Origin: Spinacia oleracea
Taxonomy: Eukaryota; Streptophyta; Magnoliopsida; Caryophyllales; Amaranthaceae
DNA length: 64,000 bases
Reading direction: 5' to 3'
NCBI RefSeq assembly: GCF_020520425.1
Contig: NC_079487.1
Location: forward strand, 1,426,001-1,490,000
This document shows, in pieces, positions 1-64,000 of this stretch (within the stretch, counting starts at the first letter, position 1; each line of letters opens with the position of its first letter). A program made the position numbers and the translations under genes. The notes below the pieces were generated by a model. That model did no database searches, was not told where the DNA came from, and worked only from the letters and a program-made list of their open reading frames with translations.

Positions 1-135
1 ATCATGGCAGCTACTCATGATGCTCGTACGCCCTTTGGATTCATCAGGTATATTCTCTGCCTCCGCCTTGGTCTCGGTCTCGGTCTCGGTCTCTGACTCT
101 GTAGGGAGGATGTAGCACAGTCGATTCAGACCCAT
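1..135 (-). CDS. Possible 5' end of a protein-coding gene, open to the window edge
   Basis: The minus strand reads from an ATG at 135-133 to the first base of the window without a stop (45 codons). The reading begins MGLNRLCYILP and continues into an acidic run of Glu-Thr pairs coded by a (GGTCTC)n hexamer (plus-strand 70-94). I do not recognise the protein. An open frame of 45 codons that includes a simple repeat can arise by chance. The balanced composition on either side of the repeat and the AT-rich sequence just upstream (136-330, with TATATAAAT-like stretches) would fit a first exon and its promoter. The rest of the gene lies outside the window. Confidence 0.3.
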   Translation of the reverse strand, partial: MGLNRLCYILPTESETETETETKAEAENIPDESKGRTSIMSSCHD

Positions 136-1954
136 TTTCTGGTATTGCGTATATAAATGAAATGATTAAATGTTCCGTATATAAATATAATGGTGGTAGT
201 GAATGGGTGATTAGGAGAGAATGAGTAGAAAAGGGGCAACCAAGAAAATGATGAGCAAGAAATGAGATAAAAAGTCGAAATTATAAAAGTAAGAAATCCT
301 AATCAGGTGCATTTCTAGAGCTGAAACGACGCGCAATATGACGAGTATTTACAACTACTTTTTTTTTAGTTTATAGAATTTGGAGGGAGTGGGAGTTGGA
401 GTTGGAGTTGGAGTTGGAGTTGGAGTGCTTTTATTCAACCTTGGTCTGTGGGTTAGGTTTATGTGTTGAATTACTTGAGTTGAGGGATGTCATCTAAACC
501 TTATTAATGTTTATGTTAATGTGAATATTTCCCTACAACATTTGACATTTATTCACATGTTAGTTTCAAACTCACGGACACATTTATTCAACTATTTGAT
601 ATTTCACACACCAAAATATTTGCATTCAGAATTATTCCAAGGCTTGTCTACTTCTAGAATCTAGGAACCATGACCATCACCAATACGGAGTACGGAGTAT
701 TATTCAACCCTTACCTAGTTTTGCAAATAATCATTAGACGATAGGATTGGTGATAATGTCATATTATTGTACCGATTAGTTGATAGATTCACAATCCAAT
801 TGCTTTTGTATTAACATGGTTTACAATAATATTAGTGTGTATCCAAAGTCAATGGGAAATAATTTCTTCTAATAACTTGTACGTACATAGTCACTATAAT
901 AAAATAAACACCAATTTTCTTAGATATAAAAACCATTTTCTGAATCAAATTAATCTTTTTTTTTTTTCAAAGTAAACCTTAATTTAAAATCACATTATTC
1001 TAATTAAGGGTAATAAGTTTTAATTTTTTTTTCTCTTCATAATAACCTAAAGAACCAAATAGAATAGTATGAGAGATTTAGACTCAATGAATTTAATTGG
1101 TTAAAATAATCATTTGGCATAATTTTTGAAAGAATATTAAGGCATTTATTTGACAATATATGAGGAAATACTCTCAATATAGAAAATAAAATAGAACATT
1201 CTAAATGCAATATGTAAAAATCAGGAAGAGACTGAGGGTGTAATTAGTAATTTAGAGGGGAAATATGCTTCATTTGACCTTAGCAATCAACTGGGAATTG
1301 GGAGAAGAAATAAGATTAGTTCACCAATATATCCACAACCAAAACGGGTGACATTACAAATGTCAATAAAGCAATCAGCTCACCCACTTTCAATCTACAT
1401 TTTTAAACAATAATTATATGATATAATATTGTATGTGATAACACCCTAAGTGCCGCATTGCTTAGTGCTAATCCCCTGATAGGATTACACCTCTCCATCC
1501 GTTTCTTTACAGCACTCCCAAGTCCCAACAATGGAGGTGGTTTTCTCCAATAACAGTTAAAGAAATATATTGGCAATTTGGCAAATACAATCTAGTAAAG
1601 TTTCCTATTTGTCAATTATAACATTAAATTTTTTATTTTGTCAATTACAACCTTAAACTTATATTTCTATTTTTAAATTACAATCTGAGGTCATTTTCCG
1701 ATAAAAATCATCGGAAAATATGATGTCATAATGTTATTCAAAAATAAATTACATAACATATAAAAATAGAAGTTATACTAGAATAACTCCCCTCACCTTA
1801 ATTGCTATCATTTCTATTTCTATACGCTATAAAACGCTATATCTCCGTCCACTGCTCCTACGTTGCTTTCATAACCTCTTCTTATTGTGGGTCCTTTGCT
1901 GCTGCCATGGCCACACACTCTCTTCATCTAATTAGGTTTTTTTTAGCAAAATAT
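136..1954. other. AT-rich intergenic stretch
   Basis: I see no supported gene. It contains a (GGAGTT)n hexamer tract at about 390-426, several poly-T runs (e.g. 955-968, 1023-1032), and around 1060-1200 a segment similar in wording to the interior of the Stowaway MITE at 25825-26176, which suggests an old MITE remnant. Confidence 0.5.
390..426. repeat. (GGAGTT)n microsatellite
   Basis: About six near-perfect copies of the hexamer GGAGTT in a row. Confidence 0.85.
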
Positions 1955-2210
1955 GTTTTATGCACCCGGGTGCATAATGTTTTCTGTGTACCCTATTTTT
2001 AAATGAACATCTAGGTCAAATACAAAGAATATATTCTTCATACCCAATGAATATATAGCAAATGAACATATAGTTCAAATCCAAAGAACATATAATTCAA
2101 ACATTTCACTAATACGTGTACATTGAAATCAATCTCTATGTTCAATAGATTCCCAATGAATGTTCATCAGGCTGCACAATGAGCACGGTTCACCCGGGTG
2201 TATAATCTAA
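1955..2210 (+). mobile_element. Palindrome-ended MITE, copy A
   Basis: The left end carries a perfect 20-bp palindrome (1958-1977, half-site TTATGCACCC) and the right end a related motif (CACCCGGGTGTATAA near 2191-2206). The interior is AT-rich with several ATGAACAT words. A second copy lies in inverted orientation at 9733-9950; the two share about 60 bp of clear similarity from the palindromic end inwards. There is no coding capacity. The superfamily is not assigned. Confidence 0.6.
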
Positions 2211-2390
2211 ATTGCGGGGTTTTAGAGATAAATTTATCTTATGTTATACTTTGTATATTTATAGTTGTTCATTCACAACTTATTTGATATGTATCTACTT
2301 AAATTAGGTTCAATAGATTCTTAAAAAGATGGAGAGAAAATCCTTAACTCGGTTCGTTTCGTTTGTCTCTTGGTCTACTCGGGAGTTCAA

Positions 2391-2688
2391 TCTATACTAA
2401 TATATTAAAAGGCGTTTATGAAAACGTATACTCTCTCCTTATTACGCCACGTCACCACTAATAAGCATCATGACATGTTATTGACAACCAAAAAATCATG
2501 TAAGCAAGGATCGAACATCAAACCTCATGGATTATAAGTTTCACTTCCTACCATCTCAACTAGCTACAATGTTTGTTATATTTTCTCATATAAATGTCAA
2601 ATACCGCTTTTAAAAATGGGTACATTTTTAAAAAAACGTAAACCCCACTAAAAGTAAAATCCGGAGCAACACCCGGACCACGCACTAG
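2391..2688 (+). mobile_element. Non-autonomous Helitron-like element
   Basis: It starts with TC (TCTATACTAATATATTAAAA) directly after a host A and ends with CTAG (2685-2688) directly before a host T, the A^T insertion pattern of Helitrons. Near the 3' end there is a short CCGG-containing stem followed by CACTAG. The interior has the GCCACGT words common to plant Helitrons and no open frame. A related copy on the other strand is at about 8354-9103. Confidence 0.6.
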
Positions 2689-2962
2689 TTAATTAATTGA
2701 ATAGCGTATTATAAATATTTAACTTTCTGATCATTTTATCGCATTTGATTTTGAATTAATATAATATTCCAAGATATCTGACAATAATATTTGCAGCAAG
2801 TTTTGCATTACTACGTATTTCACATAGGAGATCAAGGTAAAAGTGGAAAGACGAACATGATAATGATTATATATGACAATTTACCAAACTATTCAATACC
2901 CACCACAAAACTTCTACGCGACTTCGTCACGAAGTACTTTTTCGCAAATTTTTGGCTATACT

Positions 2963-4515
2963 CGGGTACAGTCAAAGCTGGCTGTACCCCCATTCAAAAC
3001 GATGTCGTTTTGTCTTGTTTAAAATGAACATTAATATACTGGTACAAAAATGAACATTTACTATTTCGGAAATGAACATTTACTATTTCGAAAATGAACA
3101 TTTATTTATTTATTTGGAATGAACATTAATATTTTGGAAATGAACATTTATTTATTTATTTGGAAATAAACTATAAAAATGAACATTTACTATTTCGGAA
3201 ATGAACATTTATTTATTTATTTGGAATGAACATTTACTATTTTGGAAATGAACATTTATTTATTTATTTGGAAATAAACTACAAAAATGAACATTTACTA
3301 TTTCGGAAATGAACATTTATTTATTTATTTGGAATGAACATTTACTATTTTGGAAATGAACATTTATTTATTTATTTGGAAATAAACAATATAGGCGTTT
3401 GTAAAAACATAAAAGACCAATGAAGTGAACAATTTCATTATGAACATTAACCATATATTTATTGTAAACAAACAAATAAACAAAAAAGAACAAATAATTC
3501 AACAAAAAAGAACAAACAATATAAAAAAGAATATAAAATTCTAGAAAAAAGAACAACCAATACAACAATTATGAACAATTTTATGATGAATTTTAAAGCC
3601 AACATGAAAGAACAAACAATACAACAAGAAAGAACAAATACTGTTACAAAAATGAACATTTACTATTTCGGAAATGAACATTTATTTATTTATTTGGAAT
3701 GAACATTTACTATTTTGGAAATGAATATTTATTTATTTATTTGGAAATAAACTGCAAAAATGAACATTTACTATTTAACATTTATTTTATTTATTTGGAA
3801 TGAACATTTACTACTTTGGAAATGAATATTTATTTATTTATTTGGAAATAAACAATATAGGCGCTTGTAAAAACATAAGAGACCAATGAAGTGAACAATT
3901 TCATTATGAACATTAACCATATATTTATTGTGAACAAACAAATAAACAAGAAAGAACAAATAATTCAACAAAAAAGAACAAACAATATAAAAAAGAACAT
4001 AAAATTCCAGAAAAAAGAACAAACAATACAACAATTATGAACAATTTTATGATGAATTTTAAAGCCAACATGAAAGAACAAACAATACAACAATAAGTTT
4101 GATGAATGAATTTAAAAAACAACAAGAAAGAACAAACAGTACAACAAGAAAGAACAAACAATACAAAAAGAAAGAATAAAAGATTAATGAAGAGTTTAAT
4201 TATGAACATTAACCATATGATTATTATAAACAAACAAATAAACAAGAAAGAACAAACAATATAAAAAAGAACATAAAATTCCAGAAGAAAGAACAAAAAA
4301 TACAACAATTATGAAATTTTGATGATGAATTTAAAAAACAACATGAAAGAACAAACAGTACAACAAGAAAGAACAAACAGTACAACAAGAAAGAACAAAC
4401 AGTACAATAAGAATGAACAAACAGTACAATAAAAAAGAACAAACAATCGACAAGAATGAACAAACAATATGAGCGCGTCGTTTTTGGGGGGTACAGCCAG
4501 AGCTGGCTGTATCCG
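2963..4515. mobile_element. TIR element filled with minisatellite DNA
   Basis: The ends are imperfect inverted repeats of about 29 bp (24 of 29 match by eye): CGGGTACAG... at 2963 and the complement CGGATACAG... ending at 4515. Each end is itself close to a hairpin around CTGGCTGTACC. The interior has two tandem-repeat zones: repeats built from TGAACATTTACTATTT and TTTATTTATTTGGAA words (about 3020-3400 and 3650-3850), and degenerate repeats of AGAACAAACAATACAAC type (about 3440-4460). No transposase is visible. The long minus-strand open frames inside are low-complexity readings of the repeats. I could not find a convincing target duplication. Confidence 0.55.
3020..4460. repeat. Tandem minisatellite block
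   Basis: The first part repeats a unit of roughly 50-60 bp made of ATGAACATTTACTATTTCGG plus TTTATTTATTTGGAA. The second part repeats a roughly 15-22-bp AGAACAAACA unit. A larger segment (about 3380-3650) is duplicated at about 3850-4100. Confidence 0.8.
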
Positions 4516-4902
4516 GGTACAGCAGTTAGCGATTGGTACTTTTTAACTTAGGCATGTTGTAAATTTTATTGGTGGTGTCGGAGTTGTAATTTTCTGGTTT
4601 AAATATTTTTTCTTATAACGAATTATCGCTTCTTTTCTCGCCTCTTCTCTCTTAATTACTCCGTAGTTCTTGATTTTTTTATTGAAACCATAGTTTTTGT
4701 TTTATTTAAGCAAAATATCCTTCTTCTCTCGTGTTCACTCAAGTCTGTTTTTTTATATTCGCACATATTGTGTGCATATAAGACTAGTCAGACATTATTG
4801 AATCACGTTGGTCTCAGGCGCCTAAATAGTCGAGGGAGGTCAGCTGTGCATGACCGTGGAGTCGTCTTTGGGTCATCAATAAATACTCCGTGGTAAAAAA
4901 TA
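4516..4902. other. Intergenic, nothing recognised
   Basis: AT-rich sequence with no supported gene or element. Confidence 0.5.
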
Positions 4903-5159
4903 CTTCCTTCGTTTCAAAAAAATTGCAACACTTTGACTAGCACGTTTACCAAGATACAACTTTGACCACAATTATCTCTAATTATTTTTTCTAAATAATT
5001 TTAAATTTTAATATTATAAAAGTATATATTGAAATCAATTCAACGATATTTTACTTGATAACATTTGCATTTAATAAATTAGTAGAAATATATGGTCAAA
5101 GCTCATATATAAATAGTAGCAAATCTAAAAGTGTTGCAATTTTTATGAAACGGAAGAAG
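4903..5159. mobile_element. Stowaway-like MITE
   Basis: It is flanked by TA on both sides. The ends are inverted repeats: CTTCCTTCGTTTCAAA at the left and the complement ...GAAACGGAAGAAG at the right, each continuing into a GCAACAC/GTGTTGC word. About 257 bp, AT-rich, no coding capacity. Confidence 0.75.
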
Positions 5160-5462
5160 TAAAATTTAAAAAATTTGTCAAGTTACTCTACATATCGTTT
5201 AGGAACAATTCAGATATTCAACAACATTTCAAGTACTTTTGGTATGTACTTTACATATTATATATTGAACCCTAATCTTGATTTCGAATTAAGGCTCTGT
5301 TTGGTTTAATCGAATTTGACTGAAATTAACATATCTGAACTTATTTTTGCTAGAAAAAACTTACTCCCTCCAAATTTATTTAAGAAATACATTTTGACCA
5401 ACACGGTTTTAGTAGGGTGAGTTGAATTTATTAAAATAAGATAAGAATGAGGTATTGATTTG
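5160..5462. other. Intergenic, nothing recognised
   Basis: AT-rich, no supported gene. Confidence 0.5.
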
Positions 5463-5684
5463 CTCACTCCGTCCCTAAATTATAGTCTTGTATTCTAAAT
5501 CGAGCATCTCATAATTATGGTATTGTTTCCATATTTGAACATAAAATATTCTCATATTACCCTCATTTGGGACCACAACAAAAAAACAAAAAATTGCATA
5601 AACCCATGTACTATATTCCCCTTCCCCATGTTCTTTATTCCCTTTTACATGTATTTTATTCTTTTTTACATGTACTATATTCTA

Positions 5685-7818
5685 CTCCCTCCGTCCTGTA
5701 ATCCTTGAAACGCTTTTCTTATAATGTCGTCCCGGATTACTTACAACGTTTCTAAAAATGGAAACTTTTATTAATATTATATCAATTTCTCACTTACCCA
5801 AGGACCCACCTACATCCCTACTCCAAAAAAAAAACATTAAAAAATTTCACTAGCCCCACCCCCATCCCCATACCCTTTAAAAGTTTGACACACATCCCAC
5901 TACCTATATTAAAAAAACGGATTTTTCATGAAATACCCCCGAATTTTGGCGTAATTCACCAAATGCCCCTCGACTTTCAGAAATTCACCAAATGCCCCTC
6001 ACAAATGACTTAATACCCAAAATACCCTTACTAATGATGCGCCGTTAGTCCTCCGTTAACCTAATTTTCAAATTCACCAAATACCCCTATTTTAATACTT
6101 ATTTCACCAAATACCCTTATTCAGAAACTTAATTCACCAAATACCAATAACTTAAAATTACTCATTTTGATGCTCAACGGCTAGTTTTTGTGTTTGAAAA
6201 TTAGCCGTTGCTTATTGTTTGCTTATAAATACTCTTTTTCTGACGGTTTATTGTAGTTTTCCTATTATTTTGTTAATTTCATATCATTTTTGTCATGAGT
6301 TTTCTTTCAAAATCATCATCCACACCCAATGAGTCCACATATGTAAGAGTCCCAAATAAATTTTGTTATCATGGGAGAAAATTTGACATCCGAATATCTG
6401 ATACAACACTCAATCTGAAGCTCCGGTACAACACTAAAACATAAAACACTCCTAAAAACACCTCAAAACGTCGCAACTCTTCAAGAAAATAGCTACTTCT
6501 TTTGTACCTTATTCTTTATGTGACCAATTAATTATATTTACCATGCAATCGGAAGGTATTCCTTTTTCAATATGGGAAATATCTTTAACATATGCAAACA
6601 GATTAAAAATAAAGCTCTTATTAATTTTATTCTAACGCATATGTTCCAGCTACCTCGGCTTCTATTGCTTCCATGCCACATATTTAACGTTAACTCCCTT
6701 TTGTCTCCTGTCTCTACTGCCTCCAAACATCTTTCTTCAATCTCCTAACTTTCTCTCAACCTTACAGTCGAGGCATAAAGGTTTTCCCACTTTTCTTTTG
6801 AGCTAGGTCCTATTGACATGGTCAGATTTATGGACAAATGTCTATTTTTGGATTTGAGGGAACAAGAAAAAAAAAATGAAACTAAGGTATGTTCCAAAGC
6901 TCATGAACCAGTGAAAAAACATGAATCTTGGCACAAAGATTTGCCTCCAAACTCAAGATTTTCACATCATGAATCCAAGTTGAAATCGAGGTTGTGATAA
7001 AAATATATGTGTTATTGAACTTGATTTCTTAGTTTCTTTACCATTCGGACAATAAGAAAATTAAGGTGTTAGCTTTAGATTGAATTACTTCAGCTTCACT
7101 TACATAAGATCCCTTTGAAAATGGGGTTTTTTGGCCTTTTGCTCAGCTAAAGTGCATTGTCTTTACTGGATGAGGCCTGAACTTATTGGATCATAATTGA
7201 AACTTACTGAGTGTTGTATCGGAGCCTCAGATGGAAATTTCCTCCCATAATATTAGAAATTGTTTGGGACTCTTACATATGTGGATTCATGGGTGTGGAT
7301 GATGATTTTGAAAGAAAACTCATGACAAAAATGATATGAAATTAACAAAACAATAGAAAAACTACAATAAATAGTCAGAAAAGGGGTTTTTATAAGCAAA
7401 CAATAAGCAACGGCTAATTTTCAAACATAAAAACTAGCCGCTGAGCATCAAAATGGGTAATTTTAAGTTATGTGTATTTGGTGAATTAAGTTTCAGAATA
7501 GGGGTATTATATGAAATAAGTTATAAAATAGGGGTATTTGGTGAATTTAAAAATTAGGCTAACGGAGGACTAACGGCGCGTCATTAGTAAGGGTATTTTG
7601 GGTATTAAGTCATTTGTGAGGGGCATTTGGTGAATTTCTGAAAGTCGAGGGGCATTTGGTGAATTACGCCATAATTCGGGGGTATTTCATGAAAAATCCG
7701 TTAAAAAAACTACTCCACTACCAACTACCAACTACCATCTAATTAAATAATAAGTCAATTACAATGCATTAAATTCTGTGTCAGTCAAATTGCTTCGAGT
7801 ATTTCGGAACGAATGGAG
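5685..7818. mobile_element. Middle Stowaway MITE, split by a long-TIR element
   Basis: TA-flanked ends CTCCCTCCGTCCTGTAAT and ...TTTCGGAACGAATGGAG. The same family is present uninterrupted at 37352-37589, which confirms that 5685-5917 and 7710-7818 belong together. Confidence 0.75.
5918..7700. mobile_element. Long-TIR Mutator-like non-autonomous element
   Basis: A 1783-bp element with very long terminal inverted repeats of roughly 500 bp (about 5918-6425 against 7206-7700), starting CGGATTTTTCATGAAATACC. It is flanked by a perfect 9-bp direct repeat TTAAAAAAA (5909-5917 and 7701-7709), the duplication length typical of Mutator-like elements. The spacer (about 6426-7205) is AT-rich with no transposase frame. 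Confidence 0.75.
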
Positions 7819-7938
7819 TACTTTCTTATACAAATTAATCATCAATGTATTATATTTCAATTTTTCACACATTATATTCCACTTTTCTTAAAATCCGTGT
7901 GTTTAGTTAAACAATACTATAATTTTGGGATGGAGGGA

Positions 7939-8353
7939 TTATTATTTATTGTAAGAAATTGATAGTGGGTGAATGTGGGGACAACAAGAGGAAGAGGAAG
8001 AGAAAGATTAATATAATTGGATGTGGGACTAGGGACCATGACATGGTAAAAATAGAAAGGGTATCTTTTAATAAAATTACTGATGAATAAGGAGAGTGTA
8101 TCTCTGAAATAAATACGAAGGGAGTATTACTATGTGTAAATTGTTTGGATTTTTTTTTGCTGAACTGAACTTATATTAATTATTAAATTATCTGAAGTTG
8201 TATATTTTATTTTATTTTGCTAAATAAGTCAAAGTAGGTTGAAACAAAGACATTCTAAACAAAAGGTTTTGCGCACACCCGATGTACTATAAATTTATTG
8301 TAAAACAGGTTAACTTTTATGTTTTGATAATTTTTGACATGTTTTGATAAAAA
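7939..8353. other. Intergenic, probable MITE debris
   Basis: AT-rich. A word ACGAAGGGAGTATTAC near 8116-8131 looks like the end of another degraded Stowaway element. No gene is supported. Confidence 0.4.
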
Positions 8354-9103
<750 letters not shown>

Positions 9104-9732
9104 GCTATTATGAAGTAATTTTTTATAGATAAACTTTTTAAATGATTATATGGTTATCCCTTATACTAACTTTATTACTAAATGATGTTTACGCTTAATA
9201 TTTGCACGGTAATTAAGAAACTTTGGTGAACATGTGATGGTTGTGGTAACAAGTGGAAAAATAAGTAGATATAAATTGTCAAACAACGTAAGTTGATGAA
9301 AATTAATATTAAACTATTTGAGTAGCTAAGTTATGTTGGAATCCCATGAAAAAATATTACAGGTTGTTTGTAGTGGTGGGCTAAATGATGATGTAAATGT
9401 AAATTTTATATGTAAAAAATAGCATAAAGTGAAGTGTAAAGAAGTTTCAAGAACAAAATAAAACGGAAAGTTTAAACAAAGTTCAGGAACAAAATAAAAC
9501 GGAAAGTTTAAACAAATTTCATGAACAAATTAAAACAGAAAGCATAAACAAATTTCAGGAACGGATGTAATAAATTTTATTAGTGCTTTTGAAATGATAT
9601 ATTGTACTATTTATGTTTTTTAAAATTAATTTTTTTATCATTAATTTTTACGGAGTATATTATATGGAAGTAACTTTTAGATATTTAGGGTAAGTTTATG
9701 CTTTCTAAAAGCTTCGTACAGACGCAATTTGG
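9104..9732. other. Intergenic with a short tandem repeat
   Basis: Contains about three copies of a ~48-bp unit (AGTTTCAAGAACAAAATAAA-like) around 9442-9565. No gene is supported. Confidence 0.5.
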
Positions 9733-9950
9733 ATTAATACCCGGGTGCATAGCGCTTATCGTGCACCCAGTTGAACATTTATTGAAAACCTAATGAACAT
9801 GGAGAATGATTTCAATGTACATGTACTAGTGAAATATTTAAACTATATGTTTTATGGATTTGAACAATATGTTGTTTGTATTTATATTATATGTTCATTT
9901 AAAAACAGGTGCACAATGAGCATTGTGCATCCGGGTGCATAAACCATATT
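9733..9950 (-). mobile_element. Palindrome-ended MITE, copy B
   Basis: Inverted relative of the element at 1955-2210. Its right end, read on the minus strand, runs TTTATGCACCCGGATGCA and continues into TTTTTAAATGAACAT, as in copy A. The left end has CCCGGGTGCATAG. No coding capacity. Confidence 0.55.
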
Positions 9951-10324
9951 TTGACGTACTGGGCAATTTGGTATTAAAAACATGAGATCGGATATGGACG
10001 AAAAAAAATGGACGTTGTGGATAGCGTTAGGTTGTACTCGGTGCTTCGTAAGCGACTTAGCGTGCGGTGATGTGAAGGAGAAAGAGCGAATGATGTGGTG
10101 TTTGGAGACGGAAGAGGGGAGGCCCAAAACGGACACCTGCGTTGAAGACAAAACAACCGATCATCTCTTGTCCAATTCAACATCTATCTTCCACGATCAC
10201 TCCCTCCTCTTCCGCTATTCCCCCTAATTCAGGATCATATTCATTTCCAGAATTCCATTTCCCACTCTCACTCGCTCATTCTTAGGTAAATCCATTCATT
10301 CTTTCTTTTTCAGATTCAATTTCA

Positions 10325-10355
<31 letters not shown>

Positions 10356-10379
10356 CTTCTTCTTCTTCTTCTTCTTGCA
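9951..10379 (+). promoter_or_regulatory. Promoter and 5' UTR region of the GTD-binding protein gene
   Basis: The sequence turns from AT-rich to C/T-rich and ends in a (TTC)n tract at about 10328-10376, directly before the ATG at 10380. Pyrimidine-rich 5' leaders are common in plants. I do not assign a TATA box or transcription start. Confidence 0.5.
10328..10376 (+). repeat. (TTC)n microsatellite in the 5' UTR
   Basis: About 16 TTC repeats end four bases before the start codon. Confidence 0.9.
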
Positions 10380-13300
10380 ATGGCATGCCAAGTTATTACC
10401 CAGTCATGGAGCTTTTCTAGATTAGTAGGTGCCTTTCTTGATTTATCTATTGCTTACTTCCTCCTGTGTTGTTCCGCTATCGCCTTTTTCCTATCCAAAT
10501 TCCTTTCCCTCTTTGGTTTAACCCTACCTTGTCCTTGCAATGGTCTCTTTGGTTACCCTAGTAATCACGCTCCCTGCTTCCAACGCTTCTTACTTGATTG
10601 CCCCGCTGAAACCATTTCCTCTATTCATTTGTCTGTTAAAACCAAATTCCCTTTTGATTCCATTCTACCCAAGAAAGATGATCACTCCCAACTCAATTTG
10701 AAGTTACTCAAAGAAGGTTACTCGGATGATGGTGTGCTGCATTTACAAGGTGAAGCATCCTACAGCTCCTTTTCTGATCCAAGGAGGTCACACCACAGCC
10801 TTTCTGGTACTGACTCCTTTGGTAAATTTGACATTAAGGGCAAGACTCCTGCAACTCAAAGGTCAAGGCTTGGATTTAGGCGTCGTCGTAGAGCTAGTAT
10901 TGACTATGGAAAGTTTACTTCTTCCTCTTCTTATGATCACTTCAAGTCAGACTCCAGTAAAATAGAGAAGGTAGAGAAACCAACCACTGTCAACTTTTCT
11001 GGTAATTTCTTCCTCCTCTACTTTTCAAACTCTCCAATTAATTGTGCTGTTTATTATATAGTGCCTTCTTCATGGTTTAAGGTGGTTTTAACACTTTTTT
11101 CTTGTCAGGATTTGTTTTGTACATTATGTTAATTTTGCATCTTTGTAACTGGCAATGCCTTTGATTTTTCTACTACTTTATTACTGGTTGCTCAAATGTC
11201 CTTTTTCTTGGGACTCACAGGTGGGACTCTACCAGATTCTGAATCCAATGATGCAGCTGATGAGACTAAACCCTTGTATGACTATGCAACATTGTTTGAG
11301 AACCTTAAAAACAACCTAGAGCATGAGCATGGGGCTGATAGTGAAGATGTAAACGTTGTCAGGATTCTGGAACTAGCACTTGAGGAAGAACATGCTGCTC
11401 GATCCGAGTTGTTCTCTGAGCTAGAGCAAGAGAGACTTGCTGCTGCCTCTGCCGCAGATGAAGCTATGGCTATGATTTCACGACTGCAGGAGGAGAAAGC
11501 ATCTATTGAAATAGAGGCTCGACAGTACCAAAGGATATTAGAGGAAAAATCAGTTTATGATGCTGAAGAAATGGATATACTTAAAGAGATCATTGTTAGG
11601 AGAGAGCGGGAAAAACATTTCTTGGAGAAGGAACTTGAAGCCTATAGGAAGGTTTTCCAAGTAAACAACGGATGGGATAGTCAGTCAAATGAGGCAGAAA
11701 GACAAATTGAGGTCTCTGCTTTTGATCCTTCTGTAGATCCTATGTTGATTCTACAGCAATTCGGTCAGTCAATTGATAATGGAGAAAACATCGACAGAAA
11801 CTATTCTGATTATTCCTCTGCTTACATTCAGAAGCAAACTTCTACTGTATCTGAAGACAAAGAACTATCAGTTCTTCCACTTGACAAAAATGAAATGGAA
11901 ATTCCCGAATGTTCAAGTATTGTTCCAGCTTTGACTGATGATGAAGCTAATCAAGATATTCAGGAAAAAGGAATGTTATCCATGGATGCGATTCCAAGAT
12001 CTCAAGGGGAAAATAATAATGTTTTTCTCCAGAAGGAAACAATATGCGGTGCTGATGATGGAAAACAAATGCCACTGCAAGTTGTAGAGCCTCGTGTCCA
12101 TGATGTCCACATCGTGGATCCAGAACAGAGTATTCACAAAAATACTGATGGGAAGGAAGGTGATCAACTGCTCATACATAATAATGCTTCTAATGTTGTG
12201 AGACAATATGAACTAGAGATTAGCAGAAGCTCTTCAGATATAGTTGATCGGTTCCCAACAGCCAGCAGCTCGCCTGATAGAAGTTTTGTCTCTGAATTAC
12301 GCCGCAATTCTTTAACAGCAGTTGATCATGAGAGGCTGAAAATAGACGATGAGATTTGTTGGCTGAGAGCAAGACTGAGGACTGTTCAGGAAGAGAAAGG
12401 TAAGCTTAAGGGCTCTTTCGAACACCAAGAGAGGGCGAAAACCGAACTACAACTTCTGGAGGATATAGCATCCCAGCTCCGAGAGATTCGTCATCTAACG
12501 GCACCGGAGAAGGCTGCACGCCAGGCTTCCCTTCCACCCCTGTCTTCTAAGGTATACTCCTCGTAATAGTGTCATCCTGCACAATTGATATGCAATTAGA
12601 GGTTATTATTTGTTGACTTTCATCGATTGATGCTATATTCTGTGCAAGTTGTTAAAGCTGTGGGGTAGACTGTAAGGGTTGTTTGGTTAAAAAACCTTAT
12701 GGTAAATTATGTAAAATGACTACTCATGTTGGACCTTACAGACTGTGCCTTTCTTGGATCCTGCAATGGTAATTTTGCAATTACCCTACTGGATAATTGG
12801 ACTAGGATTAACCATTTAACCTAGTGTGGTGATTCACGGCTAGTAACATACTACCTGGCTGTGACATTGGATTTGAATTAAAACAAGGAATAATTCTTCT
12901 TTCTCCACACAGTTTGTTTGTGACAAGCCTTAAATAATGATCAACAAAGTGTTATAGACGGTCTATTATTCCTTAGGTGGGGTACTCTTCTAATACTAAG
13001 CAAAAAGGACTACAATATCCTTTATTATTTTGCACAATGTTTGCATTTTCTTACATAGGAATTGAACACCAAAGGTGTGTTATTTTAGCCCCTTGTGTAA
13101 ACTAGTTTTATTATTTTTGTTGGAAACTGAACTTGGAAGCTTTTAGACAGAAGCTGATGCCTTGGCTTCTTTCATGCCTAACTTGACTGGCTTCTTTTTC
13201 TTCGCTAGCTTGGTCGAGGGTTCAAAACCTTCAGACACCAACTTGTTTTCTTTCCAAATCAACACAAAGCAGGCAACTAAATATCACAGCCATCATTACA

Positions 13301-15849
13301 AATACCTCAATTATAATCCAAAAGTTGGCCACTCCTTATGCCCCTCCCCCTAGTCACTGCAGTAGACCAGCCTAGGTGGAGGGGCACTACTGATTTTGCA
13401 ATATAGTCTGTAAACTGTCATGAGGTAGCACGGGGAATAGTTTGAGAAGTAGTCAGAGTAGAAAAAGAGGGAAGGAAGGGGAACTTCTATGTATAGAGTA
13501 TATTAGAGAAAAAAAAGTTACATTCTACTATCAAATTCCCCTCAGATTCTCCTTTAGTTCTTTCTCGTTTCTACATTTCTATTTCTCTGATCTATTACAA
13601 TCATCACCCCATTCATCTTTCCCTACCACCACATTTATGATTTTATTCCCATTCATCTTTCCCTGCCACCACATTTATTATTTATTCCTATTCATCTTTC
13701 CCTACCACCACATTTATGATTTATTCCCCTGTCACGCCATGAACCACCACTCCCGCCCTCCACTCTCCCCAAACAACGATGACGTGTGTCTGCATGTGTG
13801 ACTATGACAATTCATTGGAAATCTACGAAGTAATAACAAATAAGATGTATGCAGTACCATTTTAATGGTGTTGTTACTGTTAACTAAATTTCTTTCCCCT
13901 TTTCCTCTTGCTTCAAAAACATATGTCCGGTATAATTGTTGCATCAAGCCCCTTGCTTTGTTGTTGTCCTCCATCTTGAATAATTATTTTCTTAATTCAC
14001 CACGAGTAGTCTTTCATCTTAATGGAGCCAAAGAGTCATTTGTTCTTTTGGCTTTGGGATGTAATGGACTAAATCAAAATAGCTCTCAAAACCTCTTCGC
14101 TTGTTGCAGGCGCCTCTTTGAAGGCAATGGGGTAATGATGATAACCATGAGAAGTTAGAATACTCCTTGTGAAGTTTCCAGGAGGAAGATAATTTTTTAA
14201 CTGTCCTATCAGAACCTTTTCCTTGCCTACTTTATAACTGATTTTTTTTTTGTGTCATACAGTTAACTGAATCTGACTCTTTCTCTTGGAAGTTACATGA
14301 TCAAATTCTCAAGAATCTAATCACCTAATTGTCTGTTGGATAAGCTTACTCGTTGACCATCTCACGAGGATCATATATCTGAATGTGTAAAGATTTATCA
14401 ACTCAGAAAAGTGTATATAAGAAAAATTTAATGCTCTCCCCTCAAAATAACATTGATTAAGTTTCTACGAATTTTTACAAAACTACTCACAAGATTGTGC
14501 TTTCCTTTAAGCTTGTTTTTCTCAATTGATAGTTCCCTCCTCAATGACACCAATAATATATTCTAGTATGCCTAAACCTGCTTTTATAAACTCAAATGAC
14601 CAATTATAACTAGGACATTTATCTAATCACTAAGTCTAATGATCCCTGGGTTTGTACTTTGTGACGTACCGAAACTTTCAAGCTTACTGACCAACTTATC
14701 TAGTAAATTAAGAAATCTATACAACAATCAAGCTATAGCCATTCATCTTGTAGAATTTCCATTGCCACTGACTAGGTGATGCTGCCCAGCTTCACCCAAA
14801 GGCCAAAGTCTAGAAAATGACCCATTTCAAAGACTAGTCTCAGACTGCAGCGTACTGAAATCCGCAGCACTGGTCCACAGACAAACCCAACACATGTTAG
14901 CATTTTGCTCTGTCAGCTATGTTTACGCCCAAACTTTTGGTTGTTTGAATTTTGGAACGCTCATCAAAACCAGTTTTGACCGTCTTGAGCTGTCGCTGGT
15001 TTATGTAGTTGGAATTAATCCCTAATAAGTTCCATTTGATTTTTCTGATCACAATTCAGATATCAGGGTGATGATAAAGGTCGCAAGTTGCGACAAAATT
15101 TAGTTGTCGCAATCTTATGTGTCGTTGTTTAATTGGTACATATAGGCGCCACGTATGCTATGAGTCATCATAATATTTTTACTATGAAAATATGTAAATA
15201 AGGTAGTCGATATACAGAAGGAAACAAATTAGAATATTAAGATTTTTCTACCTTTTTTTTAAAACATGTATAATAGGATATATAAGTTAAATATTTTAGT
15301 TTCTAATTTAAATCATGACACATAGGCATGTCATGTCATCATTGTGACACGGCTTAAAGGTCGCATGTTGCGACCTTTATCATTTTCGATTCAGATATGC
15401 CTTGTGCCCCTGTCACCTTGTGGGGAATTTTTCAATTTTCATCAGTTAATCTTCTTAAATCATGTGTTGCTGTTATTTTGTTTGAGTTAGTTTTTTGTTT
15501 TTGTTTGTTTGGATAACGAGTAAGTTTGTATTTGGCTATCATGATTCTGAAACTCCCCTTCTGTAGCTTATGCTGCACAACCTGTAGAGTCATAATGTTG
15601 GTTTCCTTGCAACTATGTTTTCTCCCTAGAGCTAGAGTATTGTGCTGAAAATCTGTCTATGGCTGAGTGCTTTGGCTGCTAATTTTTGCTGCTGGGTTTC
15701 TTGAGCTGATTTTTCATATCTAAATTACTGCAGAAAACTATATATAATACTTGTATGGATTACTGATTGTGGACTGCTTACAGGTGACATCTAAGAAAAG
15801 ATGCTCTCGGGGTGTTTCTGTAGCAGTTGGTCAAAGTCAATCAAGTTAA
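10380..15849 (+). CDS. Probable myosin-binding protein (GTD-binding/DUF593), MYOB7-like
   Basis: Three exons: 10380-11001, 11221-12551 and 15784-15849 (672 residues). Both introns are GT-AG and keep frame: phase 1 at Gly208, phase 0 before the last exon. Residues about 15-38 form a hydrophobic membrane segment, followed by a Cys-rich CPCNGLFG motif. Residues about 255-354 are the GTD-binding coiled coil, with the family-typical stretch AAASAADEAMAMISRLQEEK. A second coiled coil lies near the C terminus (DEICWLRARL...). The last exon supplies only 21 residues beginning VTSKKRC; reading through the donor at 12552 instead would end in VYSS. Family members anchor myosin XI on vesicles or organelles through the GTD-binding domain; this role is inferred from homology. 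The 3.2-kb second intron contains a MITE and a minisatellite. The family is clear; the exact orthologue is less so. Confidence 0.9.
11002..11220 (+). other. Intron 1 of the GTD-binding protein gene
   Basis: Donor TCTG|GTAATT and acceptor ACTCACAG|GTGG. Removing it joins two open frames in phase through a Gly codon. Confidence 0.9.
13608..13728 (+). repeat. Three-copy ~40-bp minisatellite in the intron
   Basis: Three successive near-identical copies of a unit that starts CCCATTCATCTTTCCCTACC and ends in ATTTATGATTTATT. Confidence 0.85.
15071..15383. mobile_element. MITE in intron 2 with ATGATAAAGGTCGCAA ends
   Basis: The left end ATGATAAAGGTCGCAAGTTG and the right end, which complements to ATGATAAAGGTCGCAACATG, form inverted repeats of about 24 bp. 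Each has a small inner palindrome (GTCGCAA...TTGCGAC). About 313 bp, AT-rich, non-coding. Superfamily not assigned. Confidence 0.65.
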
Positions 15850-17257
15850 GGGAGTCAGTCTTAAGAGTTAAGAGTTGCCCTCAGATACTTTCAAATGTGC
15901 ATTCCAGATTCAGGTGTGAAATTTCCCTTGTGCTGTTGGTTGCAATGCATGACATGAAGTTTTCAAGAAGCTGTCAGGAGGGCACTTGAGTAGCATAACA
16001 TAGCATAGGCTAGGCTAGCCTAGCCTAGGGTTTCAATGAATGAAGTGAGAAAAAGCTGTGATTAAGCTTCTCATTCCCATCTCCGACTCCGGTGTAGTGG
16101 TGGATAGCTCCTAATAATTAATAAAGCAATGGGGTTGCAGGCTTTCCACTTAAAAATGGATTTTGTAAAAAGTACTTGACATTTGAATCAGTACGTGTAT
16201 AGTTTTCCATTTATGTGCATGTGTATATATATACTTAGAAGCAACTTCCATGTATCTGGTTTCTCTACCCGAACATCCTTTTGCTGCAACCAATACCAAA
16301 CCAGATCCCTTCTTTGGTCCCTGAAGTTTTGAGGCGTTAAAGCCCCTCAAGTTTTTCTCAAGTTCCCCACAAATGGAGTTTTTCTGGTGCTATCTCACAT
16401 CCTCCAATATTTTGATTAATCACTTTGCTCAGATTAAGTTTTATACCACTTCAGTACTTCACAGTTCACAGACAGACGGACAGACTCCGTCATGTGTTAT
16501 CGCCCACATTGTCAGGCATCATCTCATCACCACTCCAAATCCACATCCACTCTCTTTATATAAACAGCTTATTTAGCATTATCAGCTTTTATCATTAATA
16601 TAATCGCATATATTAATGATTAAAGATATGCATTCACGACCATCAAATGTGAAAATTGGGTTCTCATCTCACTGACCAAAAAAAGAAGAAAAAAATAAGG
16701 GGTGTGGGATAACAGAAAATGAATAAGCCACGTTTAGCATAAAATCCTTTGCCTCATATTTCTTCTATCTTCTTCTAATCTACGGCAAATGGGATACTTC
16801 TTTTATTTATTTTTTGTAAGTTATTATAGTAATTAATTGGTAAATAAAAAAAAAAAAAAAAATGTATGGTAATGAATGGGTAGATGAATGAATGTAGCAT
16901 ATTCTAATCTTAACAAACCATTCTAATAGTACGTGTTTGTATTTGGGTTTCTTTTTAAAAAAACTTTTTTATGGGGTGTTGATTAATTCAAGCATATTAT
17001 ATTATCATGTGTATCAGAAATGACATGGCTACCCTCGAGTCTTTGAGATTAGAGACTACCCTCGAGGGTAACACAGTCATTTTAATATCAGTATTTGGTT
17101 TTAGATTAAATGTGTAATTTAAATATAGAAATGACGATATAGATTAGATTGTAAAGATTTAGGGTTTGTTGATGCTAATAAATTAATAAATAAGGGTTTA
17201 CTTTAATAAAAAAAAAAGGTCCTCCATTTTCAGTCTCTCTCTGTCTTCTACAGTTGG
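15850..17257 (+). other. 3' UTR of the GTD-binding gene and intergenic region
   Basis: Contains a perfect 22-bp palindrome of GGCTA units (16006-16027) soon after the stop codon, a poly-A tract at about 16848-16861, and near 17030-17070 an imperfect inverted repeat of CTACCCTCGAG words. The end (about 17215-17257) is pyrimidine-rich and is the likely 5' leader of the next gene. No other gene is seen. Confidence 0.5.
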
Positions 17258-17878
17258 GTAAGTATTTCATTAATTTTTGAATTATTATTATTAATTGAAG
17301 TATTAAAGTAGCTAATTTTATTTCTAATTTAGTGTATGTGATTTTAATGTGATTGCTATTGTTTCATCTGTCACGCATGCTACTGTGCTATTCTTGCCAT
17401 CATTCAATACATATTATAAATACCAAATAATAATAATAACAAATTAAGAACCCACCTGAGTTCGTTCGTATTTTATTTAAATTATTATCATGATTAGTTT
17501 GATTAAAATCTCTAATGGGGTTTCCTTGTTTTTCACATATTTAGGGTTTGTTTGTATAAATTGTATGGACTGATTTAATGGTGCAAACCTCAAATATATA
17601 AATATAAATATTGGGATTCCATCTTCTTTCTTTTTCTGTCAAATAATTATCTTTGGAAATGTTTATAATTATAAATTTGGGAATGAAAAGAAGATATGAG
17701 CAAAATTGAAAGTTGTGTGCTTTAATTTAAATTTATGGACATTTACTTGTACGGAGTGGAGTGTGGATTGAAATTCAATGTTCCTGTTTTATTCTTGGCT
17801 GGCTACAGAAGAGTGCAGTGCAGTATAAATGTATAATAGAATAGCAATTAGTAACAATAAAATGTGATTGCTGCGCAG
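17258..17878 (+). other. Probable 5' UTR intron of the HMGB15-like gene
   Basis: A consensus donor GG|GTAAGT at 17258 follows a CT-rich leader, and an acceptor GCGCAG|GG ends at 17878, 14 bases before the start codon. Inferred from splice signals only. Confidence 0.5.
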
Positions 17879-17892
17879 GGAAAGCATACACT

Positions 17893-17935
17893 ATGATTGA
17901 TAAAGGAATGTCATCAGGTAGCAATAAGCACCTTG

Positions 17936-17979
<44 letters not shown>

Positions 17980-20491
17980 AAGTATGAGGATGTTGTTTCT
18001 AATCGTCAACTTTTTATGACTACACTCGAGAACCTTCATGCTGCTATGTCCACCAAGTTCATGTAACTCGTCTTTCTAACTTTGTTACCACAACCTTATA
18101 CTATCTTCTTCTAAATCAACCTTATTATTACAGGATTCCTGTTATAGGAGGCCGGGATCTTGACCTGCACAAGCTTTTTGTCGAGGTTACTTCTCGGGGT
18201 GGTATTGACAAGGTGCATTTCAATCATCTAACTAAAACCAAACCTTGTTGTATCTACTTACCTGCTAGCTTAGCTCATGTACTCTTCACTAGCTACATTA
18301 TGAATACATTTGTTGATTTCGCTGCTGTTTACAGATACTAGCAGAAAAAAGATGGAAAGATGTTACAGCCACTTTCAATTTCCCATCCACAGCCACAAAC
18401 GCCTCTTTTGTGCTGCGTAAATACTACTATTCTTTGCTTCAACACTATGAGCGAATCTACTACTTCAAATCACAGGATTGCCCTCCTGGTAGTGGTACCT
18501 CTCTATGCCTGCATATATCCTCAATCTTTGTTTTTACTAGACTATGTAGCTTCTATAATACTGGATTTGTATTGCAGGTGTTTTGCAGAGTCTGAATGCT
18601 ACACCTGTTGCAGTCCATGGAACGGCTAAAATGTCCCCATCACCCACACCATCTCACCCTGCAAATGTCCAACAGAACCAAATAAACTCTACAGAGTTTG
18701 TGTCTCAAGGTCTGCTTAATTTCCCATTTTATAGTCAAGTAATCATCTATCTCATGTGCTGCTGAATTTCTTCTAGGTTTGTATCTGTGAGACTGTGAAA
18801 TGTGATTTCAGTCACTGATTCACTGTATGGTCTTATACTATAAACAAATGCTGCTATAGTATGTAAGAGAAACATCATCCGGGGTCTTGTCTATACGGAG
18901 TATTTCTATAGTCCTTCGGAAAATTTTGGAATACCTGATCTCGTTCTCTTTTATTTCATTTTTGTAGTGTTATGTTCGTATGAACAAATACTAACACGTT
19001 ATAGTCAACCTATAACAGGGCTAATTGTTTGATACTTGAGAGTTGGAAATTACCCAAAGAAGTTAGTTCAAAGTCAAATTAGAAGATAATCTGTATTAGA
19101 CAACTGAAGAAGACTGGAAAGAAAATCCTACAAATTAAGCTTTTCCAGAACATGTTATAGTATGCTGCATACTTTTTTGTTTTCTGCAACTCAACAAAAC
19201 TGTAACCATCCATTAAATTGTAATGTATGTTCGAATCAAACATTTAATTTTTTTTGTTATTTACACGAGTTAAGCATAGAACTAGTTGCTACTGAAAGAA
19301 ACTAAATTGCTTCTACAAAGCTTCACAACAGTATGGGATTTACCGTCACTGGAAATGTTTTGGAAACCGTTTGATATTATGGATATCTGAATTTCATTTA
19401 CTAATGCAAGATTGCAAGTACACAATCTCTGTATGTGCTTCGTAAAAGCAAGTTGAAGTAACCTGTCAAATTGTGGCAGACTTAAAGGACTCTTGTTCCA
19501 AATTTGTTCTGGTTTGATACAGTATTGCAGTATACTAACCTTCATTTTCCTTCTGGTTGGCCACAGCACCATCTGGGGGGTACCCTATCATTGGAGTGAT
19601 AGATGGAAAGTTCGATAGTGGTTACCTTGTTACTGTAACAATTGGGAAGGACAAACTGAAAGGGGTTCTCTATCAGACTCCACCAGCTAAAATGAATCAA
19701 GTGGCGCAATCATCTGGTGTCTCAACTGTCAAAACTGATAGTACTCGTGCAACATCAGGTGTGCCTCGTAGGAGGAAAAGGAGGAAGAAGTCTGAGTTAC
19801 GGAAGAGAGATCCCACTCACCCTAAACCTAATAGAAGTGGTTACAACTTCTTCTTTGCCGAGCAACATGCCAGATTGAAGCCACTTCATCCAGGCAAGGA
19901 CCGGGAGATTAGTAGGATGATTGGTGAACTCTGGAACAAATTGAAGGACAATGAAAAGGCTGTAAGAATTTCAACTTGAAATGATTTTGTTGACAATAAA
20001 GTATCATGTGATTTTTAACCAGATATTTACCCAGATAAACTGTTGTCTGTGCTCAGGTGTATCAAGCAAAAGCAATTAAGGACAAAGAAAGGTACAAGAC
20101 AGAAATGGAAGATTATAAAGAGAGACTAAGGACAAATCAGGTGATAAGTGATGCAATACCAATACAGCAGAGGTTTCCTGATATAGATGTAGAAATGGCG
20201 GAAGTGGATGGAAAAGATGAGACAGAGAGAGATTCCCAAGAATCACCTGAAAATGAAAGTGATTCTAGTAAGAGCGAGACTGATGAAGACGAGGATGATG
20301 ACGATGAGGAGTTTTGTGATGCAGATACACCTCCAGCACCAGATAATGCAGGTACTTCTGAAGCCTCGGTAGCAGCAGGAGCAGGAACAGGAACAGGAAC
20401 AGGGGAGTTTGAAGTTGTTAAGGGAGCGGAGAAAGGAGGTTTCAAAGAAAGTCATGTTAATGTGGGAGACGAAGCAATATTCAGCACCTGA
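17893..20491 (+). CDS. HMGB15: ARID and HMG-box DNA-binding protein, HMGB15-like
   Basis: Six coding exons: 17893-18062, 18134-18212, 18335-18488, 18578-18709, 19567-19961, 20057-20491 (454 residues). All junctions are GT-AG and in phase. After a run of 14 Ala (16-29), an ARID domain spans about 30-130 (FMIPVIGGRDLDLHKLF, RKYYYSLL). A conserved middle follows (GVIDGKFDSGYLVTVTIG), then a basic RRRKRRKK cluster, an HMG box at about 264-331 (PKPNRSGYNFFFAEQHARLK) and an acidic tail ([10 protein letters not shown]). This order is that of plant ARID-HMG proteins; the wording is closest, from memory, to Arabidopsis HMGB15 (At1g04880), a nuclear DNA-binding protein active in pollen. Transcriptional or chromatin function here is inferred. 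Frame continuity through all five introns argues for an intact gene. Confidence 0.93.
17938..17979 (+). repeat. (GCT)14 coding microsatellite
   Basis: Fourteen uninterrupted GCT codons give the poly-Ala run ahead of the ARID domain. Confidence 0.95.
18710..19566 (+). other. Intron 4 of the HMGB15-like gene (857 bp)
   Basis: The longest intron of this gene. Donor TCAAG|GTCTGC, acceptor GGCCACAG|CACC; splicing forms an Ala codon. Nothing else is recognised inside. Confidence 0.85.
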
Positions 20492-22366
<1,875 letters not shown>

Positions 22367-22498
22367 TGGATGGTTCGTATGAGCCACAAGGGCAATATAA
22401 ATTACAAATGGGGGCGGAGGGATTCGAACCTGAGACCTATTGTACACAGGCCCTCAGTCTTAACCACTAGGCCAAGACATCATTGGTTGGATGGTTCG
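22367..22498 (-). mobile_element. Compact tRNA-derived SINE with target-site duplication
   Basis: Read on the minus strand, the unit 22487-22378 (110 bp) contains a perfect plant pol III box A (TGGCCTAGTGG) and box B (GGTTCGAATCC) about 35 bp apart. It is flanked by an 11-bp direct repeat TGGATGGTTCG (22367-22377 and 22488-22498). The tRNA-like head does not pair its ends into an acceptor stem, so it is not a tRNA gene. The tail lacks a poly-A run and ends ...TGGCTCATA. Confidence 0.7.
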
Positions 22499-22919
22499 CT
22501 TTTTGACTTAATAGGGGCATGGCATGGCATGGCATGGCCCATTTAAGGAGTCCCCACACCTCACAAGTCACAACACCAACATGCAACATACCCTTGTTGT
22601 TGGCTTCAATTCATCATATTCATATCAGATGTTCCAACATTCCCCTTCAACTGTTGTACAACTGAATTAACAGGAAAAACGCACGAAAACTAATGTGACT
22701 AGACAAGTAACCCATCCAGTTAAAAAATACAAAGTACAGTATCAAATCACAAAACGGAAAATGTAATTGATTCTTCCATTTCTCAAAATGGGATGGAGTT
22801 GACAATAATTAAATTAAAGATGAAAAATAATCGTATTATGCTACAAATCAAACGAGTTAACCTGTTTGAGTTTGACTATGAATAATATGATGAATTGGAA
22901 ACAAAATAAAGCAAAGTGT
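22499..22919. other. 3' flank of the ERF gene
   Basis: Contains (GGCAT)4 at about 22516-22538. No other gene is supported. Confidence 0.5.
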
Positions 22920-24320
22920 TCATGTGGTATCAGAAACCAGAAGAGCATCCCAGATGGAATCCATATCTAAGGAAGGCATTCTACTTAACTGGACAGCATG
23001 TGCATCAACAGTAACAGTGTGGTCAAATGAAACTTGATGGCTTCTCATCTTGTTACTACTTTCCATCATCATCATCATCTCAGATGATGATGATGATGTT
23101 CCAATTACTCTACCATCCAACTCAAATTGCCACTCTTTCTTCACTCCACTTATTGAATTTGGATCACCCGAGTTATTATTCATTAGAAAGGATGAAGTCG
23201 GGAGAACATCCCCTGATTTCTTAAGTCCAGCTTGCTGTGATATTGCTTGGAGCTTTGCTTCTAAGAGTGCTGCAGTACTTCCGTTTAAGGAATTAGCCTT
23301 AAGTAGATGCTTCTGATCTGGGAAATTCAGATGCGCATATTCTCCCCTCAGTATATATGCTGCAGTATCATAAGCAAATGCAGCCTCTTCAGCTGTGTCA
23401 AATGTACCCAACCACACCCTTGTCCTGTTTCTTGGTAATCTGATCTCTGCCACCCACTTTCCCCAGTGCCTTTGCCGTACTCCCCTATACAACTTCCCCG
23501 CTGAAGATGAAGATGAAGATGAAGATGAAGATGAAGATGAAGATGAAGATGATGATGATGACAATGATGATGAGCTCTTGTGAGGCTGAAGTAAGGTCTG
23601 CAGCCTTCTTCCAGTTGACTTCTTCATTGCCTGTGTCTTGGTAGGACTGAGCCTAAACTCAGTGCTGACTACTTTTGATGACAACTCCTCGCTCATTCTC
23701 AGCCATTGATTATGATTATGATTATGATTATGATTATGATTATGATTATGATTATGTACAGCAGGCAAGTAATGAGTTTGGCCACACTGCAGCAAGGGAT
23801 CTGCTAATACAGCATCTTGGGAGCTCCTTCCAATTCTTGGGCTGCTGATGCTGAATGAGGGATCCTGCATAACCTTATTAACCTCCAAGGTTAAATTTGA
23901 AAGGAGGTTAATAGGGGTTGAATGAGATTGTGATGCAGATGATGTTGTACACTGACTCAGCTGATCTCCAACTGCACTAGACTTGAAGAAATTAACAAAG
24001 GTAGAGGCTCTTGGAAATGTAAAATCAACACCAGAACCCAACTGAGTGACACTAGTATTATTATTATGATTATTATTATTATTATTATGTTTCAGGATCA
24101 TACATTGTTTTGACAAATTACAAGTTGAAGAAGTAGGCTCGAGGCTGCTAGTAGAACTTGGGCTATCCAAAAAGGGTAATGATCTGAATTCAATTCTACC
24201 ATCATCAGATTCATTGTGATCATCAAAGTTACCACCCCACATATGAATTGAATCACTACCCTTGTAAGGCAGCATCTTTCTCTGCATCAAGGTTTCCAAC
24301 TCTGAACAGTGATCCTCCAT
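22920..24320 (-). CDS. AP2/ERF transcription factor, ERF061/ERF062-like (DREB A-6 type)
   Basis: A single uninterrupted frame of 466 residues. One AP2 domain lies at about 277-334 ([20 protein letters not shown], then [20 protein letters not shown]), with Val at the DREB-type position and the subgroup-typical [11 protein letters not shown] end. The region after it ([13 protein letters not shown]) is also shared with ERF061/062 as I remember them. The N-terminal half is low-complexity: Asn-rich at 79-88, an Asn-His alternation at about 190-205 and a long Ser run at about 249-273, each coded by a microsatellite. AP2 proteins bind GCC-box or DRE-type DNA in the nucleus; target genes cannot be told from sequence. 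The start at 24320 gives the first long conserved acidic N terminus. The gene appears intact and intronless, usual for this subgroup. Confidence 0.9.
23502..23577 (-). repeat. Poly-Ser coding microsatellite in the ERF gene
   Basis: Plus-strand GATGAA/GATGAT repeats code for about 25 Ser residues just before the AP2 domain. Confidence 0.9.
23706..23757 (-). repeat. (Asn-His)n coding hexamer repeat in the ERF gene
   Basis: About eight tandem ATTATG hexamers (plus strand) code for alternating His and Asn. Confidence 0.9.
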
Positions 24321-25603
24321 GTGCGCAGCAAGTATATGGTATTATGGTTGATGAACAGAGGAGAGGACCGAGGGAGGGGGTTTGTTCGATCAGAAAAATT
24401 AAAAGACAAACAAAGAATAAAGAGAGAATAAAGGAAAGGAAAGGAAAGGAAAGGAAAGGGAAGTATGCTATATAATGCTAAAAAAGGAATGCAGTCAGCC
24501 TAAAAGCACTTCTCATAAGACAAGAATCAGTTGAGAACAATTATTTATATAAATTCAGAGAACCTGCTTTTTTGGTAACACACAGAAAAAGAAACAGGTT
24601 TATATATATACTTCATAACATATGAGCTAGATCGATCTATGTAAAAGTTCATCTATGATCAACCTACAAATTACAAAATGTATTGTTGGACGAAGTCGTG
24701 CCAACCATATTCATTCAATGTCCCGGCGAATGACCAATAAGGAGGTGACAACTCATTTGTTGTCCTTACATATATTATATGTTAAGCGCGCTAATGGCTG
24801 CATATTCTTTCTTGAAAGCGACTGAAACAACCTCAAACCACATACATTGATACATACATACATACATACATACATACTTAATGCCTTTAATTCTACTTTA
24901 ATCTCCCTTTTTGCTCCTAAATTTATACCCTCCATTCCCCAGCATGTGATCTGAGTTTTTCCAAACATCCACATGTGAATGTGATCCATCTTAAGCATCC
25001 AAAAAGTTAAAGTTTCAAGGGGTCTGGTGTGCTTTAACTTGTTTATTTTTCAATGTCAATGTTTTTATTTCTTTTTAAGTTCTTCACCACCAATGCTTCT
25101 TAAAAAAGACACCCTGCCTGGCCAATAACAGGTCGCTCCTGCATAACAGCGAAAAGTATGATAAAAAAAAAAAAGAGCAAGTCAGTCCTAGAAATGTTAA
25201 TTAAGACTAAAGAGCATACATAATTTTATAAGTAATCACTTATCACCGATAGATAGATCAATCTATTGTATTAGGAGGAAGCTAATCAAAACAAAGGGGA
25301 TCGGATTTGTTAATATTATCACTCTAAACTATGATTAGCTTTGGACATATTATATAATAATGATAAATTAAAGGAATTTTGCATTACAAGCATGACCAAA
25401 TGATGACCAAGCTGGCTAGCTTTTGCAGATGCCAATAATAGTTTAATTAATTAATTATCATTTGATTACCCCTAATAGCCTCGATTAGGACATTAAGTTA
25501 TGACTTAATTAGCCTGTCCTTGTAGCTGATCTCTGCCTCTTGAGATGGGTGGTGAGACAATCCCAAGATAACTTTAAATAACATATATACTTGTATTAAG
25601 GTG
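24321..25603 (-). promoter_or_regulatory. Upstream region of the ERF gene
   Basis: Contains a (GGAAA)n run at about 24433-24459, (CATA)n at about 24849-24876 and TATATATATA at about 24601. No open frame with a domain. Functional sites are not assigned. Confidence 0.45.
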
Positions 25604-25652
25604 GAAAGTTAGATTAGTTTTTTTTTTTTTTTTGACAAGAAAGTTAGATTAG
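25604..25652 (-). mobile_element. Minimal poly(A) retro-insertion with target duplication
   Basis: The 14-bp word GAAAGTTAGATTAG occurs at 25604-25617 and again at 25639-25652. Between them is only a T run of about 16 followed by GACAA. On the minus strand this is TTGTC plus poly-A between direct repeats, the signature of an extremely 5'-truncated LINE or SINE insertion. Confidence 0.6.
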
Positions 25653-25824
25653 TTAAAAACCCACGACGTTTCCAAATTTGGTCCCAATCCCATAATCAAT
25701 TTAATCATAATCATTGGAAGCTGCATAAACCAACAACTAATGACACATCCTCACCTCTTTGAGCCAAAAACTTATTTCTTTTATCTAAACCTCTGATCTG
25801 TCATAGAGCTTACCAAAATTAATA

Positions 25825-26176
25825 CTCCCTCCGTCTCTTTTTGTTTTTTACGTTTGGTATTTTGCACGCGTTTTAACGACTAATTAATGTGCATTGAGAT
25901 TTTTCTAAGTTTTTATGTAAACGAGAAAAATTACGTTTATTTATAATGTTTTCACTCTTATCAAAAATCTGATATTGGGGAAATGAGAAAAAGTTAATGT
26001 CTCAATGTAAAAGTGTGGAAAATTAAATGACTCAATGGATTTAATTGGCTAAAATAATTGGACACAAATTTTGATAGAATATTAAATTATTTATGTGATG
26101 ATATAAAAGGAAATGTAAAGAACATTTTGAGACACCCAAGAAGGAAAACGTAAAGAACAAAAAGAGACAGATGGAG
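25825..26176. mobile_element. Stowaway-like MITE
   Basis: TA-flanked. The ends CTCCCTCCGTCTCTTTTTGT and its complement at the right end (ACAAAAAGAGACAGATGGAG) form inverted repeats extending over about 34 bp. 352 bp, non-coding. Confidence 0.8.
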
Positions 26177-26305
26177 TACTACTTAGCTAGCTTCCTATGT
26201 TCTGATTTTATAGTCGGTAATTAAGTTGCGTTAATGTGACAAGTGACAACTAAACCTGAAAAAAAAAAAGAAATCTAAGACGCAATGTGTATATGAATAG
26301 GCATA

Positions 26306-26403
26306 CTCCCTTTATCTCGTTTTATTTGCTCCATTTAACTATTTCCTGTCAGAGCTTTATGGGTCAAATTTAATGAAGCAACTATAAAATGAGATGCACG
26401 GAG
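26306..26403. mobile_element. Short Stowaway-like MITE (98 bp)
   Basis: TA-flanked, with ends CTCCCTTTATCTCGTTTTAT and ...ATAAAATGAGATGCACGGAG in inverted orientation. Confidence 0.65.
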
Positions 26404-26877
26404 TAATTAAATTTAAGAAAATGGTGAATAAGTTAGTAGAGTACAATTCAAAGCAATGAAGAGATGCTGATGCATGATTATTAAGATTTGGGAAAGGAAG
26501 AATTGTAAAGTTCAGAAAGAAAGTAATTAGGGCTAATTAGTTGCTGTGTTATTCAAGTAGTTGTTAAGTTGATATTACAGTGCACATGGAGATGATTAAT
26601 TAAATTGTAAAGTTTTGCAATTTTCTTGGGGTTAAGACTTGAAACACGTATGGACTAATTAAATTATGAGTATATTCCTAATCCTCTAGCTGTAGTCTGT
26701 ATTGGTTTGTCTGCTCCTTTCCTTAAACTGCAATATTGACCTGAAGGCCAATCGATTTATAGTGCTCTCTTTGTTTTCCTACACATTTATAGAATATAGC
26801 TATTTGGTAGTAGAAAGTAATAAAACTGATATTCACGATACGATGCGACACAACACGATAATTTTTATACTTTGTAA

Positions 26878-26969
26878 CTCCCTCCGTCTCATTTTACTTG
26901 TTCTATTTGACCAATTTTTACGAGAGCTTTTTGGTCAAAATAGTACAAATAAAATGAAAGAGGGATCTA
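26878..26969. mobile_element. Short Stowaway-like MITE
   Basis: Left end CTCCCTCCGTCTCATTTTAC and right end ...AAATAAAATGAAAGAGGGAT are inverted repeats; the spacer is GTCAAA-type. The right border is not sharp. Confidence 0.6.
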
Positions 26970-29900
26970 GTAGTTTAGTTAGGGTCATTTTTTAAAAATT
27001 ATATATGTAAGTCTCTAAGTATGTTACTTTCTTCGAAATCGTAATAATTACCACATGTAACATGATAATATAGAGTAGTAATGTAAGTTTTTATGCTAAA
27101 GTCTCATAACTTTAAAACAATATTTTATGAGTATATTTATAATTTGTAAGCAGGTTCTGGCTCTTACTGTCTAATCTAAGGATTATTCTTGCGTGGACCT
27201 GGTTCACAATAATATTAGTGTGGACTTAAAATTAATAGTTTTCTCTAAACATTTTTTTACACTCATAATGACCTTTATTGTTCATATAATAAATTAAACA
27301 CCAAAAATCTTAAACATAGTAACCATTTTTTGAAGCATAGTAACCCTATGTTTCTAAACGCGAATTGTGACTTAAAATTAAATTATTCAAGCACAACATG
27401 TACCAACGCCACTAATTTGATATTTTTTTTCATTATAATCTTAATAAAATGCCAAAATAAAATAAGAACAAGTTGTTGAATTTATTTTAAGGCATGGTCA
27501 CAATAAATTAGTGTGGACCAAGTCCATTAAAGAATTTGTGCTAATCTAATTAGTTGTTACACGGGTGTAAAAAGACCAAAGTTAAAATCTCAGTCGTCTT
27601 TGATCCCCTTATTCCTTATCACATGAGTTTTTAAAAGACACAAATAAGCATGCATGATGCATGAATGCCATTTCTGAATCTTAAGAATATTATCAAGGTC
27701 CTATTCTTAATTACAATGGAGAATCGTGTTTGTTAGTGGAGATGAAGGCTTTATTTAATTTAGGTTTTTGGTTTGGTAGGTTGGCTAATTAACTAATGGT
27801 TAATATAACCTAGCTAGCTCCTATATCACGTACCAACACGCGTCAACTCCCTCGATGGCTAATAAAAGAGTGCAATTTTCTTTCGTTAAAAAGAAATTGT
27901 ATGAAACAGTATAATTACCATCCCAATTCCCAAGACGATATGATTATCATAATAAATTCCAAACTTTTCTATGAAAACTCGATCGGTTATCAATCTAAGC
28001 AAGATTATGAGAAATTATCCCTTTCGCATATCATTAATTATTAAGCACATTGATTCCCTCATTTATGCTTAAACAATCTAATTAACAGACTCTTCATTTC
28101 AGGTAAAACACAAAATTATAAGTTAAGCCAGCAATTAAGTCAAATATAGCTTAGGTTTGATGACTACTAATAACAATAATGTGCAGATAAGATCAAACAA
28201 AGGGTTTAATTTACTTCAATCTAAACTATACATTTAATCATACTCACTTACTCAGGAGTCAGGACCCTCATGCTTAATTGTCTGCTTTCACGATTTCCTC
28301 CCCAAAATTATTGTGATAGTACCGGACCAAAAAGCACGCTCAACTTTTATGTTTCGTAGCATCGACACTGCCCATATCGCAATCCTTTTCGATCAAAAAT
28401 GCCCCAATTTTTAATAAACGGCAAAATTTTAGCACAAAATTACCAGACAAATGTTGAGAACAAGCCGATCGAGAGAAGATGGAAAAGGCCTTTCAAGTCC
28501 AAAGTAGCACAAATTGAATGACTTACCTTTTTCAAAATTATAATTGGTAAGGGGGGAATGAATTACTCAAGTTAAGAGACCATGCGTTTCAAATAACTGT
28601 GCTTTAAGTTTTTGAATAGAATTTTAAAGATATGGCATCCATGAATATAAGAGACGGTTATTCCACAGGTCTCTTTAGTATTATCAGAACGTTGCCGTGT
28701 TTGTTATGCGTTGTGTTACGCTATTTAGTGTAACCTAGATCGGTTTTTAGACACAACGGATTTTTTTTCTTTTATGAGAATTGTACCCCCACTAGATCCG
28801 CCTCTGAGCAGTATTATTAATGTTATCTAAAGTGTTGCATCGTATGTACGTGTTTGTTAGAGCAACTTTAATGGTGAGATATAGTGTAGTGTGGTTAAGT
28901 TTGCCACATCAAATTTCTAGATGATTTAAGCTACGGAGTGCAAATTTTTACTTTTGTGGGCTACAATACATTGTAACTCCCTGTAATATTAACGGTTTTT
29001 ATGTCATTGTTGTATCAATGATGGGCTACCTGCTCACTTTTTACTTTAGTTTATCTTCGGTTTGCTAGGTGCCTAGGTTGACTACTAACCTCCTATCACC
29101 ACACGCGTCAACCTTGTATTCTAAATGGTCTGCCTCTTTAATCGCTTATACTAAAATTTTGGGTGAACTTACATATTACCATAGAAATGGATATAGATTT
29201 CCCTTACAAATTTATTCTCATTGACACCAATTATGACCGACTATCAAACAGGCCGTAAAGAAAGATAGCCAAAATCAATTTTTTTTTTTCTGAACAAATA
29301 AAATCTATATGCTATTTGTAAATATCGTATGACTCAATATTGTTCTTCTCCGTCAAAAAATAAAAAATAAAAAATAAAAATCGCATAATATTGGAACTTG
29401 ATAAAAGTATTTCCCAAAGCTAATATTCCGGCAATGTTGAGTGCAAATAGGTGAGGGTCTGCCAAATACAATGAACCAGAATATCCCCTTGGCCTTTTAA
29501 CCTCCGAGAGTCCGAGCAGACAAGAAATATAAACTAATGAAGAGGAAGACATACCAGAATTGAATGACCTACACATTTACAACTAAAAGGCTCTTCAAAA
29601 ATAGAATCCTTGCTTAACTTCACAGTTCACACACACCACTTACCACTTACCACTTGCCACTTGCTGCTAGCCTGCTTCATTCTTTCCCTGTATAATGTAT
29701 GACTTCGTACGTATTCATCACCCACCCAACTTGATCTTATTCTCCAGGCATTCGTCACTCCTCTAAACACTAATTTCCAACATTATTATTATAACCAACA
29801 TCACAATTTCAAAAACTTTCCTATATGCAAACAAAATCAACCCCGCTGAGATCAACATTCTTATTTCCTTATCATTTCGTAGACTAAATAATTGTATACA

Positions 29901-30471
29901 AGTAATTTCTATCAACTACCATGAAAAACTCGATTATACTACAACTTAATTATACCTGCCTATCACCCCATGTCATGTCATTCATAATGCCCACCAAATC
30001 TAACCAACTTGGTATTACTATAACCTACTACTCACTGCATTAATCAATCCATTTTTCTTCTTTCTCAACTCCAAACTGAAACACACAAGAATTACAAGCA
30101 TAATCACAAATCGTACTACCTTCACATATTAATGTATGCCTAACCAATTTGATTATATCAAGCTGATAACCAAAAGATTATTAATAATTCTGCACCAAAA
30201 CAAAATATTCAATACCAACTGTAGTAGTATATATATGTTTGAACTTCGAGCTTGCCACAATAGTCACAGACTTAACATTTTACAGATCTCCCAAAATTTT
30301 ACCAGAGACACAAAAAGATACACAAGAACAGGAACAACAGAGGTTAGCACTTAGCAGAGATGAATTCTCAGCATAACTCCTTGTGTCAACAGATCATACC
30401 TAGCTAGCACCTAACGATGTGGACATGAATAAGAAACAATATAAGCAGCAACCTTAATCCATAGACACAAG
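26970..30471. other. Long intergenic stretch, no supported gene
   Basis: AT-rich with short poly-A/T runs. Around 28857-28900 the phrase TAGAGCAACTTTAATGGTGA resembles the edge of a MITE but I find no partner. A minus-strand open frame at 29334-29576 has no domain I recognise. Short tandem CACTTAC words lie at about 29636-29665. Confidence 0.45.
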
Positions 30472-30504
30472 TATTAGTATTAGTATTAGTATTAGTATAA
30501 GTAT
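30472..30504. repeat. (TATTAG)n microsatellite
   Basis: About five copies of AGTATT/TATTAG. Confidence 0.85.
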
Positions 30505-30593
30505 TAAATACTAATTTATTTCCCTTTCAGCTAGCTGCTCCTGAACTTTACAACAACAGCTTACTATATGTAAAGTGGCCATATTCATTCCCC

Positions 30594-30648
30594 TGTATGC
30601 TGTATGCTGTATGCTGTATGCTGTATGCTGTATCCTGTATCCTGTAAC
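30594..30648. repeat. (TGTATGC)n 7-bp tandem repeat
   Basis: About seven copies; the last two drift to TGTATCC. Confidence 0.9.
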
Positions 30649-32819
30649 CCATTACCCATGTGCTTTAACAGATAACATTATTTATTTACTTATATCACGC
30701 CTTCAAACTGACAAACAAGTCCTTCCTACCCACAATATATTAAGGGGGGCGTGAATACCAAACTCCACTAGCCGTGACCACTTCCTCAATTGTTTTATAT
30801 CATTGACCTTTTCCAGACAAACTGAATTAACAACCATACTTGTTTTACACCAATCTGAATTGTTGTTAATTCAGATTTCAAGCTTAATTTCCTTGTTAAT
30901 TCAAGACAATAGGACTCTTCGGATATTCTTCAAACTCCAAAAACTACATGCAGAGGTGATGACAAACAAGCAATTAATGGAGAGGTGTATATATATCTTA
31001 CGACAATTCATAAAACTAAAAGATAAGGACTTCTAAATTCTAATTCTTAAATACTGAAACCCAAACCATCCACAGACTAAAGAAATCTTGACAGGGACAC
31101 TGACAATCATGAAAACTTAGAAGCTGTGCTCAACTCTATTATTTTCAAAGCTGCTGTTAGGAGTTCTGACAAAGTGACACAAGTGTTGTTAATGTAAGCT
31201 TGCTGTTCTAGTTTAGAATTAAGATGTCTTGGAAGTTTGGTATTCTGATTCTTCAGCAAAAACTTTATCCAAGTCATCTTTATTTGCCAAAAAAAAATCA
31301 CCAGGCAGAAGAAAAATGTCTTGTCTAAAGGGTGAGATAAGAAACCAAGTGCACTCAATTAGGAACCAAATATTACATAACATCTGAGCATTACAGACAA
31401 CTAACATGTAAATAAAGAATATATTACTCGTCCAAAAGTGGTAAAAGCTCGTGGATATTTGCATTAGCAACACATATTTACTCATCCATATCATCCAGTC
31501 TCTGAATTCTTCTCAAAATATTCAGCAGAAAGCGGTTTATCCTTTGAACTTTGCAACCTTAGATGGGGGGCACCAAGAAGTAAAACATCCTTCCGAGGAA
31601 AAACTTTTTGGAGAGGGTATTTCTTCATAAATTTCTTCCTCATTTCAAGTATCTACTCCTGTTATCCTGTACTCCAAACATATATAAAAACTCCCTGTGG
31701 ATCAAGCATACCTAAATTTCTCTAGGCAGAACGACTGAACAAGAGGAACATTGTTCCCAGTATACGGGAAGTGTTTCAAGTTCTCAACATATTAAATTCC
31801 TAGAGTTTTTTATACTCGACATCTTGAATAAATAGGGCCTTCAAGGACCCCCTAAGAGTGTTTTTGATACAAGGTCCAATAAGACCTCCTCTAAGTCTCT
31901 AGCCTAAACAACCAAACAAAGAAAGTTGTGCACCTAACATACATATTTTGGGCCTTTGGAGGGCAAGGGTGTAAGTAAAGGATCAGTTTTGCAATTAATT
32001 TACACCCTATCAGGAATCCTTTAAACATGAAAAAAATATGGCCAAACTCCACAGGACTCCTAACAAGTCTCTAGTCACCTTCTACTTGCTGCATTTGTGT
32101 TGCTTCAGAGTCTAACTAGTTATCTATCACTGGCCTCTAAATTTCTTGATGATCAGGAGGAAAGAATCACTGAGTTGCAACTTGCAAGGCACACAAATTC
32201 CACTCAGCCTATAAACCCATCCATTCCTCCACTGGAACTATATGCCATCAGACCTAGGCCTGGCTTCCTGAATCACAACAGTCAGCAGTTTCTTCCGTTT
32301 GTATAAAGTTTAACCCAGATTTCATCCCCAGCAGTCTATGATGTTAATTGCCTGGCTACACTTCACCAGCTTTTGCTGAGCTCAATAGTTACTGTACAAT
32401 GGTCCACTGCTCCTACTCTTGGGCATGCCCCAGTTGATAGAGTCAGATTGTCTAAGTAACCCATTCCCTCAGAACCAACAACGATTCGACTGCTAGTAAG
32501 CAATATATAAGGGTGCCAACCGGTTTCTGAACCGTCTATCCAATACCTAAACCATGTGTCCAAGCAAGGTAATTTTTTTACAAAACACTAGTAACTTCCC
32601 TGTTTCCACCAAGGAAAAGCAGGGGTAGGAGCAAAGAGCTAAAACCACATTGCAAATTCAATGAACAAGTGCAACCATATTGGGCAATCAATAGGGCTTT
32701 CCACTAGAACTTCGATATGCTAAGTGAAAATGCGATTGAATAAAGCATTTTGATAATTTTCCACATCGAGGAAGCATGCTTATTGAATATGCTACTAACT
32801 CGAGACCCAAAGTCCCAAA
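30649..32819. other. Intergenic, no supported gene
   Basis: Several short open frames (31107-31358, 31219-31494, 32097-32306, 32363-32563) show no conserved motif and no splice partners I could join. It could hold untranslated RNA; nothing in the sequence shows it. Confidence 0.45.
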
Positions 32820-32824
32820 TCATT

Positions 32825-33000
32825 ATCATCATTATCATTACCCCATTGCCTCAAAGAGGCTCCCACAAGAAGCGGGATAGGGGGGGGGGGGGGGGGGGTT
32901 CGGGTATACGCAACCTTACCCCTTCAATTGCAGAAAGGTTGTTTCTAATTGACTCAAAAAGCGATAACGGGACGACCATCTTCTACTTCATGGAAAGGAA
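32825..33000 (-). mobile_element. Probable SINE remnant with plant Angio-domain
   Basis: On the minus strand it reads GAAACAACCTTTCTGCAATT, GGGGTAAGGTTGCGTATACC, then a C tract and TATCCCGCTTCTTGTGGGAG. This order of GGTAAGGTTGCGTA, a C-rich stretch and a TGTGGGA word resembles the shared 3' domain of many angiosperm SINEs. The tail is a GATAATGATGATAATG repeat. A G19 tract (plus strand 32880-32898) is part of it. The 5' end and target duplication were not located. Confidence 0.45.
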
Positions 33001-34893
33001 GCGAAGAGGTTTTCAGAGTCCTTTTGATTTAGTCCATTACATCCCACAACCAAAAGAACAAATGAATCTTTGGCTGCATCGGAAATGGACATATTTGGTT
33101 AAAATACTAACTGGCCTCCAGATATACTGAATGCTACACAGAATGCTAATGTACAAAATAACCCCAAAAGGGCATTACTATATTTTGGAACCAAAATTGA
33201 TAAGGAAGATTAGAAACTAGTTTATGTGGGAGAAATGCGATCCCCAGGAACCACTACCCATCCTCCCACGAAATAATGTCATCTTAGCCTCTCTTACGGG
33301 TAACTTGATATATCAATTTCAAACAGAGCTGGGAGAAGGAAGCTAGCAAGAAGATGGTCTTGCACAACAGTTTGATCTTGTCCTCTACTTTTAATTTAAA
33401 GTAACAATTTCATAGACTCGGAAAACAAGGAATAATATTCATTCCCCTCCTCTATTACAGAACTGGAGAAGGAATATAATCAAAGCCAACAAGTTTGCAT
33501 AACGGTTTTGATCCTCTCCTCCACACCCTCAGTCCAAGCCAGTTGCAATTGCCTTCACCTAAAAAAAGTAGTTGACAAAGAGATTACCCACTAACTTCAT
33601 GCAACAGCATTGACCACACAATCAGCATCAAAAAGCTCCCCTTGGCACTGCAAGTACTGCCAAAAATCAGAAGTAGACAGCCACAATAAAAGGCAACACA
33701 AGAAAGCTACTAGAACTTTAGAAGTCTAGAAGAGAGTAGCAATGGTCTCAGATTTACATCAATAAGTGTCCCTCGGATTCTTTGTCTCCTTTGGAATAAA
33801 TTCCATGAGCACATGAAACCAACAATGGCCTCAAAAGAGAACTTTTGGAAACAAAGAATGTTTGTCAGAAGATTACAAGAAACAGGGTGGAGGAGGTAAT
33901 AGCTGCAATAGGGAATGGATGAAGCAAAAGAGAGGAAGAGGGAAATAAAGAAACAAAAGACAGAAAGCTCGGATATTATTTCCGATAACAACCAAACAGG
34001 TGTTTGCTGGGTATGAATTCCTCATCCTGATACCTCTGACAATTTTATTAGTAACATAGCACCCACACAGAAATCCATATAAGTAGACGACGGTTTCTAA
34101 TATGCTAACTTATGCCAGATTAGATTCTCCTCATGTAAAACCAGTACCTTAGTCTGAAATACATCTGGGTATGCCACAATAACGGCATAACAACACCATG
34201 CTCCCAATATCCCGTCCTGAGGTGATAATAAACCATCGTCCTAACCTACTTTATCAGAAAAGCCAAACAGGAAAAGGATAGCATCTCTAAACAAATGTTA
34301 AACAATGCAACCTTGAACATACTGCAGTGAATCTAGCTCTAAGCTAACAAAATAGGTACACCAAAAAGTTCTATTCTGCCATTGAAGCGGCCAGGAATGA
34401 GATCAGCTCCTTGAGGAAGGAAAAGAATGACAGATCAAACTCATGCAAAAAAATCCCACTGCCATCTTTTTCCACTATAACACACCCCTGCAAAGCTTTG
34501 TTATTTTTATACTGATGAAGCTTGCTGCACCCTTAGCTGTATGTGAAACCCCTTAGTTGCGTAGGAAACTTTTTATCTGCTCAACTTAAGAATTATGTAC
34601 CAAAAAATTGAATGAAATTTCTAAAAATAAACTGCACCTTGAAAATCATTCAAGATCCTAATATTGATCTAAAGAGTTGAAGCCATAAAACAACTCAAGA
34701 TATGTCAGTAAATTGTGAGGTATGTGATTATGCTATGCCATAAACAAGATTTCACAATCCAAAATCACTTTCCCCTTTACAACAGGTCACAACTTTTCTT
34801 GTCCTTGGAACTCAACATCAATGTCAAACCCAGTGCATCCGAAGTCTAAACTTGTAATTATGTAAACATAACATGCTGAGGTAACCAGTTAAA
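33001..34893. other. Intergenic, no supported gene
   Basis: No conserved coding signal on either strand. Confidence 0.45.
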
Positions 34894-36076
34894 TTAGGGG
34901 GAAAGATTCCAAATTTAGCAATCTGGAACCTTCCCCCCCTCTTGAATTTCGGTGAATTCAGTCTGCAAAAGTAATGTGGGTTTCATCCAACAAAAATTGG
35001 CATCTAGAAGTTAGGTGCTGTACAGTGGCAGTTGCCCTTCAACTTAAAGTGCAAAATATGAAAAAATAACAAACATAATGCACAAGAAGAAATGGTTTAA
35101 TTCAACACTCCTAGTTTTCCGGTATAAATGTATACAATCTGAAGTTTTAATTCCATGGACAAACCATCTAGGGGAAAAGATTCCTAATTTAACAGTGAAG
35201 ATGGTAAGCAATCTAGAACTTCCCCCTCTTGTATTTCTGTGAATTCAGTCTGCAAAAGTAGTGTCATTCCAACAAAAAAATTCATCCAGAAGTTAGGTTC
35301 AATACTAGTGTGCAATGAACTGATATAAGGGCACTATAGAAAGTACCTTTAACCATTTGCTATGAATTATGATACCATTTGCTACCAATTAAATGGAAGA
35401 CGAAGATGATTTGATTATTGAACTGGACTTACAGAAAAGTAACCAATATTCAAGCTTTCGAGAGGCTTGATTCTCTCTCAAATGAACTCTTAAAAGCTCA
35501 ACACAAAACTCATCAATATTCAACATCTCTTTCCTCTCTTTAATATGCTAATATATAGCACTTTTCCCTAACTAGCTTCCTAACTTATTCTCTAACCTAC
35601 CCATAAGGCCATAACTAACTTATAAAGATACTACCTAAAGTGGCCCTTTCCCTCATATTGATCCATAGCATATTGTTAGTAACTTGAAGAAATACAGATA
35701 GTTTGTTAGAGTAGAAGCTCTTAAAACAAGGCAAATTAGAGATAGAAATCATGTTGAATATTGATTAAGTATTTGGTTGAGCTTTTAAGAGTTCGTTGGG
35801 AGAGATTCAAGTCTCCTGAACAGTTGAATATTGATTACTTCCCTGTAATTTCCGGCTCATTAAAATAAAATTATCATCCTCTTTACTATTTTCTGCCATT
35901 AATGGTGCCCAAGCTAAGTTGATTCATAGCATAGTGGCCAAAGTTCAAGAATCAAAATACACAAAAGTAACAAAAAGAATGCATAGGAAGAAACAGTCCA
36001 AAACAACACTTCTATTTATTCGGAAGGAGATGTATACAACCTAAAGTTTTAATTCCATGGACAAGCCATCGAGGGA
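34894..36076. repeat. Diverged direct duplications in non-coding DNA
   Basis: About 34894-35012 is repeated at 35168-35303 (shared GAATTCAGTCTGCAAAAGTA and CAGAAGTTAGGT-type words). About 35079-35172 is repeated at 35980-36076 (shared GTTTTAATTCCATGGACAA). A weaker third echo lies near 36180-36235. Confidence 0.6.
35437..35840. mobile_element. Foldback element with ~95-bp inverted repeats
   Basis: The left arm starts AAGTAACCAATATTCAA and includes CTCTTAAAAGCTCAACACAAA. The right arm (about 35747-35840) complements it, ending TTGAATATTGATTACTT. 404 bp, non-coding; it lies between the duplicated blocks. Confidence 0.65.
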
Positions 36077-36427
36077 AGGAAGGCCAACACCACCACTCAC
36101 ATTATCAATTTATCATTGAAAGAGTAAAGATTTGTGACCTTCTTAACTCTTATTGCAAAAACCATTATTGTATGCAACTCAAAGTTTATACTGTGGTCAA
36201 ATCATCTAGGAAGAACCTCAAAAACAACACTCCCTTCTGATTGAAGGAAATCAAAGGAAATAGTCAAACAATAAAGATGTAATAAACATACAAGTTACGA
36301 GGACAGTGACATTAAAAAAAAGGAACATTAGAACTCATAATTCCACATCGAAAAAGCACAGTTAAACAAACTCATGGAGTATCAATTTATTTGATTTATA
36401 TTTAAAATAGAAAATTAGAATAAGCTG

Positions 36428-36865
36428 TTATTTCTTGTTGCTGGTACCTCCACCACTAGTTTGGCCGGAACCGGCGGCCTTCTTCGCCATCTTCTCTTGC
36501 AGCGCCTTTGCATCCCTGTAATAATTATAATAAACAAATAAAGTTAAAATTATAGTGAGAACTAATCATGACTATCTTTAAAAATTAAAATAAAAAAGGA
36601 AAAAGACCTTTCACGGCGTTGTTCGGGAGTGAGGCCATCATCTTTCTTGGTGCTCTTCTTAGCGCTACCGCCGACGCGAGACGCAGCTCTTTCACGATCC
36701 TTATCTCTCTGATTACCTCGTTCAATCACATCAACAATACCAATTAAGGATACTCCAATCTATCACATACTCCAATTATCTATTAATTTAATTTAATTAA
36801 ATTAAATCAACAAAATTAGGGTAAAAATTAAAAAGGAAAACAGAGTATAAAAGGATATGAGTCAT
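36428..36865 (-). CDS. SERF/4F5 family small basic protein, first intron of AT-AC type
   Basis: Three coding exons on the minus strand: 36865-36859 (ATGACTC), 36719-36608 and 36515-36428; 68 residues. The protein starts MTRGNQRDKDRERA and has the EDRK-rich N terminus, LTPEQRRERDAKALQEK middle and Lys-rich end of the small EDRK-rich factor family, whose human members affect amyloid aggregation; the plant role is unclear. Intron 2 is an ordinary GT-AG intron (36607-36516). Intron 1 has no GT-AG solution that gives the family N terminus: joining ATGACTC to GAGGTAATC restores MTRGNQ exactly, with intron ends AT and AC and a perfect U12-type 5' site. The upstream leader has a CT-rich tract, as in many plant 5' UTRs. 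Confidence 0.88.
36720..36858 (-). other. U12-type AT-AC intron 1 of the SERF gene
   Basis: 139 nt. The 5' end reads ATATCCTTTT (U12 consensus ATATCCTT) and the 3' end AC. A branch-site match TCCTTAAT lies at 36750-36743, about 24 nt from the 3' splice site, longer than the usual spacing of 10-20 nt. The intron splits codon 3. Confidence 0.8.
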
Positions 36866-37170
36866 TGCAGCAGAAACAGCAACAGCAACAGCAGCGAAGG
36901 AGATCAGGAATTCAGACAACCTGTATCCACAAAAACACAAGGAAAACTTGAAATCGAGAAGGACAGAGGAAGAGGAGGAGGAGGAGGAGGAGGAGGAGAG
37001 AGAGTGTTACCCTTATTCGTTATTCCCACTATGCCAAATTAAGAGTTGGACTTGGGGCTGCTGTTTTTATTCCCAGATTTCCCAGCCGTCTTTGCTTTTA
37101 TGGTCCTCTTATTCACTCTCAAACGTATTTCACCAAATTTGATCTCAGGTCTCCAAATAGTCAAAGGAAG
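36866..37170 (-). promoter_or_regulatory. 5' leader and promoter side of the SERF gene
   Basis: On the minus strand this includes CTCCTCC repeats (plus strand AGGAGG, about 36965-36998) and CTGTTG repeats near 36875-36893. No TATA box is assigned. Confidence 0.4.
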
Positions 37171-38618
37171 CATATTTGTCCAATTATTAGAGCGTCACGA
37201 TGAATGAAAAATAAAATTTTTAATTTATCTTTGAATTAAAAAAACCGAAGAATAAATTTTTTAATTTATCTTTGAATTAAAAAAACTGACGGTCAGGTTG
37301 ATAATTAATTAGGTACCACATAAATATTTTAATTAATTAATCTAATATATACTCCCTCTGTCCCGGAATACTTGCACTGCTTTTCTTATAAAGTCGTCAC
37401 GGATTACTTGCACCGTTTCTATAAATGGTAAAATTTTATTAATATTATATCAACTATCCCTTTCACATGTCATTTTGTGGTCCCATGCACCCTCCCCATC
37501 AACTACCATCTAATTAAATAATAAATCAATTACTTTGTATTAAATTTTTTGCCGGTCAAACCGGTTCAAGTATTCTGGGACGTAGAGAGTATATATAAAG
37601 GGGGATTTTTTGGAGAGCATTGGGAGCGCCACGTAAGATTTCTATGTCATCAAACATTAATATTATTTTAGATTTATTTAAAAATAGGTAAATAAAGACC
37701 CGGTAAAAGATAATAAGAGATAAAGATAAATAAAACTCAGTAAAAGATAATAAGAGAAAAATAAAAATAGATAAATAAAGAACCGGTAAAAGATAATAAG
37801 AGATAAATTTTGAATTTTTAAAAGATAAATAAGAGAAAAAAATATTAATAGATAAAAAAAAGACCCGGTAAAAGATAATAAGAAATAAATTTTAAAATTT
37901 TTTAATAGATAAATAAAGACTCGTTAAAACTGTCATACTCATTGATTATAAAAACAATAACGGTTCTAACTCTCGCTTAGAGTTGAAAAAAAAATCTCAT
38001 AAGAAAAAGAATTTAACCTGTGCATCGCACGGGCTTTAAATCTAGTTGCTAATATATACAACTCCATCCAAAATCAAACACTCTAATAATTAAAAAATAA
38101 ATCTAAAATAAAATTCATACAAAATCAAAAATTAATCTAAACTAAAATTCAATCCAAAATCAAACACTAATGCAATATTAGAGCGCCACCTAGGAAATCT
38201 AATAGTTTCGGCCAAAGAAAAATAAGATTTTGAAATTATTTTTGAAGTAAAAAAGTCGAGTGCCACGTAGATAAATAGTTATGTACCACGTAGATATTTT
38301 TATTAGTTAATTATTAATATTATGCATATACAATTTTATCCAAAATCAAACACTCTAATAATTAAAAAATAAATCTAAAATAAAATTTAATCAAAAATCT
38401 AAAACTAATCTAATCAAATATATAAAATATATCAGTTGGTATATATATGAGTATTATTTTAACTTAACAATTTATTAGAATCCGTGCATCGCACGGGCTA
38501 AAATCTAGTTAAAATTAATCTAATATAATATATAAAATATAGCAGTTGGTATATATATGATTTTTATTTTAACTTAACAATTTAATAGAATCCGTGCATT
38601 GCACGAGCTAAAATCTAG
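37171..38618 (+). mobile_element. Helitron cluster with three 3' termini, interrupted by a MITE
   Basis: Three Helitron-type 3' ends follow one another: GTGCATCGCACGGGC then CTAG at 38042-38045, the same hairpin then CTAG at 38505-38508, and GTGCATTGCACGAGC then CTAG at 38615-38618. Segments beginning GAGCGCCAC or GAGCGTCAC (37187, about 37626, 38172) and followed by GTACCACGTAGAT-type words are Helitron 5'-region sequence. One copy probably runs from about 37590 to 38045, inserted with the MITE at 37352-37589 into an older copy that starts near 37171-37187. No Rep/helicase coding sequence, so non-autonomous. Confidence 0.6.
37352..37589. mobile_element. Stowaway MITE, intact copy of the 5685 family
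   Basis: TA-flanked, 238 bp, with ends CTCCCTCTGTCCCGGAATAC and ...GTATTCTGGGACGTAGAG. Its interior (TCTTATAAAGTCGTCACGGA) matches the split copy at 5685-7818. Confidence 0.8.
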
Positions 38619-38849
38619 TATGTAATAAAATGCACTAAACAACCCTAACTTTTTCCAAATGTATTATATAACTCTTAGTTTGAAATAATATTAAAATAAG
38701 AGGTTGTTCTTTTGATCTTAACTAAACTTATCTGAATGCTACTGAAGTGAAGAAAATATTACTAAACTTAAATAAATAATAAATAATACGTACAGAGTAA
38801 TAAATAATAAGTAATAAATAAATACAAAGTAATAAAGAATAAAGAATTA

Positions 38850-38937
<88 letters not shown>

Positions 38938-38975
38938 GCCCAAGACAGGTTGTTGTTCTCAGTTGTATACGTGCC
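38619..38975. repeat. Intergenic DNA ending in a (TAA)n tract
   Basis: About 29 TAA repeats at 38851-38938; the rest is AT-rich. The tract directly precedes the non-LTR retrotransposon fragment. Confidence 0.85.
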
Positions 38976-39671
38976 CCGCACGCACGAGATTGTCTGTTCA
39001 CCATTCATATTGATGGCTTAGGGCAGAGCATGAACCATCGTCAATTCCTCTCTATGTTGTGCTATAGGCTCAAGGTACCTCTGTTCTTCGAAGGTAGTCT
39101 CTGTCCGAGTTGCAATGCTCCTAGGATGGACCAATTGGGAGATCATGATGTCCACTGTTCTAGTGAAGTGGGTGGGAAGTTCAGGCATAATTTGGTGCGT
39201 GATATTCTTGTTGATATTTGCTCCAAAATTGGGATTATGGTGCGTAAGGAGGCTCCAATGGGTTTTCTCTCAGAGGTTGGGAATGATCTAAGACCTGCAG
39301 ACGTTTTACTATTTAATTGGTTCCAGATTAAAGATGCATGTTTGGATGTGACTGACATCTCTCCCTTTGTTGGTATGGGTGTAAGTTCTTGGGCACTTGT
39401 GGTGGCCTTGCACAATGCTATGGAGAAGAATAAGAAGAAGTACGCATCCAATTGTGAGGACAACAAATAAAAGTTCGTCCCATTTGTCTTCTCTACGTTC
39501 GGGGAATTAGATAAGGATACCTTGGACACACTCTCGTGTATCAAGTCTCTCTCTATTAGTCATTCTAACAGTGTTAAAAGTTGTGCATTTATCTTTCATA
39601 GATTGAGTTTTTGCATTCGGAAAGGGGTGGGAGCACAACTTGTTTCTAGACACCCATCCAACTTTATGTAA
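38976..39671 (+). pseudogene. C-terminal fragment of a plant non-LTR retrotransposon protein
   Basis: The frame from 38976 (IDGLGQSMNHRQF...) through 39671 is open except for one stop at 39468-39470. Recognisable blocks are a Cys-His motif (CPSCN...GDHDVHC), RHNLVRD, GFLSEVGNDLRPADVLLFNW and CLDVTDISPF. These follow the reverse transcriptase domain in a class of plant and animal non-LTR elements. The RPAD-x(11)-D spacing is reminiscent of a PD-(D/E)XK nuclease; that is an inference. The RT itself is missing, so this is a 5'-truncated copy. It is followed by about 20 bases and then a (TAA)n tail. Confidence 0.65.
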
Positions 39672-39688
39672 AATATTTACACGATAAT

Positions 39689-39692
<4 letters not shown>

Positions 39693-39774
<82 letters not shown>

Positions 39775-39775
39775 G
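39693..39775. repeat. (TAA)n tract after the non-LTR fragment
   Basis: About 27 TAA repeats, perhaps the original 3' tail of the non-LTR element. Confidence 0.9.
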
Positions 39776-39813
39776 GGAAATTAACGGATTCCTTGTAAAA
39801 CCTCTCGGTGCAG
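39776..39813 (+). other. Start of an L1-type LINE leader, left of the copia insertion
   Basis: This 38-bp segment continues, after removal of the copia element and one GTTAG copy, into 50220-50252 just upstream of the LINE ORF1 start. Assignment to the LINE leader is inferred from contiguity. Confidence 0.45.
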
Positions 39814-39818
39814 GTTAG

Positions 39819-41203
39819 TGTTAGGTTATGATACATATGACAATTCATAAATCATGCGGAAAAACCATAAACCCAGGAAAACATATTATTTACACATAAT
39901 CATTTAGCATAGATTAGATGCATACTCTTTGTTGCGTGCCTTCCCTAGCTGCGCCCGAACCGAACAAGAACAAGTCTTTAGGACTCCAAGTGTCGTCCCT
40001 CCGTAGATAGTCCACAGCACGTCCGGATCCGCCTTAAGATTGACCAACTAGAATCGCCCTTAAGGTACTATTATTTTCGGCACTTTATAGGCAAATGTGT
40101 GACTGAATTTTTCTCTCAAAAACTCACTTTGAATACTTTGAAACTTGTGTTATAAATTGTGAGCCCTAGCCTCATATTTATAGCGGTATGGAAAGGGAAT
40201 CGAAATCCTATTCAGATACAAATTAATTAAACCTAGAATCCTACAAGAACTCTAATTTAATTAATTTATCAAATAGAATTAGGAATTTAATCATTAACCG
40301 AACTCTGCATGTTTTAGGAAACGTGCACGAACACAAACACTTGCACACACACGCACGGCAGCCACGATGGGCCCCATGCGTGCGCGCGAGCAGCAGCCCA
40401 CTCAGCGCCCGTGCGCGCTGCGCGCTGCGCGTGCTGTGCGCGCTGCGCGCAGCCTGCTGGGCCTGGCGTTGCTGTTTGTGCGGCGCGCTTGGCTTGCTGG
40501 GCGATGGCCTGGCTTCGTGCTGGGCCTCGTCCGGCAGGCCTCGTCCGATGCTTATTCGTACGATGCGCTTCCGATTAAATTTTCCGATTCCGGAATTCAT
40601 TTCCGATACGAACAATATTTAATATTTCCGATTCCGGAATTAATTTCCGTTTCGAACAAATATTTAATATTTCCGTTTCTGGAATTATTTTCCGATTCCG
40701 GTAATATTTCCGATTCCGACCATATTTCCGTTTCCGGCAATATTTCCGATTCTGGCAATATTTCCATTTCCGATAATATTTTCCGACACGTACCATGTTT
40801 CCGTTTCCGGCAACATCTACGACTTGGATAATATTTATATTTCCGATACGATCCATATTTCCGTTTCCGGCAATATCATCGTTTCCGGAGTATTCATTCC
40901 TTGCCTGTGACGATCTTAGCTCCCACTGAAACCAAGATCCGTCGGTTCCGAATATTCATAGATGGAGTATTTAATGCTATTAAATACTTGATCCGTTTAC
41001 GTACTATTTGTGTGACCCTACGGGTTCAGTCAAGAGTAAGCTGTGGATTAATAGCATTAATTCCACTTGAACTGAAGCGGCCTCTAGCTAGGCATTCAGC
41101 TCACTTGATCTCACTGAATTATTAACTTGTTAATTAATACTGAACCGCATTTATTAGACTTATCATAGAATGCATACTTGGACCAAGGGCATTATTTCCT
41201 TCA
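39819..41203 (-). repeat. 3' LTR of the minus-strand copia element
   Basis: 1385 bp, with TG...CA ends. It carries a TATAAATA box at 40182-40175, a GC-rich stretch (about 40350-40530) and a TTCCG-rich array (about 40565-40890). Confidence 0.92.
40565..40890 (-). repeat. TTCCG tandem array in the LTR
   Basis: A degenerate array of about 18-bp units of the type AATATTTCCGTTTCCGGC, with more than twenty TTCCG words. The same array occurs at about 49574-49900 and, inverted, at about 53280-53600. Confidence 0.85.
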
Positions 41204-42068
41204 GTCTCCCACTTGTCCTTAGGGACAAGTGTGCATTTCCTAATTCCTTTGTCGCTCGATGCTTGCTCTTGAACATAAGGTAAGAGTTGTCATCCTTATT
41301 ATGTCCAGAGGTGTTCCTCGGTTTCAGAGTTCAACTGATCAAATAAACAGATAATCATAGCCTATGATTCATCCGAGCACGGCCATGCATTTCACAGTTT
41401 CTAGCTCTCCGAGTGGCCTTGTACAACTTTTAAGCATCTCATCCCGATTTATGGGAGGACAATCCCAATCTTGCGATCTTGAGATTAGACTTCGTTTGAT
41501 AGGTGATTACCTGAGCGTTGCCTTTATAGCCTCCTTTTACGGTGCGACGGTTGGTCAACGTCAAAGCAACCAGTTCTCAAACAAGTAATCTTCAAATCAC
41601 TCAGGTATTGAGGATTTAGTGTCTAATAATTTAATGAAATTTACTTATGACAGACTTTCATCTCTTACAGTAAAGTTTCATAGGTCTTGTCCGATACTAG
41701 TCTTCCCAAAGTAAGTATCTATGCAAATGATTATGACATTGCCATGTCCACATAGTTCAAGAAACAGAACTACTAGTCATCTTGCATTCTAATCGTCTAA
41801 CGTTTTCTATGCGTCCAATTTTATAGAAAACTCCGATTAGGGACCATTTTCAACCTTTGACATTCAAGTTCACTTGATAGACATTTCTTAGTCACAGGAC
41901 TGGTCCTGACAGTCTATCTTGAATATATCGTCAAATTGAAGGGACTCATCATTTAATAAACCACAAATTAAATGGATAAATGAATTCTTTTAATTTATTG
42001 TGAATGATTAACCAATAATGTTTTACAAAGATTTAAACTCTAAAACTTTAAAACATTAAACAGAGACA
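41204..42068 (-). other. Polypurine tract and 3' non-coding region of the copia element
   Basis: On the minus strand AAGTGGGAGAC (41214-41204) abuts the LTR start and is the likely plus-strand primer (PPT). The remaining 0.85 kb between the end of pol and the PPT has no supported open frame. Confidence 0.7.
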
Positions 42069-45000
42069 TCAAAGCCATTCTCCAATATGCTTGATTCCCA
42101 TAGCTGCAGTGTGCGAGTTGTGCTTCGCCTGCGGCAGAGGTTTAGTTAATGGATCTGATATGTTGTCATCAGTTCCAATTTTGCTTATCTCGACTTCTTT
42201 TCTTTCAACGAACTCTCGTAGAAGGTGAAATCTACGAAGTACATGCTTGACTCTCTGGTGGTGTCTAGGCTCTTTTGCCTGTGCAATAGCTCCGTTATTA
42301 TCACAATACAGGGCTATTGGTCCTTTAATGGAGGGGACTACACCAAGTTCTCCTATGAACTTCCTTAGCCATATAGCTTCCTTTGCTGCTTCATGTGCAG
42401 CAATGTACTCCGCTTCAGTTGTAGAATCCGCAATGGTGCTTTGCTTAGCACTTTTCCAGCTTACTGCTCCTCCGTTGAGGCAGAAGACAAACCCAGACTG
42501 TGATCTGAAATCATCTTTGTCGGTTTGGAAACTTGCGTCCGTATAGCCTTTAACAATTAATTCATCATCTCCACCATAGACCAGGAAGTCATCTTTGTGC
42601 CTTTTCAGGTACTTCAGAATGTTCTTGGCAGCAGTCCAATGCGCCTCTCCTGGGTCTGACTGGTATCTGCTCGTAGCACTGAGTGCGTACGCAACATCCG
42701 GGCGTGTACATATCATAGCATACATTATTGAACCAATCAATGATGCATATGGAATCCCATTCATTCGTCTACGCTCATCAAGTGTTTTTGGGCACTGAGT
42801 CTTGCTTAGAGTCATTCCATGAGACATGGGTAGGTAGCCTCGCTTGGAGTCCGCCATCTTGAACCTATCAAGCACCTTATTGATATAAGTGCTTTGACTA
42901 AGTCCAATCATCTTTTTAGATCTATCTCTGTAAATCTTGATGCCCAATATGTATTGTGCTTCTCCTAGATCCTTCATCGAAAAACATTTCCCAAGCCAAA
43001 TCTTGACAGAGTTCAACATAGGAATGTCATTTCCGATAAGCAATATGTCGTCGACATATAATACTAGGAAAGCAATTTTGCTCCCACTGACCTTCTTGTA
43101 TACACAAGATTCGTCCGCGTTTTTGATGAAACCAAAGTCACTGACTGCTTCATCAAAACGTATATTCCAGCTCCTGGATGCCTGCTTCAATCCGTAGATT
43201 GACTTCTTTAGCTTGCATACCTTTTTAGCATTCTTTGGATCCTCAAAACCTTCAGGCTGTGTCATAAACACAGTTTCTGTTAAAACGCCGTTTAAGAAAG
43301 CAGTTTTGACATCCATCTGCCATATTTCGTAATCGTAATATGCAGCGATTGCTAACATTATTCGAATAGACTTTAGCATTGCAACTGGTGAAAAGGTTTC
43401 ATCGTAATCCACACCGTGGACTTGCCTGTAACCTTTTGCAACCAATCTAGCTTTGAAAACTTCAAGTTTCCCATCCTTGTCCTTTTTCAGTTTGAAAACC
43501 CATTTGCTTCCAATGGCTTGGTAGCCATCTGGCAAATCGACCAAATCCCATACTTGGTTTTCAGACATGGAGTCTAATTCAGATTGCATGGCTTCTTGCC
43601 ATTGCTTGGAGCTAGGGCTCGTCATAGCTTGCTTGTAAGTCGCAGGTTCATCACTTTCAAGTAATAGAACGTCATAGCTCTCGTTCGTCAAAATACCTAA
43701 GTACCTTTCCGGTTGAGATCTATATCTTTGCGATCTACGCGGGGTAACATTTCTAGATTGACCATGATTCTCACCAGATTCTTCTAAAGATCTCTGAGTT
43801 TCATCCTGAATGTCATCTTGAGCATTCTCTAGAGTTTGTTGTTCGACTCGAATTTCTTCGAGGTCTACTTTTCTCCCACTTGTCATTTTGGAAATGTGAT
43901 CCTTCTCCAAAAAGACACCATCTCGAGCAACAAACACCTTGTTCTCAGATGTATTGTAGAAGTAATACCCCTTTGTTTCCTTTGGATAGCCCACAAGGAT
44001 ACATTTGTCAGATTTTGGATGAAGTTTGTCTGAAATTAATCGTTTGACGTATACTTCACATCCCCAAATCTTAAGAAAAGACACATTTGGAGGCTTTCCA
44101 AACCATAATTCGTATGGAGTCTTTTGACAGCTTTAGACGGAGCTCTATTTATAGTGAGTGCAGCTGTATTTAGTGCATGTCCCCAAAATTCTAATGGAAG
44201 TTCGGCCTGACCCATCATTGACCTGACCATGTCTAGCAAGGTTCTGTTCCTCCGTTCTGACACACCGTTCCATTGTGGTGTTCCAGGAGGAGTCAATTCT
44301 GATAGAATTCCACATTCTTTCAGATGGTCATCAAATTCATAGCTCAGATATTCACCGCCTCTATCAGACCGCAGTGCCTTAATCTTCTTGCCTAATTGAT
44401 TCTCTACTTCACTCTGAAATTCCTTGAATTTGTCAAAGGATTCAGACTTATGCTTCATTAGGTAGACATAACCATACCTACTGAAGTCATCAGTGAAAGT
44501 GATAAAGTAGCTGAAACCACCTCTAGCATTTGTACTCATTGGTCCACATACATCTGTATGGATTAAACCCAACAGTTCATTTGCTCTTTCTCCAACTTTA
44601 GAGAAAGGTTGCTTCGTCATTTTGCCAAGTAAACACGATTCGCATTTACCATAATCCTCTAAGTCAAATGGTTCTAGAATTCCTTCCCTTTGAAGTCTTT
44701 CTAAGCGTTTCAAGTTTATATGGCCTAATCGACAATGCCACAGATAGGTGAGATCTGAATCATCCTTTTTGGCCTTTTTGGTATTTATGTTATATACTTG
44801 TTTGTCGTGATCTAATAAATAAAGTCCATTGACTAATCTAGCAGATCCATAAAACATCTCTTTAAAATAAAACGAACAACTATTGTCTTTTATTATAAAG
44901 GAAAATCCCTTAGCATCTAAGCAAGAAACTGAAATGATGTTTTTAGTAAGACTTGGAACATGGAAACATTCTTCCAGTTCCAAAACTAGCCCGGAGGGCA

Positions 45001-46033
45001 ACGACAAATAGTAAGTTCCTACAGCTAATGCAGCAATCCGTGCTCCATTTCCCACTCGTAGGTCGACTTCACCCTTGCTTAACTTTCTACTTCTTCTTAG
45101 TCCCTGTGGATTGGAACATAAGTGTGAGCCACAACCTGTATCTAATACCCAAGAAGTTGAATTAGCAAGTATACAGTCTATAACGAAAATACCTGAAGAT
45201 GGAACGACTGTTCCGTTCTTCTGATCTTCCTTTAGCTTCAAGCAATCTCTCTTCCAATGCCCCTTCTTCTTGCAGTAGAAGCATTCGGATTCAAAAGTGG
45301 GTTGACTGACCTTTCTCTTTGCAGATTTGGCGCCAGTTTGCTTAGTTGGGCTGGCTTTGTTGCCACCTTTCTTAGCATTCCTCTTCTTTCCAGATTTCTT
45401 GAACTTGCCCCCACGCACCATAAGCACATCCTGCTTATCACTTTTGAGCGTCTTTTCAGCGGTCTTCAGCATACCGTGAAGCTCAGTGAGCGTTTTGTCC
45501 AGACTATTCATACTGTAGTTCAGTTTGAACTGATCATACCCGCTATGAAGAGAATGGAGGATGGTGTCTATAGTCATTTCCTGAGAAAATTGCTGATCCA
45601 GCCGACTCATATTCTCAATGAGTCCAATCATTTTGAGAACATGTGGACTTACGGGCTCACCTTTCTTAAGCTTGGTCTCAAGAATTTGCCTATGAGTCTC
45701 GAATCTTTCGACTCGAGCCAGATCTTGGAACATGTTCTTCAACTCACTGATGATTGTGAAAGCATCTGAGTTGATGAACGTTTTCTGCAGATCCGCACTC
45801 ATGGTGGCGAGCATTAGACATTTCACATCCTTGTTGGCATCAATCCAACGATTGAGGGCTGCCTGAGTGACCCCGTCGCCTGCAGCTTCGGGCATCGCCT
45901 CATCTAGGACATACTCCTTTTCTTCCTGCATAAGAACTATTTGCAAGTTCCTTTGCCAGTCAAGGAAGTTTTTCCCGTTCAACTTCTCCTTTTTGAGAAT
46001 TGATCGAATGTTGAATGAATTGTTGTTTGCCAT
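42069..46033 (-). CDS. Copia gag-pol polyprotein, one frameshift
   Basis: Starts MANNNSFNIRS at 46033. In order: a UBN2-type gag, a CCHC zinc knuckle (CFYCKKKGHWKRDC), the aspartic protease motif LDTGCGSHLC, a pre-integrase HHCC region, integrase (HTDVCGP, SDRGGEY, NGVSERRN), copia reverse transcriptase with an intact YVDD box, and RNase H (YTDAS, TEAEY, DNNGA). It ends at 42069. Compared with the second copy at 57051, one base is missing near 44125, shifting the frame between integrase and RT: the gag-integrase part is open from 46033 to beyond the shift and the RT-RNase H part resumes in the next frame. All other catalytic motifs I can see are present. Products would form the particle and copy the element's RNA; this copy could act only if the shift is tolerated. 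Confidence 0.92.
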
Positions 46034-48822
46034 ATTAAAAACTACAATTGAAAAGAATAAACAAATAAATAACCATTCACAGTTTCTCTTAATAAACTTA
46101 AATTCTAGCATACATACATAATTCAATGTTTATTAAGCATTTTATTCAAATTATGTGTTCCGGCAGGTGTGAATAAAATGATTCCAAGATCCTAAAATCA
46201 TTGAAGAACTAAGCACAGTTTGTCGACTTAATCCTAGAACATCTTAGGTAAGCAAACGCCTTTTGCTAATAGTCTAGAAACTATTCTTGGTTGATAGGTA
46301 CGTCTAAGAACTTATTAGGTAAACCTATCGAATTTGCCACGACATAAAAGGACTCCTTACTTATATCGTTGAGTTTCACCAAAACTAACATGTACTCACA
46401 ATTATTTGTGTACCTTGCCCCTTTAGGACCAATAAGTAACACCTCGCTGAGCGAAAACTATTACTAGATTGATGTAAAGGATATCCAAGCAAGTGTATAT
46501 TTTGGCATGGCACCTTTTAACTCAATTTTTAAGTTTGGAACTTAAGGCTCTTACTATGTTGGTTAGATTTTAAGTGAACTAAAATCCTTAATCATGCAAC
46601 ATAATCAAGCTTTTGATCTCATGCATTTTAAGACATATTTAAAACAATAAATAACTTAAAACATGCATAAGATATTTGTGATCTAGTATGGCCCGACTTC
46701 ATCTTGAAGCTTTGACTTCAAAGTCCGTCTTGAAAATCTCCGTGGGAGGCACCATTTTCTTCAAATAGGATAAGCTATAACTAATTACAACTATTTGATG
46801 GTTCGCAGACCATATTTGAATTGAAAAATAACTTTGGTACTTTAGACCAATTACATTCAAATTAATGGTACGCAGACCATATTTTCTATCCTATTTGGGC
46901 CATACTAGTCACTTCATAACCTGCAAAACAGTACATATACAATATATACCATTCACCCATTCATTATCATGAATGGCCCACATAGCTGGTTAGTAAAACA
47001 CATTATGCATCACGTAAACATTTGCAGCAATTAATCAAGGGCACCAATAATCTACCAATTATTCAGTCCTTATTAATTCTAATCAAGTTGTTTTAACCTT
47101 AAGGATTTGTAGACCTAATCAAGAGTTTATGACTAAAAAGCGCTCCCACTTAAACCAATAAATTCATATGCTTTACCAATTTTAAACATAAAAATGTATT
47201 TCTAGTCTAACCGGAAACATACAAATTTAATTAAAATTTAAAGCTCATATAAATTTATAATTGAATCCAAAAAGTTTAATTTAATTTCAGTCGCATTTAA
47301 ATTAATTCATGATTTTAATTTTAGTAAAATAATTAGAATAAATAACATTTATTATAATTATAATATTCAAAATTAAAATCCAAGAAAATAATTTAAATTA
47401 TTAATTTTAAAATTAATTAAAATTACGTGAACTGAAATTTTCAAATTAAACATTCAAAACGATCTAATCGTAACGCAAACACCCTACGCGTTGCACGCCC
47501 ATGGGCCGCACGCACACAGCCATTGCTGGCCATGTGCGCGCAGCCCATGCGCTCGTCGCATAGCTGCTGCATCCCCATCGCAAGCCACCACACGCATTGG
47601 TGCTCGCTGCGCGCGCCAGCACTCATCGCACGCGGGCTATCGCTCGCAGTGCGCGCGCGACATCGCTCGCTGGGCGCGCGACATCGCTCGCTGGGCGCGC
47701 GAGCCATCGCTCGCTGGGCGCGCGACATCGCTCGCTGGGCGGGCGACATCGCTCGCTGTGCGCGCGAGCAATGCTAGGCGCAGCGCTCGTGGCACGCGAG
47801 CTTGCGCTCGCTGCGCGCGAGGCTGCGCGCTCTTGTGCGAGGCAGCGCGCGTTGTGGCGCAGCTCGCTTGCTGCCCACACGCGACTGCCTTGTCTCGCCC
47901 TCCGCCCATGCCCATTCGTCCATTGGTCGTGGCACACGACACAAGGCAGGGCTGCTGCCTTGTGCTCGTGCACTACGCCCTTGCTCATTGCATTCGTGCC
48001 GCACGGGCGACGAGCTCCCTTGCTCGTCGTCGCATGCCCGCATTATACAACACCCCTTAAGGGTAACACGAAGCGTCCATTGCTTCGTGCGTGCAAGTTA
48101 TATGAACGAATCGCATAAAAATTTAAAATTTATATTTAAAATTAATGACAAATTAATAAATAATATTAATTTCATAATTTTAGAGCGAAAAAATCGAAAA
48201 TTTATTATCCAATTGATTTCCGATTGTTATGGATTCAAGTCTAGGTCATAAAAATTTAAAATTTATCGTAAATTTACAATTTTTATGGTGGTTTTTAATC
48301 ATAGGTTTCTAATTAAATTACAATTAATTATGAAAATCAAATTAATTCTAAATTATTCTAATTTTCAACAAATTAATCATAATTACAAATTAGATTGCAT
48401 AATTAACAAGACTAGGCATTCAAACTTGTTAAACATATGCAGTAGGTCAATCAAAAATTCAAGATTTATCAACAAGAATCGCAAATATTTAATTTAACAT
48501 CTTAAATTTACGAAATTTTGCATTCGAAAAACTAAAACCTTCGAAAAGTCATAGTTAGGCTTCGAATTTGAGAATTCTGGGTTCGGCAGAAAAATACTAT
48601 TTTTGTCAAAATTTTAGAATGCCTTTTACATGTGGAATTGACACAAAAATCACTCAATTCGGATGAGTAACGAAGAAACTGCCGAAAAACTGCGTACGTA
48701 TAATTAAATAAACGCAATTTGCAATTAATTAACAATTACGAAAATTAATCACCCCTTTTAATTCTTGCAAATTTGTAATATTTAACCATGTTCATGCAAT
48801 TTAGATTATGAAAATAATAAGG
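46034..48822 (-). other. Long non-coding leader of the copia element
   Basis: 2.8 kb between PBS and gag, AT-rich except for a GC-rich island (about 47460-48060). The same leader layout occurs in the plus-strand copy (54356-57050). Long open frames over the GC-rich island on both strands are repeat artefacts. Confidence 0.75.
47636..47766. repeat. 21-bp GC-rich minisatellite in the copia leader
   Basis: About six copies of a CATCGCTCGCTGGGCGCGCG unit, some with small changes. Confidence 0.9.
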
Positions 48823-48836
48823 GGCTCGTGATACCA
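48823..48836 (-). other. Primer binding site of the copia element
   Basis: On the minus strand TGGTATCACGAGCC, one base inside the 5' LTR. It matches the initiator-Met tRNA primer motif TGGTATCAGAGC apart from one extra C, and the second copy (54342-54355) has the same form. Confidence 0.8.
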
Positions 48837-48837
48837 C

Positions 48838-50214
48838 TATTAGGTTATGATACATATGACAATTCATAAATCATGCGGAAAAACCATAAACCCAGGAAAA
48901 CATATTATTTACACATAATCATTTAGCATAGATTAGATGCATACTCTTTGTTGCGTGCCTTCCCTAGCTGCGCCCGAACCGAACAAGAACAAGTCTTTAG
49001 GACTCCAAGTGTCGTCCCTCCGTAGATAGTCCACAGCACGTCCGGATCCGCCTTAAGATTGACCAACTAGAATCGCCCTTAAGGTACTATTATTTTCGGC
49101 ACTTTATAGGCAAATGTGTGACTGAATTTTTCTCTCAAAAACTCACTTTGAATACTTTGAAACTTGTGTTATAAATTGTGAGCCCTAGCCTCATATTTAT
49201 AGCGGTATGGAAAGGGAATCGAAATCCTATTCAGATACAAATTAATTAAACCTAGAATCCTACAAGAACTCTAATTTAATATATTTATCAAATAGAATTA
49301 GGAATTTAATCATTAACCGAACTCTGCATGTTTTAGGAAACGTGCACGAACACAAACACTTGCACACACACGCACGGCAGCCACGATGGGCCCCATGCGT
49401 GCGCGCGAGCAGCAGCCCACTCAGCGCCCGCGCGCGCTGCGCGCAGCCTGCTGGGCCTGGCCTTGCGCTGGGCCTGGCGTTGCTGTTTGTGCGGCGCGCT
49501 TGGCTTGCTGGGCGATGGCCTGGCTTCGTGCTGGGCCTCGTCCGGCAGGCCTCGTCCGATGCTTATTCGTACGATGCGCTTCCGATTAAATTTTCCGATT
49601 CCGGAATTCATTTCCGATACGAACAATATTTAATATTTCCGATTCCGGAATTAATTTCCGTTTCGAACAAATATTTAATATTTCCGTTTCTGGAATTATT
49701 TTCCGATTCCGGTAATATTTCCGATTCCGACAATATTTCCGTTTCCGGCAATATTTCCGATTCTGGCAATATTTCCATTTCCGATAATATTTTCCGACAC
49801 GTACCATGTTTCCGTTTCCGGCAACATCTACGACTTGGATAATATTTATATTTCCGATACGATCCATATTTCCGTTTCCGGCAATATCATCGTTTCCGGA
49901 GTATTCATTCCTTGCCTGTGACGATCTTAGCTCCCACTGAAACCAAGATCCGTCGGTTCCGAATATTCATAGATGGAGTATTTAATGCTATTAAATACTT
50001 GATCCGTTTACGTACTATTTGTGTGACCCTACGGGTTCAGTCAAGAGTAAGCTGTGGATTAATATCATTAATTCCACTTGAACTGAAGCGGCCTCTAGCT
50101 AGGCATTCAGCTCACTTGATCTCACTGAATTATTAACTTGTTAATTAATACTGAACCGCATTTATTAGACTTATCATAGAATGCATACTTGGACCAAGGG
50201 CATTATTTCCTTCA
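48838..50214 (-). repeat. 5' LTR of the minus-strand copia element
   Basis: 1377 bp, near-identical to the LTR at 39819-41203. Its inner terminal dinucleotide reads TA rather than CA on the minus strand. The GC-rich segment differs by two indels (about 27 and 19 bp). Confidence 0.92.
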
Positions 50215-50219
50215 GTTAG

Positions 50220-51351
50220 CTAGCGTCAATTTCCTAACGTAAACCGCTGCCATTGATGGCTAAACGAGGGAGACCTGGGAAGCAACATGTTCATCAATCT
50301 GCTCAGAAGGCGACACCAGTTGCTTCTGCCACTAGTGGTGGTGGTTTGGGGAAGGGTTCATCCTCAAATTCTCATATTGGTGGAAGCAGTATAATGGGGG
50401 GGGGGGGGAATAGTTCGATTCTGTTGCCGATGATAGAGACTCTAGTGCCGATTGAGACTACGACTAGCAGACCAGTAGTGAATCGAAGATTATCCCCGGA
50501 CCATCTGGTTTTGAGATTAATCGATCTTCAATCAAGGGTATGCAACTTTCTTTTATTGCTCCAACTTTAAAAGGGGTAATCCTACAACTTGTTTGCTCAA
50601 AGATGATGTTGATAATGAATCTGCTAAATGGAAATTTGCAATTATCTTGTATGTTATTGGTGATACTCCCACAATTAAATACTTCAGTACTTTCATTTCT
50701 AAACAGTGGAGTGTTAATTATGCTCCATACATTTTCTTTCATAGTGAGGGAATTTTTGTGATTCGGTTTTCATCAATGGCTGAGCGCAATGGGGTTTTGT
50801 ATTCGGGACCATACATTGCAAATAAACCTGTTGTTGTCAAAGTTTGGGAACCAGATTTTTGTTTTAAGGATGAGGTATTGAGAATTGTTCCTGTATGTGT
50901 GAAACTACCAAATTTACCTCTTAGTTGTAGGGGTATGAATTCTCTAAGTAGAATAGGTAGTACTTTAGGTACTCCCTTTTTCACTAATGAATGTACTTCG
51001 ACCCAAACTAGCTAGGATATCTTATGCAAGAATGCTTGTGGAAGTTGATGTCACTTGTCTAATTTTGCATGAGTATGGTTAAGGCACCTGATGGTAGGAG
51101 TTTTGAGCAAAAAGTGGAGTATAATTGGGTTCCGAGTTACTGCCTGAAGTGCCAACAAGTGGGTCATGGCTATAGCAAGACCAAGATTGGTGAGAAGAGA
51201 ACTTTTACAAAGAAAAAATGGGTGCCTAACGTATCATTTCAGAAGCTTCCTCTTGTTCCTACCCATGCTGCCACTATGGTTCTTGAGCCTACGACTTCTG
51301 CAACTGGTTGGTCTGTTCCCTGAAGGTCGGTTCCTAGACTTGCTCCTGTGA
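50220..51351 (+). pseudogene. Degenerate ORF1 of an L1-type plant LINE
   Basis: It starts MAKRGRPGK at 50253, a typical ORF1 beginning for plant L1 elements. A DUF4283-type domain follows at about 50590-51010 (KWKFAIILYVIGDTPTI, YAPYIFFHSEGIFVIRF). The motif RPKLARISYARMLVEVDVT is in another frame after 50995, then a zinc-knuckle region CLKCQQVGHG in a third frame (51069-51323) that lacks its last Cys. At least three frame breaks separate these blocks. ORF1 proteins bind the LINE's RNA; this one is dead. No ORF2 (endonuclease/RT) is visible downstream. Confidence 0.75.
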
Positions 51352-52974
51352 CTAACAGGTCTACATCTCTATAGATTGGTAACATGTATGGGTTTTTATC
51401 TCTGGATGAACTGACAGGCTAAAGCTGTATCACCTAATCAAAGATAAACCTAATTCCACTAACCAGGTAGCAAGGGAAGCCAGGATCGAATCCACAGGGA
51501 AATGACGTTCTTTCTATTACTAAAATAAGGTCTAGACTATCGGGAAACAAGAGATTGATTTAGTTTTGAATAATAAAACTACAACGATATAAATCAGATA
51601 ATAAAAGGTGTAGGGCATAGGTTCACCAATGAACAACAATCCAGGATGATAAACAATACTAATAATCAATAAAGCAGTTAATCAGAATAGCATGCTCTCT
51701 CGAATCGATACTAATCATAGACTTGAAATTAACAGGCTCTCGCTATGTATATTATTAATCCCAATTCTACCTATTGAAACAAGCCTAAATATCAAATTGC
51801 ATCTCTCGAACCTTAACTTGATATTGCTAGACTAATACAATTAAATCTGCGCAAATCTAATCGCAAAGTATAATGAAAACAATCAATAGGAATTAAGCAA
51901 CAACATCAACCATTAACAACATTCAATCATCCCTTCATACTGGTTCATGGATTCCCAAATCCTAGAATAAGACTACTCACACATAATTAAATTAAGCAAA
52001 ACAATATTATTCAATAGAAACATGATTTGAAGCAATAAAATAAAACAAAGGAAAAGAATTGAAATTGAATAAACAAGCTAGGAATTGAATTATTACCTAA
52101 ACGAAGTACGGAAGAATAAATGAAAGATTGGAACTTTGATTGAAATAATAAAAGTGTTTGGAATAATTATGAGAGAATAGTTAAGTGCAAAAATAAACTA
52201 AGTACTCAATACTAGAAATTAAGATGCCTACAATAAACTAAGGGCTTAGTATTTATAGTCTTGCCTAAAGAAAACGATTAAAAACGGATAAAGAAACTAA
52301 TCCGCGCGTCCAGAGGTTGTCGTCGCCCGATCGGACAATGGGCCGCCCGATCGGGCGGATGAAATATCTTCAACGCTGTTGCAGGATGGCCACCCGATGG
52401 ACACCGGGCGGATGGCTCCCGATCGGGCCCGTGCATTAAGCTAAATTCTTGCCCGGTTGGTCTTCATTTGCCCTCTAGTTCTTGGGCGACCGGCTCGACG
52501 CGTCCTTCGTCATCATAACCACCGAGTATAACACTTGGGGATCTAACATGCACATCCTAGGCTCCCAAGAGTTGACAATAGCTGTCACAAACCTCCTCGT
52601 GATCGTGTAGTGGCCCATAATATCACGAAACGGGCCTAAAAAGACCAATTTCCCATTAAACGACCTGAAATCTCAAGACACATTACACAAAGCATATTAG
52701 TACTCAAAATGGCTCCTAAGATCTCATTTAACACATAAAAGTACTAAGGGACGGGGGTAAAAACTCCATATAAAATGCATATATCAAAATCCCCGAAGCT
52801 AAACCTTTGCTTGTCCCTAAGCAAAGAGAATCAATGAGACATGGACGATTAACTCACCCCAAGATAAATGTAAAAAGGTAGACGATAATACAAAGATTAA
52901 ATCAAGGTATGCATATATCATGATTGAATTCTCTAGTCCCCACAGTCACACATCAACCTGTACAAAGTTCAAAC
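51352..52974. other. Non-coding repeat-like DNA, perhaps an old LTR-element fragment
   Basis: No open frame. Phrases such as CAGGATCGAATCCACAGGGA (51480-51500) and a CTTTGCTTGTCCCTAAGCAAAG hairpin (52805-52826) look like pieces of a degraded gypsy-type LTR element; that is from memory and weak. A GC-rich patch at 52311-52435 has three CCCGATCGG palindromes in an otherwise AT-rich context. Confidence 0.35.
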
Positions 52975-54340
52975 AGAAGGAAATAATGCCCTTGGTCCAA
53001 GTATGCATTCAATGATAAGTCTAATAAATGCGGTTCAGTATTAATTAACAAGTTAATAATTCAGTGAGATCAAGTGAGCTGAATGCCTAGCTAGAGGCCG
53101 CTTCAGTTCAAGTGGAATTAATGATATTAATCCACAGCTTACTCTTGACTGAACCCGTAGGGTCACACAAATAGTACGTAAACGGATCAAGTATTTAATG
53201 GCATTAAATACTCTATCTATGGATATTCGGAATCGACGGATCTTGGTTTCAGTGGGAGCTGAGATCGTCACAAGCAAGTGAATACTCCGGAAACGATGAT
53301 ATTGCCGGAAACAGAAATATGGATCGTATCGGAAATATAAATCCAAGTCGTAGATGTTGCCGGAAACGGAAACATGGTACGTATCGGAAAATATTATTGG
53401 AAATGGAAATATTGCCGGAATCGGAAATATTGCCGGAAACAGAAATATTGTCAGAATCGGAAATATTATCGGAATCGGAAAATAGTTCCGGAAACGGAAA
53501 TATTAAATATTTGTTCAAAACGGAAATTAATTCCGGAATCGGAAATATTAAATATTGTTCGTATCGGAAATGAATTCCGGAACCGGGAATTTAATCGGAA
53601 GCGTATCGTACGAATAAGCATCGGACGAGGCCTGCCGGACGAAGGCCCAGCACGAAGCCAGGCCATCGCCCAGCAAGCAAGACGCGCGCCAACGCCCAGC
53701 CCAAGGCAGCGCCAGGCCCACCACAAGGCAGGCCCAGCGCGCCAAGGCAAGGCTGCGCAGCGTGGGCTGCGTGGGCCGAGCGCACGCGTGCGGGCGCCCT
53801 TGTGGCTCCGTGCGTGTGTGTGTTTGTGTCCATGCACAATTCCTAAATCTATTAGGATTTGGTGTATGATTAAATTCCTATTCCTAAAAGGATTATTTAA
53901 TTAATTAGAGTCCTTCTAGGATTCTAAGTTTAGTTAAATCGTATCCTACTAGGATTCCAATTCCCTTTCCAAACCTCTATAAATAAGGGCCTAGGGTCAT
54001 AATTTATGCACACGGGATTAAAGTATTCTAAGGGTAAGTTTTGAAAGAAAAATAAGCCAAACACTTGCAAACACTTAACCGAATTTCCTAGTAACCTTAA
54101 GGGCGATTCTAGTTGGTCTAACTTGAGGCGGATCCGGACGTACTGTGGACTATCTACGGAGGGACGACATTTGGAGTCCTAAAGACTTGTTCTTGTTCGG
54201 TTCGGGCGCAGCTAGGGAGGGCACGCTACAAAGTGTATGCTCCTAAATTATGCTAAATGATTATGTGTAAATAATATGTTTCCTGGCATCAAGGTTTTTC
54301 CGCATGATTTATGTTTTGTCATATGTATCATAACCTATCA
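52975..54340 (+). repeat. 5' LTR of the plus-strand copia copy
   Basis: 1366 bp, clearly related to the LTRs at 39819 and 48838 but with many differences. TATAAATA at 53979-53986; TTCCG/CGGAAA array at about 53280-53600; GC-rich stretch at about 53630-53820. The first base is A where TG is expected. Confidence 0.88.
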
Positions 54341-54341
54341 G

Positions 54342-54355
54342 TGGTATCACGAGCC
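54342..54355 (+). other. Primer binding site of the second copia copy
   Basis: TGGTATCACGAGCC, one base after the LTR end CCTATCA. Confidence 0.8.
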
Positions 54356-57050
54356 TCTTATTATTTTCATAATCTAAATTGCATAAACATGGTTAAATAT
54401 TACAAATTTGCAAGAATTAAAAGGGGTGATTAATTTTCGTAATTGTTAATTAATTGCAAATTGCGTTTATTTAATTATATGTACGCAGTTTTTCGGCAGT
54501 TTCTTCGTTACTCATCCAAATCGAGTGATTTTTGTGTCAATTCCGCATGTAAAAGGCATTCTAAAATTTTTACAAAAATAGTGTTTTTCGGCCGAACCCA
54601 GAATTCCCAAATTCGAAGCCTAACTATGACTTTTCGGAGGTATTAGTTTTTCGAACGCAAAATTTTGTAAATTTAAGATGTTAAATTAAATATTTGCGAT
54701 TCTTGTTGATAAATCTTGAATTTTTGATTGACCTAATGTATATGTTTAACAAGTTTGAATGCCTAGCCTTGTTAATTATGCAATCTAATTTGTAATTATG
54801 ATTAATTTGTTGAAAATTGGAATAATTTAGAATTAATTTGATTTTCATAATTAATTGATAATTTAATTAGATACCTATGATTAAAAACCACCATAAAAAT
54901 TGTAAATTTGTGTTAAATTTTAAATTTTTATGACCTAGACTTGAATCCATATTAATCGGAAATCAATTAATTAATAAATTTTCGATTTTTCGCCCTAAAA
55001 TTATGAAATTAATATGATTTATTAATTTGTCATTAATTTTGAAAATAAAATTTTTAATTTTTATGCGATTCGCTCATATAACTTGCACGCCCAAAGCAAT
55101 GGACGCTACGTGTTACCCTTAAGGGGTGTTGTATAGTGCGGGCATGCGACGACGAGCAAGGGAGCTCGTCGCCCATGCGGTACGAATGCAGCGAGCAAGA
55201 CCATGGTGCACGAGCACAAGGCATCATCCCTGCCTTGTGTCGTGTGCTATGTGCGATGGGCGAGTGGGCAAGGGCGAGAGCAAGGCAGCGAGCAGTCGCG
55301 TGCAACGCGCACTGCCTCGCGCAGCGATCGAAGCCTCGCGCGCAGCGAGCACTGGCTCGCGTGCGACGAGCGCTACGCCTGCATCGAAGCCTCGCGCGCA
55401 GCGAGTGCTGGCTCGCGTGCGACGAGCGCTGGCGCGCGCCCAGCGATGGTGAGCAGCGAGCGTGCTTCGATGATGCCTTGCGAAGGTGAGCAGCAGCAGA
55501 TGCGACGCAGCACATAGGCTGCGCGCACATGGCCAGCAATGGCTGCGTGCGTGTGGCCTATGGCTATGCGTTGTATGGTGATGTTGCGTACCTTGTGTTA
55601 CGATTAGATCGTTTTAAAATTTTAATTTGAAATTTTCAATTTATGTAATTTTAATTAATTTTAAAATTAATAATTTAAATTGTTTTCTTGGATTTTAATT
55701 TTGAATATTATAATTATAATAAATTTCATTTATTCTAATTATTTTACTAAAATTAAAATCATGAATTAATTTAAATACGACTGAAAATAAATTAAATATG
55801 TGGATTCAATTATAAATTTATATGAGCTTTAAATTTTAATTAAATTTGTATGTTTCCGGTTATACTAGAAATACATTTTTATGTTTAAAATTAGTTAAGC
55901 ATATGAATTTATTGGTTTAAGTGGGAGCCCTTTTAGTCATAAACTCTTGATTAGGTCTACAAATCCTTAAGGTTAAAACAACTTGATTAGAATTAATAAG
56001 GAATGAATTGAATAATTTGTAGATTATTGGTGCCCTTGATTAATTGCTGCAAATGTTTATGTGATGCATACAATGTGTTTTAACTAACCAATTATGTGGG
56101 CCATTCATGATAATGAATGGGTGAATGGTATATATTGTATATGTACTGTTTTGCAGGTTATGAAGTGACTAGTATGGCCCAAATAGGATAGAAAATATGG
56201 TCTGCGTACCATTAATTTGAATGTAATTGGTCTAAAGTACCAAAATTGTTTTTCAATTCAAATATGGTCTGCGTACCATCAAATAGTTTTAATTAGTTTA
56301 ATTATAGCTTATCCTATTTGAAGAAAATGGCGCCTCCCGCGGAGATTTTCAAGACGGACTTTGAAGTTGAAGCTTCAAGATGAAGTCGGGCCATACTAGA
56401 TCACATTTATCTTATGCATGCTTTAAGTTATTTATTGCTTTAAATATGTCTTAAATATGCATGAGATCAAAGCTTGATTATGTTGCATGATTAAGGATTT
56501 TAGTTCACTTAAAATCTAACCAACATAGTAAGAGCCTTAAGTTCCAAACTTAAAAATTGAGTTAAAAGGTGCCATGCCAAAATAACGCTTACTTGGATAT
56601 CCTTTACATCGATCTTAGTAATAGTTTTCCGCCATAGCGAGGTGTTACTTGTCGATACTAAAGGGGTAAGGTACACAAATAATTGTGAGTACATGTTAGT
56701 TTTGTTGAAACTCAACGATATAAGTAAGGAGTCCTTTTATGTCGTGGCAAAATCGATAGGTTTACCTAATAAGTTCTTAGACGTACCTATCAACCAAGAA
56801 TAGTTTCTAGACTATTAGCAAAAGGTTTTTGCTTACCTAAGATGTTTTAGGATTGAGTCGACAAACTGTGCTTAATTCTTCAATGGTTTTAGGATCTTGG
56901 AATCATTTTATTCACACCTGCCGGAACACATAATTTGAATAAAATGCTTAATGAACATTGAATTATGCATGTATGCTAGAATTTAAGTTTATTAAGAGAA
57001 GCTGTGAATGATTATTTATTTGTTTATTCTTTTCAATTGTAGTTTTAATT
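54356..57050 (+). other. Leader of the second copia copy
   Basis: 2.7 kb, non-coding, co-linear with the leader of the first copy apart from the GC-rich island (about 55080-55560), which contains a different tandem duplication. Confidence 0.75.
55329..55432. repeat. 56-bp GC-rich tandem duplication in the copia leader
   Basis: Two near-identical units starting CGAAGCCTCGCGCGCAGCGA at 55329 and 55385. It sits at the same leader position as the 21-bp array of the other copy. Confidence 0.85.
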
Positions 57051-60000
57051 ATGGCAAACAACAATTCATTCAACATTCGATCAATTCTCGAAAAGGAGAA
57101 GTTGAGCGGGAAAAACTTCCTTGACTGGCAAAGGAACTTGCAAATAGTTCTTATGCAGGAAGAAAAGGAGTATGTCCTGGAAGAGGCGATGCCCGAAGCC
57201 GCAGGCGAAGGGGTCACTCAAGCAGCCCTCAATCGTTGGATTGATGCCAACAAGGATGTGAAATGTCTAATGCTCGCCACCATGAGTGCAGATCTGCAGA
57301 AAACGTTCATCAACTCAGATGCTTTCACAATCATCAGTGAGTTGAAGAACATGTTCCAAGATCTGGCTCGAGTCGAAAGATTCGAGACTCATAGGCAAAT
57401 TCTTGAGACCAAACTTAAGAAAGGCGAGCCCGTAAGTCCACATGTTCTCAAAATGATTGGACTCATTGAGAATATGAGTCGGCTGGATCAGCAATTCTTT
57501 CAGGAAATGGCTGTAGACACCATCCTCCATTCTCTTCATAACGGGTATGATCAGTTCAAACTGAACTACAGTATGAATAGTCTGGACAAAACGCTCACTG
57601 AGCTTCACGGTATGCTGAATACCGCTGAAAAGACGCTCAAAAGTGATAAGCAAGATGTGCTTATGGTGCGTGGGGGCAAGTTCAAGAAATCTGGAAAGAA
57701 GAGGAATGCTAAGAAAGGTGGCAACAAGGCCAGCCCAACTAAGAAAACTGGCGCCAAGTCTGAAAAGAGGAAGGTCAGTCAACCCACTTCTGAATCCGAA
57801 TGCTTCTACTGCAAGAAGAAGGGGCATTGGAAGAGAGATTGCTTGAAGCTAAAGGAAGATCAGAAGAACGGAACAGTCGTTCCATCTTCAGGTATTTTCG
57901 TTATAGACTGTATACTTGCTAATTCAACTTCTTGGGTATTAGATACAGGTTGTGGCTCACACTTATGTTCCAATTCACAAGGACTAAGAAGAAGTAGAAA
58001 GTTAAGCAAGGGTGAAGTCGACCTACGAGTGGGAAATGGAGCACGGATTGCTGCATTAGCTGTAGGAACTTATTATTTGTCGTTGCCCTCTGGGCTAGTT
58101 TTGGAAATGGAAGAGTGTTTCCATGTTCCAAGCCTTACTAAAAACATCATTTCAGTTTCTTGCTTAGATGCTAAGGGATTTTCCTTTTTAATAAAAGACA
58201 ATAGTTGTTCGTTTTATTTTAAAGAGATGTTTTATGGATCTGCTAGATTAGTCAATGGACTTTATTTATTAGATCACGACAAACAAGTTTATAACATAAA
58301 TACCAAAAAGGCCAAAAAGGATGATTCAGATCGCACCTATCTGTGGCATTGTTGATTAGGCCATATTAACTTGAAACGCATGGAAAGACTTCAAAAGGAA
58401 GGAATTCTAGAACCATTTGACTTAGAGGATTATGGTAAGTGCGAATCATGTTTACTTGGCAAAATGACAAAGCAACCTTTCTCTAAAGTTAGAGAAAGAG
58501 CAACTGAACTATTGGGTTTAATCCATACAGATGTATGTGGACCAATGAGTACAAATGCTAGAGGTGGTTTCAGCTACTTTATCACTTTCACTAATGACTT
58601 CAGTAGATATGGTTATGTCAACCTAATGAAGCATAAGTCTGAATCCTTTGACAAATTCAAGGAATTTCAGAGTGAAGTAGAGAATCAATTAGGAAAGAAG
58701 ATTAAGGCACTGCGGTCTGATAGAGGCGGTAAATATCTGAGCTATGAATTTGATGACCATCTGAAAGAATGTGGAATTCTATCAGAATTGACTCCTCCTG
58801 GAACACCACAATGGAATGGTGTGTCGGAACGGAGGAACAAAACCTTGCTAGACATGGTTAGGTCAATGATGGGTCAGGCCGAACTTTCATTAGAATTTTG
58901 GGGACATGCACTAAATACAGCCGCACTCACTATAAATAGAGCTCCGTCTAAAGCTGTCGAAAAGAATCCATATGAGTTATGGTTTGGAAAGCCTCCAAAA
59001 GTGTCTTTTCTTAAGATTTGGGGATGTGAAGTATACGTCAAACGATTAATTTCAGACAAACTTCATCCGAAATCTGACAAATGTATCCTTGTGGGCTACC
59101 CAAAGGAAACAAAGGGGTATTACTTCTACAATACATCTGAGAACAAGGTGTTTGTTGCTCGAGATGGTGTCTTTTTGGAGAAGAATCACATTTCCAAAAT
59201 GACAAGTGGGAGAAAAGTAGACCTCGAAGAAATTCGAGTCGAACAACAAACTCTAGAGAATGCTCAAGATGACATTCAGGATGAAACTCAGAGATCTTTA
59301 GAAGAATCTGGTGAGAATCATGGTCAACCTAGAGATTTAACCCCGCGTAGATCACAGAGATATAGATCTTAACCGGAAAGGTACTTAGGTATTTTGACGA
59401 ACGAGAGCTATGACGTTCTATTACTTGAAAGTGATGAACCTGCGACTTACAAACAAGCTATGACGAGCCCTAGCTCCAAGCAATGGCAAGAAGCCATGCA
59501 ATCTGAATTAGACTCCATGTCAGAAAACCAAGTATGGGATTTGGTCGATTTGCCAGATGGCTACCAAGCCATTGGAAGCAAATGGGTTTTCAAACTGAAA
59601 AAGGACAAGGATGGGAAACTTGAAGTTTTCAAAGCTAGATTGGTTGCAAAAGGTTACAGGCAAGTACACGGTGTGGATTACGATGAAACCTTTTCACCAG
59701 TTGCAATGCTAAAGTCTATTCGGATAATGTTAGCAATCGCTGCATATTACGATTACGAAATATGGCAGATGGATGTCAAAACCGCTTTCTTAAACGGCGT
59801 TTTAACAGAAACTGTGTTTATGACACAGCCTGAAGGTTTTGAGGATCCAAAGAATGCTAAAAAGGTATGCAAGCTAAAGAAATCAATCTACGGATTGAAG
59901 CAGGCATCCAGGAGCTGGAATATAGGTTTTGATGAAGCAGTCAGTGACTTTGGTTTCATCAAGAACGCAGACGAATCTTGTGTATACAAGAAGGTCAGTG

Positions 60001-60259
60001 GGAGCAAAATTTCTTTCCTAGTATTATATGTCAACGACATATTACTTATCGGAAATGACATTCCTATGTTGAACTCTGTCAAGATTTGGCTTGGGAAATG
60101 TTTTTCGATGAAGGATCTAGGAGAAGCACAGTACATATTGGGCATCAAGATTTACAGAGATAGATCTAAAAAGATGATTGGACTTAGTCAAAGCACTTAT
60201 ATCAATAAGGTGCTTGATAGGTTCAAGATGGCAGACTCCAAGCGAGGCTAGCTACCCAT
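57051..60259 (+). pseudogene. Copia gag-pol with three stops and an altered RT active site
   Basis: One continuous frame from 57051 with stops at 58353-58355 (pre-integrase), 59370-59372 (between integrase and RT) and 60249-60251 (RT). Gag, the CCHC knuckle (about residue 251), the protease DTG (about 298) and the integrase Asp (about 494) are present. At 60033-60035 the RT box reads YVND in place of YVDD, losing a catalytic Asp. In the integrase SDRGG segment the next residue is Lys where the sister copy has Glu. The gypsy insertion removes everything after residue about 1069. This copy cannot make active RT. Confidence 0.9.
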
Positions 60260-61719
60260 TGTAGACACCTACTTTTGTCCCCGTTCCCGCAAGGGAAAGG
60301 TTCGATGATGAAAACGTAAATCTCCACTTGACAACGCATCTCCTATAAAATAAACGAATCTCGATTCCCCATTTCATTTCACCCGAAACCTGCTATTTAT
60401 GGAAACCTGCTAAAAATAGTAACTGCCGTAAAAGGCAGCTTCTAAAAGTGGCAAATCATAAAAGATAGAAACCTGTCAGAATTAGGTGTTGCATTCCAAC
60501 ATAAATCCTAAATGAGATAGAAAACTGCGAGAATCCTATTCCTAATATGATTCAGAAATAAGAGTTACGTATTAATTAAAATCCTAACGAGCCTAGAGTT
60601 CGTAACGGCCCAGACGCATTCCGTCATAAAATTGATACGCGCTAAAAGACTCGAATTAATCTCAAACTCTACGGATTTCAGGAATCCGAATCTGACTAAA
60701 GAAAACAGCCCAGACCCTATTTTCAACGCCTGGCTCTGGGCGCCGAAATCTTCGGCGCCCAGGCCTGGGGGCTGAAAATACCTGGGTACGTGTTTTTTCC
60801 TAATTCTTTGTGGATTAGAACTCTGCAATTCTATCTTTCCACGAACTCTTCCCTATAAATAGGCCCCTAAATTCGACGTGAAAGAACATACAACAACACA
60901 CAATTATATTCTGAGTATTGACTCCAACCCTTAGCCTAAGCCTCTCGCTGCGAAACTGTTCACGCGTTCTGTCGCAATCGATCCATAAATCGAACAGAAC
61001 GTATCCTGTCCCATAATTGAGATTAGTTAAATAAAAAGGAGAAATAGCAAAGTCAAAGTGGTTAGTTTTCTGAGAACCGTGACGCACCTCTCAAGGGTGC
61101 GTCGTAATGTGTCCCTTTTCGATGATTTAACTGCTTTCCTCGCCCTTTTTATGAACTGTTAAACTAACTAAATCTGATTGTACTATCACGCCTAACAAAT
61201 ATAATATTTTTGGGAAATCGGATTATCATGCTAGGTCCCTTAATGTTATTTAAATCAGATAATCACGATCGAATTAGTGTTATATGTTGCATATTGCTAA
61301 AACCAATTCAGATTAGTTTAATAGTTAACGCATGTCCCTTCAATTATTTATGCTGAGCTAGTAAGGATATCCTGCCTCTGGAGTTATCAACGAGCGAAGT
61401 ACTCCTCTCGGTAGTTACAGTCCCCCGAACCCTCAATCTCTACCTTGCGGGTGTATATTGAGAGATCCCCACACCAGGGATCACAAGGGAACCTACGGCC
61501 GTCGTGGTCAAACATAATTGCACTCCCTTTATGTCACGATAACCGGGTTTTGTCAGTTTTTCTCATTGTCGTTAAAAACTGAATGGCGACTCCTATATTA
61601 CTAGTCAATTGGGTGTATACTCACAGGAAATCCAATTAACTTGATTGAATAAAAAGAATCGTCACACCCACGAGGGACGAGGTCACGCATTAGCCTCGCG
61701 CTTTTTCGACCCCCTCACA
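60260..61719 (+). repeat. 5' LTR of the gypsy element
   Basis: 1460 bp, TG...CA ends, TATAAATA at 60854-60861. It carries a perfect 12-bp stem with 3-nt loop at 60736-60762 (stem CTGGGCGCCGAA), about 100 bp upstream of the TATA box. Confidence 0.85.
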
Positions 61720-61720
61720 G

Positions 61721-61738
61721 TGGCGACTCCACTGGGGA
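61721..61738 (+). other. Primer binding site of the gypsy element
   Basis: TGGCGACTCCACTGGGGA follows the LTR after one base. This is the PBS form of Tat/Ogre elements, usually assigned to tRNA-Arg. Confidence 0.75.
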
Positions 61739-63107
61739 TAGTGAAGGAAATACTCGTGCTTGTAGGTAATCAAAATAGCCGAAGGGTGAAACGATCCTAC
61801 CCCGCGTTTATTTCCCCATCAAGTTGGGACGACCTGAAAATCAACATATTAATGTGAACGGGCAGAACATCATAACGAATCTCGGCTCCCTCGGGAGTTG
61901 GGACTAAGGATACCTTTTTTCGCCAATAAGGGGGTGCATACGCCGCGCATGTTTCCCACTCGGTACTTGTGCAGGTAGTACACCTATCCCGAACCCAATC
62001 GCTCGCCCATTAGGTCCCTCTCGCCTGCATGCCCCCTTGGCTTGCACTTGCGGGTTGGCCTCTTGAGCGAAATTCGTCTGTTGAAGACACTACCTCGACC
62101 GGGGCATGTGTTGGATCTACGATAGAAGCGGTACCAAGCCAGGCGCAAATAAACTACCCATAGAAGCCTATCATAAACTACGTGGCATATTTAATTTTCA
62201 AATCCATGTTTGTAATGTAGTTATGTGTAGCGAAATATGTGATTGTGTGTGACAAACTATCCTAGAAAACCAACGACCTTAAAAACTGCCCAAACATTCA
62301 TAGACTAATTTGCCAAAGAGTTATACCGAAGCATGTGTTCCGCAAACCCGAATGATCGCCACAAAATAAGCGACGCTCGGGATGGCCTGTAACGAATCCC
62401 ACAAACGCTGTTACGCGTAAAGGACGTTATTAGGCAAGCACGCAAGTCGAAGTCGCATAAACAGAAGACAAAAAACGAGAACCAGCCAGGGACGCATTTT
62501 CAACACCCCTGGCTGGGCGCCAGAATTTCTCACGCCCCTAGCTGGGCGCTGAAGTTGCTGCTTGGCCTTCTGGTCAGGCGCAGCAGCTTCGGTGCCCGAG
62601 CGAAAGGAAAATACGTAGCGCAAAAAAAAAATGTTCATCAAAAGAATTGCTACGAGGGCGTAAGAAAAGCGCTCGATTTCAAAAAAAGCGACTCGTGAAA
62701 AAATTAATAACTCTTTGTGTCGTTGTTAGGCCTCCTACGACGGCAATGCTCGGCACCAAAACCGAACATGCTAACAACTATGAATGTCACACGGGCAAGT
62801 GTTTCGAAAATCCAAAGAATGACCAAAATAAAAAAAAAAACCAAAAAGTGTACCGACAAAAGAAAGAGTGAAAAACCAATTTGAGAGTCGAAGTCTAGAC
62901 TAAGTAATGCTTGAAACTTTGGGAACCTAAACTTTAGCTTATCTTATGCCTAGGACTGGTCCTGCCACTTGGTGCCGATCAGGGAATCAACGGTTAGTGC
63001 GTCTCGAAGATACATCACCAACACCAGGTTTAGTAGCCCCAAGCTCCGTCCGTCGTCCCTCATTTCAAGGATCTCCGCTTCCCCAACCTCGATTCGCACC
63101 TTCAAAC
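61739..63107 (+). other. Leader of the gypsy element
   Basis: No clear protein. The GGCTGGGCGCC wording of the LTR hairpin recurs at about 62510-62560. The gag frame stays open upstream of its first ATG for at least 130 bases, so gag may start earlier. Confidence 0.6.
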
Positions 63108-64000
63108 ATGTCCATCGAAGATTTGCGAGACCAGATGGTCCAAATGACCCAACTTATGGGCCAGCTGAAAATGGAAAATGAAGCTTTAGCGGCAGCGCAA
63201 GCCAAAAATGACCTCGAAAACGAGAAGAGGATTGAAAAAATGGTCCTACGGAAAACCATGGGGAGCAAATACTTCTCCCTCGATCCTGAACCTTTTCCTG
63301 GCAAATTACCAGAAAAGTTCGGTTCATCTGACTTACCAAAGTTCAAGGCCACGGACAACCCCCGTGATCATCTACTGAGCTTTGTGAATACCATGAACTT
63401 GAAAGGCGTGGACAAGTCCATGTACTTACCTGCCTTTCCTTTGTCCTTGGAACCTGTGCCGCTCAAATGGTACTATCACCAGGACCCTAAGCTCTTCCCC
63501 ACTTGGGAAGACTTTGTCAATGTCTTCATCAAGCAATACTCGTCGAACATGGATTTCCAAGTCACCATGCGCGAGCTGGAAGTTCTCTTCCAAAAGAAAA
63601 ATGAGGGTTTCACAACCTACTTTGCTAGATGGAGGGACCAGGCGGCCCAGCTAATCAATAGGCCTCCCGAAACAGAATTGGTCCAAAAATTCATTGACAA
63701 CCTGGACCCGGCTTACAGACAACATCTAAGGTACCTGGGACTCGACACTTTCAAAAGAGTTTATGATGTGGGAATAAAGATCGAGGACGACCTCGCCAAA
63801 ACCATACAGAGCAAACCCACATATAAGACCAACACCTATAATCGGGGTAACACATCCCAAGCCCAAGAAGTCCATGCTGTAGAAGAGGCTCCCGCCCGAA
63901 GAAACCCTGTAAGATGGGTCCGAGACCGAAAGTTTGCCCCACTCGGGTCAACTTTGGTACAAGCCTTTGAAAGACTAACCAATCAAGGAAAGTTGAGACC
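63108..64000 (+). CDS. Gypsy gag protein, N-terminal part, runs off the window
   Basis: Open without a stop from the ATG at 63108 to the window end (297 codons). It begins MSIEDLRDQMVQMTQLMGQL, a short coiled coil, then reads PFPGKLPEKFGSSDLPKFKA and continues into a retrotransposon-gag domain (WEDFVNVFIKQYSSN, FTTYFARWRDQAAQLINRPP, LVQKFIDNLDPAYRQHL). This is the capsid part of Ty3/gypsy elements of the Tat/Ogre type. No break is seen, unlike the two copia elements, so this insertion may be young. Protease and RT lie outside the window. Confidence 0.85.
   Translation, partial: MSIEDLRDQMVQMTQLMGQLKMENEALAAAQAKNDLENEKRIEKMVLRKTMGSKYFSLDPEPFPGKLPEKFGSSDLPKFKATDNPRDHLLSFVNTMNLKGVDKSMYLPAFPLSLEPVPLKWYYHQDPKLFPTWEDFVNVFIKQYSSNMDFQVTMRELEVLFQKKNEGFTTYFARWRDQAAQLINRPPETELVQKFIDNLDPAYRQHLRYLGLDTFKRVYDVGIKIEDDLAKTIQSKPTYKTNTYNRGNTSQAQEVHAVEEAPARRNPVRWVRDRKFAPLGSTLVQAFERLTNQGKLR

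Follow-up and report, generated by a model that had tools for sequence, protein, structure and literature searches.

The spinach SERF/4F5 gene in the window (the whole 64-kb stretch of DNA that was analysed) almost certainly carries a genuine U12-type AT-AC intron, which splits codon 3 in phase 1 and most likely predates the split between monocots and eudicots; the probability of this reading is put at about 95%. The U12-type AT-AC assignment had been made in a first-pass annotation of the same DNA, and it is supported by the sequence of the gene, by a public spinach protein, and by traces of intron read-through in the protein models of relatives. The intron is a well-preserved case of a type already known and involves no new mechanism.

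The SERF gene and its codon-3 intron

The SERF/4F5 gene lies on the minus strand and consists of three exons, which when joined from the window are translated as MTRGNQRDKDRERAASRVGGSAKKSTKKDDGLTPEQRRERDAKALQEKMAKKAAGSGQTSGGGTSNKK, a 68-aa product ending in SGGGTSNKK. This product was matched by PF04419 (SERF-like_N) with 33.6 bits against a curated cut-off of 22.3 (E 7.4e-8). Read on the minus strand, ...TGCTGCA ATGACTC is followed by the intron, ATATCCTTTTATACTC ... GGAGTATCCTTAATTGGTATTGTTGATGTGATTGAAC, after which exon 2 opens at 36719 with GAGGTAATCAGAGAG, and joining across the intron gives ATG ACT CGA GGT AAT CAG AGA, which encodes MTRGNQR. The intron is 77% A+T (40 A and 67 T in 139 nt) and its terminal bases are GAAC (36723-36720). 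Its placement at 36720-36858 in the first-pass annotation was exact when the minus strand was re-read, as were the seven coding bases of the first exon, the AC end, and the MTRGNQR obtained on joining. The features of the gene are collected below.

Table 1. Features of the SERF/4F5 gene, with positions in the window
Feature	Position	Strand	Remarks
Coding portion of exon 1 (7 nt), ATGACTC	36859..36865	-	conserved M-T, then Arg3 codon base 1
Intron 1, 139 nt, phase 1, AT-AC, U12-type	36720..36858	-	restores MTRGNQR; reproduces SOVF_061950 isoform A
U12-type 5' splice site ATATCCTTTT	36849..36858	-	MTHIL read-through signature in relatives
Branch candidate 1 TCCTTAATT	36742..36750	-	second A 24 nt from exon 2
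Branch candidate 2 ATTGTTGAT	36730..36738	-	A 11 nt from exon 2; 6/9 to TTCCTTRAY
AC acceptor	36720..36721	-	first AC or AG downstream of TCCTTAAT
Exon 2, 112 nt	36608..36719	-	Arg3 codon bases 2 and 3 to ...RRER
Intron 2, ordinary GT-AG	36516..36607	-	
Exon 3 coding part, to TAA	36428..36515	-	yields 68-aa product ending SGGGTSNKK
Alternative 3' GT-AG intron of isoform A, 2.8 kb	33648..36447	-	donor GTACCAGCAA, acceptor ...CTTGCAG; gives VPRGAF
Last coding segment of isoform A (alternative), ending in TGA	33628..33647	-	

Open-frame joins linking an ATG exon farther upstream with exon 2 were enumerated, in which the start and donor lay within 1.5 kb upstream, no more than 200 nt separated the start from the donor, the acceptor stood no more than 400 nt ahead of exon 2, and the intron measured at least 60 nt. 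Within these limits M[TSA]RGNQR was produced by none of 41 GT-AG joins, which bears out the earlier claim that no GT-AG choice works, by none of 18 GC-AG joins, and by one of 19 AT-AC joins, this single productive join being the pair reported here, 36859 to 36719. By inspection, the same junction slid one base upstream has CA-AA ends and an identical product, and the junction has no GT-AG equivalent.

If the intron is left in place, the same ATG reads 22 codons (MTHILLYSVFLFNFYPNFVDLI) and meets a stop at 36799-36797. In the frame of exon 2 no ATG was found between the last upstream stop and Arg3, and none is in frame in the 3' part of the intron. The SERF protein therefore depends on the splicing of intron 1, since the unspliced ATG frame stops ahead of exon 2 and no other start was found that gives exon 2 the N terminus of the family.

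The best protein match was SOVF_061950 isoform A (P0001) of Spinacia oleracea, 68 aa long and starting with MTRGNQR, which was reproduced letter for letter from the window with the AT-AC junction at its start; the gene is thus already annotated with the right start. Within the SERF/4F5 family (PF04419; SOVF_061950), this isoform A protein is identical to the one derived from the window, its C terminus being VPRGAF and not the GTSNKK of the SGGGTSNKK form, a product of likewise 68 aa that the window encodes in addition. In the building of the SOVF gene set, AUGUSTUS was guided by hints from 108 million isogenic mRNA-seq reads, as described in PMC4556409, while in the account of Arabidopsis Nd-1 in PMC5716242 non-canonical introns were completely absent from ab initio AUGUSTUS models. 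RNA-seq support is therefore likely to stand behind the AT-AC junction of SOVF_061950.

Two low-complexity runs were seen in the 5' region of the gene on the minus strand, a CTG/TTG run directly before the ATG (36866-36896) and a CCT run at about 36970-37000.

Read-through traces in the protein models of other plants

The evidence from relatives consists of protein models, among which wrong models carry translated intron sequence. A comparison of SERF orthologues for a U12 intron at codon 3 had been proposed as a check on the first-pass annotation, and signatures of the donor, the acceptor and the branch were all encountered in these models. The 257 plant SERF proteins compared were pooled from the best 120 of 381, 120 of 238 and 120 of 275 matches. 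A fixed rule sorted them into 101 with the canonical start, 37 extended upstream of M[TSA], 86 divergent before residue 3 and 33 without the motif, the divergent share being raised by design through the padded query of the second and third searches, which favours longer models. The 33 motif-less proteins were left out of the counts; ten of them read A-R-G-D-Q-R, with the Arg kept and an Ala before it. In the first search the best 120 of 381 matches comprised 96 canonical, 7 upstream-extended and 15 divergent models, at least three of the latter labelled partial (P0045, P0077, P0112), and 2 without the motif. The earlier expectation that gene finders would lose the start codon thus fails in spinach, where the public model starts with MTRGNQR, and is borne out elsewhere: as read from protein records alone, the SERF start is lost in 17 of these 120 best matches, either by divergence just before Arg3 or by lack of the start motif.

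The donor is recorded as the peptide MTHIL, which is the translation of ATG ACN C|AT ATC CTN, that is, of a donor that has been read through. It was found in 11 of the 257 plant SERF proteins, from eight genera (three proteins from Vitis, two from Brassica, and one each from Daucus, Lupinus, Gossypium, Eutrema, Zizania and Mucuna), at the start in eight and internally in three, with variable sequence after it. MTRIL, the peptide expected from a GT donor, occurred in none of the 257.

The acceptor and the branch have left signatures as well. Of the 83 divergent models that are distinct, 74 retain Arg3, the other nine having S (four), E (two), G, L and C (one each). Exon 2 contributes just bases 2 and 3 of the Arg3 codon, so that in a model running directly on into exon 2 a retained Arg3 implies that the last intron base is C or A and not the G of AG. 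The residue before Arg3 lacks an NNA codon in 2 of 82 models versus 294 of 994 at the control positions -2 to -14 (p 1.4e-9), and Leu followed by Asn, Asp or Thr (L[NDT]) stands at -5/-4 in 15 of 81 versus no more than 3 at each of the other positions between -1 and -14 (p 1e-12), both p values being optimistic, since these tests were devised after some sequences had been viewed and related models were counted as independent. From the retention of Arg3 and the NNA-codon residue before it, the acceptor in the relatives most likely reads AC. In translation L[NDT] fits CTT AAY, CTT GAY or TTA ACN, and its position would set the branch A of the relatives at a distance of 11-12 nt from the exon; the signature is absent at -4 in 66 of the 81 divergent models. 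The wider pattern [LFV][NDT], devised also after sight of the V-D of the window, was met in 19 of 81.

On the evidence of these protein models, the codon-3 intron is conserved in flowering plants. Furthermore, MTHIL is present both in a grass, Zizania, and in a eudicot, Vitis, which suggests that the intron is older than the divergence of monocots and eudicots. As for orthologous intron DNA, none was confirmed among 238 pattern matches in viral contigs, and in genome contigs just 2 weak bacterial matches were obtained among 204.

By eye, one partial protein from Bienertia sinuspersici (P0232) looks similar to P0043, the second SERF of spinach; it contains CLSFLNWIG-CGNQR. In its gene a branch similar to TTCCTTAAC could sit 11 nt from the exon, and the Cys in place of Arg3 would mean that the last intron base is T or that the codon has changed.

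Splice signals, branch site and competing readings

Directly after the seventh coding base stands the donor motif ATATCCTTTT, which agrees with the consensus RTATCCTT of U12-type 5' splice sites. It is its placement that is evidence, in that a perfect 10-base donor follows the seventh coding base and is paired with an AC that restores the conserved N terminus; the chance of this 10-mer at a given position is about 5 in a million (0.58 over 128,000 positions). Motif counts were rejected as evidence, both motifs being at chance level in the window, where ATATCCTTTT was observed once against 0.58 expected and TCCTTRATY five times against 4.89.

In minor splicing U11 gives way to U6atac at the donor, and the first downstream AC then serves as acceptor. 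In the spinach gene, the minor spliceosome would be expected to recognise ATATCCTTTT by U11 and then by U6atac, and the branch motif by U12; a cut at the first AC downstream would join ATGACTC to GAGGTAAT and so give the 68-aa SERF protein. We infer that splicing by U11/U12 proceeds in this manner in spinach, and binding of the donor and the branch together by the U11/U12 pair is described in PMC3584512. No other AG or AC lies between the second A of TCCTTAAT and the acceptor, which makes the acceptor of intron 1 the first AC downstream of the branch motif.

Two branch candidates are present. The first, TCCTTAATT, agrees at 9 of 9 positions with the plant consensus TCCTTRATY as quoted in PMC5932401, and ATCCTTAAT agrees at 8 of 9 with TTCCTTRAY; chance would produce a perfect TCCTTRATY 0.004 times in 139 nt of the composition of intron 1, and 0.07 times a TTRAY at one of the four places that would suit. 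The spacing from branch to acceptor is 24 nt for this perfect motif and 11 nt for the weak one, ATTGTTGAT. A distance of about 24 nt, longer than usual, had been noted before, and the measurement agrees with it, the signature in relatives lying at 11-12 nt and the optimum for U12-type introns being given as 11-13 nt in PMC3584512. In our judgement the branch point is probably TCCTTAATT in preference to ATTGTTGAT. It is possible, though we hold it to be the lesser likelihood, that the weak motif serves as the branch and TCCTTAATT is a decoy, a variant that leaves the AT-AC intron itself as described. Its 11 nt falls within the reported optimum, and it sits at the same position as the LN/LD/LT signature of the relatives (15 of 81 at -4); against it, the motif is without CC and matches at 6 of 9 positions, and the perfect TCCTTRATY found elsewhere in the intron has far the smaller chance expectation given above. 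A 12-nt stretch in intron 1 is flanked by a 4-nt direct repeat, and with TCCTTAATT as the branch, a 12-nt insertion in spinach could have shifted the former branch, then 12 nt away, to 24 nt.

A start that lies elsewhere, with an ordinary GT-AG intron between an upstream exon and either exon 2 or the 3' part of the intron, is very improbable. RGNQR is kept in 25 of the 41 open GT-AG joins, and at least six joins read ...IGVSLIGIVDVIERGNQR, like models in other plants, but the full M[TSA]RGNQR is restored by none of the 41. M1 and R3 are kept in 13 of 13 aligned proteins, all of them picked from canonical models, and canonical starts prevail in the first search; moreover, the divergent models vary upstream and agree from Arg3 on, in the manner of a fast-changing intron that has been read through. 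Least probable of all is removal of the intron by the major (U2) spliceosome, as happens with a few AT-AC introns: according to PMC3584512 and PMC2831892 AT-AC ends alone do not decide the class, and those of intron 1 fit the U12-type class, in which AT-AC or GT-AG is allowed, but in the U2-type AT-AC introns of PMC2831892 position +5 is a G, where intron 1 has C within a perfect ATATCCTT, and intron 1 possesses a U12 branch consensus and, by inspection, no distinct polypyrimidine tract after the branch (TTGGTATTGTTGATGTGATTGAAC).

Known AT-AC introns, possible roles and the rest of the window

The U12-type AT-AC intron of SERF resembles intron 4 of CBP20, as described in PMC5932401, in its AT-AC ends and U12-type branch motif. 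CBP20 intron 4, whose position is reported there to be conserved in ten plant species, is 134 nt long in Arabidopsis compared with 139 nt for SERF intron 1. Unlike the CBP20 intron, that of SERF splits codon 3 and leaves a coding first exon of 7 nt, and it has 24 nt between its perfect branch motif and the acceptor. AT-AC introns account for 26% of Arabidopsis U12-type introns in PMC7367187 and for 4.8% in another count quoted in PMC5932401, and PMC5716242 gives 81 among 119,097 Arabidopsis introns. Minor introns were found significantly 5'-biased in 112 of 290 streptophyte species (PMC10639083), a trend that a minor intron at codon 3 fits. The minor intron of SERF was not named in the literature matches listed; supplementary lists, IAOD, ERISdb and U12DB lie beyond that search and may well list it.

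The gene offers a clean case of a start codon that is reached solely through a minor intron. One could imagine, at rather long odds, that the intron acts as an on/off gate by which SERF output tracks the activity of the minor spliceosome, and that the branch at 24 nt weakens or regulates the splice in spinach; were this so, retention would tune output by leading to a 22-codon dead end. This gate and the branch spacing are the parts worth testing. With a 7-nt coding exon, a short intron and no in-frame ATG in the 3' part of the intron, the gene furthermore offers a simple reporter of minor splicing in plants, and a means of testing what distance from the acceptor a U12 branch tolerates.

Across the 64-kb window, Rfam (gathering threshold) and tRNA scans gave no match. 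Just upstream of the SERF gene, at 37345-37596, 39-nt inverted repeats that are 82% complementary stand 174 nt apart and contain TACTCCCTCTGTCCC; the element is presumably a MITE of the Stowaway type. Copia-type LTR retrotransposon coding regions were seen in opposite orientation at 42069-46126 (-) and 57051-60251 (+), their reverse transcriptase parts being 99% identical across 285 aa. Pfam RVT_2 was found in both; Retrotran_gag_2 was tested for, and found, in the one at 57051-60251 (+) only. An AP2-domain transcription factor ORF of 466 aa with His-Asn and Ser runs occupies 22920-24320 (-). At 11196-12566 (+) a 456-aa ORF has a Zein-binding domain (PF04576), and a 250-aa ORF just upstream of it, at 10380-11132, may belong to the same gene.
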